From the NCBI GenBank assembly GCA_002049455.2, contig KV918886.1, positions 1 through 64,000 of the forward strand: a stretch of 64,000 nucleotides of DNA, given 5' to 3'. A program made the translations under genes and the position numbers. Below, in pieces: positions 1 to 64,000 of this stretch. Numbering within the stretch: position 1 is the first letter of the stretch; every line of letters starts with the position of its first letter. The DNA comes from Porphyra umbilicalis (lineage: Eukaryota; Rhodophyta; Bangiophyceae; Bangiales; Bangiaceae). Under the pieces are notes generated by a model. The model was not told the DNA's origin. It saw only the letters and a program-made list of their open reading frames with translations, and did no database searches.

Positions 1-859
1 GACAGCACTGAAATACGAGGTCACCGCTCCACAAAAACAGTCCACCCGAAACGCGCTCCCCAGGAGGTCCCCACAGCTCCAACAGCCGAGTCCATGGAGA
101 GGCCGCCGCCATGAGTCGGACGGCATCGTACGCGCAGTCCGGCTTCACACGCACGTAGGAAGACATGAGGTCGACCCGTGAACGCCTCCACATCTGGTCC
201 TCGATCGTCACGTCGACCGTCTGCGGTGTGAGGGGTACCGTGCCCTCTCTCTCGATACCATCTTGGAAGACCAGCAGAGTGACGTGGCTCTCTCGCAAGT
301 CGCTCCCAGGCACCACCCGCTGCACAACCTACGAGTGATGCTGGTCGTGCAGCACCCAGCAAAAGCTGTCAATGAGTCGAAAGCCCAGGTCGCACATACA
401 CTGCACAGTCGCGGCAAATATGGCGCCGTGAACCCATACACAACTCACGCCGTTGGGCACCAAGGCCTTGAACGGGATGCGACGGAGGTCGTCGACGACG
501 AAGACGCCGCCCTCATCCGCCCAGGGAGGATCCACGACAAGGACGTCGTAGGTGCGGGGGGCGCATTGGTCAGGAGCACAAACCGCGGAAAAGTCCGTCT
601 CCAACATGGACGACACCTCGTGGTACTCCCCACCGCTGGAACTGCCCAAACGGCGGACGGCGGTCTCTCGCGCCAAACGGCAGCGAGCGACGACGCCATT
701 GACGGGCACAGCCAGCGGCTGCGGCTGCCAAACAGTCGCGAGTCGAGCCGCCCGCCGTTCATCGGACCATTTGCGCCACGTCACCAAAAGGTCTGGCGCA
801 CTGTCCCTCCATGCTCCCGACTCCTGTATTGGAGGCAGCCCAGCGGAAGGAAGAAGCAT
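1..859 (-). pseudogene. MT-A70-type adenine-N6 methyltransferase, interrupted, runs off the window edge
   Basis: The minus strand encodes a methyltransferase of the MT-A70 (METTL) family, which transfers methyl from S-adenosylmethionine to adenine N6. The DPPW catalytic motif is at 521-532, inside VLVVDPPWADEGG. It is followed by the family's tryptophan-rich stretch (SCVWVHG, DSFCWVLHD). An in-frame TAG lies at 329-331. Beyond it the same frame continues with family-like sequence: RESHVTLLVFQDG matches the HS-E-LLVGRKG region, and VKPDCAYDAV followed by TRLLELWG matches the C-terminal KPDE-Y and RKLELFGR region. The frame is open upstream to 1423 but the first ATG is at 859, so the true 5' end is uncertain. 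The domain is therefore nearly complete but has a nonsense codon, which argues for a recent pseudogene. An intron or sequence error is possible. Family assignment is fairly secure from motifs; the target (RNA or DNA) is unknown. Confidence 0.7.
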
Positions 860-3800
860 CACAAACTCGTGCAGATGCAGAAACGTCGTATTGACAATTA
901 GCACGCGTTCAAAAGAACGTGGAGACCACCTGGGCCCCCGCACTCCACCAAACAAAAAACGGCCGCCACTCTGCCGCCCACAGCCAACGAGTGCTTGAGG
1001 AATCGCCACAATCGGATGTTCCCACAACAGCAGCACAACCACCACCGGGACGTTGGACACGTCGACAAACCGATTTACCAAAAACCAGCGAGATGAACGT
1101 GCCGCAACAACGTACTGTACCCACAACGGCAGGGAATGGAGGGATGGGACCGCCCGGGCAGTCCGGGTACGGAGTAGCGACCGCCCTGGCACACCTCGGT
1201 CGTCAGGACGATGGTGTCGCCACAAGGTGGTATCCACGACGGTGGTGACGTTGGTGTGGAGGTCTCCACGATGGTGTGGTGGTCGACTCTCCCGATTGTC
1301 GGTGGCATCGGCGCATTGGGAGCTCCCCTTCAGCTGCTGACAATGCACTGGGAAGCGATTTGGGTAAAGGCTGAAACTGTCCCCAGAGCGTTCCCATTTT
1401 GCTAGCTTTTGCAGTCCGAGCACGCAAGACGCCGAAAGGTCCTCTATTTTCTCCTTACGAACACTATCAAGACTACCACAGCGTCTGGAAGCCAGCTATT
1501 CCTCTGTACGCTTGATAGGATCCCTAACAGCGGGCTACGCGCTCTATAGGATGAAAGGAATATCGCCCCGGCTCCGGTCGAGTGGACTTGAGTCGCGCCG
1601 ATCACTTGCCTATCACGGGCGGGACGACAGGCACTTTGTGAGATACATCTGAGCGGGTCCTCCGTCCCCCGACGCAGCGACGCCATGGCCTCTTGGTGAC
1701 AGCTGCCCTCTTACGCTCCGTATCGTTGACATGACTTCCATGGCCACGCGACGTGCGCTCAACTTGTCTGAGGAAACCCTCCTGGGCGTGCCTCCTGAGC
1801 AGCTGTTGTGGACCTCTCCCTTTCTCTGTCCCGTTTGACGCGCTTGGCTGACATTTCGCCTTCCGGTGCCGCCCCTTTGACGCTGACCGTGGCAATGGCG
1901 GCCACGAAGCTGTATTGGACCACCTGTGCGCGGCCGACGGCCACGGCTGCGTCGACACCACAGACGGCTCTTACTCCCGGTACCAGCACGCCATCCCTGC
2001 TTCTGACGTGTCCACCTTCTACGCGGCCACCATGGCACGCCTCCTCCCCAGCCACCGCCACGTCCCCCACAACCTTTACTCGGTAGTGATCACCGCGTGG
2101 GCAGCGGTCCATTCCCTCTCCCACCCGCGGCACCAGTGCCGAGTGGTACCGCCTACCCGTCCCCCATGTGCGTGGTGCTCCGCCTGTTGGCGGCGGTGAT
2201 GTTTTTGTTGCTGCCGTAGGCGCCCCCCGCGAGGCGGCAAGTTGCGCTGCCGGTGCGCGTCCACGTGTTTTGGGGATTCGGGAGATGGTGGCGCTGTGGC
2301 TGCCGCCAAGGCGGGCGTCTCGGGGTTGTGGCGGCGGACGGTGTGGATTCGGAGTGAGGAGTAGCTCTTCCGGCTGTGTTTGTCTTGACCGGGAGACATG
2401 CCAAGGTGGGGGGTGGGTCGGCGGTGTGTGAAATGAGCTAGCGGCAGCGATGGACGTAGAAACGGAACGTGGTCGAGACAGGTGTTCGCACCTGCCGCTC
2501 CCGCCGGTGGCTGTCTCACTGCCTGTCGAGCGACAAGTTCGGAGCGGCTCGAATGCAGCCGAGTGCGAGAGTAGCATGGTGACCAAGTACGGGTTGTTGG
2601 CGGAAGCGCCTGCACGTGTTTGTTATTTGGATGGCTGTTGCCAATGTCGGTGCTATCCAAACAAAGACAAGTAGATACACGCATCACACCCAGAGCTGCA
2701 GCGGATGAAGTGCAGTCCAAGCAAGGGTCGTAGCAAGCACGTCGAGCAACAGACACATAGAGCGTCGGTCTCTTGCGTGGGTGCGTTGAGCTGTTGCCGG
2801 AGCTACAGCGTGTGCGGCTTGTTCTTCTGGCAGCGGCCGCCGTCCTTGTTCACGCCAACCGCACAGGAGAAGCCCTTGTTCTGCTGGCAGCACCAGGAGA
2901 AGGGGCACAAAGTTGTGGGGGTGCGACGACGGCGCTGGCTGCGCGTGCGGTAGCGCAGGACCACGCCGGCTTGGGCGGAGCCATCGTCTAGACGACAGGG
3001 GGTTGCAAAGGAGACGTGAGGGCTGCCGCGAAGAGGGAGCGCGCGGGAATGCCTGGGGACACGGGGGACAAGAGGGGCACTGGAAAACACAGAGAGACAG
3101 GGAAGGAGATGGGGAGAGAAGCGTGCTCAAAAAAGCGGAACACGAGAAGGGCACAAGACGTCGAGGGGGGTTGGCTAGCGGCAAGAGGCAGCCTGCAAGG
3201 AAGGGGCACAACGGGCAATGGGCCTACCGTGGGAGCACGTTGGAATCACGCCGAGCGCCATGTCCCCTCGGCAGCCTCAGGCTTCATCGGGCACTGCCTC
3301 GGCAGCACTCTCTGCCACGGCGCCCGTCACTGTCATGACCACGGCCGCGGCCGCGGCCGCAGCCTAGCCTCGGCTACCGCGACTGCCTCGAGGACCGGTA
3401 CCGCGACCGGCTGCTGCCCGATATCAATCACTGCCACGTCAGCACCCGCCGACTGAGGTCATACGAGGGGTTCGGCCTCATCGAAGATGCAGCTGGAGCT
3501 CTGTAGCGGCTATGACTTTTGGAAAGGGGCGGCCAGAGGGCTCGTAGGCGATGGCGACGGCGGCGTCCCGCGCTTCCTTGTGTGAATGACGTGTGACCGT
3601 CAATCAGATGCACACAGGTGGCCCGCAGATGACAAGTACGGAACGAATTACTATCTCTGGCGTCCAATTTACGCCAGCACCCGTCAGTGACCCCACTGGT
3701 GGACCACTGCGAGTGTCTGGGACAGAAGTCCGACAATTGCTCGAGGGAGAAAATTCGAACGCTGGATTCGAGTAGATTCTCGCTGCAGCTGCTGGGGCCT

Positions 3801-4411
3801 GCAATCTCGACCGCTGCTCTGCCACTGCAGCTGAGTGTCGCGTCCTGTCGACAACGGACAGCGCCTCTGCAGCAACTGCTCAGTCATTGCCGAGGCACGC
3901 GTCGTCGGGGCTGCAGCAGTCAGCGGCAGCTGCGGATGACCGCGCCAGCAGCTTCCCGCAGCTGCAGCTGCAGCTGCAAGCCGATGCGTGCGACGGATGC
4001 AGCTGCAGCTGTAGCTGCTTGCGCTTTGGGGCCTCGGCGTCACTCCACGTCATGGCCACGACGACAGCTGTAGGCGTGACTCGGTCCGCCAGCGGCCCTG
4101 CTTGTCGGAGCCCGGCTGCAGCCGGGCCTGACCCATTGGCCGCTGGTCGGGGCTGAGACCGCCTTCTGTGACCACGACGGCTGCTTTGCGTTCAATAGTA
4201 TGTTGATGCGTCCATTCTGGGATGATAGGAGGCAGCATCGACCTGAAGAGCCGTGAGCTGGGTGGCCTCGGGCTTGGAGAGCATTAAGTGCAGGGGGGGA
4301 GAGGGTGACGCTTCCCGCCATCACCTCATCGGGACAGAGCTGCGTTGTGACTTGGCTGCCCTCCTTCTACCCGCCTCGCGTCTTGTGCGTGTTATCGGCG
4401 TACCCCCTACA
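860..4411. other. No supported gene; mixed-GC intergenic DNA
   Basis: Several frames are open for 200-280 codons, but they overlap on both strands and are rich in Arg, Pro and Ser without recognisable motifs, as expected by chance at this GC content. A short + frame at 1915-2199 has a somewhat protein-like composition but no ATG and no known domain. A (GCGGCC)n stretch lies near 3341-3366 and a cluster of CAGCTG repeats near 3955-4015. I see no RNA gene. Confidence 0.5.
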
Positions 4412-6635
4412 ATGGAGCCGGAAAAGACCTTCTCCGCTGTGATGCGCCTTTTTGTTGAAGTAACGCCAAAGAACATCGGCGGTGGCAACTTCGTGCCGGT
4501 CTCATTCATCCTCCACACCGTCATGCACCTGCGCAACATCGTCCGAGTGCACTCGACCGCGGACACGGGGTGCCTGGCCCAGTACCTGCAGAAGCTCTTC
4601 GAGACGCCGGACGAGAAGGAGTATGCCAAGATCTTCGCGACCGCCTTGAAGGTCGACCCCGCTTGCATTGACATCAAAGACCGTGTTGTGGTACGTTTCT
4701 TGTTAGCATTGTGTATCTCCGTGGTGTGGAGCACTGCACCAGCTGGTGCGGTTGTATTGCGTGCGCTGCAGCATTCGGTGTACTTGCTGTGATGTTTTCG
4801 CGGTTGTGCTACCGCAGCGTCGTCCCGCGGCGTCGTGAATGGTTCCATGGCCGCAGAAGTCATGGTCGCGCCTCTATTCCTGTCCTCTGTTCGTATTCTG
4901 ACTTGCAGTCTTGCGTACGCCTTGCAGTTTGATCCTTCTTCCTTTGTTGCTTGTTTTTCCAACATAGGCATCGAAGCACGTGATGAACCAGCCTCGCCAC
5001 CTGATCGCCGAGTCCGTCAAGGAGCTGACCAACCCGGACGCGGCGTATAAGTTTAACTACGTCTGCCGCAACTTCCTCCTGCGCGTCAAGATGTCGCTGA
5101 AGTCCCCTATGTCCGAGACGGCGTTCCCCACGGGTGTCACAGCGGAAGAGGCAGCCGACATTGGCAAGCATGTCTCCGAGCTGGTGATGAACTCTGGAGT
5201 TCAGGTTCCGGCCTCGTGCGCCATCCTTGTCGCGGCTGAGGACCCAGAGGAGGAGGACGTGGTCTTGGACATTTCCACTCTCTCCGTGGCGCCTACGGTG
5301 AATGGGCTCCAGTTCATCTGGGCGAAGTCCACTGACCCGGACCCGGCGTCGACGGCGCTGCTGAAAGCGCTGCGGAAGCCGTTGCTCGCCGGGCCTGCCA
5401 AGCCAAACGGAGCGGCGCGGAGAGTTCCAGCGGCGGCTTCTGCACGCTCTGCTGCTGCGCTTCCACCGGTGGCGCCGAAGAAGAAGAAGCGCGGCAAAGG
5501 CGGTGGCGCCAAGGAGTCGGGCGATCCTCTCCGGGGGGCTACCACCAAGTCAGTGCGTGGTGTGAATACTCCTGTCGTGCAGCAAATGCTAGCCGACATG
5601 CAAGCTGCCGCGGCAGAAGCCATCCTGGACGTGAACGCTGAGGCGGACACCATGGAGCCGTACTATACAGTGCGCGCGGTACCCCCGCACGAGGTCTGGA
5701 TGGCCGGGGGCGTGGCGGTCGTGGTGCAGTTTCCCTTTTCCCTCAATGACTCGGGGCCACCGCCAGGATGGGTGATCTCTACAAAGAAGATCATCACCAA
5801 TACCGGTGCGGGCGGCACCTACGCTACCACCTTCCAACTGTCCCCGGGCGGTCAAGGCGTTGATTCCCTCGCGCCGAATGCCTTCCCGGCTCTGCCTGTT
5901 GCAGGCTCGTGGCCGCTGGTCGCAACCAGAGCTCCATCGCAAGTCGCCCCGGTCGTCCGGCTGTTGCCCGATAGTGGTTCCCGACGGCCACGATGTGCGG
6001 ACGCCCCCCCCGCGCCCGCCGCCGCCACCGTGCCGGCCGCCTCCCCCGGGGCTCCACCGGCCGGAACCGAGGACTACCCACCGATGCCGACCGCTGGCGC
6101 TACGGCGCCGAGTTCCACTGGTGGTATTGCGCCTGTCGTTCCGGCTGCTTCCCCGCCAACTGCTGTCGGGGCACCTCCGATGGCCCCGGACAATGCGACC
6201 ATGGAAGAGGACCCGCCGCCCGACCTTACGGGCTCGACGGCCGCGTCTCCTGGCGCTGCGGCTGCGACGGTCGCCGACATTGCCTCGACGCCTACGCAGC
6301 CGCTTGCATCATCCCCTGAGGTATCTCTCGTCTTCCCCCCGCCACCTCTAAACAAGGCCTATGCCATTGGGGCTGACATTCATAGTGCCATAATGTCTGT
6401 GATGGGTCTGACCAACGACGACCTCAAGTTGGGACCAAACGACACCCTAATGATGACAACAGTGAAGACGTCTCCCCCGCCCCCGACGACGGTGGAGGTC
6501 ATCTTTTCTTGTGACAAGGAGCTGGACCTGACGCCCGCCGGCGAACGGAAAGGCCAGCACCAGGACTTCTTGATTGCTCTGTATCCCGCGCATCCTATTG
6601 TTGTTGAGCAGCCTAAAAAGGTTGTGCGCGGGTGA
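4412..6635 (+). CDS. Two-exon orphan protein, Pro/Ala-rich C-terminal half
   Basis: Exon 1 is 4412-4690 and exon 2 is 4968-6635. They join in phase 0 to give 648 residues. ATG 4412 is the first ATG of the sequence-complex part (MEPEKTFSAVMRLFVEV). The N-terminal third (about residues 1-200) reads as a folded, helix-rich domain (FILHTVMHLRNIV, CLAQYLQKLFETPDEKEYAKIF). A lysine cluster PKKKKRGKGGG near residue 265 could be a nuclear localisation signal. A low-complexity Pro/Ala region follows, then a conserved-looking C-terminal block (AYAIGADIHSAIMSVMGLTNDDL). I do not recognise the family. It has no neighbours in a clear functional unit. It could be a host orphan or a transposon accessory protein. 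That it is a real gene is well supported by clean splice sites and coding-like composition on both sides of the intron. Confidence 0.75.
4691..4967 (+). other. Spliceosomal intron of the orphan gene
   Basis: The 277-nt intron begins GTACGTTTC and ends in a T-rich tract with AACATAG. It splits the frame cleanly between a GTG codon and GCATCGAAG. In-frame translation through it reaches a stop. It is much less GC-rich than the exons and lacks the homopolymer ends of the cyclin intron. Confidence 0.8.
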
Positions 6636-8699
6636 CCAACGCACGCTGGTTGTCTGTTTGGAGCTTAGTGCACTGTGTGTGCTTGTCTGTTGCGTGATTG
6701 TGTAAACGGAGACGTGCCTAGTTGCATCTATGTGTATTTCCATACAAGTCTGGCTTCCAGATGGAGAACAGAATGCAGCACGCACTCGTTATTTCCATCT
6801 GGATGGAGCGTCACGCCGTCTGTCGTGACTGATGGTCGAACGTCGACGGACACCCGCGCTGTCTCTTCAACTCACCCGACTTCCACAGGATCGTGCGTGC
6901 CCGCTCCCCACGTGGTCACCGAAGACCCTACCGTCGCGCCGCGTGGCCCGCCCGTCGTGGCTGCCGCCGAGACTGCGCGCACCGCAACCACAGGCACTGC
7001 CGCTTTGCCGTGCTTGCGGTTTTTCGCCGGCGGCGCCTGAGGGCGGGCGTCTCGTGCCCCCCCTCAGCCTTCCAACATGATTGGGGAATAGAGTGCGGGT
7101 CTCCACCCAAGCCCGCCCGGCAGCAAGGTGACAGTTGGCCATCCTCCGCGGTGCTGCCGTGTGGGCTGTTCACTCGACACTTGGGCACCCGCCCGTCGGC
7201 GGAAAGAGAGTAGGGGGTAACGAGCGTCAATGCCAGGCTCTTGGGTGCTCGCGTCACGACCGGCGACTCCTGGGGTGGCTTCTTGACGCCCACAACAAAG
7301 GGGGACGGCGGCGACGAGACCTGGCGCGGCGGCGCGGAAAAGGTGGCGGCTGCGTCCCGGTGCGGCTCGCGGCGGACAGTCGGCGACGACACTGGGGGCG
7401 ACGTGGGCCGTGGAGGCGGCGGTGGCGATGTCGGGTGCACGACCTCGGCAGCCGCCGGTTTGGCCGCCCGCCACTTGCAGAACGCGTGGCAGCGGCGCCG
7501 TCACCGCCGCCGCCCCACCCAGCCCTCCCGCATATCGGCGTCCTTGCGGCCACGCAGCACCGGCGGCGGTGCGGCGCTCTTGGCCGCGCCCCCCATCGGC
7601 GCGGTCCCAGACGACGAGACCGTCACCCCGATGAGCGGGCTGCCCCGACCCCCGCCACTATCGCAGCCGCCCGGCGGCGGCCGTGGTAGTTCCGGCGCAG
7701 ACAGAGCCGCCCGAGGTGTGACGGTAACGGCGATGGCGGCGCCCATGACAGCGTCCGGCTTCGAGGTTGGCCCGGGACGGTGGAACCTAGGAGCAAGGCA
7801 TGTTATTGTCCGAGCGTCATCATAGCGACCACGAGCGATCAACGAGAGAGCAAGTCGATGCATTTCGCCCTCCTGGAATCTGGCTAAGCACCGGCCCAGC
7901 ACGGTCTCTGCCCACTTTCGCACACATGTTCTGCCGCAGATGACGACAAAAGCACGATTTCTGCACCTTCCCAGCAGAGATGTGAGCAGGTAAACTGAAC
8001 GTATGTTGCAGAGACCGTGTGAAAACACAGTGCATGAGCGTAGTTCCTTCAGAAATTCTGCATGCTAATCTGCCAGAAGCTTGCAGACCAGCAGGCTGCC
8101 AGCACAAAATGGCCCGACCAGCAGCCATTTGGCAGACTGTGGAGATCCTGCAACAGCCTGTAACACGGAATCAGCAGATCCGTAAGGTACACGGTTTAAG
8201 CCCCACTGCGCAGCTGGGCGCCGCGGCGGCGCGGCGCAGGGCACTTTGCAGGCGGCACCGGGTGCGGCAGATTGGGTGCGCAGGGGCCACCCCCCGGCGG
8301 CTGTCGCGGTCGGCGACCAGGCGGTTTGGCCGCGGGTCCGCGGTGCCCCTGACGTTTGTCAGTTGGTGGGGACCCTGTCAGACGGGCGGTCCCTGTCGGA
8401 TCACAAAAGTGGCCCTCCGGGTCTGCCAGGACAGCAACGCAGACGGCACGGATGAACCCAAATTCTCCATCAATTACTGCCGTTGGGGCGCCAACTCTCC
8501 GCCCACCCACGGGCGTGTGTGTCGTGCGCCCCAGTGGACGAGGCGGGACGGTCTTGGATGGGAAGCGCACGCGCGCCGCCAGACACACACACGCGCCACC
8601 CAATCACGGGCGCGGTCGTGTGGGGTCGCGCACGCCGTCCCCCTCGACGCGCCGTGGCCTTGGTCGTCGGCGCACCCCGCCCGCTCGTGCGGCCGCCGT
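6636..8699. other. No supported gene
   Basis: Downstream flank of the orphan gene (T-rich to about 6800), then GC-rich sequence with overlapping open frames on both strands and no recognisable domain. A minus-strand frame starting at ATG 7747 is Ala/Pro/Gly-rich and too short and low-complexity to call. From about 7830 to 8250 the sequence is less GC-rich and shows nothing coding. Confidence 0.45.
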
Positions 8700-9691
8700 T
8701 CCGACGTGGGGGGGGGGGGGGGGTCATGGGGGGTGTGTGCCCTCGCCGCTGACCCGCCCCCCCGCACCCACAGGCGGCGGCGCGGGCGGCGCTGCGGCGG
8801 CGACCGCGTCCCGCGGCGCCGCGCCGGCGGCGGCGCCCCCGCCGCAGCGCCTGCCGTTGCCGCCCTTGTCCGAGGGCCCACCACACTGACAAGAGGCCCG
8901 CGGTCTGTCGATTTGGGGCGGGGCGGCGTCCCCCCCACCCTCCCCCCTCCCCCCTCCTCCCTCCCGCCCCGCCCGCCCGCACGCCCGTCGTGGGGCCCCG
9001 CCCAGTGGCACCCGTGGGCGCGCGCGCGCGCGCCGCCGGCGCGGGCGGCCGGCGTGGCGGCGGCCAGCGGCGATCCCCCCCCCCCCCCCCCCCTGGTCGC
9101 CCTACCCCCCCCCGCCGTGGCGTCGGCCCCACCCGCCGCGCCCCCCCCCACCCCCGCCGCCGCCGCCGTCGGCGGGTGGTCGCGCCGTGCGGGTGCGCAC
9201 CCCCCCCCCCCCCCCCCCCCCCCCCCCACGCCCGTTGCGGCCCAAATGCCACCGCCAATCCCCCGTCCCTGCCGGTGCGGTCCCCCGGGCGCCGCCGCCC
9301 GCCGTCGCCACTACTAGGCCCGACCGCATTGTTCCACCGCCGCCGCCGCCGCCGCCGTCGCAGGGGGGGGGGGGGTGGGGCCCATGGGGCCCCAGAGCAA
9401 TGGGGCGGCGGCGACGCCCCCCCCCCCCCCCCGGTCGGGGCGACGGCAGCGGCCGCCACCCCACCGCCGTGGCGGTGCCGTCCCGCGCCGCCGCCGCGCA
9501 CGTCACGCCCCCACACGAGGCGGCGGTGGCGGGAGGGGGGGGGGGGGGGGGGGTGGGCGCCGCCGCCCCCCCCGGAATGCGCTTTGTGTGTCGGCGACGC
9601 GCCGCGGGGCGGGGCGGGGCGCGGCGGGGCGGGCCGGCGGGCGGGGCGGGCGCGGGGGGGGGGGCGCGCCGCCCGTGCGTCGGGCGCCGCC

Positions 9692-9723
<32 letters not shown>

Positions 9724-10840
9724 ACCCCCCGCCGGCGGTGTCAGAGCGCGTCGCCGCCCCCACGCGGCGCCCGCCGACGCGGGGCGGGGGGGCCACCGCC
9801 GGGGCGGGCGGCGGCGTTGGCGCGCCGCGGCGGGTTCCCCCCCCCCCCCCCCCCCCCCCCCTCCCCGCCCCCCACCCGCGGCGGCCTTGCCCCCCCCCCC
9901 CCCCCCCCCCTTCCCCGACCGGCTGCCGCGGCGGCGCGTGCGGCGGGCGCCTGCCGGCGGCGGCACGGCCGCGGCGCGTGCCGCCGCGGCACGCGGCGCG
10001 TGGCGGGCGACGCGCCCGCGGCGCCGACCGCGGTCGGTCGACGGGCAGGGGGGGGGGGGGGGGGTACGGGGAGCCCCCCCGCCCCCCCCACCCCCCCCCC
10101 CCCCCCCCCCCCGGCGCTTGCACCGCCGCCGCGCCGTTGCCGCTGCCGCTGCCGCTGCGGGCGCGCGCGGCGCGCGCGGCGGCGGCGGGGCTTGGCGGGC
10201 CGGCGGGCCCCATCACGGCGGCGGGGACCCGCGGGGACCCGCGCCGCCCGCTCGGGCGGCGCCGTCGCGCGCGCGGCGGGCGCGGCGCGCGGCGTCGTCG
10301 GCTGAGCCCCGCCTCGCGCTCCCCGCGGTGGGGGGGGGGGGGGGGGGGGGGGGCGGGGAGCAGTGGCGGCGGCGCCCGTCCCCCCCCCACCCCCCCCCCC
10401 CCCCCCCCCCCCAATCCCCCCCCCCTTCCCCCCCCCCCCCCTCACCGACGCGTCCCGCCCGCCCCACCGGCGCGCGCGCGTGCCGGCACGCGCGCGCGCG
10501 CGGGGCCGGGCGGCGGCCGCCGCCCGCCGCCCGGCGGCGCCCCTACACCTGCCCGCCCGCCGGGCGGCCGGCGACCGCGGGTGCCCCGCTCGGGACGTTG
10601 ACGCGTCTGCCGCCCCCGCCCCGGTCGCCCGCCCGCCCGCCCGCCCGCCCGCCCGCTCGCCCGCCGGCCGCGACGCAGCGGCGCCCGCGCGGCGTCCTTG
10701 TCTTTGCCCGCACGCTCATCCCCCCCCCTCCCCTCTGACGGGGCGCGGTTGGTCCGCCCTCGGTTCTCCCCCCCAACCCCACCCCCCTCCCGCCCCCCCC
10801 CCCCCCCTCCCCCCCTCCCCCCCCTTCCCCCCGCCACGCG
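8700..10840. repeat. Extreme poly-C/poly-G and GC-only tract
   Basis: About 2 kb composed almost only of G and C, with many mononucleotide runs of 12 or more on the same strand, for example near 9070-9093 and 9200-9227 (C), 9690-9721 (G), 9838-9860 and 9890-9910 (C), 10040-10064 and 10330-10353 (G), and 10380-10412 (C). Open frames of several hundred codons on both strands are made only of Pro, Gly, Arg and Ala and are not evidence of genes. Such DNA can form G-quadruplexes and i-motifs, and run lengths in an assembly are unreliable. Confidence 0.85.
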
Positions 10841-11292
10841 ATGGTGGCCAAGGGCGTCGTGCCGCGCTCGCGGCGCGGGGACCCCCCGCGCCGCTCCCAC
10901 GCGGCCGCCGCGTGGGCGCCCCCACCCGGCTGCAGTGACGCTGCCGGCGGCCGCGCCGGCGGCGGTGGCGGTGGTGGCGGCGGCGGCGGTGGTGGTGGCG
11001 GTGGCGGCGGCGGCGGCTGTGGCAGCGGCGGCGGCGGCGGCGGCGGTGGCGGGGCGGTGGCCGCCGCTGTTGGGGCGGCCCCCCCCCCCCCCCAGTGGCG
11101 CCCGGCGTGCCGCGCCGCGCCGCGCGGCCGGCGGCGGCCCCGGGGTGGCCGTGGTCCGACTCGTCCCTCTCGGCGCGCAGCAGCAGCTGCTCGGGCGGCA
11201 GCAGCGTCGGCAGTGGGAGCGACGGGGAGGAGCTCGAGTCGTGCAGTCCGCCCCCGCCGCCGCCGCCGCGGGGCGGTGGGGGTGGGGGTGGG

Positions 11293-11328
<36 letters not shown>

Positions 11329-12483
11329 CGTGGCCGTGCCGGCGGCGGCGGCGGTGGCCGCCAGCGACGCAGTGGGGGGGGCGTCGACCTCGGCGCGGGG
11401 TGGGGCGTGCACCACCCCACGACGCGCCCGGCGTCGTCGCTGCTTGTGGCGACGGCGGCGGGGGGGGGGGGCGGTGGCGGTGGCGGTGGCGGCTACGCCG
11501 CCGGTGGGGGGTATGGCGGTGCGCCGTACGGCGGCGGTGGGAGGGCGGTGGACGCTGGCGCCGCGGCAGCGGCGGCGGCGGCAGCGTCAGCGGCAGCGGC
11601 GGCGGCAGCGACCGCCGCGGCGGCAGCGGCGGCGGCCGAGGCGGCGGCGGCGGCGGCAGAGGAAAACGAGTTTGGGCCGGGCGGCGAAGCGGCGTTTGTG
11701 CGCGTCCTGTCGGCGGATTTGGAGAAGCTGTGTCGCCTAAACTACCACGTACGTTGGGGGGGGGGGGGGGGGGGGGGAGTCTGGGGGTCGGCGCCACCGG
11801 GACGGACCACGAGGGCGTGCCGGTGGGGGAGCGGGGGGGACGCGCGCGTCGTGGACGTGGAGACCTCGGTGAAAGGCGGCAATGGTGACTAACGCGACGG
11901 CGCTCGGGTGTGTTTGGGTCTCTCGGACCGACGCTCGCAACGGACCGGTGCCGCCTCTTTCCCCCCTCGCCGCCCCGCCCCCCCCCCCCCCCCCCCCCCC
12001 ACAGTCGCAGCCGCCACCGGCGCCGTCGGCCCCCCACTCCCTCTTCTACTCGCTGCACCCCCAAGCCTTCCCCCTCCCCTTTTACATTGCGCGGCTGGTC
12101 GCGCACCTGCCGACGCCGCCGTCGACCTACATCACCGCCCTCATCCTCCTGGACCGGCTGCAGGCGGCGCACCCCGGCACGCTCGCGGTGACGGCGCTCA
12201 ACGTGCACCGGCTGCTCATTACGGCGCTGCTCATTGCGTCCAAGACGCTGCACGAGCCGCCGCTCGGCAACGCCCTCGCCGCCGCCGTGGGGGGGGTGGG
12301 CGTCGGGGAACTCCGCCGCCTCGAGGGCGCCATGCTCGGCCGCCTCCGCTGGGCCGTCTTTGTGCGCGGCGACGAGTACCGGGTGTATGAGCGCGCGCTG
12401 ATGAGCCGCGTCGAGCGGGGGGGGGGGGGGGGGGGGGCATGGCCTCGCCCATTGGCAGCCCGGTCGGCTCCCAAGAGTGGTGA
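10841..12483 (+). CDS. P/U-type (PHO80-like) cyclin
   Basis: Cyclin of the PHO80/CYCU family, regulatory partner of a cyclin-dependent kinase. Exon 1 ends at 11748 and exon 2 starts at 12005. The cyclin box has hallmark blocks: LEKLCRLNYH at the end of exon 1, then TYITALILLDRLQAAHPG, NVHRLLITALLIASKTLHE and VGGVGVGELRRLEGAMLGRL, matching the NVHRL and VGGV--EL-RLE signature. The N-terminal part is Gly/Ala/Ser low complexity. No ATG lies in the exon-1 frame. The ATG at 10841 starts a neighbouring frame that joins it if the C15 run at 11079-11093 has a different length. The G21 run at 12417-12437 likewise separates the box from a short end (MASPIGSPVGSQEW) with stop at 12481-12483. Both ends of the model are therefore inferred; the cyclin box itself is clear. 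Confidence 0.85.
11749..12004 (+). other. Cyclin intron with complementary G-run and C-run ends
   Basis: The 256-nt phase-0 intron starts GTACGTT followed by 22 G (11756-11777) and ends with 23 C (11978-12000) followed by ACAG. The C-run stands in for the polypyrimidine tract. The two runs could pair and bring the splice sites together. A second AG six bases downstream (12009-12010) would also keep frame. Confidence 0.85.
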
Positions 12484-13488
12484 GCGGGCGTGCCGCCGGC
12501 GGGGGGGGGTGGACGTTGGTGGCGTCGGGGGGGGGGGGGGGGGGGGGGCGGGGGGGAGGGGAGGGGAGGGGGAGGGGGGACGACAGCAGGGGCGGGGGCG
12601 GTGGGACGGGGCGGGGGTCCTCTTTCTTCGACCCCGCCATTGTACAATGGCAAACGCTTGTCGACGCGGCACCCGTTTCGGCTCTGACCGGGCCCGGGGC
12701 GGCGGCGGCGGCGGCTCGGCGGCGCGGCATTGTCGGCCGCGCCGCCGCGGCGCGGCGCGCCGCGTCGGCGCCGCCGCCGGCCGCCGGCGACGCGGCCGTC
12801 GGCAGCGGCGGCGGCGAGCCGGGTGCCTCGCCCCGCGGCGGCGGGCGGGCGCCGCCGCCCGCGCGTGCGGGCGCGCACCGCTCGGCGGGGCGGCCGCCGC
12901 CGCCCCGCCGTGGGCGCGGCGCGCGCGGCGCGCGGTGGCTGCGGGACGCGCGCCGCGGCGGCCGCCGCGGGCGACAAACAAACAATAAATCGTTGGCTCA
13001 CTCGCACGCGCCCCGCGCCGCTCGCTGGTCGTGCCCGTGGCGGCGACGGGGGGTGGGCGCGCGCGCGGCGGGGGCGCGCCCGCACGGGCCAGCCACCACT
13101 ACTGGCCGAGACACGGGCGCCTGTTGGGAGGGGCCACACGCGGATCCGCCCACGCCAACGCGTCGGGGCGCTGCCATGAGGCCACACGGTCCTGGTGGCG
13201 GGGGGGCAACGGCCCGCCGCCCAAGCACCCGCCCGCTCGAGCGGCGGCTGGCGCAACCACTGCCGACGGGCACACACCCCAGGCCCGCTGTCGACGTGTG
13301 CGGGAGCAGGCGACAAACGGGGCGCGGGCGACGCGCGCGCTGCACAGCTGGCGCTGTCGCCACCCCAGGCGCGCCCCACAACACACACAGTGCGTACAGG
13401 TTTACCACACCCCCTCCCACCGTCTCGCCGCAAGGCGGCCGCAAGCCCCCCCTCCCCCCCCCGCCCCCATCACGGACGCCCCCACCCC
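12484..13488. other. GC-rich spacer between cyclin and NDUFV2
   Basis: Downstream of the cyclin stop the DNA is Gly/Arg-coding by chance in all frames. An AATAAA hexamer on the + strand at 12983-12988 could serve as a polyadenylation signal, but it is 500 nt beyond the inferred stop. No other gene is apparent. The cyclin and NDUFV2 genes are convergent across this spacer. Confidence 0.4.
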
Positions 13489-14347
13489 TCACCCGTCGGC
13501 TTTGAGCTCCCTGCAGTAGGGCCCCGCCACGTCGCCGAGGAGGCTCGTCTTGCCCTTGGGCCCCGCGCAGCCCGGGCGATCCGTCTGGGGCCCGACGCGG
13601 AGCTCCTTGCCCGCCCGCAGGGTGCGGATCACCTCCTTCATACTCGCTGGCGTCAAATCCTCCACGTACGGGTCGGCGGTCGTGCTGCTAATCTGCGCCA
13701 TTGGCGCATTGACGCACGCGCCGAGGCACTCGACTTCGGTCACGTGGAAGAGGCCGTCCGCGCTGGTGCCGCCAACGACACACCCCGCCTCCTCCGTGGC
13801 CGCCGCCACAATATCCCGCGCGCCGCGCAGCATGCACGGCGTCGTGCCACACACTTGGATGTGGTACGTGCCGATCGGCTCCCGCACAAACATCGTGTAA
13901 AAGGTGGCGACTTCGTACACCTTGACGGGGGACATGCCGAGGATTTTGGCGACCTTGTTCATGGCCGACAGCGGCAGCCAGCCGCCCGCCTGCCGCTGCG
14001 CCAAGTCGAGGAGGGGGATCACCCCGGACGCGCGGTAGTTGGACGGGTAGCGGGCGAGGAGGACGTCAATCTTGTCATAGTTCTCGTCGGTGAAATCAAA
14101 CGGCGTCTCGGCCGTGTTGGTCGGCGACGGCCGGTGGACAACGACGCCGGCGAGGCCGCGGCGGGGGGGGTGGGGGGGGGGGGGGGGGGACCCCGCGCCC
14201 GCCCGTGGCAGCGGCGGCGCGCCGCGGGGCGCCCAGCGCCGTCGGGGTGCCGGCCGCCGCGGCGGCTGGCGCCAGCGCCGTCATGTGCCGGTGGGAGGCG
14301 GAGAGGAGGCCGACGGCCCGGGCCGCGACGGAGCGGGCGACGGCCAT
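13489..14347 (-). CDS. NDUFV2: NADH:ubiquinone oxidoreductase 24-kDa subunit, mitochondrial
   Basis: This complex I N-module subunit carries the N1a [2Fe-2S] cluster in the mitochondrial matrix. The match runs along the whole family: TAETPFDFTDENYDKIDVLL, VIPLLDLAQRQAGGWLPLSA, MNKVAKILGMSPVKVYEVAT, FYTMFVREPIGTYHIQVC. The four cluster cysteines are in VCGTTPCM and ECLGACVNAP. The stop is at 13489. The mature frame is open from about 14160 downwards. The start is placed at ATG 14347, which opens an Arg/Ala/Ser presequence (MAVARSVAARAVGLLSAS) typical of mitochondrial import. These two frames are joined only across a C18 run on the coding strand (14172-14189), so a homopolymer length error or real frameshift is present in this sequence. 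Function is certain; the exact presequence is not. Confidence 0.93.
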
Positions 14348-14684
14348 GGTGCGCGGGGTGGCGGGGCGTGCCAGCCGCGCCGGGAGTGAGCCGCACACGC
14401 AGTGGCAACGGAAACCAAGCCAATGTGCAGGAGCAGGGGACGAAAAGGTAAACACAAGAAGAGCACCACAGGGCGACGGGCGCTCGCCGATCGAGCCGGC
14501 GGCAACGCGGGGTGGGGGGGCGACGACGGGGAGGAGGACGGGGCAGGCCCACGCCCGCGCCGGGCCGCTGCTCGCCGTGGAGGTGGTGGCGGAGTTGGGT
14601 AGAGGTGATCGCCACGTGTAAGGGACGAACCTGACATCTGGAACTGAAAACGCGTTGGCGGAAATACCCTGGACTTGATTACAG

Positions 14685-15801
14685 AACGCGAAGCAGCCGT
14701 CTTCGGCAAACAAGCCACCGCCAACAAGCACCGCCGCCGCCCGCGCCGCCGCCGTCACTGCCGCGCCTCCCCCCCCCAGCCACAAGCAGATGATTACCCC
14801 CGCACCTCCAGGCGTGCACAGTATTCATGCCACCTCCGACGTTTTGGCTCGCCGCCTGCAAGCACCTCACGTACCTGTTGGAACAAAAACGAAACGGACG
14901 GGCCACACAAGCACGGCACACACGAGCGCAACACGAGCAAGCCTTGGAAGAAAATAGACGAGCAGGTCAGCCTCGCCCCGCACCGAATTCGACGCCGCGC
15001 GCGCCAAGCCCGTCGACACCGACCGCCGCGGCAGCCAGTGCGACCTCAGCTATCTCCCCCACCCGCGCCAATCGGCTGGCGGCGCGCAGCGCCGGTCACG
15101 TATACTGACCTCTTACAGCAGCGACCCATGGTCAGCCAACACGGAGGCACCCTCGGGCTGCCGCCCCAACCGCTGCCGCGTCTGGTCCGCCGCTGCCGCC
15201 GCCGTCTCCCCCCGTCCACCTCCCCCCCAGACCGTCTTCACGGCCACCGCCGTCGGCCCGCCGCTTCCCCGCTCCGCCGCCCCCGGCCGCCACCCCCGGC
15301 CCGCCGTCGCACTCGTCCCGGTCGCCACGGCCGCGGCAGTCGGGCGCCGCCGCCGCTGCCGCTGGCAGGCCGCCGTCGAGCTCCGCGCCGCCGTCCCCCG
15401 CCGGCGCGTCGGCGGCGGTGCGCACGCCCGCTCACGGCGGCAGTGGCGACGGTGGGGCCATGGACCACAGCCAGCCGCCGCCGCCGCCGCCATCGCAGCC
15501 ACCACCCGTCGCAGTCGCGGCGATGGCGGGCGCGACAGCGGCGGCAGCCGCGGCAGGGGAGGCGGCGGTGGCGCTGCCGGTGCCCTTCCCCGCTCCCAAC
15601 GGCGGCGCAGCTTGTCCCCTGTCAGACAGTGGCGGGGGCGAGGAGTGGGGGGGCGCCGCAGCGGGCGGGGCCGCAGTCAACGCTGCCGCCGCGTCGGCGC
15701 AAGGGGGGGCGGCGGCGCCTCGGACCACGCCATATCGCGCACGACGGGCGGTGCGGCCGCCGGCGGGGCGGCGCGTCGGGCGCCGCGGTCCGTGCAGGTG
15801 A
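14685..15801 (+). CDS. Partial multi-exon gene of unknown product
   Basis: An exon at 14685-14870 (62 codons, phase 0 on both sides) is bounded by TTGATTACAG and GTACCT. It encodes a compositionally normal peptide beginning NAKQPSSANKPPPTS and ending ATSDVLARRLQAPH. The next acceptor (GACCTCTTACAG, 15118) opens an exon beginning QRPMVSQHGGTLGLPPQ. After about 15220 the coding frame is unclear: the most protein-like frame (Ala/Pro/Ser-rich, to a stop at 15801) is offset, with a further poly-C-CAG acceptor near 15226. I could not place the first exon; it would lie between 14347 and 14684, head-to-head with NDUFV2. No family is recognised. Confidence 0.4.
14871..15118 (+). other. Probable intron of the unrecognised + strand gene
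   Basis: 248 nt from GTACCTGTT to a pyrimidine-rich TATACTGACCTCTTACAG. Frame on both sides is phase 0. It is A-rich relative to the flanks, like the other non-homopolymer introns here. Confidence 0.5.
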
Positions 15802-18372
15802 CGTGGAGGCGGACGGGCGCCACGGTGGCCACGGCGGGGACCCCCACACGCGCGCGCTGGGAGGTAGGTGGGGCTGGTCGCCTCGTCGGCGCGGCGGCCA
15901 ATCGCGCGCCGGCGGTGCTGGTCGCGGGCGGTCGCGCACCGACGCGCGCGCAGAGGGTGTGTCGGGCGTGTGCGGCCGCCGCGGTGGTGACCCCGACGAC
16001 AGCGGTGGTGCGGCCGTCGGCAGCTCCCGCCGGCCGTCCGGGAGCCCTCTCCTCCAGGACGATAGGTCGCGAGCGTCTGCTTGAACATTCAAACAGAATG
16101 TGCCGTGGTTGTTCCGTGGAGCACCATCGCCGGACTGAACCACAGAATACAGTCCACGCGTCTGACCTGATCGACGTTTCCGGCGGTCTGAACGCATCAC
16201 CCTCATTCTGAGGCAGCTGACCGGGATGTCCTACGAAACGCGACGTACGGCTTCCGTCTGACCGCGTCTGACATGTTACAGACGAGAAAAACTAGAAAAA
16301 CTGTTGGACGGATGTTGTGCACCGAACCATGCCCAAACGACCCTCAGCAGTGATCGTACACTGCGTACCGCTCGAAAACGTGTGCACACGGGGCAAACCG
16401 CAAGTACAGTGTGTACGACCCAACCGGGCGCAAGTACGGTAGTATTGCGCCCAATCTTGCAATGACGCAGCCCAAATGAAGATCAAAATGTGGATTTGAA
16501 GCAGGCTACTATAAAGTGGCCCCGCGTCGCTCAGTCGAATACGCACTGTACTCCCGCGCGTGCACAAGAAGAAAAGTTATATGTGTAAGCCCATTCGCAT
16601 GTTGGTAAGTACCCTAGACTAAAGTCCAGGGAACTTGTTAGGAACAATGGCTACATAAAACTACTTGCCGCCCAGCGAGCAAATATGAAAATCGTTCCAA
16701 GTGTTTCCAGTAGGCATGTCTTGCATACACGCCAAGTGCTTTCATTGGTCGGCAGGGCACGTGAACTCAAGATTGGCTGGCAACCTGCCGAGGAACGCGG
16801 CCGACCCCTTCGTCTTCCCGCGTGCGCTCGCTGACAGACCCATTGTGCCTCCTCCCCAACACCCCCGCCGCAACCACTGTCGTCACTGTCGCGACCGCCC
16901 GCATACCCGTCACGCAACGCCCAGCTCCTCCACTGGCGACCTTCCACCCGCACGTCACACCCCCGCCGCCGTCCAATGACGCGAACCGCGGCCGCGCGGT
17001 GGGGGGGGGGAGGGCAGCGGGCGCCCTCTCGAGCGCACGCATTTCAGTCGCGTTGCGTCCGGGGCTCGCGCGCCACGCGGTCGTGCGCCCAACAAGTGTC
17101 AAGAGGGCTCCGCTGGCCACCACTCGCGTCTCACATTCAGGCACCCGATAGATCCGTGGCGCGCCGCCGCCAGTCACGGCGGCCGTCGCCGCTGCCGCCG
17201 CGGGGGGGCCCGTCGTCTGCGTGGGCGCGCGCCCCCCCCCCCCCGCGGCGCGGCCGCCGGACCGCCCCGCGCCGCCACGGGCGTGGCAGACGCGCGGCGG
17301 GGGGTGCGCCGCCCCCCCCCTCCTGCACCCCGCGCCCCCCCCCCCCGCGCGCGCTCCAGCGCCCGCGCCGTGACCGCCGCGCGACCGCGCGCGCGTCGGC
17401 GCCGCGCTGCCGGCGGCAGTGGGTGGTGGAAACCGTCGCCGGCGCGGCTCCCGTCCGCGGCTCTCGAATTGGGGCGGGGCGGCGCTCGCGACGGCGGGTG
17501 CCCTGCAGGCGGCGGCGGCCGCCCCCACACCGTCAGAAGAATCGACAACCTAGACGGGAGTCACTCCCGTCGACACTCCCGTCGCTGAACGGGAAGCCGA
17601 CGGGAGCACTCCCGTTGCGGACATCGTCTAGGTGCACGGACCTGAGTCACGAGGTATTCTGCAAGGCTACAGGCCAGTGACAGGTGGGTGCTTAGTTCTT
17701 GGCATATAGCGTGCAATAAGGACGTCTAAATGACCGTACCAATTTGCGCGCCGCTGCATGCATTTGTTTTGCGGTGGCCGAACGATATGGGATCCCGCTG
17801 CATGGCGCCGTACGACCGGTTTCTCTGTTTTTGTGGTGCACCTACGGCGGGGTCAAAAAGCACCGGCGTCAAATGCACTTGATTCTCCGTGCGACGGCGC
17901 ATCTAATGCACCCAAGAAGAAGGCATGTAGCGGTACGCACAGGCAAGGAGGTCACCACAAAGAAAAAGAACAACGGAGCTTCCACCAGCACATACATAAC
18001 AACAGAGAGGCTCTGAGCTCCCCGTGGACACATACAAACAAAGCAAACACTCTAGCTGTCGAAAGGCGTCGCCAGAGCGAACCGTAACGACAGAAAAGCA
18101 GTACCAATATCATTGTGAACCATACCACACCGCCCCGCAGCACACGCTCCTCGTCAGACGGGGTGTCCCATCGTCGAGCGCGCCGCTCGGCGGCGCGCGG
18201 CCGCCTCGCGCATCTCAGTACCGGTGCGCTTTCGACGCGTGGGAGCCTCTTCGTCCCCATCCGCCTCGGTCCACGTCTCATCGGAGCCGCTCTCACGGTC
18301 GTCGCCGCGACTGGCTGCGTCGTCGAAATCACCCCAGCCCATCGACGCGTCGTGCGTCGCCGTCAGGTTTCG
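15802..18372. other. No supported gene
   Basis: 15.8-16.1 kb is GC-rich with overlapping frames. 16.1-16.8 kb is lower-GC and stop-rich. 16.9-17.5 kb is GC-rich with opposed open frames lacking motifs. A palindromic repeat module lies at 17553-17645 (listed separately). 17.7-18.37 kb is the 3' flank of the minus-strand orphan. Confidence 0.4.
17553..17645 (-). repeat. Dispersed palindrome module, copy A
   Basis: Contains a 19-nt palindrome (GACGGGAGT, one base, ACTCCCGTC) at 17553-17571 and a second hairpin at 17600-17615 (arms ACGGGAG/CTCCCGT). On its right side AGGTGCACGGACCTGA at 17630-17645 is the reverse complement of 28831-28846 in copy C. Confidence 0.6.
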
Positions 18373-20751
18373 TCAGGCCCCGGCGCCGATGCCAACATGG
18401 CTGCTTTCCATCGGCGGGGGGACGCTTGTGTGGCCGTCACCGTCCGCCAAAGCCCTGGGGGTCGTCGAAGGGGCCATGCCCGGCGCCAGAGCCGCCACCG
18501 TGGTGGCAGTAGAACCGGTGGCGGCGGAGGGGGGGCCAACCACAGGCGGTGGCGACGGGGGGGTCGGGCGTGTCGCGTCCGCCCTACGAGGATCGGTACC
18601 GTCAGTGATACGCAGGCCATTAACAGCCGTCGCCCCGTGGGCAGCAAAGATGCGGCTGATGACGCGCAGCTCGGCCACCCACTCCGGGCGGTGACCGCCG
18701 TTCAGAGCGCCGCGCGCATCCAGCGAGCCGACGGCGGCGACACCGTCACCGCCGGCGCCGCCTACCCCGCTGGTACCGCCGTTGCCGCCCCCGCCTCCGC
18801 CGCCGCCCATGTCCCCGTCCGCGCTGCTGCTGAAAGCCGCGGCGGGGGGCCCTGCCGCGCTGATGTCGTCGGCGCCGTCCACTTCACGGACGCTGCCGTG
18901 GTCGACATTGTCCTTGTTCCCTTTCGCGGCGCGGAGCTTGAGGTGTGCCCGAACCTTGGTTGCCACGACAGCCACCACCCCAAGCCGGCAGGCGATAGTG
19001 CGCGGCCCGCTGGGGGTGGGCCCCCTCTCGGAGAACAAATGCAGCGACCCGTGTGCATCAAAAACGGCCGCAAGCGCGCGCACGAGGCCGGCGCGGCAGG
19101 TGCTGTCCACCAAGAAGAAATCGTCCTTGAGCAGCCGCTCGGCATCCTGCGGCGAAAATCGCACCTCGTACTTGTAGCGGGTGCCCCGAAGGCGGCGCAG
19201 CGTGCCCTTGTGACTGGGCAAGTTCTCGTGGATGTATGACGAGAATGCCGACACGGCCTTTGACCCGATGCGTTGGAGGAAGTGGCTGACCGAGCGGTGC
19301 AGGTACTGGTAGGCAATCGTTGTCTTGGCTTTGGGGGTGGCGGCCGCCGGCTGTCCGTCGGCGGTGGGCGCGCTGGTCTTGAGGGCCCGCGTGCGGAGAG
19401 GCCACTCCTCTTGGAGCAGCTTCACTGCCGCCTTGGCGTCCACCCGCAAGCGGTTCTGCGTCCAGTCTCGCAAAAAGATGTTGATGTCCGCCGTCGACAC
19501 CCACACGTCCGCGGCGCAGGTGCTGTTGAGGAACTTGGTCAATAGCCACTCCTCCAGGGCCACCTTGAGTTCAATGATCCACTTGGTGTCCTGCACCTGC
19601 ATCTCCTGCTGCGTGGCCCCGTCGGGCACCGGCGACGAAGCGTCGGCACCCGAGCCGGGCGCAGCCGCCGACCCTGCAACAGCCGTCGGCGCCGCCGGCA
19701 CCGCCATGACAGCCGCCACAGCTGCGGTCAGCTGTCCTCCGACCGTGTCCAACAGCCGCCGCTGCATGGCCAAGGACGCAGCCAACCTGTCGACAATGGC
19801 GGCAATGTTGTCCGTCTTTTTTGTCAGCTCCCGCAAGCTGCCGTTGGTTATAGCGAGCTCCTTGCGTGAAGCCGTCATCTCCCGGCGGATGCCAGCAATG
19901 GCGTCCTTGTGAACCCGGCCCATCTCCGACAACCGGACGGCGACGATCGCCGGCGACACGCCACTGCCAGACCCGGGCGTCCCTGCCGTCACGGGCGCGG
20001 CAGTGCGCCGCGCCCGTGTCGAGGGGGGGCTCTGCGAGCCCGCAGCCGCGCTTGGGCGGGAGCGGCGAGTCCCGATAGGCAGCGTTGGCGTCGACGCTGC
20101 CGTAGGCCGTGGATGATAGTTGGGCGGCCCAGGATGGACCGACCAATTGCCCGCCCCCCCCATCTGCTCTCGGTCGTCCACGTCATCAGCGTCGCTCGGC
20201 ACCGCCGAGGAGCCGCCGACAGGGGGGGGCGGCACCCAGCCGGGAGGCACAGCGTGGGCGAATGGGGCACTGGGTGCCGGAACGCCTGCGACGGGGCGCC
20301 GCGGCGCCAACGAGCTCGGCGGCACCAACGTCGACGGCGTGGCTGTCACGCGCGACACGTGCCGTGGCGGGCGACATGGGCCGCCGCCGCCGCCGCCGCT
20401 GCCGCCCCCGACAGCGGCACTGGCCTGTCTGGCGGCGACTGGCACCGCGGTAGGTAGCGCCCGCGGAGTCGTTGACGAGCCAGTGCCCTGACCGGCACCG
20501 GCGCCAGCAACGTACAGGAACGGCCGGGCGGCCGGTCGCGCGGTACTGACAGGGTGCGCCGTGGAGTGGCTCCCCGAGAGGTAGGTGTAGTTGTGCATCG
20601 ACGGGTGGAGGGCGTGGCCTTGGTTGACGACGAGTGGCGGTCCGTCGACGGCGCGCCCAAAGCCATCGTCATGGGCTAAAGGCCGGGGCGTCACGATGGC
20701 GCTAAGGCGACTGGAGAAGAACAAAGCATCGGACGTCAGTCGCCACGCCAT
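18373..20751 (-). CDS. Large orphan protein with central coiled coil, 792 residues
   Basis: A single exon. ATG 20751 starts MAWRLTSDALFFSSRLSAIV; a further 20 codons upstream are open but have no ATG. The first 280 residues are Pro/Ala/Ser low complexity. A coiled-coil-like segment follows (RVHKDAIAGIRREMTASRKE, LRELTKKTDNIAAIVDRLAA). A conserved-looking globular block lies in the second half (KWIIELKVALEEWLLTKFLN, INIFLRDWTQNRLRVDAKAA, YQYLHRSVSHFLQRIGSKAV, RYKYEVRFSPQDAERLLKDD). The tail is Gly/Pro-rich. A TATA-like element lies about 145 bp upstream. I recognise no family and no catalytic motif. Being intron-poor, with low-complexity flanks and a Plavaka-type transposase in the next gene position, it could be a transposon passenger, but a host orphan is equally possible. 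Confidence 0.7.
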   Translation of the reverse strand: MAWRLTSDALFFSSRLSAIVTPRPLAHDDGFGRAVDGPPLVVNQGHALHPSMHNYTYLSGSHSTAHPVSTARPAARPFLYVAGAGAGQGTGSSTTPRALPTAVPVAARQASAAVGGGSGGGGGGPCRPPRHVSRVTATPSTLVPPSSLAPRRPVAGVPAPSAPFAHAVPPGWVPPPPVGGSSAVPSDADDVDDREQMGGAGNWSVHPGPPNYHPRPTAASTPTLPIGTRRSRPSAAAGSQSPPSTRARRTAAPVTAGTPGSGSGVSPAIVAVRLSEMGRVHKDAIAGIRREMTASRKELAITNGSLRELTKKTDNIAAIVDRLAASLAMQRRLLDTVGGQLTAAVAAVMAVPAAPTAVAGSAAAPGSGADASSPVPDGATQQEMQVQDTKWIIELKVALEEWLLTKFLNSTCAADVWVSTADINIFLRDWTQNRLRVDAKAAVKLLQEEWPLRTRALKTSAPTADGQPAAATPKAKTTIAYQYLHRSVSHFLQRIGSKAVSAFSSYIHENLPSHKGTLRRLRGTRYKYEVRFSPQDAERLLKDDFFLVDSTCRAGLVRALAAVFDAHGSLHLFSERGPTPSGPRTIACRLGVVAVVATKVRAHLKLRAAKGNKDNVDHGSVREVDGADDISAAGPPAAAFSSSADGDMGGGGGGGGNGGTSGVGGAGGDGVAAVGSLDARGALNGGHRPEWVAELRVISRIFAAHGATAVNGLRITDGTDPRRADATRPTPPSPPPVVGPPSAATGSTATTVAALAPGMAPSTTPRALADGDGHTSVPPPMESSHVGIGAGA

Positions 20752-20896
20752 TGCAGAGCGAGGGAAAGGACGCGCAGGGGGGAGGGGGAGAAAGAAGGAA
20801 TCCAGAGGCACAGAATAGCAGGATGTAGCGAAGGTAAGAGCGGAGGTGGGATGAGTCGGCGTGAGATGGGTGCCCGAGAAGCATGCGACGCCCGCA

Positions 20897-20903
20897 TATA
20901 TAC
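20897..20903 (-). promoter_or_regulatory. TATA-like element upstream of the 792-residue orphan
   Basis: TATATAC on the + strand (GTATATATG read on the minus strand) in an otherwise GC-rich flank, about 145 bp upstream of ATG 20751. The position suits a promoter with a leader of about 110 nt. Inferred from sequence only. Confidence 0.35.
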
Positions 20904-22791
20904 ACGTCTATGCATCAGCAGGGCGTCGCGTAGGGCACCCGCCCGGCGCGGGCGTCGCAGTGAACGCGCCGAGCACTCGCCCAACCGCGCGCGCGCCCCC
21001 ACGTTGACCGAGTCTCTTCTCGTTCCGCGTGCACAAGTCGCCGCGGTGCGTGCAAAAAAATAACCGACCTATGCTTGCGCAGTCCTCATGAGCCGGCCCC
21101 CGACGTACGTGCAACGAGAGGGCGGGGGGGTCAGTGTCTGCGGGCTTCAGTGGTAGATCAGAGGCACGTCGCAGGGATACAAACGGCAGCGGGGGTCGGA
21201 CGGCAGCGGGGGTCGGACGGCAGCGGGGGTCGGACGGCAGCGGTCGATTGGAGGGGTTGCGAAAGCGGGCGAGGGGGACGCGCGAGATCGGGCCTGCTGG
21301 CACAGTGCAGGCAACGATGCGCACGATCTGACACGAGACCCCGGATCACTTCGCAGACAGTCAATCGTTCGAGCAGAAGGCTCACAAAATGCGGGATTCA
21401 AAATGCATTCTAGTCTAGAGGGGGTGCCACCAGAATGGATCCCGTGCATCCATTGGCTGAACAGGACAGTGCCGACGATGCGCTTTTCGAAGAAGCGGGA
21501 TTCAGCGGCGTGCAAGTACCTCTAAAAAGCACTGTGCAACTGTCAAATATAGTTTGGCCACTCACTCGAAGAAGCCAAAGCCAACCGATCGCCTTGGAGG
21601 GGTCCCGGAGCCGTCACCACCACTGCTGCGCTTCTTTTGGCGCACCAGTTTTACTCTGCGGCAGCGTTCCGCTTCTTATCATTTTCACTGAGAGGCATCG
21701 TCGGCGAACAGCCTCGTACGTCGCCCATGCGGGGGGGGGGGGGTGTGACGTTCGGACGGGATGCCGCGGTCCGCTGCGTTGCGAGAGCCGCCGGACTCAG
21801 ACGTCGCGGGCCGACGTGCCGTGAGTGGTGCGCTGACACAGCGCCGCGAGCATTGTCGTGTGACCGCCGCCCTTTGCTCTGTTTTCGCTCCATGTATGAT
21901 GCATAACGCACACGCCTTGCTGTCGGGCAGCGACGGTGCCACGCTACCCTGGTGTGGCGACCATCGGGGAGACGGTCAGGCTATTGGCGACGTACCTTTG
22001 CACGTAGAGCCCGCTGCAAGCCCCTCGGCTGCTTGGGATGGCCTCTGCTAAGGCTATCGAGACATCTCCATCACGCGCATGACGGGAACAACCCCCGTGT
22101 CGCGCAACCGCGGCCGCTCAACTGCTGCTGGACTGTGAGATGCACGCCGCCGTCACGGCTTTCGGACTTGTCCTCGTATTGGGGCACGACGCCTGCGGCC
22201 GCGGTGCCCCTTGGGGCGCTGTGTGGACGGAGTACCGGTGGGGTGCCATCGCTTGGAGCCGCACACCAGCTCGGAGCGGTCCGTTGCCGGTTTCGTGCGA
22301 GGCGCTGGAACGGGTACATGTTGCTGCCGGCGGCACTAGTTTGTTGCAGCAGTCTCCGAATACCGCTTGTCCCTTGGTCCCTGCTCCCATTATCTCCTTT
22401 GCCCATCACCCTCGCGGGTATGGACGCTCCCATGCTGGTCTGACGGGCTTATGGTACCCATTTTCTGTATGTCCGTCCCTATTTCTGTCTTATTGTGCTG
22501 TCCTTTGTACTAGTGGCTCTTCGAAGGGAGGCAGAGGGATGCCTTGGTGTCTAACCCGCAACCGTGCCTGCATGTGCCTTGCCCGCCCTGAGCGCCTCAC
22601 TGTTTCCCCCGCTCGTTGCCTCACTGATGCCGCGCAACTCGTATATAATCTCTGTCTCCCACGCAATCACGGTGGACTCCCTCTCACCCACCGTCGACAC
22701 GACCACTGCAACCGACCCAAAACCACACCCTCACCCCTGGACTGCGTGTCCATACTCTTCTCGCCGCTTAGCCCCGCCCACGCCTCCCCGC
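20904..22791. other. Intergenic region between divergent orphan and transposase genes
   Basis: Mixed-GC DNA without a supported gene. It holds a short 17-bp tandem repeat (21184-21243), a G12 run near 21730 and a T/C-rich stretch before the transposase promoter. A second TATATAA is at 22642-22648. Confidence 0.45.
21184..21243 (+). repeat. 17-bp tandem repeat, 3.5 copies
   Basis: Units of CGGCAGCGGGGGTCGGA start at 21184, 21201 and 21218 with a partial fourth copy to 21243. Copies are identical, which suggests recent slippage. Confidence 0.9.
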
Positions 22792-22797
22792 TATAAG
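22792..22797 (+). promoter_or_regulatory. TATA box of the Plavaka-like transposase
   Basis: TATAAG in the context CCCCGCTATAAGACG, 41 bp before ATG 22833. This implies a very short leader. The alternative TATATAA at 22642-22648 would give a leader of about 160 nt. Confidence 0.45.
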
Positions 22798-22832
22798 ACG
22801 TCGTCGGCGCTCTCCCCACCCAAGGTTGCGTC

Positions 22833-25800
22833 ATGGCGTCGCCGGCCGGCGCCGCCCTCCCTCCCATCAAGTGCGATTACTGCGCGGAGCGGTTTGGCAC
22901 GCAAGCCAACAAGGCCCGCCACGTGCAGGCGTCCCACAAGAACGAGAGCCGGCTGTTCGGTGCCGGTACGAGTGCGCCGGTGATGAAGTTCGTCTTTGGC
23001 CCCTTCGGTGCAGGCGGAGATGTCCCGCCCGCCTTGCTGGACGCCGACGCGGCGGCGGCGGAGCTCCCCACTGCCTCGCCGCCGCAGTTTGCGCTCAACG
23101 TAGACGCGGAGGCCGCTGGCGAGGACGACGGCATGCCGGTGCTTGTATCGGACGCGGTGGACGAGGACGGCCAGCCGCCGTTTGCCAATCTGGACGCAGA
23201 TGACGAGGGCCCCCCGCCGCTCATGTCAGACACGGAGGGAGACGACGACGAGGCGGGCCCCCGCCCCTTGCGGCGCTGCCTGACCGGCAACAGCCACCAT
23301 GATGGCGACAGTTCCGACAGCGGCTCATCGTCGACGTCGGGCGGGACGGACGAGATGGGCGGGACGGCCGAGTATGCGACATTTGACGACATCGACGACT
23401 TCCTCAACCCGAGTACCGGCGACGAGGTGGCCTTGGCGGCGGGCGCGTCCATGACCCAGCACGTCTTCTTTAGCAGCACGGCGGCGCGCATCCGCGCATA
23501 CTACGAGCGCCTGCCCGAGGCGTCTCAGTCGGTGCCAGTGGTTGACCCCTCGTGGGGGGTGCGCCCCACCCGCTTCAACTCGCCGGCGCTGCGCGGCGCG
23601 CTGCGCTTCGCCCTTACCGCTGGTGGCAGCGGGCTGAGCGACCCGGACCAGGTAGAGTACGCGCGGTCGCTGCGCGCGGTAGAGCGGGAGGCGGCGCGCG
23701 GAAGCAACGGGCAGGGCCCCATCACCTCTGCGTTTGCGAGCGACCACTCCTTCCTGACCGCCACGCGCCAGGAGATGAACCGGGTGCTGGCGCAACGGAA
23801 CTGGCAGATCGTGCCCATCGTCGTGGGGGGGCGGACGTTCCTTTACTACCATCGTGACGTGCTGCAGGTCGGGTTAGATGCCCTCTCCACTGCCACCACC
23901 GTGTCCTTTGGTCCCACCGACCACGCCGCCTTGGCGGGTGAAGACGGCGTGGCGGCGCGACTGGGCCATGTCGACCTGGATGGTGACGATGAGGGGCGTG
24001 TGCGTCACGGGTCGCTCGACAGCGACCTGTACCTCATGGAGGACCGCAGCGTGCGGCACATTCACGGCCCCGAAGCCCGCGTACTGGGCGTCCACCTGCA
24101 CGCGGACGAGGCGCTTGTCTCCTGGTCTGGTGCGTGCTACATGTTCCCGGTTCGGGCGGCTTTTATTAATGTTGTCGACGGCGGCCGCCGGTGGGTCACG
24201 GTCGGCTACATCGAACACGTCGGCAAGCCCACGGAGAGGACCTCTGCGGCGCGCGTCGCGACCAGCGACATGCGCAACGACCTCTTCCAGAGGTGCATTG
24301 CGGTGTCGCTGCGCCGACTTGTCAGGGCGAGCGAGACGGGCATCTCGGCACCCGTCGCCGGCCACGGCTTGGTCTTTCTCGTGCCGCGGGTGCTCGGCTT
24401 GGTCGTGGACCAGCCCGAGGAGCGCAACTTTTACGGGCTGATGGGCAACCAGTGCAGATTCTTTTGCTCCCCCTGCTTGGAGGATAGGCGAGTTAGTGGT
24501 GGCCTGATGGGCATCCCCGCGGTGGAGCGCGACGTCATCACGACGCTCGACGCGCAGCTGGCCGCCGCCGTCGTCCGCGCCGGCGACCCGCGTCCGAGCC
24601 GCCGCCGGTTGCTGGGGGAGCAGCACAGCGCCCTCGCGTTCGTTCCGGCGCTCGGCGCTGTGCACGGACTGGGCACGGGCGCCCACAACCTGTACCGCAT
24701 TGTGGCTTTTGACCTGCTGCACGTGTGGAAGTTGGGCGTGCTCCGCGACTTGGCCCAGCGCCTGCCGTCTGTTCTGGCGGCGCTGTGCCGCGGGCGCAGT
24801 GGCGCTCGCCTCGGCTCGGTCGCTGCAACGTTGGATGCGGTCAACCTCCGGGTTTTCCACCTCGGTCGCAACTGCAAGGCGTCGCCGGCTCCCCCAGGGT
24901 ACGTTTCTTTGCGCTGGCGCTGGTGATGGGTGAGTGGCGGTTGGGTGTGATGCCGGGCACCGCGTGATTGCCGGGTACCGCGTGAGTGGTGCGGAGCACG
25001 GCTGGGGCTGCAGCACCGACGGGGGGCGGGAGACGATGGAACGTATGCCGTACACGGGCAGTTGCTCGACGCCGCGCCGCAGCTATAAGTGGCTGCTGAC
25101 TGACTTTGTAAATGGCGTCACGTTATCTTTTTCCTCCGCTTTCTCTTTCCCAGGTGCTTTGTGACCAGGAAAGACACGCAGGCGACCATGACAGGCCGGA
25201 GCTGGCGCCACTTCAGCGCATTTTGGGCGTTCATGGTGGCCGGCGCGTTGGGCCCAGCCGGCAAGGACGCCTCCACGTCAAGCTCGGAGGACGACAACGT
25301 CGCCCCCGCCAACTCCAACTTGGCGGCGCACGCCGCCCAGTCTGACAGCGGCAGCGACTACGAATTCACCACCCAGTCGGAGGGGGACGACGCGCCCACG
25401 GGCCACGGCGAGCCGACGGCTGCAACCGACGGCCTGCCCGGTCCGGGCGTCGTCGAAACGGACGAGTACAATGACGCGTTCCAGGACATGCCGCTGCATG
25501 ACGCCATGCTTGACCTCTTCTGCCGAGCCGCCCAGCTTGGAGGGGAGCTGTTCGGCGACAACGTCGCGGACACTGCGGCCATGTCGGACGAGCAGATTTG
25601 TGCCATGGAGGAGCACGCAGCCGCCTTCGCGGTCGACGGCCTGCAAACGCTCTACGGGCATGTGCACACCACGAAGGTGCACCGGCTCGTCCAACACTTG
25701 GGCGACGAGCTCCGCGGCCGCGGCAACCTGTGGGAGGGCGACACGTCGGAAAACGAGAAGCTGCACTCCAGCTGCAAGCGTATGTTTCGACGCACCAACA

Positions 25801-26597
25801 AGCGCGGCCCGACGGTGGCGCTGCAGATGATGCGCTGCGACGAGGCGCAGTCGGCAGTCCTCCGTGGTGTACACGACTCAGACGCCGACGCCTCCTCGCG
25901 AACGGCTTCCCCGGACACCGCGGCCGCCAACAGCGACGACGAGGACACAACGCCGGCGACCCCCGCCCAGTCTACGGCGCAGTTGTTGTTCAGTGGTCGC
26001 GGCGACCGCTTGCACGTAGGTGCCCTTGTGGAGGACCCCGCCCTGCGTCAGCTACCGGCTGTCCTCAACTTGGATGCCGACGACTACGTCACGGTGCACA
26101 ACACCGTGCGCATTATCGCGCGGTTTGAGTGGGGGGCGCCAGGTGTCTTGCGGCAGCTGCGGGCGGCACGCTCGTTCATCGGCAAGCCCTGGTTCTCTTT
26201 TGTGCGGTACGAGGGGCTGGACGGCGAGGTCTGTTGGGGCCGCCTGCGCCTTGTGCTGCGCGCCGTTGGGCGCGACCGCCGTAGCTGCGTCGTTTTGCAG
26301 CGCATGTGCCGCGTCAACGCACGGCCGGCGTGTGTGCTCACCCGGTACGGGTGCATCCGTCTGGGCTGGGACTTTTCGTCGTCCTCCGACGCCTATCCCG
26401 CCCTGGAGCTGGTTGACGCCACGCGCGTCCTGCGTGCCGAGGACGTGCAAGTAGACTGGTTTGACTTGTCCGACCGCCTGGGGCTCTTTGCCACCCCTGG
26501 CGACGAGACCAGCACCGTTGGGGAGCGTCGGGCTTCCCGCTACTTCACCAATCCCTTCTTTCCGTGGACGACTCGGTCCTTGCGCCCGGGCTTTTGA
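22833..26597 (+). CDS. Plavaka-like (CACTA-related) transposase, two exons
   Basis: Exons 22833-24898 and 25154-26597 give 1169 residues; the junction codon is GG|G. The N-terminus has a C2H2 zinc finger (C14, C17, H30, H35 in IKCDYCAERFGTQANKARH), then a long acidic Asp/Glu linker. The core shows the order seen in Plavaka/CACTA-type DDE transposases: a first acidic block (GVHLHADEALVSWSGACYMF), a vGYIEH-like strand, a D-E block before a C-x2-C pair (FFCSPC), FDLLHVWKLGVL (D-L-H-x-x-K-L-G), and in exon 2 TTKVHRLVQHLGDEL then TSENEKLHSSCKRMFRRTNK, the H-x-E-x-LH signature of the family C-terminus. The exact catalytic triad cannot be fixed by eye. No premature stop is present, so it may be active. 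Terminal inverted repeats were not found. Confidence 0.85.
24899..25153 (+). other. Intron of the Plavaka-like transposase
   Basis: 255 nt from GTACGTTTC to CTTTCTCTTTCCCAG. Removing it joins PAPPG to CFVTRKDTQATM in frame; reading through gives a stop after nine codons. Confidence 0.85.
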
Positions 26598-26663
26598 TGA
26601 GAGGGGGGTGAAAGTGGAGCGGGCAAGGACGGGTTGACGAGTGGGCTTCTTGCAGTGGACAAC

Positions 26664-26987
26664 GATAGGTGTACTTTTCTATTTTGCCATACCGCGTGCA
26701 TGTGTCCGCCGCCGCCGCGGCAGAGCCGTTACCAGACCCCCCCCGATAAGTGTACTGTTGTATTTTTCCATACCGCGTGCATGTGTCCGCCGCCGCCGCG
26801 GCAGAGCCGTTACCAGACCCCCCCGATAGGTGTACTGTTGTATTTTTCCATACCGCGTGCATGTGTCCGCCGCCGCCGCGGCAGAGCCGTTACCAGACCC
26901 CCCCCGATAGGTGTACTGTTGTATTTTTCCATACCGCGTGCATGTTTCCGCCGCCGCCGCGGCAGAGCCGTTACCAGACCCCCCCCG
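26664..26987 (+). repeat. 80-82-bp tandem repeat, four copies, just downstream of the transposase
   Basis: Copies begin GATAGGTGTACT (GATAAGTGTACT in the second) at 26664, 26745, 26825 and 26906. Each runs through a TATTTT(T/G)CCATACCGCG segment and a GCCGCCGCCGCGGC palindrome to a C7-8 run. Differences are mostly in C-run length and a few substitutions. It begins 67 bp after the transposase stop and may be a subterminal repeat where transposase binds (inference). Open frames through it are by-products of the periodicity. Confidence 0.9.
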
Positions 26988-27425
26988 CCTCTGCCCCCCG
27001 AGCGCGGACAGTAACAAACTCAGACCAAGTGCAGCCGGGTCATACCGTGACCCCGGAGGCACACCGGCCCCACTCCGAAAGCTGCGCACAGATGCCCGTT
27101 GCCCCTCACAGTGGGGGCCGTCGTGCCTGTCATTGACTTGGTCAAAGCGCGTCGATGCCCGGTGCAACGCAGATCCCTTCCTCGCTTCATTGTGCCCAGG
27201 ACTTTGTCCGCCGCTTGTATTGTTCGTTCAGCTGGCCTGTCCTTTCCAATGAAAACTCCTCCTATCTCCCAGATCTCGTCGGCCTGCGCCCACTTTAGAG
27301 CATTGTCTCGGTTGACCACGATCTAGGAGATGCCATTGGCCCTCAGTAGTGTCCGCTAAGGTTGCCGCCTTCCCGTTGAGGCGCGGCTGCAAGGCCGCTC
27401 AGCAGAGGCTGGCATCACAGCCCCA

Positions 27426-27560
27426 GACGGGAGTTTCTCCTGTCTAGACTCCGGTGCCTGAACCGGAAGGGCAACGGGAGTCATTTCGTTCAGCATGCCC
27501 CTCGACGGGACTCCCGCCTGGCCTCCCGTCGGGGTTGTCATTCTTGTGACGACCGTCGAC
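27426..27560 (+). repeat. Dispersed palindrome module, copy B
   Basis: Begins with an imperfect hairpin (GACGGGAG, TTT, CTCCTGTC) at 27426-27444. It ends with TCCCGTCGGGGTTGTCATTC then TTGTGACGACCGT, which parallels the end of copy C (TCCCGTTCAGG to TTCTGACGACCGT) and the reverse complement of copy A. Confidence 0.5.
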
Positions 27561-28830
27561 GGCGCCGGCGCGCCGGTGCGGCCGCGGGGGGGGCCCCCGC
27601 CCGAAAGGAGGGCGGCACCCACCGTACTGTCCAGGTCGGGGTCCTGCACGGGCCTGGATGCCTCTTGCCATCGACGATGCGCTGCACAAAAAGTCGGCGC
27701 CAAGGCGTGTTCTCGGACCTGAGGTGCACGCACGAGACCGCGGCCGCCGCTCCAGAACTTACCCCGAGTTGCTCTGTAAAGTCGATCGATGACCAAATAT
27801 TTGTAAACTTCGTGAGACGACGAATGATGTCAAGCATGTATGGGAATGGCCGGCCAATCAAACTGAGCTATGCCACACGTAGCCCTCGTGGTAGGTAGGA
27901 CGTCTCCATGGAAAAAACGGACTTATCTGGTCGATTGGAGACAACTCAAGAGTGACAGGCTAAAGCCTCCGATGACCTGACCCTCCACCACCGCGCCGCC
28001 GGCGAGCAAGATCACTGCAGTCGTCATCCGAGATCGGAGCGCCTGTGTCGATCTCTCCCGGCTCTTGCTGTCGTGCACCAACGTCCCCCTTCCCAACTGG
28101 GCGACCCCCTACCATGCTGGGTCTTTGAGCCAGTCTTCCAACAGGTATGTTGTGCGCTGTTTGTGGTTGGATCCTCTCCTGTCTATCGTTCGTTTGTCTG
28201 TCATTGCGTGTCTTCCATCGAGGTCGTTGCACCGGATGTTGCGCTACCGTACAGGGAGCCCTCGTTCACTGCCATCTGTGGTAGCCCGCATCTGACTCGT
28301 GCCTACATGTGCTACCGTCCATGCATGTTTTTCCCCTGCGTATCGTGTATGTCTTTCTCCCACTTCCTGATTGGATTTCTCTCTCCCCCCTCCTCCCTAC
28401 GTCCGTCCCCCGCTCCCTGCCCTCTATCTCGTACGTCCCCTGTTTTGTCCCGTCGTATCGTTGCCCTTGTTTCTTAGTCTTCTCCTCTCTCGATATCTCG
28501 AACTCTCGTTTGATGTGGGTTTGGATGGTACGGCATCTGTCGCGGTCTTTGTGCCTTGTTCGCGGTACTACCTGCCGACTGGCACCCCCACTTGTGTTGC
28601 TGCCGCCGTTGGTACACGGTCAGCTATGATGGGTGCACCGTTTGGTTGTCCTCATGACCGTAGTCCCATCCGTAGTCCCTCCAAACAGAAAACAGAGCAG
28701 CATCAACGAGCAGTGTGCATGGGCCACCAGTAACCTGTCATCGTCTACAGATTAGCGCAATAATAATCGACCTTGGTTAACGGGAGTATTAAGGGTGTGT
28801 CTCGCGATCTGGTAATGTCCAACCTCGAGA

Positions 28831-28960
28831 TCAGGTCCGTGCACCTGAACAACGTTTGTAACAGGAGTTCCCTTGTTCAGGCGCCGTGCCGTAACAGGGG
28901 CCTGAACGGGATTTCCTCCCGTTCAGGATGGCCATAGTTCTGACGACCGTGAGTGACGGC
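28831..28960 (+). repeat. Dispersed palindrome module, copy C
   Basis: TCAGGTCCGTGCACCT at 28831-28846 is shared in inverse orientation with copy A. A perfect hairpin follows at 28901-28927 (arms CCTGAACGGGA/TCCCGTTCAGG, five-base loop), then TTCTGACGACCGT as in copy B. Confidence 0.6.
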
Positions 28961-29389
28961 GGTCGGCGCCCGGCGGTCTGCTGCGCGCGCCTGCCAGCCG
29001 CCGCGGCTGCGCAGGCGGCGGCGGCGCCCGCCGCTGGCGGACCAACCGCGCGTCGGGGCGGCCGTCAGCGGGGCGGTCGGGTGTTGCTGGCGACGGCGCG
29101 GCCCCCTCCCCCCCCCCCCCTCCGCCGTCCCTCCCGCGGGGACCGGCCAAGCGGCCGATCCCGCGGCAGCGGCGGCGGCCACGCGTCGCGGGCACAGTGC
29201 GTTGCTGCGAGAGAGGCGGGACGAGGCGGAGAGGCCGGCAGGTCACGAGCCCCGCCCCCCCCCCCCCCTGCACGACCCCCTCTACGGCCGCCCATCAGCA
29301 AGACACTGGGGACATTATGTGGCGCCGCGGGGGGGGGGTGGGGGGACGGACGTGTGGGGGTCGGAAGGCGGGGGCCGCCACACCCCGCC

Positions 29390-29390
<1 letters not shown>

Positions 29391-29461
<71 letters not shown>

Positions 29462-29467
29462 CGCCGC
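29391..29467 (+). repeat. CCG/CCA trinucleotide microsatellite
   Basis: About 25 near-perfect CCG units with two CCA interruptions. No supported gene contains it. Confidence 0.85.
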
Positions 29468-30542
29468 ACGAGGCGCGGCCGGCACGCGGCGGGGCGTGTG
29501 GGGTCGGGCGCGCCCCGACCCGCGGGGCGGCCGAGGTGGTGGCCCGGCCGCGGGGGGAGCGTGCGTGGGGCGGGGGGGGGAGGGGCGGCACCCCGCTGTC
29601 GCCCCCACCGGGACGTGGGCGGGCGGCGCCCGCGGCAGCGGGGCGCCGTGCCCGCCTTCCCCGGTTCGAATGCCGCCCCCCGCCCCCCCCCCCCCCCCCC
29701 GCGCGGCGGCTGCCACACCATGCCCGCCCACCTGCCCGCCGACGCGGCGTGGCCGCGGGGGGCGGCGGGGGGCACCTGCCACCCCCCCTTCCCCCCGCGT
29801 CGTGGCGGCAGCGGCAGCGGCAACGGCGGCAGCGGCGCCGCCGCGGGGGGCGGGGGGCGGGCAGAGGGGGGACGCCACACGTGCTGCGGCGCGCGGCAGG
29901 CGGGTGGTGGCCCGCCGGCCGCCTTGCAACGGGCGCGCTGCGCACGCCACCGCCGCCGCCTCGTGGACGTGGGCGGCCGGCGCGCCCGCGTGGCGGCAAC
30001 GGCGGGGCGGGGGGGGGGGCCCTCACGGGGCGCGCGCGCGCCTGCGCGGCGTCGGCCCGGCGGGCGGGCGGGCGCAGGGGGGGGGGCGGGGGGTTCGTCC
30101 CGCCGCTGTCAAGCCGCGCGGGGGCGGGCGGCAGTCTTGGGGCGACCGGGGGGGGGGGGGGCGCCGCCGACGCGCGCGGGTCGCGAGCACCCCACCCCCC
30201 GCCGCCGCGCGCGACACGGCAGGCGCCCGCCCGTGGCGTGGCCGCCCCTGCCCCGCGGCTGACGGCGTTGCGGCGGGCGCACGTGCGCGCCCAGGCGGCA
30301 GGGCGAAAAAGGGGCGTCTCCGTCTCCGCCCCCCGCCCCCCCCCCCCCCCCCCCGCGCGCGCGTGCCTGCCAAACGGGGGCCCCGCCGCGCCGCCGCGTC
30401 CCCACGTGCCGGTTTCAGGATATCTCCCCCCGGCGTCTGTGGCTGCGCCCGTGTCCCCCCCACTCCCGCGCGGCACGCTTGCCAGTGCCTGTGCCGGGTG
30501 CGACGAGGGCGGCCCGCGTCGTGCCGGTGCCCGCGCTGCGGC

Positions 30543-30773
30543 ATGGCCGGCTGCCCATCCCTCCCCCTGCCCGTCGTGCCCGTTGCGCGCGCGTCCCGCC
30601 CGGCGGCGGGGGCCATGGAGTGGAGCCCGTCCCCACACGGGTGGACGATGCTGCCGGTGGGGGACTCGGCCGCCACCGCGTCGGCGCGGCTGTGCGACCA
30701 CCTTGCGGGGGGCGCCACCGCGTACGCGCGTGACGGCGACGGCGGTGGTGGTGGTGGCGGCGGTGGCGGCGGC

Positions 30774-30825
<52 letters not shown>

Positions 30826-31465
30826 GTGGCGGTGGCAGCGGCGGTGGCGCCTTGACGGCCGTGGAGTGGGTACCGGCCTTCCGCGTGTGCCCCCGCGACA
30901 GCCGGGACGTGGCCGCCAACGCGCTGCTGCACGTGGCTGCCTGCTACGGCTTCATCACCCGCGCGGGCGTGGCGTTGGTGGTCAAACTCGGGGCGGCCGA
31001 CGCCACGGGCGGCGGCGGCAGCGTCGGCGACGACACCCACGACGGCGACGCGGCGGCGGCGGCGGCGGCCAACGACATTATCGCGCTGTGCCTGCCGACG
31101 CCCCTCGTCGCCTACCTCCGCTCCACGTGCGCGGCCGAGGTGCGGCGGGGCCAACTCTACTTCCTCGCCGACCTCGTGCCCGACGGGGGCGGCGGCGGCA
31201 GCGGCGGCGGCGGCGATGGCGGTGGTGGCGGCGGCGGTGGCGGCGACCGGCTCGCCGACGCGCCCGACGCGGACGGCGGCGGCATGCCCGTCGACGAGGA
31301 GGCGGCGGCGGCGACGCGGACGATGGAGGCGGGCTTTCGGCGGCAGCTCGCGGCGGTGCGCGCCGCCGGCGGCTGCACGTCGTGCGAAGCCGAGGGCGTG
31401 TGGTCGGCGCTCGGCGGGGGCGCCGCCACCGACACCCGGTCCAAGCGCACGGGTGGTGTGGCGGA

Positions 31466-31504
<39 letters not shown>

Positions 31505-31688
31505 TGCCGCCTGTGGCGGGGCGCCGCCGCCGCCGCCGGGGGACCGGTGCCGCCACGGGTGGGAGCGCCAGCTGCTCGCGTGCCCCTCGTCGGTGCGCCT
31601 CGACGAGGTGCTCTCGCAAATTAACGGGATGCGCTCGTGGTCCCTCAACGTGGACGGCGCGCTCGTGCGGTTGCGGTGGTCGCGCTGA
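30543..31688 (+). CDS. Glycine-rich orphan protein, 381 residues
   Basis: The frame ends at TGA 31686-31688. Candidate starts are ATG 30543 (MAGCPSLPLPVVPVARAS) and ATG 30615 (MEWSPSPHGWTMLPVGDS); the longer is given. After about 60 residues there is a run of roughly 35 Gly from an imperfect GGC/GGT repeat. Complex sequence follows (VEWVPAFRVCPRDSRDVAAN, LLHVAACYGFITRAGVALVV, LCLPTPLVAYLRSTCAAEVR), a second Gly-rich stretch, an alanine run, and a conserved-looking end (LDEVLSQINGMRSWSLNVDG then ALVRLRWSR). The same frame is open far upstream but is Arg/Pro noise. No family recognised. Gly runs suggest a disordered, possibly nuclear, protein, but that is speculation. Confidence 0.6.
30735..30849 (+). 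repeat. GGC/GGT trinucleotide tract encoding polyglycine
   Basis: About 38 codons of GGC with interspersed GGT inside the orphan gene. Length is likely polymorphic. Confidence 0.85.
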
Positions 31689-32222
31689 GGGGGGGGAGGG
31701 CGCCCGCCCCCCCCACCCGTGGGCGCGGCAAGCGGGGGAGCGTTTCGTGCGTGGGTGCGTGTGCGTTGGCAACATAATATTTTTTCGGCCGCTGCGGGTC
31801 CCCCCCCTGCGCCCTCGGTGACGGCCGCGGCGGCGGCAGCGGTCGACCCGCTGCCGTGGGCAACGTCCGTCGCGTGTGGGCGGCGCGCCGCGCGTCGGCG
31901 CCGGTGCCGGCAGGGCCACCCCCCCGTCCGCGCTACGCATCAAAGACAATGGCCGACGCGCGCGCGCGCGCGTCGTCGGGGGACTGGGGGCGCGTGCCGC
32001 CGCTCGCGTCGGGCTTGAACGGGATCTGCGGGGGGGAGGGGAAAGGGCGTGCCTCATGGGAGCGGCCGGAGGGGTAACCAGACATGACCGGGAGCCCGGG
32101 GGAAACGAGCAAAGCAACGCCCGTGGATGTCAGTCCAGAGTGGTCAGCAGTGGCTGGGCGTAGGTCTGCTTCCATTGAGCCCAGGGAAACCGGCACGTGC
32201 CATTCGCAGCACGCCGCACACC

Positions 32223-35200
32223 TCAGTGCGCGTGGCTGGCCGCCCCCAACGTGACAGCACCAAAAGGCATCACCGCGCGCCCCCTCCCCCCTCGCGCCAC
32301 CTCACGGACCTTGAGGTACGCGGCCATGGCGCGCGCGAGCACCCGCATGCCGTGGCGCGCTTCCGGGATCAGCTGAATCATGTGCAGGAAGCCGTGCGGC
32401 ATGGACTCGTAAATCTCAAGCCGCACGTCGGCCGCGCGGCCAATGCGCCGCAGCCGCGTTGCGAGCGTCACCGCATCGTCAAAGAGCGGGTCGATGGAGC
32501 CTACGACGCAGGTGAGGGGCGGCAGCGCGGCCAGCTGCTCGTCCGACATGAGCAGCGGGGAGATGAGGGGGTTGCGCGGGTCCGCCTCGGCGGGGATGTA
32601 GGATTGGAGGCACAACTCGAGGACGGAGAGGGGGAGGAGGACGTCAAAAAAGGAAAGGAGGCGGGAGGGGGACCACGCGTTGGTCAGGTTGAGAGACGGG
32701 TAGGCCAAGCACAGGCCTGTGGGGGGGGGCAAGGAGCAAGGCCAGAAGACAACAAACAAGCACCACGACGCACGGCCATCAATCACCAGTGATAAACAAA
32801 GTCAGTATGTCAGCCGCTTTGCCGCACAGTTGAACTGGTCGACAAGACCAGGCCACACCAGCCGCGCCAACCGCAACACCGCCACCATCGCCACCCACCC
32901 GCCCCACCCAAAACGTACCATCTGGCGGGCGCATGCCCAGCTCCTGCGCCTTGAGGCACATGGCCACGGCCAAGTTCCCCCCCGCACTGTCGCCAACCAC
33001 CACCACCGACGCCGCCGTCGTGCCGATCGCCGCCCCATTCTCCAGCGCCCACCCGTACGCGTGGACCACCTCCAACAGCGCCACCGGGTACTGCGCTTCG
33101 GGCGCCAGCGAGTAGTCGACCGACAGGATGACCGCGTCGGGGAGCATCGCCGCCCACTCGCGCAAGTAGACCGCGTGGCTGAGGCTGCTCTGAGAGATGA
33201 AGCCCCCCCCGTGCACGTGGAGGACGAGGGCGGGGGCGGGGGCGGCGACGCCGCGGCCGAGCATCGACTCGAGGGAGGAGCTGAGGCGCGCGAATTCGCC
33301 TTTGAGGTGCTTGCCAAGGAGGGAGCGCGGTTTGAAGGCGCCGACGCCGCCACCGTTGGGGACGACCGCGCCGTCGGGGGCGGCGGGGGGAAGGGCGGCA
33401 CCGGCGGGGTGGTCCCCAGAGGTGGTGGCGACAAGGGCGGCAGCGGTGCTGGCAACGGTGGCAGAGGCAGTCGAAGAGAGTGGGGGTTGTCCGACACCGT
33501 CGACAGGCAACGACCCGCCGGTCGGGCTCGGCGAGCGCAAATGGCTCCCACCCGACGCCGACACGGCCGGCGTGGCGCCGCCCAAACCGTCGGCGGCAGA
33601 CGTGTCCTCCCCAACGGGCGGCGCCCGCTCTGCCGACGCTGCCCGGGAGCGGCCACCCCCCCCCCGCTGCCCTCCCCGTCTGGCGGCAGCCCCGCCTCCA
33701 TCGCCTCAAACGTCATGGTCGGCGGCAGCGCCACCGAGCCGCCGCCGTTGCCGTCGGGCCCGTCGGCCGTCACCACGTCCTCCGTCGGCGGCGACGCCGC
33801 GGGCACGCCCGGGCTGGCGGCGGGGGTGGCCCCCTCGGATGGCGGCGACGTGGACGTGGCGGCCGTGTGACGGCTGAGATGGCCCACAGGCCGGGACGCA
33901 TGGCTGAGTAACCGCGCCCGCACGCCGCAGCGTGGCCGCGCGCCGCGGGCGCGGCGGCGGGGGCGGTCGGCGGGGGCGGCGGGCATGCCCGACGGCGGCG
34001 CCTTGCCGCCTGGGGCAGCTCCGCCCCCGCTGCCGCCGCCGGCGGGGGTGCGGGCGACCGCAGGAGCCGCCGTCGCCGCGTCGGTGGCGGGCTCGCCGGG
34101 AGCGGCAGACGCAGAGGCGCGCTCTGACGCCACCTCCCCATCGGCCGGCGCGGGCCGTTGAGCTGCCGCCCCCGACGCTGTCGGTGCCGCCGGCGCGTCT
34201 GGCGCTGGCGTTGGTGGCGGCGGTGGCGTGGGCGCGATGGACGACAGCAGGCTGGTAAACGCGTGCAGCATCCCATCCACTCCCTTCTTCGCTGCCTGCG
34301 CCACCCCCTCGTCACCGTCGCCCGACGCGTCGCCGCCGCCACCGCCGCCGCCGCTGCCGCCGCCACTGCCCCCCCCCTCCCCCCGGATGCCCCCCCCCCA
34401 AGTCGCCCTCCCCAAACGCCCCCCGCGCGGAGGCCATCCCCCCGCCACCGACAGGTCGGCCGACGCGGCCGCGTCGGTCGTCCCCCGCAGCGCGTCCGGC
34501 ACCGGCGGCAACAAAAACGCCTTGTCAATCGCCACGTCCGCCGCGACCAGCCCGCTGACGCCGCTGATAAACGGGTCCTCGACGAGGTTCATAAACGAGC
34601 GCACCTCCTCCACGGTCGCGCGGGCGGCGCGGCGGCTGCGGCTGCCGCCGCGCGACGGCTCCGCGCCAATCGCGGCCGCGCCGTGGACGGGCACGCCGAG
34701 CGCCTGCAGCGCGGTCATGTTGGAGTACACCCACCCCCACCCGAGGATGTGCGCCGACTGGACGAGCGACGGGTTCCCCCCCGAGCCGGACGAGGCGACC
34801 GCCGCGCCGACGCTGCCGCGCGCGATTTTCACAACTTGCAACACGTTGCGCATGTCGGGGAGGTAGTGGAAGCCAAAGTAGCGCCCGAAAAAGTCGTCCA
34901 TTCGCACCGCCGACCGCCACTGGTCGGGCGCGCCGAGCTCCGGGTCGTCCGACACGTCGACAAAGAGCGACGCGCGGATGGACGGGGAGCGGGACAGCTT
35001 GGCCGCCAGGTGGATGACGGAAAAGAGCGCCCGCAGCTGCCCGTGGTGCGTGCGGAGGCGGTCAAAGGCGGGGCGCAGTTGGAGGGACGTGACCACCCAC
35101 CCGCCGTGCGCCGACGCCAGCTCCGCCACCGCCCCGCGCGTGCGGCGGAGGAGGGTGAGGAGGATGCACAGGAGCGTCTCAAAGCCGTTGCGGGGGGGGG

Positions 35201-35790
35201 CCACCCGCGGGTCCTCGCACCCGACCATGGGGGGGGGGGGTCCGCGGCGCCGCTCGGGGGGGGGGGGTCGCCGGCCGCGCCGACGAGTGGCTGGGGGGGG
35301 GGCCGCCGCGGAGCAGGCAGCGCCACCGTCGCTGCCGCCGACCCCGTCGCTGCTCCGTCGCCCGTCGCCGCCCGCCGGCGCGGCCGCGTCGGCTACCACC
35401 GCACCGCCGCCTGCCGACGGCCGGCGCTCCCCCGGCGGCGACGACGACCCCCCCCCACCCCCGCGATCCCCCCCCCCCCCCCCGGGCTGGGGCGGCGCCC
35501 CCCCCGCCGCCCCCCGGCGGCGGCGGGAAGAGGCGCATGAGGCTGGCGGCTTCGTCGACAATCGCCGCGACCGTAATCGTCACGGCTTCCGCCTCTTGGA
35601 AGCTGTCCTTGACAAACGGGGCGGGGGAGGAGCGGCCAGCGGCGGCGCGGAGGGACTCAGTGAGGCCCGACGCGGCGTAGCGCGCGCCCGCGGCCGCTTC
35701 CGACACCTCGGCGGCGAGGTCGGCGCCGACCTCGTGGCGCGCCAGGGGGGCCTTGCCCTCGTCGGGCGCCCGGGCCGACGGCGTCCGCAT
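32223..35790 (-). CDS. Hormone-sensitive-lipase-type alpha/beta hydrolase
   Basis: Neutral lipid/ester hydrolase of the HSL group. Exon 1 is 35790-32919 and exon 2 is 32716-32223. ATG 35790 starts MRTPSARAPDEGKAPLARHE. The HSL-type N-terminal domain is visible (GFETLLCILLTLLRRTRGAV, MDDFFGRYFGFHYLPDMRNV). A long Pro/Ala/Gly linker follows, then the catalytic domain: HGGGF oxyanion-hole motif (LVLHVHGGGFISQSSLS), VILSVDYSLAPEAQYP, nucleophile serine in VVVVGDSAGGNLAVAM, the Asp in VVGSIDPLFDDAV and the His in MPHGFLHM. The triad is complete. The frame changes in the linkers at C runs on the + strand (35468-35483 region and 33656-33665), so the sequence cannot be translated straight through. 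Expected in lipid droplets or cytosol. Function is secure at family level. Confidence 0.88.
32717..32918 (-). other. Lipase intron with G-rich start and C-run acceptor
   Basis: 202 nt on the minus strand, from GTACGTTTTGGGTGGGGCGG to CCCCCCCCCACAG. It splits the Gly codon of MRPPDG and joins to LCLAYPSLNLTNAW, which matches the family at that point. The ends are a weaker version of the cyclin intron's complementary runs. Confidence 0.85.
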
Positions 35791-37485
35791 CGTGAAGGGG
35801 GTGAAAGCGCCAAGGAGGGGGGAGAAGAGGCAGCGTAGAGAAAAAGGGAGGATGTGGCAAGGAGACAAAACGGACGAGGTGGGCGACGGCCGTCGCACAG
35901 CCAGCAGACGCCAAAAAGCAATGGCGCACACGACGCCGCCGCGTCCTTGGAGACGAAATGCCTCGTCTTTTCAAAAGAAAAGGCGGCAGCAGCGGTAAAG
36001 GGAGATGCGCCGGTGACCGCGTCGCGCAGCGACGCCGCGTGCACGCGCAGCGCAGGCTGCCCCCGCGTCGTCGTCAGCCGCCCGCCGGCGTCCACACCAT
36101 GACCAGCCCCGCCGCCACCACGTGACGGCGGAGCACACGTACAGCCGCCCCTGTCGTGCCGCAACCAGGCAACGACAAGGAGCCACAGGACGACGGGGCG
36201 GGGTGTGGGTGGGGGGGGGCGCCGTGACGCGGGCAGTGTCGGGGGAGCGGGCGCACAGCGGGTGCAGACGCGGGTGCGGGCGCGACCGACAGCTGGCGGA
36301 GCGCTGAGCCCGCTCGAGCGGGCGCCTCGACGGCTTGGGATTGGGCCGGCAGAACAGGCCACGTGCTCGCACGAGCAACGTGTCAGGAAATCAGCCGTGC
36401 CGTTCCACTTCTGCAGTGTGCGTTCATTCTGGATGGGTGCTTCGACATGCGTATCCTATGTCGCACGTCCTTGCCGCCAGTCTACCCGTCGACCGAGATT
36501 GTTCTTCCATGGAGGTGGGGTGGACCCGGTGCTCACACCTTTGTTATTCAGTCATGCAGCGGCCCTTTCCATCCCTAACGATTCCCAGCTGCGGCCACTC
36601 TCTCGTTTCCGCGACGCCAACAGCTGCTCGCCTTGTAGGGCACGGTAGGTACCGTGAGCGTCCCTATCATTCGTTCATAGTGCGGCACCGTTTTTTGACA
36701 AGTGCGCCAGACAGCGCACGTGGCGATAAATAGTGGAGGCCAAACGCAGGGAGCGCCGCGGACCAGCCTGCAATCCCCAAGTCGCAGCCGCTCACGAGGC
36801 CACCGCCGTCCAAACGTCACGAGCCGACGTGGCTTGCGGTGGCCATGACGTTGGCCACGCTGCCGCCGACGGCGTTTGCTTTGCAGTGAAGCCACCTGCG
36901 TGGGCTCTGAGGCCACCCACGCGGTGTCACGGAGGGACTGTTTCAGGGAGACAGACAGCGGGGTGCCATCGCCAAGCACCATACCAGCGGTAGCGGCCAC
37001 GAGGCCCCGCATAGCTGCGGGCCGCACCGCGCCACCCTGCGCCGTAGTCCCAAAACCGTGATGCCACGCAAGGGCGATTTTCGCCCGCCTCAGCGCCACG
37101 AGGCTCGTCCGACATCGTCTATGAATGGCACAACGGTGTCGGGTCTACGGCGCTAGCTAGCGAGGACGAAGGGCGGCGCCGCTGATCCGGCCCGTGGCGG
37201 GAATACTGTAATGGATGCGAGCCGACGGGCCGCCACTTCCACGCGCGTTGGACGGGCCATGCGGGGTTCCACTGCCCGCGGTGGCGCCCCCCCCCCGCCC
37301 CCGCTCACCCCCCTCTCCCCCCTCGCCCCTGCCCCCCACCACCCGCCACCATCGTGCCCCCAATCTCGCCCCTTCCCCTTTCCCAGAGTTGCACCTCGCC
37401 CGCCCACCCGCCGCCCGCCCGCGTTCCGTTCCCCCCCCCCCCCACACGCCCCACTGGCTGTGGCGATAGGACCCGTCGGTGCACC
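35791..37485. other. Intergenic region between divergent lipase and asparaginase genes
   Basis: No supported gene. Frames at 36.6-37.1 kb on both strands are short and motif-free. The lipase and asparaginase promoters should lie here, but no clear TATA box is visible. Confidence 0.4.
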
Positions 37486-37630
37486 ATGCCGCCCGTCACC
37501 CCTCCCCCCCCCCCCCCCCCACCATCCGCGTCATGGTCCACGGCGGCGCCTGGGCCATACCCCCCTCCGCCACCGCCGCCAGCCTCGCCGGCGTCCGCGC
37601 CGCCGCCGCCGCCGCCGCCGCCGTCCTCAC

Positions 37631-37664
<34 letters not shown>

Positions 37665-38849
37665 CCCGGCGGCGGCGCGCACCCCCCCCCCCCCCCCCGC
37701 CACCGTCGCCGCCGACGCCGTCGAAGCGGCGGTGCGCCTCCTGGAAGCCGACCCGACCTTTGACGCTGGCGTCGGGTCGGTGCTCACCGCCGGGGGCGGG
37801 GTGGAAATGGACGCCCTCCTCATGGTGTCCTCCCCCGGGTCGCCCCTCACCGCCGGCGGCGTGGCGTGCGTGACCAACGTCGTGCACCCCGTGTCGCTGG
37901 CGCGCGCGGTGGCCGACGGCACGCCCCACACGCTGCTCGTCGGGGGGGGGGCCGACGCGTTTGCGGTCGAGCGGGGCGTCGGGCTGCCGCCCGCCGAGGC
38001 GCGGGCGGCGCTCGTGTCGCCGGCGGCGGTGGAGGAGTTTGAGCGCCTCCGCCGCTTCCCGGCGGTCGTCGACACCCTCTTTAACCGGGGGGGGAAGGGG
38101 GGGGGCGTGCCCGCGTGCGGGGGGGGGGGGGGGGGGGGCGCCCGCCGCCGACGCGGGCGCCGCCGCACCCCCCCTCCCCCTCGCCAACGGGGCCGGCGGT
38201 GGCCGCGGCGGGTCACCCCCTCCCCCCCCCCCGGCCACGACACGGTCGGCGCCGTCGTCTTGTACGGCGACACGCTCGCGGCGGCCACCTCCACGGGTGG
38301 CATCACGGCCAAGCGCGTCGGGCGGGTTGGGGACTCCCCCCTCGTCGGCGCCGGCGCGTACGCAGACGCGCCCGTCGGCGCCGCGTCGGCAACAGGCCAC
38401 GGGGAGGCCATCACGCTCGTCACGCTGTCGCGGCTGGCGCTGTGGCGCGCCGAGGCGGGGGCGGCGCTCGCGCCCGCCTGCCGCTCCGCGCTTGCGACGA
38501 TGGGCGCCAAGACGGGGGGGGGGGGCGGCGGGCTCATCGCCGTGGGGGGGGGGGGGGGATGGCCGCTGTCTTTACCACGCCCCGCATGGCGTGGGCGGCG
38601 GCCGGCGGCGATGGGGTGGTCGTGGCGGGGATTGATGAGGAGTTTGTTGGGGGGGGGAGTAGGGGGAGCGCGGGGGGGGGGGGGGTGGCGCGCCCGCGCC
38701 CGCGCGGCGGGCGGCCGACGGGGGGGGTGCGGGTGACGCGACCGCCGTTGGAACCGGAGGGCAGGGAGTGGCAAGGCTTGGGGGGGGAGGAGGCGGGTCG
38801 CCACCCCCCCTCCCCACGCCCAGTTATCCCTGCCAGGAAACGCAATTGA
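37486..38849 (+). CDS. Isoaspartyl peptidase / L-asparaginase (Ntn hydrolase)
   Basis: Type-2 asparaginase family: an autoproteolysing N-terminal nucleophile hydrolase that removes isoaspartyl residues from peptides and/or hydrolyses asparagine. N-terminal block [13 protein letters not shown] matches the family start. [20 protein letters not shown] then [16 protein letters not shown] and [17 protein letters not shown] follow. The cleavage/nucleophile Thr is in [13 protein letters not shown] at about 38242, then [20 protein letters not shown] with GAGAYAD, and the C-terminal FTTPRMAWA. The frame changes at C17 (37504-37520), C17 (37682-37698) and G15 (38544-38558). ATG 37486 is the likely start. 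The stop at 38849 gives a Gly/Arg-rich extension of about 60 residues beyond the usual end, so the true 3' end may be nearer 38650. Function is clear; the model is fragmented. Confidence 0.85.
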
Positions 38850-39142
38850 AAGGACGGGAAGCAGGGAGGGGAAGTCCAAATCACTCACACTAAGATTAAG
38901 TGTGCTCTAATCACCGCCAGTCAACAGATCGATTGATTGACATTGCGGTCGATCGGTCTCTTGCATCTCAACCGAGCGATGAGAGTCGGCGTCTTCGCAC
39001 GTGTCAAACAGCGCGATCGCTCGACTGGGAACGATCAACCAAGGTGGAAGTCCTACAGTCATGATATAGTTAATATACATGACCTGACGGGTGCCACTTG
39101 ACATGGGAAGCTTTCCCGAAGTATATTAACTCGGTCACTGGG

Positions 39143-39957
39143 CACGCCTAGTTAAGGTGGCTCTTTTGGATTTGAAAAGCAAGATGCCATTACAGAAGTT
39201 GCCTGAAAGCGCCACGATTCTGGTGAGGCCGCCAGTGGCTCTGGTCGACACTCTCGTGTCGGAGCGGCGATTTGGCAGCCCGTCTTGCTCGCCACCACGT
39301 CCGCCCGTCGCCGGATCATCCCGCACCGTGCTCTCGATCGCTGTGCCGCCATCCTGCGGCCTCTCCTTTCGCCCATTTTGTTTCCAAGAACCTTGGGGGC
39401 CGGCTCTGGACTTCAATAACTATGGTAAAGGAGGATCTGCATACAACCATGATGTGCGGTCAGCAGGACCGGACAACACCAGCTCTGCCGTCAACGAAGG
39501 CAGTCCAATTACTCTGGGTTCTTTTGTTGATAGTCTTGGGTGGACCGTATGTTTTTGGCATCATCGTGATAAGCGCTCTGAGTTGAACCCAATGGTATGA
39601 AGAGAACCCACCCGACCGCTATCGGCTCAGGCAGCAAACTGCATCTTCTTCGAACTGGGCTCGTCGGATGTCATCTCTCTCGCATGAGAGCCGAAGACAG
39701 ATCAGAGACCGGCCTTCACTGGGAGTCGACTCAAGGGCATCTCGCCAGTTCAGTAGGTGTCATGCGCTAATTGGCCCACATCCACGTCCGCAGGAAAAAC
39801 TGAGGACGTGGAAGCAGTAAGTGCGTTCTTTTCCAACCCCACTGCCGGCCACCGCAACCGCCAATAGAAAGCCGAAATTGTTGGTCCAATCCAATCAGAT
39901 GGCTTCCTGGGCCCTGAAATCCAAAAGAGCCGCTGGAGGCGGTCTTAACTAGGCGTG
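39143..39957. mobile_element. Non-autonomous terminal-inverted-repeat element (815 bp)
   Basis: Perfect 14-bp terminal inverted repeats CACGCCTAGTTAAG (39143-39156) and CTTAACTAGGCGTG (39944-39957), extended internally by GGCTCTTTTGGATTT on both sides with small gaps. Both flanks carry TGGG, a 4-bp target-site duplication. It has no transposase; an internal + frame (39157-39600, no ATG at its start) is not a recognised protein. The same termini and a 4-bp duplication occur at 55833-56863. Confidence 0.85.
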
Positions 39958-40022
39958 TGGGTGGCTACGCTCACAAGGAAACTCATGTTATGCGGGTGAG
40001 AAACCTGCCATTGCCAGTAGGG

Positions 40023-40776
40023 TTGTTGAGTGCGCCCAGGGCGCTCTTTTTGGGCGCATTTTAGGCGCTCAATGGGCGCTCAGAGGGCGCTCGAGCGCCC
40101 AGCGCCCACGGTTTCCTGGGCGCTTTGATGGGCGCTCTGAATAATGATTGTCGTAACATTTTAACTACGTGGTCGACCGAGTGCCCGACGACTCTGTTTG
40201 CAGCCTCTACGGGCGCGCAGCCCTGGCTGCAGGTGCCCCAGAGGCAAGGCGGGAAGGGCCCGTCAGGAGGTGGCCATGGCAGCAGCGATGGCCCTTGTCT
40301 TGGCGCCAGAGCAGCAGCATCCTTCTCAACCACCTCCCACGACTGCAAGACATCTTTGACAAGGATATCTACTTGGCCAAGGCCGCAGACGTGAATAGGT
40401 GAGCGTGACTGTGTATGGTGTGCGTGTGTTTCTTGTCCTCATGGCCGGACGGTCTGGTTGTCTACATCACCACCTGAAACAAGTTCAGATGTTTTCTTGT
40501 TTGTCCTTGGGAGCTGCCGCTGTGGGCGGCACGCAGACACATTGGGGCTTGCGGATGACCGTCAACAGTCCTTCTTTCACATGCATAGAGAAATTCACAG
40601 ATGGTCGCTAGTTTCCACGAAACACAGTCAAAACGTAAGAACAAGAGGGGGCTACCTGATCATTTATGGGTGCTACAACGGGCGCTCGAGGGGCGCTCAG
40701 GGCGCACTGAGCGCTCAAAGGGCGCTCAGGGGCGCATTATGCACCAGCGCCCCGAAAATCGGGGCGCACTCAACAA
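40023..40776. mobile_element. 754-bp foldback-like element with GGGCGCT arrays
   Basis: Ends are a perfect 15-bp inverted repeat TTGTTGAGTGCGCCC. The terminal 100 bp on each side is a string of direct and inverted copies of GGGCGCT(C), for example around 40033-40140 and 40680-40765, with an outer hairpin GCGCCCCGAAAATCGGGGCGC at the right end. The interior has no recognised gene. No convincing target-site duplication is visible. Confidence 0.7.
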
Positions 40777-42489
40777 GCCTAAGAGCAAAGCCAGCAATGT
40801 CGGGACTATATTGTTAAAATGTCAATTGGGCATGCGACGTGGCACCCTCTGAGAGGTCGCCTATCGGGGAGGCCAGAAATGGACGATATGTACAATAGAG
40901 TTATTCGAGAGCAGGCTACGGTTCCGTCGATAGTCCGGTGTATCGGTGGGACGTCGGTGGCCCATTCCGATGGACTATAGCTTCAGCGGCATCAGCATGG
41001 CACGAGCTAGGCCAGATCGTCGTGATCCGGGGCAGATTGGGGCCGACAGGCACATTGAAAGCAGCAATCGTTTGACACGACGCAGACACGAAGCACATGC
41101 ATGGAGCAAAGTGGGCGATCGTCCTGATAAACGTCGATCATGTGCCACATGGCGGCGCCACAGACTGCCACCGTGCCGCCACTCGATAACCATTGAGCCA
41201 ATGATGATTGAGATCAAAAGAGACTTGACAGCAGGACAGAGAAGCGCTCTACGTTTCCCTTGTGTCGTCTGCTCCACGGCAATATCTGAGCGAGAGAGGC
41301 TCGCAGAAGGCGTGAGAGATTGTCAGAAGGCGCCAGGGCCCGTGACGTGCGTGGCCCTGTGTTGGCGTGGCCACGGGCCCTCCAGCAGACAGCGGCATGG
41401 CGGGGCATGGCACCCACTCACTCGCTTTCTGAGTCAGAGCGTGACAACGACACGCGGGCGCCGTTGAGCCACGAGTCACGTGGGACTTGAAGGCAAGACA
41501 ACAGGGAATGCAAAAAGGAAGGGTGCGCGGTCGCACGTCGCAGTACCCAGCTCACGGCGAGGACATCAGCCACCCATGATTTGACAGAACTGACGAGTGA
41601 CTATAAAAAAAAACGACTGGACTGGAGCCATCGAGGAAAGCTTGGCAGCCCGTGACACCGAGCGTTGGGTGCGAGGAGAGCAGGCAATAAAATTATTGTC
41701 TTGCACGAGGCATCAGAGGCCGCATTTCTACGCTGATTTTGGCCTCTACAGGAGCTTCCGTTCCACCAATCACATGCGATCCTGCTGCTGACTGTGCCTC
41801 GGCTGTTGCCACGCATCCTTGGCCCCGGAGTGCGTGCCGCTTCCTCACCGCATGCGCAAATGAGACGGCGCGGCACGCACTCCCACCGTGGAACAGTGAC
41901 ACAGCGCGCCTGGCGAGCCTTTCCCGAGGGGGCCTTCGGAGCGGGGGGGTGACTTAGCCTCCTGACGGGCCAAACAGGCGCACGATCCGGCACGACCCCG
42001 TATGGCGGCTGAGCCGTGCCCCGCATCGTCGCCCTTTCGTGCCTCGGCCCTGCGTCGGCCCCTGCCGAGGACCGTACGCTGCCTGCGTGCCGCGTGGGAG
42101 GTGGGGGGGACCATCACGATTCTGTGCCGTGAGAGCCGGCCACGCTCCAGTGTTGGGCGATCGGTGCTGTGGGGGACGTGCGGCGCCGTATACGCTTTCG
42201 CACCCTCGTTCGGGCCCCCGGGGCGACAACCGCACGCGGGGGACACCCACACGAGCAGGCCCATCCCCATCCGTGAGGGCGGCACAACCGTGGACGCGCG
42301 TCTGCGATCGGTCTAGGACCGAGGCACCCTTCCCGCTCCATCGACGATTTGCCGGCCTGCCCTGTGCTCGCCCGTGACCTTTGCGCGCACTTTTTTCGAG
42401 CTTGGACTTGGCGCGCGCGCTTTTTTTCCCGCCGTCTTCGTCGGTGTTTGAGGTGGCATCCTGGAGTGACCGCTCGTGTCGACTGGTGA
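40777..42489. other. No supported gene
   Basis: Moderate-GC, stop-containing DNA to about 41.9 kb, then GC-rich DNA with opposed open frames lacking motifs. No terminal repeat of the downstream Harbinger-type block could be identified here. Confidence 0.4.
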
Positions 42490-42726
42490 GTGACCGCGCT
42501 TTTTCTGTGCGCGTTTTTTGCCCACCGCGCCACTCTCCCCCCTTGTCCCCCCTTGCCGTGGCGGCGGCCGCGTCGTTGTCGGCCGCCGCCGCCAGATTCC
42601 TGGTGCGGGTCGTCGTACCGACAGCAGCTCGCGGGTGTCGTTTGTGGGGCGAGTGCCCGCCCTTTTTCCCCCGCCGGCCTGACGCGGCGGTCCACCCAGC
42701 CGCGACCGCTCGGCCAGCCGCCGGAG

Positions 42727-42870
42727 GCGGGTGTTCTGGCGGCTGCCGGCCGCGATTGCCGGCGGCCGCCGGCGGCGGGTGTTCTGGCGGCTGCCGGCCG
42801 CGATTGCCGGCGGCCGCCGGCGGCGGGTGTTCTGGCGGCTGCCGGCCGCGATTGCCGGCGGCCACCGGCG
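42727..42870 (+). repeat. 48-bp tandem repeat, three copies
   Basis: Each copy contains GTGTTCTGGCGGCTGCCGGC (at 42731, 42779 and 42827) and a GCCGGCGGCC palindrome. Being a multiple of three it gives a 16-residue repeat in every frame. The same 48-bp period recurs in the repeat of the next gene. Confidence 0.9.
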
Positions 42871-42903
42871 GCTGCGACGGATCATCCGGGGCTGCCCACC
42901 GGC

Positions 42904-42910
42904 TTTAAAA
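42904..42910 (+). promoter_or_regulatory. TATA-like element TTTAAAA
   Basis: TTTAAAA in a GC-rich context (CCGGCTTTAAAAGGGG), about 35 bp upstream of ATG 42941. That ATG opens the frame next to the one judged coding for the following protein, so the first exon or a splice remains unresolved. Confidence 0.4.
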
Positions 42911-43047
42911 GGGGCCGCGGCGGCAGCGCACGGGACCGCAATGTCCGGCATGCGGTGGACGGGCAAGACCGAGCGTCGACGGGGGCAGCGGAAGCGGAAT
43001 CGGGAACGCGTCTCCCAGTGGGTGGCGGCGGTCGCCCCCCATCTTGA

Positions 43048-44418
43048 GCACTGTCAGTGCCAGTGCTGCTGCCCACCACCGCCGCCAAGTCCGTGGCAAC
43101 CGCCGCAGGGCCGACGGCCGGTGCCGGACGGCCGGCAGCCAAGCCCGTCGAGGTGGGCGGGCGGGCCTCCGCCCGGCCGCCGGCAGCCAAGCCCGCCGAG
43201 GTGGACCGGCGGGCGGCCGCCAGACCGCCGCTCGTCAAGCCCACCAAGGTGGGGAGGCGGGCCGCCGCCCGACCGTCGACAGCTGAGCCCCCCCAGGTGG
43301 ACGGACGGGCGGCCGCCGGACCGCCGCTCGGCAAGCCCACCAAGGTGGGGAGGCGGGCCGCCGCCCAACCGCCGACAGCTGAGCCCGCCAAGGTGGACGG
43401 GCGGGCGGCCGCCGGACCGCCGCTTGTCAAGCCCACCAAGGTGGGCAGGCGGGCCGCCACCCGACCGCAGGGAGCGGAGCCCTCCGAGGTGGGCGGGCGG
43501 CCCGCCGCCCTACCGCCGACCACCGAGCCCACCAAGGTGGACGGGCGGCCCGCCGCCGGACTGCCGACCGGCCAGCCCGTCAAGGTGGACCGGCGGGCCG
43601 CCGCCAGACCACCGAGCGCCGAGCCCACCGAGGCGGACGGGCGAGCCTCCACCGCCGCACTGCCGACCGCCGAACCCGCAGTGGTGGGGGGGCGGGCCGC
43701 CGCCCGGCCGCCGCACGCCCAGCCCCCCGAGGTGGGGGAGCGCGTCGCAGCCGTACAACTGAGCAACGAGGCCGACAGCGTTGTCCGGCAGCCTGCTGGC
43801 GGACGGTCGACGGCCGCCGCGCCGGCCAAGACTACAGCGCGTTGCGAGGGCGACCCAGGTGCTATCTCTGCAGGTGGATCGGCGGCCGGTTTGACACAAG
43901 AGTCAAGCCCGGCTGCCGCCTCCTTTTCACTGTTCGGTGCCTGGCCACCGCGGAAACAGTGGGCCCAACTGGCTGTGCGGAAGAGGAGGATTGAGCGCAC
44001 TCGCTTACCGGAGCGCATCGAGACCAAGCGTCACGCCGCAGCAGCAGAGGCAACTGCGGCGGCGGTTGCCGCAGCCGCTAAGGCAGCCGCTGTGGCCGCC
44101 ACTTCCGCAGCCGAGTCGGCGACCGCCCAGGCGGCGTACCAGGAGGCGGCGGCGGTCGCCGCGCTGGCAAAGCGCGTGGCGAAGAGGGCCCAGGCGACCG
44201 CGGCCCGGGCGGCGGTGGCCTCAAACGCCGCCGCGGCGGCCGTGTCTCACCTGGCAGGGAGGTACGTGCTGCCGCCCGTGGCGTCGGCCGCCGACACTAG
44301 CACCTCTGGCAGCTCCGCCGATCGGCCGGCATCCAAGCGCCTCAGACGGGGCTGCAGCGGCCGCCGACCTCCCCTTCATCCGTCTTCTCGGCGCCGTGGT
44401 GGCGGCGCCGCCAAGTAG
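43048..44418 (+). CDS. 48-bp-repeat protein with alanine-rich helical C-terminus; 5' end unresolved
   Basis: An open frame of about 455 codons ends at TAG 44416-44418. The N-terminal half is about twelve degenerate 16-residue repeats of the type VDGRAAAGPPLVKPTK / VGRRAAARPSTAEPPQ. Non-repetitive sequence follows (ASFSLFGAWPPRKQWAQLAV), a long Ala-rich helix with regularly spaced Lys/Arg/Glu (AESATAQAAYQEAAAVAALA) and a basic end. No ATG lies in this frame before the repeats. The same frame is open from about 42490 apart from one TGA at 43045-43047, so an intron, readthrough or nonsense mutation must be considered. It ends 25 bp before the start codon of the Myb-like transposon gene, suggesting a linked function. 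Family unknown. Confidence 0.5.
   Translation, partial: ALSVPVLLPTTAAKSVATAAGPTAGAGRPAAKPVEVGGRASARPPAAKPAEVDRRAAARPPLVKPTKVGRRAAARPSTAEPPQVDGRAAAGPPLGKPTKVGRRAAAQPPTAEPAKVDGRAAAGPPLVKPTKVGRRAATRPQGAEPSEVGGRPAALPPTTEPTKVDGRPAAGLPTGQPVKVDRRAAARPPSAEPTEADGRASTAALPTAEPAVVGGRAAARPPHAQPPEVGERVAAVQLSNEADSVVRQPAGGRSTAAAPAKTTARCEGDPGAISAGGSAAGLTQESSPAAASFSLFGAWPPRKQWAQLAVRKRRIERTRLPERIETKRHAAAAEATAAAVAAAAKAAAVAATSAAESATAQAAYQEAAAVAALAKRVAKRAQATAARAAVASNAAAAAVSHLAGRYVLPPVASAADTSTSGSSADRPASKRLRRGCSGRRPPLHPSSRRRGGGAAK
43143..43740 (+). repeat. Degenerate 48-bp (16-residue) tandem repeat, about 12 units
   Basis: The CCACCAAGGTGG core recurs at 43241, 43337 and 43433, exactly 96 bp apart, with a related AGGTGGAC unit halfway between. 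Units alternate between two types. Three frames are open because the unit length is a multiple of three and GC-rich. Confidence 0.85.
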
Positions 44419-44443
44419 GTCATCGACGCCTTTGTCGGCCACG

Positions 44444-46186
44444 ATGGGGCGGGGTACTACGTGGCTGGTGGTGGAGAATATGGCGCTCATCAAGGCGTGG
44501 CTCATCCAGGCCAACAACCCAATCCGGGGGACGGACCAGTCGGGTAAGGAGTTTTGGACGCGGGTCCTTAAGAGCTGGCAGCATGTGCTGCGCGACGAGA
44601 CGGACGCGTCGGTGAAAGCGGCGCGGGACCAGCGCGGCTTTGAAGCGCTCCGCAAGCAGTGGGCCAAGATGGTTGCCGGGGTTATGGAGTTTTCAAGTTG
44701 CATCGTCCAAGCGCGGCTGGCCAAGCCGACGGGCATCTCCACGCACGCTGATCTCGTGAGCTGCGCCGAGGGGCTGTATTGCGGGACGAATGTGTACAGC
44801 CGCATCCGCGGTGACCACGCCGACGACGTGGCCAAGGGCAAGACGACGAAGCGCCGAAAAAAGCAAGTGTCGTGCCCGTGGGCACAGTACTGGGAGCAGC
44901 TGAAGGACCAGGACCGATTCAAGTCGGCGGCTGCTGCTTTTGCAGCGCTGCAAAAGAAGGCGGCAAGCGCGCACGTTCGTGCCGCGGCGAGGGCGGCGGC
45001 GGCTGCCGCGTCGGGCGACGGCGGGCCTGCCGCTGACCAGGCGGCTGCCGGGGTGGACCCCGCTCCGGCGGCCGCCGCCAACGCGGCGGTCGCTAACGCG
45101 GCGGCCGCAAGCAGTGCAGTGGGCGACACGGCGGCGACCGACAAGGTTGGTAGCGATGACGAGGAGCAGGGCTCGTGGGCGGGCCGCCCAATCGGTTGCA
45201 AGGCTGCCAAGCGCGCCCGCGCCGACAGCATTGCTGACGACCGCACCATCGGTCGCGTCGCGAGCGCCGTCGAGAAGCTGGGCGACGCGACGACGCAGCG
45301 GACGGCGATGATGGCGTTTAGCCTCCCCTTCATGCGCACGACGCCCAAGGGTGCAGCCTTTTGGGCTCACCAGGCCAAGAAGATGCTCGCGACGGAAGGC
45401 ATCGAGGTCAAGTCGGCCAAGCCGGCGAGCGATGCGTCTGCTGCCAATACGCAGAACAAGAACAAGGTCGTCGCGCCGCCCCCCTTGGGGGATGTTGACG
45501 ACGTATCTGCCATTGACGACAGTTCAGCGGCGGGGAACGCGGCGGCGGGGGAGGACGTGACGGCCGTGGGGGATACGAGGTCGATTGTGCCGCCACCGGT
45601 GGCGACGCCGGAGGTGGTGGAGGAGATGGCGGACGCGGAGACGGCGCCGACGTCGGCGGCACCGACGACCGCAGCACCGACAACAGCCGCAGCGACGGCC
45701 GCAGATTCGTCCGTGTCGACGCCAGCGGCGGCACCATCACCGCCCACGTCAAGAACTGCACCGGCGCCTACAATGCCTTCTTCGTCTGCAGCTCGGTCGG
45801 CTGCCAACAAGCGGCGCGGCCGTCGGGCGCAGGCAACGAAGCGCCAGCAGGCAGCCGCCTCCATGGCCGCGCCGGTACAGACGACCGTCGACCTGACGGC
45901 ACCATCGCCGGCGCCGCCCGCGGCGCCTGCGCCTCGATCTTCATTGGCGGCGGCCGCAGCGGCGGCCGCGGAGGCTGTGGCGGCGGCCGCGGCGGCTGCG
46001 GCGACACCGACGGACGCGCGCAGCACGCCGCAGTCGGCGAGCCGGAAGCGGCCGCCGCCCCAGGCCGGTTCCGCCTCTGACTCCGTCTCTGACGGCGGGG
46101 GCTTTGATGGGTTTGACAGTGATATCATTGCGGCGTTTGAACGTAACGGTGGGCGCTCGTCGAGCGAGTCGGACGAGGACGAGTAG
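44444..46186 (+). CDS. Myb/SANT-like protein of PIF/Harbinger transposon type
   Basis: 580 residues, single exon, ATG 44444. The N-terminal region has the trihelix/SANT pattern of Harbinger-associated Myb-like and NAM-associated proteins: WLVVENMALIKAWLIQANNP, GTDQSGKEFWTRVLKSWQHV, RGFEALRKQWAKMVAGVMEF then SSCIVQARLAKPTGIS, later CPWAQYWEQLKDQDRFKSAA (the H/C-W--L region). In known Harbinger elements this protein binds terminal DNA and carries the transposase into the nucleus. A probable nuclear localisation motif TTKRRKKQ is near residue 135. The second half is Ala-rich with an acidic tail. The convergent Harbinger transposase at 51091-53007 is the expected partner. No internal stop is seen, so the pair may be intact. 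Confidence 0.8.
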   Translation: MGRGTTWLVVENMALIKAWLIQANNPIRGTDQSGKEFWTRVLKSWQHVLRDETDASVKAARDQRGFEALRKQWAKMVAGVMEFSSCIVQARLAKPTGISTHADLVSCAEGLYCGTNVYSRIRGDHADDVAKGKTTKRRKKQVSCPWAQYWEQLKDQDRFKSAAAAFAALQKKAASAHVRAAARAAAAAASGDGGPAADQAAAGVDPAPAAAANAAVANAAAASSAVGDTAATDKVGSDDEEQGSWAGRPIGCKAAKRARADSIADDRTIGRVASAVEKLGDATTQRTAMMAFSLPFMRTTPKGAAFWAHQAKKMLATEGIEVKSAKPASDASAANTQNKNKVVAPPPLGDVDDVSAIDDSSAAGNAAAGEDVTAVGDTRSIVPPPVATPEVVEEMADAETAPTSAAPTTAAPTTAAATAADSSVSTPAAAPSPPTSRTAPAPTMPSSSAARSAANKRRGRRAQATKRQQAAASMAAPVQTTVDLTAPSPAPPAAPAPRSSLAAAAAAAAEAVAAAAAAAATPTDARSTPQSASRKRPPPQAGSASDSVSDGGGFDGFDSDIIAAFERNGGRSSSESDEDE

Positions 46187-46769
46187 ACCAACGTGCCTAT
46201 GCCCACTGTGTTGTTTGCTTTGTTTGCTGCTGCCGAGACCGCGCACCTTACGTGTTGTGCTGCGGCTTTGTACGGGATTATGTCTTGTGTCTTGTGTTGC
46301 TGTGTGGCTCTGGTGCCTCGGGGAGCTGAAGGGGGGCCGGTCGTAGCAATACATGGTTTTTTTTCCCCGTTGGGCAGGGTTTTTTTTTTCCTATGCAACT
46401 TGTCTGTGCGCTCATACCATGCACCGCGCGACGCCACCGCCTCCGCACCCACGCACCCCTCAGAGCCGTACCCTCCGCGCGCGACGCCGCGGGCAACTTG
46501 GCTGCCGCACGCACACAGAGCATATCCGCGCCTGCGGCCGGCACAACGGCGGTCCCCACCGGCCACGAAAGCGTCAGGTCTCTCGGCGCTGGGCGAGGGA
46601 GGCGGCAGCGGCGGAACGGCATGCGCGGGCCCCCGGTCCGTTTGCGTGTGGCCGCCGCTGCCACGCCAGCGCCGCATGTCCACACATCGTCATCGGCGGC
46701 GGGGGCGGCGGCCACGCACGCGCACAGCACGCACCCCGCTTGGCGTGTCGCGGCCACCACCGCGCCTGC

Positions 46770-48140
46770 GCCCGCCGTCACGGCGGCCGCCGCCACGTCG
46801 CAGCTTGTTGGAGAACGAGGCAGCGGCGGCCACCGCGGGACAGGTGCGCGCGGGCGCCTGCGGCAGCTGCGGCCGGCACAGGACAGGTGCGCGTGTGCCG
46901 TCGCCAGCACAGCGTCTGCACCCGCCGTCACGGCGGCCGCCGGTACGTAGTAACTAGTCGAAAACCACGTCACAGGCGGCCGCCGCGGGAGAGGAGCGCG
47001 CGTGCCGCCGCCACCGCCACCGCGCCTGCGCCCGCCGTCACGGTGGCCGCCGGTACGTTGCAACTTCTGGGTGACCGCAGCAGCGGCGGCCGCCGCGGGA
47101 CAAGTGCGCCCGTGCCGCCGCCGACTCCGCGCCCACGCCAACCGTCACGGCGGCCGCCGCTGCGGAACATCTGGTGGGCGCACTTGGCAGCGGCGGCCGC
47201 CAAGGGACAAATGCGCGCCTGCTGCCGCGGCCACCGCGCCTGCGCCCACCGTCACGGCGGCCGCCGCTACGTTGAAGCATGCGGGTGCCCGCGGCAGCGG
47301 CGGCCGCCATAAGACAGGTGCGCGTAGGCGCCCGCGGCAGCTGCGGCCGCCGCGGTAGAGGTGGGGGCGTGCCGCCGCCGCCACGGCGGCCACCGCTGTG
47401 TTGCAGCTTGTGCGTGACCGCAGCAGCGGCGGCTGCCGCGGGACAAGTGCGCCCGTGCCGCCGCCGACACCGCGCCCACGCCCACCGTCACGGCGGCCGC
47501 CGCTGCGGAACATCTGGGGGGCGCACTTGGCAGCGGCGGCCGCCAAGGGACAAATGCGCGCCTGCTGCCGCGGCCACCGCGCCTGCGCCCACTGTCACGG
47601 CGGCCGCCGCTACGTTGAAGCATGCGGGCGCCCGCGGCAGCGGCGGCCGCCATAAGACAGGTGCGCGTAGGCGCCCGCGGCAGCTGCGGCAGCCGCGGTA
47701 GAGGTGGGGGCGTGCCGCCGCCGCCACGGCGGCCACCGCTGTGTTGCAGCTTGTGCGTGACCGCAGGAGAGGCGGCCGCCGCGGGACAAGTGCGCCCGTG
47801 CCGCTGCCGACACCGCGCCCGCGCCCACCGTCACGGCGGCCGCCGCTGCGGAACGTCTTGCGGGCACCCAAGGTTGTGGCGGCGGCCGCCCAATTGGTGC
47901 GCTGCGGTGGGCGGCCGTTTCGGCAGCGCGGCCGCAGCAGCGGCTGCAGCTCGGCGCGGAAGTCCGATGTGGGGGCGCGCGCCGCGCGATTGGTGTGCTC
48001 GGGCGGGCGGTCGGTTCGCCAGCGGCCGCCGCAGCGGGACCCGCGCCTGGCAGCAAGGCGAGGGAGCCCGAGGCGGGGGCGGCGGCCGCGCGATTGGTGC
48101 GCCCGGGCGCGCGGTCGATTGGCCTGCGGCCACCGCTGCC
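46770..48140. repeat. Array I of the palindrome GGCGGCCGCC (NotI-site array) with a 343-bp higher-order period
   Basis: About 19 GCGGCCGC cores separated by roughly 30-70 bp of less repetitive DNA. Longer units recur: GAACATCTGG after a palindrome at 47165 and 47508, with a variant (GAACGTCTTG) at 47850; TACGTTGAAG at 47268 and 47611; both give a 343-bp period. Degenerate cores (GGCGGCCACC, GGTGGCCGCC) mark lost palindromes. Open frames on both strands are by-products. Confidence 0.85.
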
Positions 48141-49709
48141 GCGCCCGTCGCATGTGCAGCCGCCGCGGGTTGGGCTGGCACCGGTGCCCTGTGGGGGCGG
48201 GATTGGTGGGCGTGGGCGCGCGGTCGGCTCGCCGCCGCTGCCCTGCTCTCAGAAAGGGGGGTAGAAAAACAATATCCGATATAGCTCTTCTTGACATTGC
48301 AATGTTTGGTACGACCCCTCTGACGGGCCAATCAGGGCACATTTTCGATGCAAATATGTGTGCGAGACTTTTGTTTGGCTGTTTCCTGAAGCGCATTACA
48401 CTCACATGAGCGCCGCAACAGTAAAAACATCGCTCACGTTGGCTAGCAGGTCACTCATTGGTCAGCTTCTTCTCGGGTTCGTTTATCCATTGGCAACTTG
48501 CTCGCTACCAGCGCACTTTGGTTGTGAAGATGTTCGTAACAGAAAAGTCGTGGGTCGAGCCAGAGAGTGTCATTTGTCTTCGAAAGCGTGTATGTGGGGG
48601 CTGTTGTGGTTAGGGTTAGGGCCGCAGAACATTGCGCCAGTTGGTGGCGGCCGACGCAGACGCTCCACAAGAGTCATTAGGCAAGAGCGGCATCGCGCTC
48701 CTGCCCTCTTTAAGGAGGTCAGCGATGCCGTACCCTCCGCTTCTGCGGCCGCCGCAGGTTGGCCAGGCACCGGCGCGCCCGTCGAAGGTGGTGTTTTCGC
48801 CCCACGGGCGACAGCAGCAGAATACTCGCCGCCGAAGCCCCCTGTTCTGCCGCCGTCCGTGCAAAAGCGCACTGGTGCTCGTGGTCTCCTGGTTGGCTGC
48901 TGTTTTCGCGCCGAGAATTAAACGATTGTTCATTATTAACAATGGCTTGTATCGGTAAAACTAATACTGTATGACTGACGTAGCCCCTCTCTATGACGAC
49001 GTCAATACCGCTGTTACATGTGGCACAAGTTCTTGAAAGGCCGCGCCTCGCTGCGGGCCCTCTTTCCCGCAGCGATTTGATAGAAACGAAGTGTGGCGTG
49101 TATGATGCAGCGGCGCTCATTGGGCATTACTAGCTTATAGATGATGTATTGGTTAACTGTTACACACTGTCAGGCTGTCTGCTCTTGGGGAAATACTTTA
49201 TGCCGATATCCGGTAGGTCGACTCACGAACAGTAACCCACAAGATCCTCCACAAATTCATGCCTATGTGTGTCATTTTTGGCGTCGTTCGGAATCTCCAG
49301 AATTCGCTCTTGCCTTTCCAGATCGTTAAGTGTCGTTTGTGGATCACCCGCGGTTAGTCACCTCTGCGCTGGGGCTGTGCGCCGCTTGTGCCCGTGCACC
49401 GGAGGACGGGGATGGGCCAATGGGGGACAGGGGAACGGTGGTGGTGCTCGCGAGAGGGGAGCGGCACCAGGTGGTGCTGCGGTCGCTGGACGGCCACTGC
49501 AGGGGTGCTTTCACTCCTTCCCCGCTGATGCTGGCGGCGCGCTGTCACGGCCGACCAATGGAAGGGCCCGAAATAGCTCTGCCTGTGCCCAACACCCACG
49601 AGAATGGCAGCCGCTGCCGGGTGGGGCGGCGCGCGACGGCCGCAACCGCTCAGCGATCACGTGCGCCTCGGCGCTCGGCCGTCCGCGACGCACGGTAACC
49701 GGCAAACCT
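48141..49709. other. Low-GC spacer between the two palindrome arrays, no supported gene
   Basis: 48.27-49.35 kb is AT-richer and stop-rich. It includes a two-unit TTAGGG motif at 48610-48621. 49.35-49.7 kb returns to GC-rich DNA with opposed frames. No gene or RNA recognised. Confidence 0.4.
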
Positions 49710-50900
49710 GCGGCTGGCGGCCGCCCCACACGACGTCAAGTGGAGGGGCGGCCGCGGCTACCCAAGCGCACCGTGCCAGACGCCGCTCGGCGGCCGTCAC
49801 TGCGCGGTACCAGCCGCAGCTGCGCCTGGCAGCCGCCCCTCATGTGGTCGAGTGCGGTGGCCGCCATGGTGAGCCAGTGTCGGCGAAGGCGGCTGCCGCC
49901 GACCAACCACCAGCTCAACTGCCGTCATCGCGTGTCGCGGTGCTCGGCGGCGGCCGCCGCCCAACACCAGCGTGCCCCGCGACGCTTGGCGGCGGCCGCC
50001 GCGCATTAAGGTCTAGTGCGGCGGCCGCCGCGCCGTACGCGTCCACGACGGCGGCCGCCGCCGACCAACCGCAAGAACGAGTGCGGTTGCCGGGTGCGGC
50101 TATGGTTGGCGGCGGCCGCCGCCGGACCTCGGCGTGCGTGATGACGCTCGGCGACGGCCGCCGACCATTACGTCGAGAGCGGCGGCCGCCCTCTCTGACA
50201 AGTGTCCACGACGGCGGCCGCCGCCGACCAACCACCAGCTCAACTGCCGTCATCGCGTGTCGCGGTGCTCGGCGGCGGCCGCCGCCCACACAAGCGTGCC
50301 CCGCGGCGCTTGGCGGCGGCCGCCGCGCATTAAGGTCTAGTGCGGCGGCCGCCGCGCCGTACGCGTCCACGACGGCGGCCGCCGCCGACCAACCGCAAGA
50401 ACGAGTGCGGTTGCCGGGTGCGGCTATTGTTGGCGGCGGCCGCCGCCGGACCTCGGCGTGCGTGATGACGCTCGGCGACGGCCGCCGACCATTACGTCGA
50501 GAGCGGCGGCCGCCCTGGCTGACAAGTGTCCACGACGGCGGCCGCCGCCGACCAACCACCAGCTCAACTGCCGTCATCGCGTGTCGCGGTGCTCGGCGGC
50601 GGCCGCCGCCCAACACCAGCGTGCCCCGCGGCGCTTGGCGGCGGCCGCCGCACATTAAGGTCTAGTGCGGCGGCCGCCGCGCCGTACGCGTCCACGACGG
50701 CGGCCGCCGCCGACCAACCGCAAGAACGAGTGCGGTTGCCGGGTGCGGCTATGGTTGGCGGCGGCCGCCGCCGGACCTCGGCGTGCGTGATGACGCTCGG
50801 CGACGGCCGCCGACCATTACGTCGAGTGCGGCGGCCGCCCTGGCTGACAAGTGTCCACGACGGCGGCCGCCGCCGACCAACCACCAGCTCAACTGGTCGC
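49710..50900. repeat. Array II of the palindrome GGCGGCCGCC with a 324-bp higher-order period
   Basis: About 23 GCGGCCGC cores, usually as CGGCGGCCGCCG, at 26-60-bp spacing. The order of spacers repeats: CATTAAGGTCTAG occurs at 50004, 50328 and 50653 (periods 324 and 325 bp), and all intervening spacers are near-identical between copies. About three copies are present, with a degenerate start near 49.75 kb. Each period contains about seven palindromes. Confidence 0.9.
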
Positions 50901-51090
50901 CGCTGCCGCCAAGCAGGACTCATGTGGCATGGTGATTTGGTAAATCTGATAAGACGTAGGTGCAGATAACGTTAACAGGGACGAAAAAGACATTCAAGGA
51001 CTAACCCTTTTCGTCAGAGAGACAATATTCACACACAACATGTCACGGTGCACACAAGAAGTACGTCGAGAATACCACACAGAGAAAACA

Positions 51091-53007
51091 TCAATCAACA
51101 TACGGATCGAGGAGCTCACCGCGCTGCGCAAAAACGTGTGCGCATAGGTCCTCGCGAAGCGCTTGATGCTCCTCCTGCGACTTGGCCTCACCCGTGGCCA
51201 CCAGAATGCGCATAAATTCGCTCATGGGCGCCACAGCGGCGGCCCCGACAGCAGGGGGTGCATAACCGGGTGCACCACCCAGATCTGCCAGCTCCCCGGC
51301 GGCAGCAGCGGCTCCCCCTCCATCCGCGGCCCCTCCTGCCCCAGCAACCTCCTCCTCGTCACCGCCCTCTCCGGCGCCTCCGAGCCCACCGCCGCCGAAT
51401 TCCGCACCATCGACGGCGCCAGCGCCAGCGCCATCGTCAGCGCCGGCTGCGCCCGCGCCACCGGCGGCGCCCGCGCCGGCGCCATCGTCAGCGCCGGCTG
51501 CGCCCGCGCCACCGGCGGCACCCGCGCGGGCGCCATCGTCAGCGCCGGCTGCGCCGGCGCCACCGGCGGCGCCCGCGCCGGCCCCGCCCACCGCCTCCGC
51601 CGCACCCACGTCAACAGCCGCCTGGCCGGCGCCTCCCGCAGGGACGCCGCCGGCGCCCGCGCCTTCAGCGGCGCCAGCGCCAAGGCCGGCGTCTCCCGCC
51701 CCGTCCGCCGTACCAACCCCTGCAGCCCCCCCGCCACCTCCTCCCGCGGGGGCGCCGCCGACGCTCGCGCCGTCCGCGGCGTCCACGCCACCCCCACCTG
51801 CCCCGTCTGCTGCGCCCGCTCCACCGGCTCCACCCGCCCCGTACTGGGTCGATCGCGACCGCGACAAGAAGCTGTCTCGGCGCGCCTCCACCACCATATT
51901 GTGGAGTATGGCGACCGTCTGGGTTGTCAAAACCATGCGGGGCACGGTCCACATCCGGCAAGGGTGCAACATCACGTGAAAACGTGCCGTCAGGATACCG
52001 AAAAGCCGCTCAACGTCCTTCCGCAGAGCCTCCTGCAGGCGATTAAACGTGCGCTGCTCAGGCGTCTGGGGGTTGGGGTAGGGAGCCACGAAAAACGCGA
52101 AGCGGGGGTAAATTCCGTCCACAAGGTAATACAGCAAGGTCCAGGTATTTCCATTGACAGTAAACGAAAATTCACGTGGTGGCCACTTCCCCGTAACGAC
52201 ATCCATGTACATAGGCGATTGATACAGGACGTTAATATCATTGAGACTCCCAGGACTCCCCGCGAAAATGTGGTAGATCCACGTGTCTTCATCACAAATG
52301 GCCTCAATCACGATGGATCGTCGTCCGTCCCGGCCCTGGTACGTGCCCGCACGCGCCTTGGGGCACGACGACCACTCCCAGTGCGAGCAATCAAGCGACC
52401 CAAGACACCCAGGTAACCCCCGCTCAGCGTTGCGGCCCAGGATGCTCTCAATCTCACGCCGCGTGGGCGGCCGCAGGTACAGTGGGCCGAAGTCATCGAC
52501 CATAAACTCAGTGAAGAGCTTAACCGCCGTCGAGATAGTCGATCGCGACAGCCGCACATACTCGTCCGCGCGGTCATACGATTCGCCATAGGCGAGGACG
52601 CGAAACACAGCAACCAGCTTCTGAAGGGGATGTGCCTGCGGCTGCCCCGTCGCGTTGACACGTTGCACCCAAAGTGGGCGGTCTTTGATCGCGCGGTAGA
52701 TCCGAAGGAAGACCGCCATCGGAACGCGGAACCGCTGCTCAAATTGCTCTCGACCGAAAACCGGGGGTAGGCCGTCAACGCCGAAGTAATCGCGTAGGAT
52801 GCACTGCAGACCAAGCGCAAAGTTGCGAGGCCGGTTTGCCAACCTACCAGGCACCGAGCCCCGGTACCGCGGCCGATGGATTTGCGCGGCGGCGAGTGCC
52901 CGCCGTCGCGCCTCCAACAATGTCGCGACGTGAGCAGCCACTACAACCGACGTCGTGACGTCATCGTTAGCCCCCTCGTCCTCCTCCCACCCAGGCACAG
53001 TCATCAT
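51091..53007 (-). CDS. PIF/Harbinger transposase with collagen-like C-terminal tail
   Basis: 638 residues. ATG 53007 gives [16 protein letters not shown]. The core is the plant-type Harbinger DDE nuclease: [56 protein letters not shown], first Asp in [36 protein letters not shown], second Asp in [15 protein letters not shown], Glu in [16 protein letters not shown] and the end [14 protein letters not shown]. All three acidic residues are present and the frame is intact. Unusually, about 200 residues of Gly/Ala-rich collagen-like repeats follow, including three 17-residue units, and then a short complex tail ([20 protein letters not shown]). The gene faces the Myb-like gene across the two palindrome arrays. 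Confidence 0.92.
51431..51583 (-). repeat. 51-bp tandem repeat in the transposase tail, three copies
   Basis: CCATCGTCAG on the + strand recurs at 51431, 51482 and 51533. It encodes [17 protein letters not shown] units of 17 residues. Confidence 0.85.
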
Positions 53008-53932
53008 GCCGTCCAAGGTGCAGGAACCACGTACCGGTCGCGGGCACGACGGGGGCGCGCACGGCGGCAGCGAGCACGACGATTGCGAACACGACGGTGG
53101 CGGGCACGGCGGTAGAGAGCACGGCGATGGCGAGCACAACGGTGACGCGCACGGCGGTCGACGGCGCACGTCGCCGACAGGGGCACACCTGCGCCTCGGA
53201 TGCAGGATGCCCACCCACCAGCCCTATCCGTTGGGACCTACCGGGCCGCCCACAGAATAGGTTCTCGGACGTACCAGAGCCTGCCATCCGGCACACCCTT
53301 GGAATCGGCCTGTTTGTTCGTGTCGCATGACCAATCGTATCAGAGAGTGCTTCCAACTCAGTGATACGTACAGTTACGTAGCGTCCTCTATGTCCAGGAA
53401 CCTGACAACTGGTACCACCGTCTCGGCTAGTTCAGGGCAGTTCTCTCTTGCAGAACAACGTATCATGCATGACGCACCGACCGTGACACTGACCAAGAAT
53501 TAACGGTCCGGCTTTCTACGACTCGAAGGACACTTGACCATGTTAGGCCCTGACAATCTCACTGCTGCTACGTCGTTGCCCTGCGCGTCCTCCAAAACAC
53601 ACAGTCTCTATGATCATAGGGCCCAAGACTGACAAAGCGGCCCGAGGACCAACTGGAGTGTTGGCTGCCAACCTCCTCGATCCCGGGGCGCGGTCGCCAT
53701 GATCCTGGCCGCATGCCAGGGATCTCTGTCGCCCTCATACGTCGCGGCCTCTCACGTAGTTCGCGTCTTTTTCTCCAGTCACGGGGTGAATCGATGCGTC
53801 GGTCACATGTCATTATCGGCTCAGTGCATGGCGACTCGATCGTGTTACGGTCGTTGTTTCACGTTGCCGGTCGTCGTTGGACACGTTTTACATTGAAACC
53901 GTTTCTCTTCCAGCCAATGAGAGGGCCCGTAG
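53008..53932. other. Upstream flank of the Harbinger transposase; no gene seen
   Basis: 53.0-53.25 kb has imperfect GCGCACGGCGGT-type repeats in front of the transposase start; from 53.3 kb the DNA is lower in GC and stop-rich. A terminal inverted repeat matching a partner near 42 kb was looked for and not found. Confidence 0.35.
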
Positions 53933-54020
53933 GATAGTCCGAGTGTCCTGAATAGGGTGCGCGTGCCCTATTTTGGCTTCGAATAGGCCATGCGAGACCT
54001 ATTGTGACACTCGGACTATC
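53933..54020. repeat. 88-bp hairpin with perfect 15-bp arms
   Basis: GATAGTCCGAGTGTC at 53933-53947 and its exact reverse complement at 54006-54020. The loop contains further short inverted copies of AATAGGGTGCG/GCCCTATT. It resembles a tiny inverted-repeat transposon remnant. Confidence 0.8.
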
Positions 54021-54292
54021 GAACCGAGTTGGACTTATCTAAATTCGAGGAGGTCGTTCGACGTTCAATAGGGCACGTTCACATTGACACACAGCTGTTC
54101 GTGGCCTATTAAGCGAATTTAGACACGTTTCACCAATAATTGAGACACGTTGTGATAGACCGACATTGCTGGCTTTGCTCTAATTGCCAGTGTGATATCA
54201 TACACGAAGTCAAGTTGCGTTCGCAACAGCACTGGATTGTGCCATTCTCGTAGATACAGGAGCTGAGTCCCTGCCCCGCTGGCCGTGCTTTG

Positions 54293-54640
54293 GGACGATC
54301 CCCGCCGGCAGGCGATTGTCATGGTAGCCAGTTTTGCCCTCAAGAGTGGGCTTGAAGGCTACTCAGGCCATGTCAGCGCTCGGTCCCACAGCCGCTGGCT
54401 TTGTTTGGGGCTTTTCTCGCCGGCAGGCGATTGTCATGGTAGCCTGTTTTGCCGTCATAATTGGACATGGAGGCTGCTCAGGCCCTGTCAACGCTCGGTC
54501 CCACGGCCGCTTGTCTTGTTTTAGGGCTTTTCCCGCCGGCAGGCGCTGGTCATGGTAGGCAGTTTTGCCCTCAACAGTGGGCATGGAGGCTGCTCAGGCC
54601 ATGTCAGCGCTCGTTCCCAGAGCCGTTTTTCTTGCGTAGG
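54293..54640 (+). repeat. 115-bp tandem repeat, three copies plus a decayed fourth
   Basis: GCCGGCAGGCG recurs at 54304, 54419 and 54535, each followed by a TCATGGTAG block, a GTTTTGCC block and TGTCA(G/A)CGCTCG. A diverged fragment (CTGCCGATAGGCGCTGTTCATGG) follows near 54655. No gene is supported in it. Confidence 0.85.
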
Positions 54641-54699
54641 GGTCTACGTCTGGCTGCCGATAGGCGCTGTTCATGGCACCGAACATATCCCGAAACACA

Positions 54700-55832
54700 C
54701 AGGAAGGATTCTGCTCAGAGCCACTGAGCGCCATGATACGGGAGCATTGGCTGTGCCGCGGGACGATTCTATATTGCTGGCGCTGGTCATTGTCAGGCAA
54801 TCGCTATGCAGGGAGGTCAACAGAGGGTGGGGGTGGACAGCTCGATGCCGTTCACTGGGAAGAGGAGGTGAGCCCTTTTTATCTCATCATATCTGCAGCG
54901 TGCCAATATGTGTCTCATCCCGGCTTCTTGCCCCCCCGCCCCCCCCTAAATTGATATCTTCAACGGGCACACATCGACTAAACTTACGTCCGGTCGTCAT
55001 CGTCATCCACCATGCTGAGCCCCACCACAGTAAGACGGCAACTGCACAGCGACTGCGAAGCCACCTGTGAAAGCGCCTTCAGAGCATTGCCAACAACTCA
55101 GGCTATCGCTATCGGCTATTCCATTCTAGAACCAAGTCCGCGTCCTTAGACAGCCACATGTACGTCAGCGGTTGGCTGCTGTGCTGTCATGAGTCTAAGT
55201 ACCCGCAGGTTTCCTTACACCAGACCTTGTCTGGGCCCGATCAAGACGATATTTTCTGCCAGGACTTGATTCACTGCAGCGGCAGATGACAACTGTTGTG
55301 AGCAGCCGTGTCAACCATAACGAAGGCGCAGAGAACGCTCGTCGGCAGACGGACAAAGAAACAGGTCAAAATGTGCAGCACTTGATGACGACCACGCCTA
55401 GAAGGACGTCACTGTAGGACCATTGCCATGCACGACAGCTCTTGCGGACGTTCCCACCACCTCTGCCCAGAAGAAACTGGCAGTCAATCTTGCAGACGTG
55501 GCGCACACGTTGCAGCCACGTGCTACTATTTGCTGCGAAACGGGTCGTTGATCCATCACATGGGCCAATCAGAGGCCCCCGTGAGATAGCCTCGGCTATC
55601 CCAAAAGCTATTCCGACTCGAAATAGAAAAGCGATAGCCGCACAGCTATTCTTGGTCAGCGGAAGCCAGAATCAAGTAGGTAGTTCGATTTCTATGGCCC
55701 GAACAAAAAAAGGGCTTCTTCGTCTAAAAAGTGGTGTTACATCGGACTTCAGGTGCTTAATGGGACACGTTGTGCAACGTGGCTTGAATATGGGGATAGC
55801 ATCTCATTGTTAACAATGCTCTCAAGCGACAG
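54700..55832. other. Low-GC stretch without a supported gene
   Basis: All frames are interrupted within about 170 codons. Short GCTAT/ATAGC inverted copies near 55590-55650 are the only structure noticed. Confidence 0.4.
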
Positions 55833-56863
55833 CACGCCCAGTTAAGGGCGGACATCAGGATTGAGACACGTTTTTGCATTACAGCAGCCACGTAAGAATT
55901 CCCACAAGCATGAACATCCTTTTCCGGCGCAGATGATCCCCTTGTGACTGCTACGAACGTCGGTCTTGCTCCTACCCCACCGTCTTTACCGACCCCCCCA
56001 GACCCCAGGAATTGTCCTATTGATACTGCAGTGTGCTTCTTCCTCTTTCTTCTGCGCCGGCGGAGTTTCTGTCGCTTGCCTCAGTCCTGCCATTTCGTCG
56101 TCGTCCGCCGCCGCCACCCCCCCGCCGCTGGGCACGCAATAATTCGTGCATATGGCTCTGAACCAAGCGAGAACCAGAAGGTCTTTTTACCGTCGTGTAT
56201 GCAGCCTTATGAAACTCATGACGCTGATCAATGCTGCGTGGTTTGTTACGCGATTCTGACTCTTCCTCCGCTGTGCTCAAAGTTTGTTTTTTTCGCAATT
56301 TTTCGCGTTTTTCTGTCAGGGCGAGGGAACAACTGGGGGAGGAAAAGCTGTCACTGGGGTACATAGTGCACCGCAATGAACCCGCCCACGTCTCTTCAGT
56401 CTTCATGGGCGCCGGGGAGCGCCGGGGTAGTGATCAGACACTCATATTCTGATGCCGCTAGTTTTTTTTCCAGACAAGCCGCAAGTTGGGCACTGTGCCG
56501 GCCGCCGACTCTCGACCGGACAAGAACATGTGGTGATGCGGTGCGTCACCGCGGCCGTTCCCGATCGAGTGCCAGCGCGAAGTTGACTCAGGAATACGAT
56601 TGGCTGCGTCGGCCGTCTTTCTTTGTCTGAATGAGGCGGACGGTGCAAGTGACCGCGAAAATTTGGGCTCCCACAAGATGCGATATGGCCACCTCAGGTT
56701 GGATGCCGAGACACGAGAGCTAAATGTTAGACACGAAGATCGACACGCATGACACGTACTCCAAACCAGTGCAACACGTTGGAAATCGCTTACATGGGCC
56801 TATGTAGCCAATAGATGAAGCGGAATCCTGATGTCCGCATCTGACCCGTCTTAACTGGGCGTG
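55833..56863. mobile_element. Non-autonomous terminal-inverted-repeat element (1031 bp), same family as 39143-39957
   Basis: Termini CACGCCCAGTTAAG (55833-55846) and CTTAACTGGGCGTG (56850-56863) are perfect inverted repeats. Just inside, GCGGACATCAGGATT is also repeated in inverse orientation. Flanks are ACAG on both sides, a 4-bp target-site duplication. The interior carries no transposase. Termini differ from the 39-kb copy at one base. Confidence 0.88.
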
Positions 56864-57110
56864 ACAGGCGCAGAAAAGCGCGGGCAAGACGTGATCCGCC
56901 GTGGATCACGACACGCCGTCCGCGGATCATCCTGGGTTATGAACTACGTACTCGTCTCACAGAGGCTGTGAATGTGAAGGCTCAGACCCAGAAGAGCAGC
57001 CTTAACTAAAACTTTAGGCGTGCCTTGGTTGGGGACAGGCACCCAGTCTTGACACAGAAAATGACATATGAGTGCACAGTATGGGTGCCACTTCAACCAC
57101 CTTGTGACTA

Positions 57111-57237
57111 CTGAGGGTGCTACTTGGGGCGTCGTAAGGGCGTTTTGGCTGCCTAATGGGGCGTCAGTAAGGCGTCTTATCCGTCGCGCGCCCCTGACGC
57201 CCCCGAAATAGGGGCGTCGTGTGCAACCCTACCCCCG
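57111..57237. mobile_element. Solo end of a foldback-like element related to 40023-40776
   Basis: Starts GGGTGCTAC like the inner edge of the right end of the 40-kb element. It continues with direct and inverted copies of GGGGCGTC and closes with a hairpin GACGCCCCCGAAATAGGGGCGTC. The layout matches the 40-kb element's right end with GCGCTC replaced by GCGTC. The opposite end was not found. Confidence 0.45.
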
Positions 57238-58335
57238 AGCTCGGGCCCGCCCTTAAGTCCACCATCGCCAGCGCAAAGTGGGCCCGTGTTCCCCTGTACC
57301 AAAAGTACAAGCTGTTTGCCACTTGCACCACGTTCGGCCTCCCTGGCGCGCCGCCGCCCCGAGTGCCGTCTCTCTCGTGTGCCCCCCGCGCTGGCCAGAC
57401 GTGTGTCACAGCGCCCCCTGCTGGTGGGGTCGGCTTCTCGTTGCAGGCGGCCGCCCAGCCTCGGGGCGGGGCGCGGGGAGCGCTCGGGAGACTGCCGGCG
57501 GGGTTGACACACAACCCCGCTGTCTCGCCGCCCACTGCCGCCGAATCGCACGGCGTCGGCCGACAGCGGCCGCGCCGCCGGGGGCGCCGCGCCGCCGCGG
57601 CGGACACCCGAGGGGGGGGCCGCTGCTCCCCACCAGCGGCCCGTTGGCCGCAGCGGGGGACGTCTGGCCAGGGCGCGTAGAGGACCGATGCAAGCCGGGC
57701 CTGCAAGGCGGCCCCATCGGGTTGGTTGGGGGAGGTGTCTGCCGCCGCCGCCGCCCCCCGCGCGTGCCGCCGCCATCCGCGCGCCGCCGCCGCCGCCGCC
57801 GACGCGGCGGGCGTCGGCGCCAGACGCCAAGCGGCGGCCGCCCGACGCGCGCGCCCGCGGCAGTCCACCACGCGACAGCGTTAGTCAACACGAATTTACG
57901 TGCTCGCCACGCGGCAGCGGGGCAGCAAAACCAATGCACACGGCAGAGACGACAAGAAACAAAAACACAACGGCAGCAACAAAACAAAGACACACAAAAA
58001 CAAACAAACAAGGACAAGAAGGGCAACAGGCACAACACACACCGCTCCTCCCCCCGACGGGTAGCGCGGTCCCCGCGGTGGTCCTCGAAAACGCAACGGC
58101 CGGCGCGCCGCCACCCCCTGCCGGCGACGTGGGCACGGCGTCACACCCGCCGCCGCGCCGCCGCGCGCACGCACAACCACCGCGACGCCACACGGCGGCG
58201 TCGGGCCCACAAAACCCAAACAATCAAAAAAAAAAAAAAGACGGGGGACGACGGGAGAGGCCACGCCCGAGCGACCGACCACGCCCGCCCCCGCCCCACA
58301 CCGCCACCGCACCCGCCGGCGCCGGCGCCGGCGCG
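57238..58335. other. 3' flank of the bZIP gene; no supported gene
   Basis: A + frame at 57219-57680 begins with a complex stretch (KSTIASAKWARVPLYQKYKL then FATCTTFG) that could be the remnant of a gene. It turns into Pro/Arg noise and has no ATG start. 57.9-58.07 kb is A/C-rich (AAACA repeats) and 58.23 kb has an A12 run. Confidence 0.35.
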
Positions 58336-59829
58336 TCACGCGGTCAGGCCCTCCGCCTCAATCCCGTGGACGGACCCCCCCCTCGCCACCACGTCTGCGT
58401 ACAGGGTGCGCACTTCGGCGGTGAGGCGGCCGACTTCGGCGGTGAGGCGCGCGTTTTCCTCGCGCAGCCGGCTCGCCGCGTCGCGCGTCTCTTGCGCGCG
58501 CCCGACGGCGCGGAGGCGGCAGCGCTCCGCACTCTCCCGGTTGCGCAGCCGCCGGAGCACGCGCCGCTCCTTGTCGGTCATTTTCGACGCAACGACGCCG
58601 GCGCCGGCGGCGCCGAGGGAGCCGGGCAGCGCCGCCACGCCGGCGCTGCCGACACCGCCGCCGCCGCCGCACCCGCCGCCGACGCCGCCGCCGACGCCGC
58701 CGACGCCGCCGCCGCCGACGGCCCCACACCCGGGCCCGCCGACGCCGACGCCGACGCCCCCACCGACGGCCAACGACTTGCGGCGGGTGAGGAGCTCCGT
58801 CGCCGACGGCGCGCCGTCGACATTGATGTAGGGCTTCTTGTCCGCCGCGCCGGTCGGGCGCGTCAGCTCGAGCCGCCGCCGCCGCGCGGCGGCAGCCGCC
58901 GACGGGCCCGCCGCGCCCGCGGCGGCAGCAGCGGCAGCGGCCACGCCCGCGGGCGGGCCATACGCGCGCGGCAGCGGCAGCGGCGCCGCGGCCGCGGCGG
59001 CGCCGACGGGCCCCTCCCACGGCGTAATCGGCGCGTGCGAGTGGGGCCACGCCGGCACCGCCAGCGCCGGCCGCGCCTGCGCCATCCCCGTGGGGGGGGC
59101 AGGACGAGCCCCGGTGGCCGGTGGCCCGCCACCGCCGCCGCGCCCGCGTGCAACGCCGCGTGCGGCGACGGCGGCGGCAGCACCGTCGACGGCGGCGGCG
59201 GCGGCGGCGGCGGCGGCGCGGCGGTGCGCGCCGTGCGCAGCCCCGCCGCGCGCGGCGGCGGCCACGCATACGCCGGGTAGTGCGCCGCCGCCGCGTCCGC
59301 CTTGTGGAGCGCCACCTGATCGAGCGCCTCCTCGTCACACTCAAAAAAGCCGCCCTGCACGCCCCGCGGCGACACCTTGGACGCGACCGGCGGCGGGCAG
59401 GCGGTCGTCGAGACGGCCGACGTGAGCGACAGCGACGGGCCGAGCGGCAGCGCGTGCGCCGCCGCCACCGCCGGCGCGCCCGCCGTGGACGCTGTGTAAG
59501 ACGGCGGGGGGGGGCGGCCGTAAAAGCGCGTCGCGCCGCCGCCGCACCCGCCGCCGCCGCCGCCGCCGCCGCTGTTGCCGCCGACGCACCCGCCGCGCGG
59601 CACGGCCGCCGACGGTCCCGGCCCGGCGGCCGACGACATGAGGGAGAGGAGCTCATCGGGCCGCCCGCCGCCCGACGATGGCGGCGGCGGCGGCGGCGGC
59701 GGCAGGGGCGGCGGCGGGGGCAGGCCGCCGGGCACCCCCACCGCGCCCGTCGAAATGATCTGATCAAGCATCATGCCCCCATACGCGAGCGCCTGATCGG
59801 GCGCGTTGAAGGCCGCAAAGGCGGTCGCG

Positions 59830-59860
<31 letters not shown>

Positions 59861-59927
59861 CGCCCGCCGCGCGGTGCCGCCCGCCGTCCATGCCGGCGGG
59901 CCGGCCGATCAAGCGCGTTGCGTCCAT
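58336..59927 (-). CDS. bZIP transcription factor
   Basis: The DNA-binding domain is at the C-terminus: KMTDKERRVLRRLRNRESAE then RCRLRAVGRA has the basic-region N-x7-R pattern. A leucine-zipper heptad follows (ASRLREENARLTAEVGRLTA, EVRTLYADV). ATG 59927 starts MDATRLIGRPAGMDGGRH. The N-terminal 270 residues hold short complex stretches (GGMMLDQIISTGAVGVPGGL, QGGFFECDEEALDQVALHKA) between Gly/Pro/Ala runs, possibly activation motifs. This frame meets the bZIP frame at a run of eight C on the coding strand (+ strand G8 at 59092-59099), just before TGMAQARPALAVPAW, so a one-base difference there is needed for one protein. Nuclear; targets unknown. A TATAAC on the minus strand near 60168 is a possible promoter element. 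Confidence 0.85.
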
Positions 59928-62900
59928 CGGGGTCGCACCGGTCCGCCGCCGCGTCTGCTGCTCCGTCGTTGTCGGTGAAGTGTTAGAGGGTGGGGGGGGG
60001 CGAGGGGACGGCACCCCAAAACCGTCGGCGGCCGTCGTTGCTCAAAACAGACGCCCGTCACGCGCCGCCGTGAGCGAGTGCGTCGGTGCGCTGTGTGGTA
60101 CCGCCGCCGTCGATGCGGGCCGGCAACCGTCCACCGGCAGCGCCTACAATCGCGGCGAGTTATACCCACCCGCCCGCGCGCGGCTGCCGGCCGCGCCCGC
60201 CGACACGGCGGGGGCCCCCTCTGGCCGCGCGCCGCCGCCCCGCGGCGCGCGCGCGCGCGCGCGCGCGTCGGCAACCGTCACGCGTTGCGGCGGCGGGGCC
60301 AATGCCGGCACGGCGGCCGGCGGGGTGATGGCGTCGCGTCTGCCGCCGCGCCTCCCCCGCGCCGACCACGTTCGGCAAATGACACGCCGCCTACCAGTGG
60401 GGTCCCCAACCGGCGGCGCCAAGACCGTGCGGCACACACACACACACACACACGCACACACACAAACACGCCTACACACACCCACACACACCCACCCACC
60501 CCTCGGTCCCGTCCCCAACACCCGCCGCCCGCTCCGCCGCGGGGGGAGGGAGCAAACGCACGCCCACGACCGCGCGTGCACGCAGCCGAAAAATGACACA
60601 AAATGGACGTCGCTACTCCCCGCGCGTCGCCGGGGGAACCGCGAGCGCGCACCCGCGGGCGGGCGGCGGGCGGGGTCCCCACTGGGAACACGCACGCGCC
60701 CGGGACCGGCCGCAACGGCAGCGGCGGCCGACGCAGCGGCGGCGGCGGCGGCGGCGGCGGGGCGGTCGGCACGACGGCGGCGGCGGTGGCGGCAGCAGCC
60801 GTGGGCGCGCCGGTGGGGGGGAGTCGGAAAACGGAAAGAGCCGCCCCGCGCGCGTCGGTCGGCCACGGAAAACGCAGCGGCGGGCGCGCGCGGCGGGGGG
60901 GGGGCACGGCACGCCTCTACCCACCCCACTCCCGTTGGCAGGCACGCCGCAGGCGGGGGCGGCCGCTCCGCAACGTCGCGGCACGACGGCGGCCGCAACG
61001 GCAGACGGCGGCGGCGGCGGCGGGCGGCGGCGGGCGGCGGCGGGACGGCGCGCGGGGGGGGGGGGGGGGCGCCGCGGTTTTTGACGCGGCGGCGCACAAC
61101 CTCGCGCGGGGCGGGCCCACGCCAGGCGTGACGTGCACGCCAAGCCAACGACGGCCGGCGTCGGCGGGGGTCCCTGTACGAGGGGGGGGCGCGCGCGCGC
61201 GCGTGGGGGGGGGGGGGGGGTGCGGGGGGGGGAGGGGATGGAACAAGCAACGGCGGACGGGGGGTGGTGGCACGTCGGCGGCGTGGCGCAGCGACCCCAC
61301 CGGCGGGCGGCGCGCAAGAAACACGCGGCGCCGCGGCGCCCGACAAGATGGCAGACCAAACACCGCCGGCCGACGGCGGACGACAACCGTGGCGGGACCC
61401 AACACCGATGGCCGCACCTGCCACGACGCTTCTTGCGGGGTGTGCCCTCGCGAAAAAACAGCCGCGGCGACCTGCAAGGTGGGGGCGGTGGGGGGGGGGG
61501 TCGGTGGTGGCCGGAGGTGACGACCGTCGGCCCGAGGGGTGGGGTGCGGTGGGGGGGGGGGGGGAGGGGAGGGGAGGGGGGCGGACCCAAACCAACCACA
61601 ACGGGCGCGCCCTGGGTGGGCGACCAGGCGCAGCTGGGTGCCCGCCGCTTGACCGCCCAATGACGACGCGGGCGGGCGGGGGGCGAGCGGCGCCCGCAAG
61701 CAGCGCGCGCGACAGGCTGCCGGTGGCTGGGGGTGGGGACAGGAGGGGGGGGGGGGGGCGGGCCGCACAACCGTGAGCAACGGTCAATCCGTGTGCCGAC
61801 GGGGTGCGCACCGCCGCCGGCAGCGCGCCGACCACACGCCCACGATCCGCGTCTGGGAGGAGGTGGCGCCCCCGCCGCGCCACCCCCCGCCCACAACACG
61901 CCCCAGACGGCGACGCGGGGGCGCCACCGGCGGCGGGGGACCTGCGCGCACAGGGGCCACAGACGGCACTGTCACGAGTGTACGTATGCGGCGGCCGGGG
62001 AGAAAAAACCAAAAAGCAGCGCGGGGGGTCTGTGACGCCAACCCGGTTGTGGAGGAGGGCCACACCGTGTGGCCGTGACGGCCGCCCATGGGGGCCGCGA
62101 GTGGCGCCCGCAGACGCCAAGCCCCGCCGTCTGCGTGCGACCTGCACAGTCGTGGGGGTGGGGGGGGGGGGGGTGGTGGCTGGCCCGCCGCGCCGGGGGG
62201 GGGGGGGGGGGCCGTGGCTGGCTAGGCTTGCTGCGCAGACCGCGGCCAGAGGCGTGGGCGGCGGCGGCAGAGCCGAGCAGAGGCACGGATGCAGTGAAAG
62301 GGGTGAACCGGGGGTGCGCCAGGGGTGTCCCCCTGCCAGCGGCGGCCGCCGGTGGGCACCCCCCCCCCCCCCCTCCGTGGCTAGGGCGGCTTTTGGCCGG
62401 CACTGCGCCAGCTCCTCCCCCCCCCTCCCACGCTCTTCTGGCCACGGGGCCGAGCAGCCAGAGCCGCCAGACACCCACGCGCCAGGCCCTTTCTTGGGGG
62501 CTCACCACGTGAGACAGGGCGCCCCGAGCAAGTTGTCGCGGGGTGTGGCAACAGCACAAAGGGAAACTGGTGTGTTGTACCAATCAGCGGTCGGTGTGCG
62601 CTGTCCCGGCCAGGCAGCATGGCCGAAAAACCAATCAGCAATCGGGTTTATCCCGCCAGGGTCCCCCGCTGGGAGGGAGCGACCAGCGCGGGCGCCGTCG
62701 CCAGAAAGGACAAAAGGCCGCTTGCAGACGCAGCCTGCCGCGCTTTCAGCGGGTGGACGGGAGGGCTGCTACGTGCCTTGCCCCGCGGGCGGCGGTCCGC
62801 CGGTCCAACTGCGATGCAACCGCGGGGGGGGGGGGTGGGCGGGCTTGGCTCAGCGCCGGGGCTCAGCTGCAAGACCCGCAGCGCTCCAGCTAGCGGGGAT

Positions 62901-64000
62901 ACGTCGGTGGACGCCAACGCTCTCGTTCCCGCACAGACGGCGGCTGTGGGCCGTCTCTGTGGCACTACCCACGAGCCGTGGAAGGGCCCCCCCTGCAGTT
63001 GCTGGCTGGACCAGCGCATTGACACTGAATTGCTCGGGGGGGCTGGCCGGGGAGGTAACGGGCCAATCACCCAATCGCTGAGCACGGGCGAACCTGGTGG
63101 CACCCGGCGTGCTCGAAGCGGGCCGATGAGGGGACCGCCTGACGTTCCTGTTCACGCCGCTCTTGGGCGTGGCGGCGGCACAGCCGCGTTCTTGCGAGCT
63201 CTGTCCTCGGGCCAAAGCCGCTTCAGCGGCACACAAATGCCAGGCCTTGTCAGGACGAATCTCGAGGACAAGACGACGTGTGCTGTCCACCACTTGCAGC
63301 AAAATCATTCGGACTGTACTGTACAGTATGTAAGTAGATACACAACCGAGGTAGATGACCAATAGACTGTTCGACCCGTGGGGCAACACGTACAGTACTC
63401 CCACACCACATTCCCAAGTTGCACTCGACCACTCCGAGAAGTTGCCCCATGCAGGGTAGACGCCTCAAGAGGTTCTTGTGGCGTAAAGTGTCGCAGCCGC
63501 AAGCCCGAGTGGAATCGACTTCATGTGAGGCTTAAATCGGGGGTTTAGTTTTCATACCTCTGAAGTTCGACAGCGGTGCAAAGATTCTTCGAAAGAACAG
63601 AGCTATGGACCGCTGTCCCATGTGGGGATGTACATACAGTCTTTCTCCAATGCTGGGCACCCTTCATGACACAAAAGAAGCCTCAGTTCTTCGTATAGAA
63701 GACAGCTCGATCGGCCCTCACTTCGCAGCAAAGCTGTCCTGTTATTGCTGACCTCCAAAAAATGGCGGTTGCAGAGTGGTTGCAATCATTCAACAGCGTA
63801 CGTGGACCAATGAAAAGGCTGGCAACCATGTGAGTTCCTTGCACAGTCTCCTCATGGAGCTCTGCCAGGGTTGTCAGCGTTTGGTTTGGTTTGCCAAACA
63901 TGAACGGAATTCAACCTGATTCACTTGAACGCTGGAGCGTTCAGGTTGAACGCAACATGTCAAAGGCCGTACTTGTTCCGCGTAATACTTAGTGTGCCAC
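59928..64000. other. GC-rich then mixed-GC DNA without a recognised gene
   Basis: 60.0-62.5 kb is GC-only with many G and C runs and long open frames on both strands that are Pro/Arg/Gly noise. A 248-codon + frame from ATG 62619 has a normal start context, but no motif, and runs into low-GC DNA; I do not call it. 63.4-64.0 kb is stop-rich with no feature seen. Confidence 0.4.
60431..60500 (+). repeat. CA dinucleotide microsatellite
   Basis: An imperfect (CA)n tract with short ACG, AAAC and CCTA interruptions, in the upstream flank of the bZIP gene. Confidence 0.85.

Follow-up and report, generated by a model that had tools for sequence, protein, structure and literature searches.

A cyclin intron with a G run and a C run at its splice sites in Porphyra umbilicalis: probably an ordinary intron of the GC-rich extreme

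The cyclin intron and its surroundings

The window, a stretch of 64,000 nucleotides of Porphyra umbilicalis DNA, lies on contig C126 of the genome scanned here (83.8 Mb, 665 contigs). It contains a gene for a PHO80-type cyclin, interrupted by an interval that begins with a long G run and finishes with a long C run. The features of this gene, and the other introns of the window that bear on it, are as follows.

10939..11748, + strand: cyclin gene exon 1, a phase-0 frame that stays open from the last stop upstream, ending ...FVRVLSADLEKLCRLNYH; its start as drawn is the opening of the frame
11749..11755, + strand: donor GTACGTT; GTACGT is the commonest donor among kinase introns
11756..11777, + strand: G22 run, directly after GTACGTT; predicted to pair with 11979–12000, or to form a G-quadruplex
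11889..11893, + strand: CTAAC, putative branch point by its motif, with the A at 11892, 113 nt before AG
11978..12000, + strand: C23 run in the position of the polypyrimidine tract, directly before ACAG
12001..12004, + strand: acceptor ACAG, from the sequence
12005..12400 (end approximate), + strand: cyclin exon 2, PHO80-type cyclin domain (PF08613; 2pk9_B)
4691..4967, + strand: predicted intron of an orphan gene, 277 nt, GTACGT donor, T-rich acceptor, no runs
24899..25153, + strand: predicted intron of a transposase-like gene, 255 nt, GTACGT donor, T-rich acceptor, no runs
32717..32918, − strand: intron of an alpha/beta hydrolase ('lipase') gene, 202 nt, C9-ACAG acceptor, CTGAC 94 and 86 nt before AG

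Read directly from the sequence, 11749–12004 (+) is a 256-nt interval of the form GTACGTT-G22-...-C23-ACAG, the exact run lengths as assembled being uncertain; the original prediction had placed these two runs at the splice sites, and both are there. If the interval is retained, stops occur in all three frames; if it is removed, the exons join in phase 0. The spliced product matches PF08613 in a Pfam search (E 2.7e-17) and PHO80 in the PDB (2pk9_B, E 1.3e-7), the latter in an alignment that begins within exon 1 (query residues 22–31) and crosses the exon junction. With exon 1 included the Pfam score rises only slightly (64.0 versus 63.4 bits), so the main support for the junction comes from the frame, the splice motifs and the PHO80 alignment. 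The interval has every element of the layout of the kinase introns described below, including CTAAC at 113 nt, and GT and AG ends with the donor type of this genome, in-frame joining and a branch-point motif place it with U2-type introns. Its length, the stops in three frames, the phase-0 join and a CTAAC positioned as in introns supported by homology make it very likely, judged from the sequence, that 11749–12004 is a real intron.

A G21 run (poly-Gly) is also present within exon 2, at 12417–12437. The cyclin frame as assembled continues to about 12990 through low-complexity sequence; past the G21 it depends on the exact length of that run, and one other frame stops near 12480. The assembly may have the length of this run wrong.

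Paired runs are found in only one of the four introns of the window listed above, that of the cyclin. The spliced lipase product matches Abhydrolase_3 (E 1.4e-48). Its intron had been described as a weaker version of the cyclin intron: it has a G-rich start and a C9-ACAG end, and its longest G run in the first 50 nt is 4. The introns at 4691–4967 and 24899–25153 have, as had been noted, GTACGT donors, T-rich acceptors and no runs, the longest 5' G and 3' C runs being 2 and 2 in the former and 3 and 3 in the latter. No Pfam match was found for the orphan gene, while the frame holding the intron at 24899–25153 gave a sub-threshold match to a Plavaka transposase (23.4 bits versus a cut-off of 26.3).

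Long runs are abundant in this genome, with G20 starting at 7415 places on the forward and 8742 on the reverse strand. By arithmetic from this genome count, about 12 starts of a 20-base G or C run would be expected in the window at the genome average, versus 52 present. The segment at 8.7–12.55 kb is a hotspot with 21 G or C runs of at least 12, both cyclin intron runs included. It is unlikely that both runs came to lie at both splice sites by random placement; the strand asymmetry of introns, together with high GC, accounts for their sitting there. Elsewhere in the assembly, contig G000:C665 encodes a set of phycobilisome proteins and is presumably the plastid genome.

Intron layout and G runs after donors

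Reference introns were found by homology in protein kinase genes. A Pfam kinase scan of the genome gave 144 matches with about 33 gaps between exon matches, and 26 gaps were read. Nineteen were introns used in the statistics (boundaries were placed by hand in L069, L070, L071 and L085, and the frame of the L085 join is doubtful); L124 and L126, both without long runs, were recognised later as introns and stand outside the 65-intron set used below; and five gaps (L086, L123, L125, L127 and L128) are open in-frame inserts. The donors of the kinase introns are GTACGT, GTATGT, GTAAGG or GTACGG, followed by a G-rich start and finally a pyrimidine-rich end. When the 19 are taken with the lipase intron, CTRAC occurs 40–150 nt before AG in 19 of 20, versus 6 of 20 within the first 111 nt. 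Runs of three or more G exceed those of C in the first 80 nt of these introns (mean 2.50 versus 0.55, p 0.0009), and the reverse is true of the last 80 nt (0.40 versus 1.60, p 0.007). The final 60 nt of exon 1 have a weaker G excess as well, again in runs of three or more (0.95 versus 0.20, p 0.007), so the excess is not limited to introns. Among the 19, 5' G runs reach at most 11 and 3' C runs at most 5, and paired runs occur in none of the 21 kinase introns found by homology.

The intron position HRDLK/PEN (the slash marking the intron) is common to many kinase loci in L069–L082, mostly in phase 0, in a genome in whose families introns are few. Two copies of one kinase gene, L077 and L078, have closely similar, slightly diverged introns with no long runs in either. 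The DEAD, MFS and UCH families were also tried as a source of introns and gave few exon pairs. Three gaps from this set (L177–L179) were rejected, as they hold no GT..AG intron and resemble low-complexity coding sequence. L177 and L178, in protease (UCH) and DEAD-box genes, carry a G18 and a C13 run with the frame shifted; these may be genuine inserts of low complexity or else errors in run length.

In the GC-rich genes of this alga, long G runs recur just past the donors of introns and are strand-biased. Genome-wide, GTACGT followed after 0–8 nt by G14 was counted at 34 forward places, at least 3 of them repeat copies, versus 8 with C14 in place of G14; on the reverse strand, where each run was counted several times, the raw figures are 162 and 13. 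Reversed controls gave raw counts of 28 forward and 7 reverse for G14, the 7 being the singly counted figure, and 8 and 5 for C14. With a shorter run, GTACGTTK-G6 has 28 sites versus 0 in the reversed control; two repeat families contribute 12 of the 28 as extra copies. Besides the window's own, 45 GTACGT-G14 sites were read. Removal of the duplicates L116 and L117 left 43, of L090, L113 and L115 left 40, and of L089 left 39; in 25 of these 39 both branch point and acceptor could be assigned with confidence, and these were taken as predicted introns, while 14 have no confident acceptor. From the 28 GTACGTTK-G6 sites, 14 without a confident acceptor and six copies of an ABC gene were removed, with copies L152 and L170 of that gene kept.

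The runs also keep to their own ends of the intron. Among the 65 introns, none has a G run of nine or more in its last 60 nt and none a C run of nine or more in its first 50 nt. At 200–345 nt, G runs of nine or more follow none of 40 G14 donors, versus 13 of 60 control G14 runs. Sense-strand enrichment of G runs just downstream of donors, the mark of G-run introns, is present here. Since long G runs recur after GTACGT and are strand-biased, they are tied to splicing and are not random junk. To this extent the proposal that homopolymers are maintained by splicing is supported; that pairing is their function is not supported.

GTACGTTGSCGB was discarded as a donor pattern, its sites being mostly non-intron (129 versus 98 in the control); 40 of the 100 places listed were read, all GTACGTTGGCG, and 10 passed the acceptor filter. 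Several repeats resemble or contain G-run donors. In one family (L089, L090, L113, L115, L116 and L117; seen as sequence in L089, L090, L113 and L115), units of GTACGT and a G run (CAGTACGGGCAGTACG...) mimic donors. A dispersed repeat with GTACGTT(T/G)G6 (L158, L160, L161, L163, L172 and L174) has similar upstream flanks, with divergence downstream in L158 and L174; one of its copies, L158, got through the acceptor filter and belongs to the 65. Eight similar intron copies of 259–273 nt (L152, L162, L164, L165, L167, L170, L171 and L176) belong to a multi-copy gene whose flanking exons are near-identical, LLLD/EPTAGL (LLLN in L162). These exons resemble what we take to be the Walker B motif of an ABC transporter.

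Co-occurrence and pairing of the two runs

The 65-intron set comprises 21 introns from kinases, cyclin and lipase, 25 with G14, 8 with G6–7, 10 with GTACGTTGGCG and one bystander. Acceptors are computer-predicted in 44 of the 65, by a predictor that placed the acceptor correctly in 19 of 21 known introns, cases already in sight when it was designed. L015, L022 and L025, which were found through their C runs, are outside the set. Across the 65, the length of the 5' G run correlates with that of the 3' C run (rho 0.45, p 0.0002), and with core GC held constant the correlation is gone (partial −0.01, p 0.94). Among introns with a core GC of at least 0.62, rho is 0.07 (n=38). C runs of nine or more occur there in 7 of 31 introns with G12+ versus 1 of 7 without, and in 7 of 28 with G14+ versus 1 of 10 without, and the C-run lengths of the latter 28 and 10 do not differ (p 0.92); GC-rich introns without a G run are few in these comparisons (7 below G12, 10 below G14), and a modest pairing effect could escape. 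An analysis that retained repeat copies gave a partial correlation of 0.28 (p 0.03), with longer C runs in the GC-rich G14+ introns (p 0.006). Both effects vanish when the copies are removed, and the deduplicated figures are adopted here.

A count made with no acceptor prediction gave C runs of nine or more at 200–345 nt from 9 of 40 G14 donors versus 10 of 60 control G14 runs (p 0.60), and C runs of seven or more from 17 of 40 versus 16 of 60 (p 0.13); the controls lie in GC-richer DNA (0.80 versus 0.73), which raises their background of C runs. Poly-C had been suggested to act as a pairing partner, should such introns be common in this genome; C runs are not significantly more frequent after G14 donors than after the control runs. 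A C run of at least 14 is present in the last 60 nt of 3 of 26 introns (the 25 predicted GTACGT-G14 introns and the cyclin), namely the cyclin, L062 (G17/C25) and L104 (G18/C20). Weaker paired cases, found through their C runs, are L015 (G11/C21) and L022 (G8/C17), and a long C run without a long G run is found in L067b (C15/G3) and L025 (C21/G3). Among 30 C14-ACAG loci read, a GTACGT donor with a run of G8 or more lies within 900 nt upstream in three (cyclin, L015 and L022). C14-ACAG was rejected as an enriched acceptor genome-wide (40 versus 67 in the reversed control); of the 40 loci, these 30 were read and only a handful are intron-like.

Pairing energy was compared by swapping partners, with duplex energies for 60 nt near the donor against 60 nt near the acceptor in 64 x 64 combinations (L120, of 128 nt, being excluded). 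Own 5' and 3' partners average −50.90 kcal/mol, versus −48.20 for free swaps (p 0.0044). When swaps are confined to GC blocks, their means are −50.57 to −50.89 kcal/mol (p 0.34–0.48) and own partners have no advantage; with an SD of about 0.7, the test would have detected own partners that paired better by some 1.5 kcal/mol on average. Among GC neighbours, 49.5% pair better than the own partner. The co-occurrence of G and C runs is explained by GC. In a self-pairing repeat intron, the two ends should carry complementary repeats that can pair as a stem, as they do in the predicted fold of the cyclin intron, and such runs should co-occur beyond composition, which was not found in a set with few GC-rich introns lacking a G run. 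The claim that pairing is a function of these introns is accordingly not supported, with no C14+ in 23 of the 26 GTACGT-G14 introns and no own-partner gain, and neither is the expected enrichment and length correlation of paired runs, given 0 of 21 kinase introns and no partial correlation at constant GC in homology-found and predicted introns.

The runs are complementary and can be folded together in silico, as had been proposed. In the minimum-energy fold by RNAfold, positions 8–29 of the cyclin intron pair with 231–252 in a 22-bp G:C stem, with GTACGTT and ACAG outside it. The predicted energy is −165.1 kcal/mol, versus −107.4 when the G run is made unpairable. With quadruplexes allowed, for which the energy parameters are rough, the stem is retained in the intron alone (−165.6), the G run enters a quadruplex when 60-nt flanks are included (−213.7 versus −199.8), and G22 alone gives −54.0 kcal/mol as a quadruplex. 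On these models a G22:C23 stem is possible, not certain, and would compete with a quadruplex, which could form first during transcription.

Explanations of the runs and comparison with known systems

In the self-pairing model, the G:C stem would juxtapose donor and acceptor and help or replace recognition by U2AF, and selection would keep the runs matched. The stability of the predicted 22-bp stem is consistent with this, as are the paired runs of L062 and L104, the weaker ones of L015 and L022 and the nearest precedent for such a device, the dinucleotide-repeat introns of zebrafish (PMC9198270, PMC6883713, in the parts available). However, the runs co-occur no more than GC dictates, own partners have no advantage in GC-matched swaps, most GTACGT-G14 introns have no C14+, C-run acceptors exist without long G runs, and the quadruplex fold is lower in energy once flanks are added. 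A gene like that of the U2AF large subunit is moreover encoded on C37, where two exons score 215.6 and 104.5 bits and neither reaches the whole-protein cut-off of 310.3. With such a gene present, nothing indicates that pairing must replace U2AF. On the co-occurrence and own-partner tests, the pairing device is rejected as the main explanation, and we hold it to be highly improbable. The same small chance is given to a narrower form, in which a poly-G:poly-C stem would join the splice sites and the C tract would double as a pairing partner only in the cyclin, L062 and L104; if it were true of these three, mononucleotide slippage could create a U2AF-sparing intron.

That the runs are mutational junk, slippage products of GC-rich non-coding DNA that happen to lie close to splice sites, would suit the genome-wide abundance of long runs and the position of the cyclin intron in a run-rich hotspot. 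Strand asymmetry after donors and the absence of G runs of nine or more from the 3' parts of introns argue against it; the orientation of the runs in introns is fixed, and chance placement is therefore rejected and the explanation as a whole considered improbable. A further suggestion is that the G run folds as a quadruplex, or recruits proteins that bind G runs, and so promotes donor choice, the C run being unrelated. The excess of G14 over C14 after GTACGT, the sense-strand bias in kinase and lipase introns and the energy of G22 as a quadruplex all point this way, but a four-tract motif is present in the first 80 nt of only 2 of the 20 kinase and lipase introns, which were not chosen for G runs. 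A quadruplex is thus not a general requirement, and as a full account of the intron this one seems unlikely.

The cyclin interval is, with good probability, an ordinary U2-type spliceosomal intron of the GC-rich extreme of this alga's introns, and its runs are not a dedicated pairing device. Introns of this alga share a layout of GTACGT-type donor, G-rich first part, CTRAC about 60–130 nt before AG and pyrimidine-rich 3' end. High local GC would turn the G-rich part into G runs and the pyrimidine tract into C runs, and replication slippage would lengthen both. The G run is a putative splicing enhancer, which may act like the G-rich intronic enhancers or quadruplexes known near 5' splice sites elsewhere, in mammals and birds (PMC9065059, PMC2481429), while the C run would serve as the tract for U2AF or for a poly-C binder. 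Selection would exclude G runs from the 3' end and C runs from the 5' end. The 22-bp stem would be a physical by-product of this layout, which could form and yet would not maintain the runs. The cyclin intron is then an example of composition looking like design, in that GC-matched swapping removes the pairing signal, and its interest lies in G-run donors, not in pairing.

A limited literature search found no report on homopolymers in GC-rich Porphyra introns, and no wider absence is claimed; a similarly limited search on intron G and C runs, splicing and secondary structure found only a review of quadruplexes in cancer. In the red alga Pyropia yezoensis, the available part of one report gives a nuclear GC content of 63.6%, 0.7 introns per validated gene and introns of about 300 nt (PMC3594237), and these statistics resemble those of the present genome; that part makes no mention of intronic G or C runs. 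Intron 4 of human LCAT, a short GC-rich intron, contains both G-rich and C-rich intronic splicing enhancers (PMC2481429, in part). It resembles the cyclin intron in being GC-rich with internal stretches rich in G and in C, and differs in that its motifs are of 3–4 bases upstream of a weak tract, whereas the cyclin runs are of 22–23 bases at the two ends. The authors weighed a G:C stem-loop; with G-rich motifs in place of the C-rich ones, splicing stayed near wild type, which was their argument against the stem-loop (PMC2481429).

In zebrafish, introns whose two ends carry dinucleotide repeats complementary to each other are spliced without U2AF2 (Lin et al. 2016, as cited in the accessible portions of PMC9198270 and PMC6883713). 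These and the cyclin intron both have complementary simple repeats at their two ends and could form a hairpin. The zebrafish repeats are dinucleotides, in contrast to the mononucleotide runs of the cyclin, whose co-occurrence does not exceed that given by GC. A further likeness is to the G-quadruplex motifs that the non-template strand carries close to 5' splice sites, which among eleven species are enriched in mammals and birds and whose link to short introns could be driven by GC content (PMC9065059, in part, where no red alga is mentioned). They share with the cyclin intron sense-strand G runs just downstream of the donor, although here the runs are single and uninterrupted and the organism is a red alga. 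As far as the portion of that survey goes, sense-strand G runs after donors in a red alga extend the mammal and bird pattern (PMC9065059), and G-run donors are worth viewing as possible convergent splicing enhancement in GC-rich genomes.
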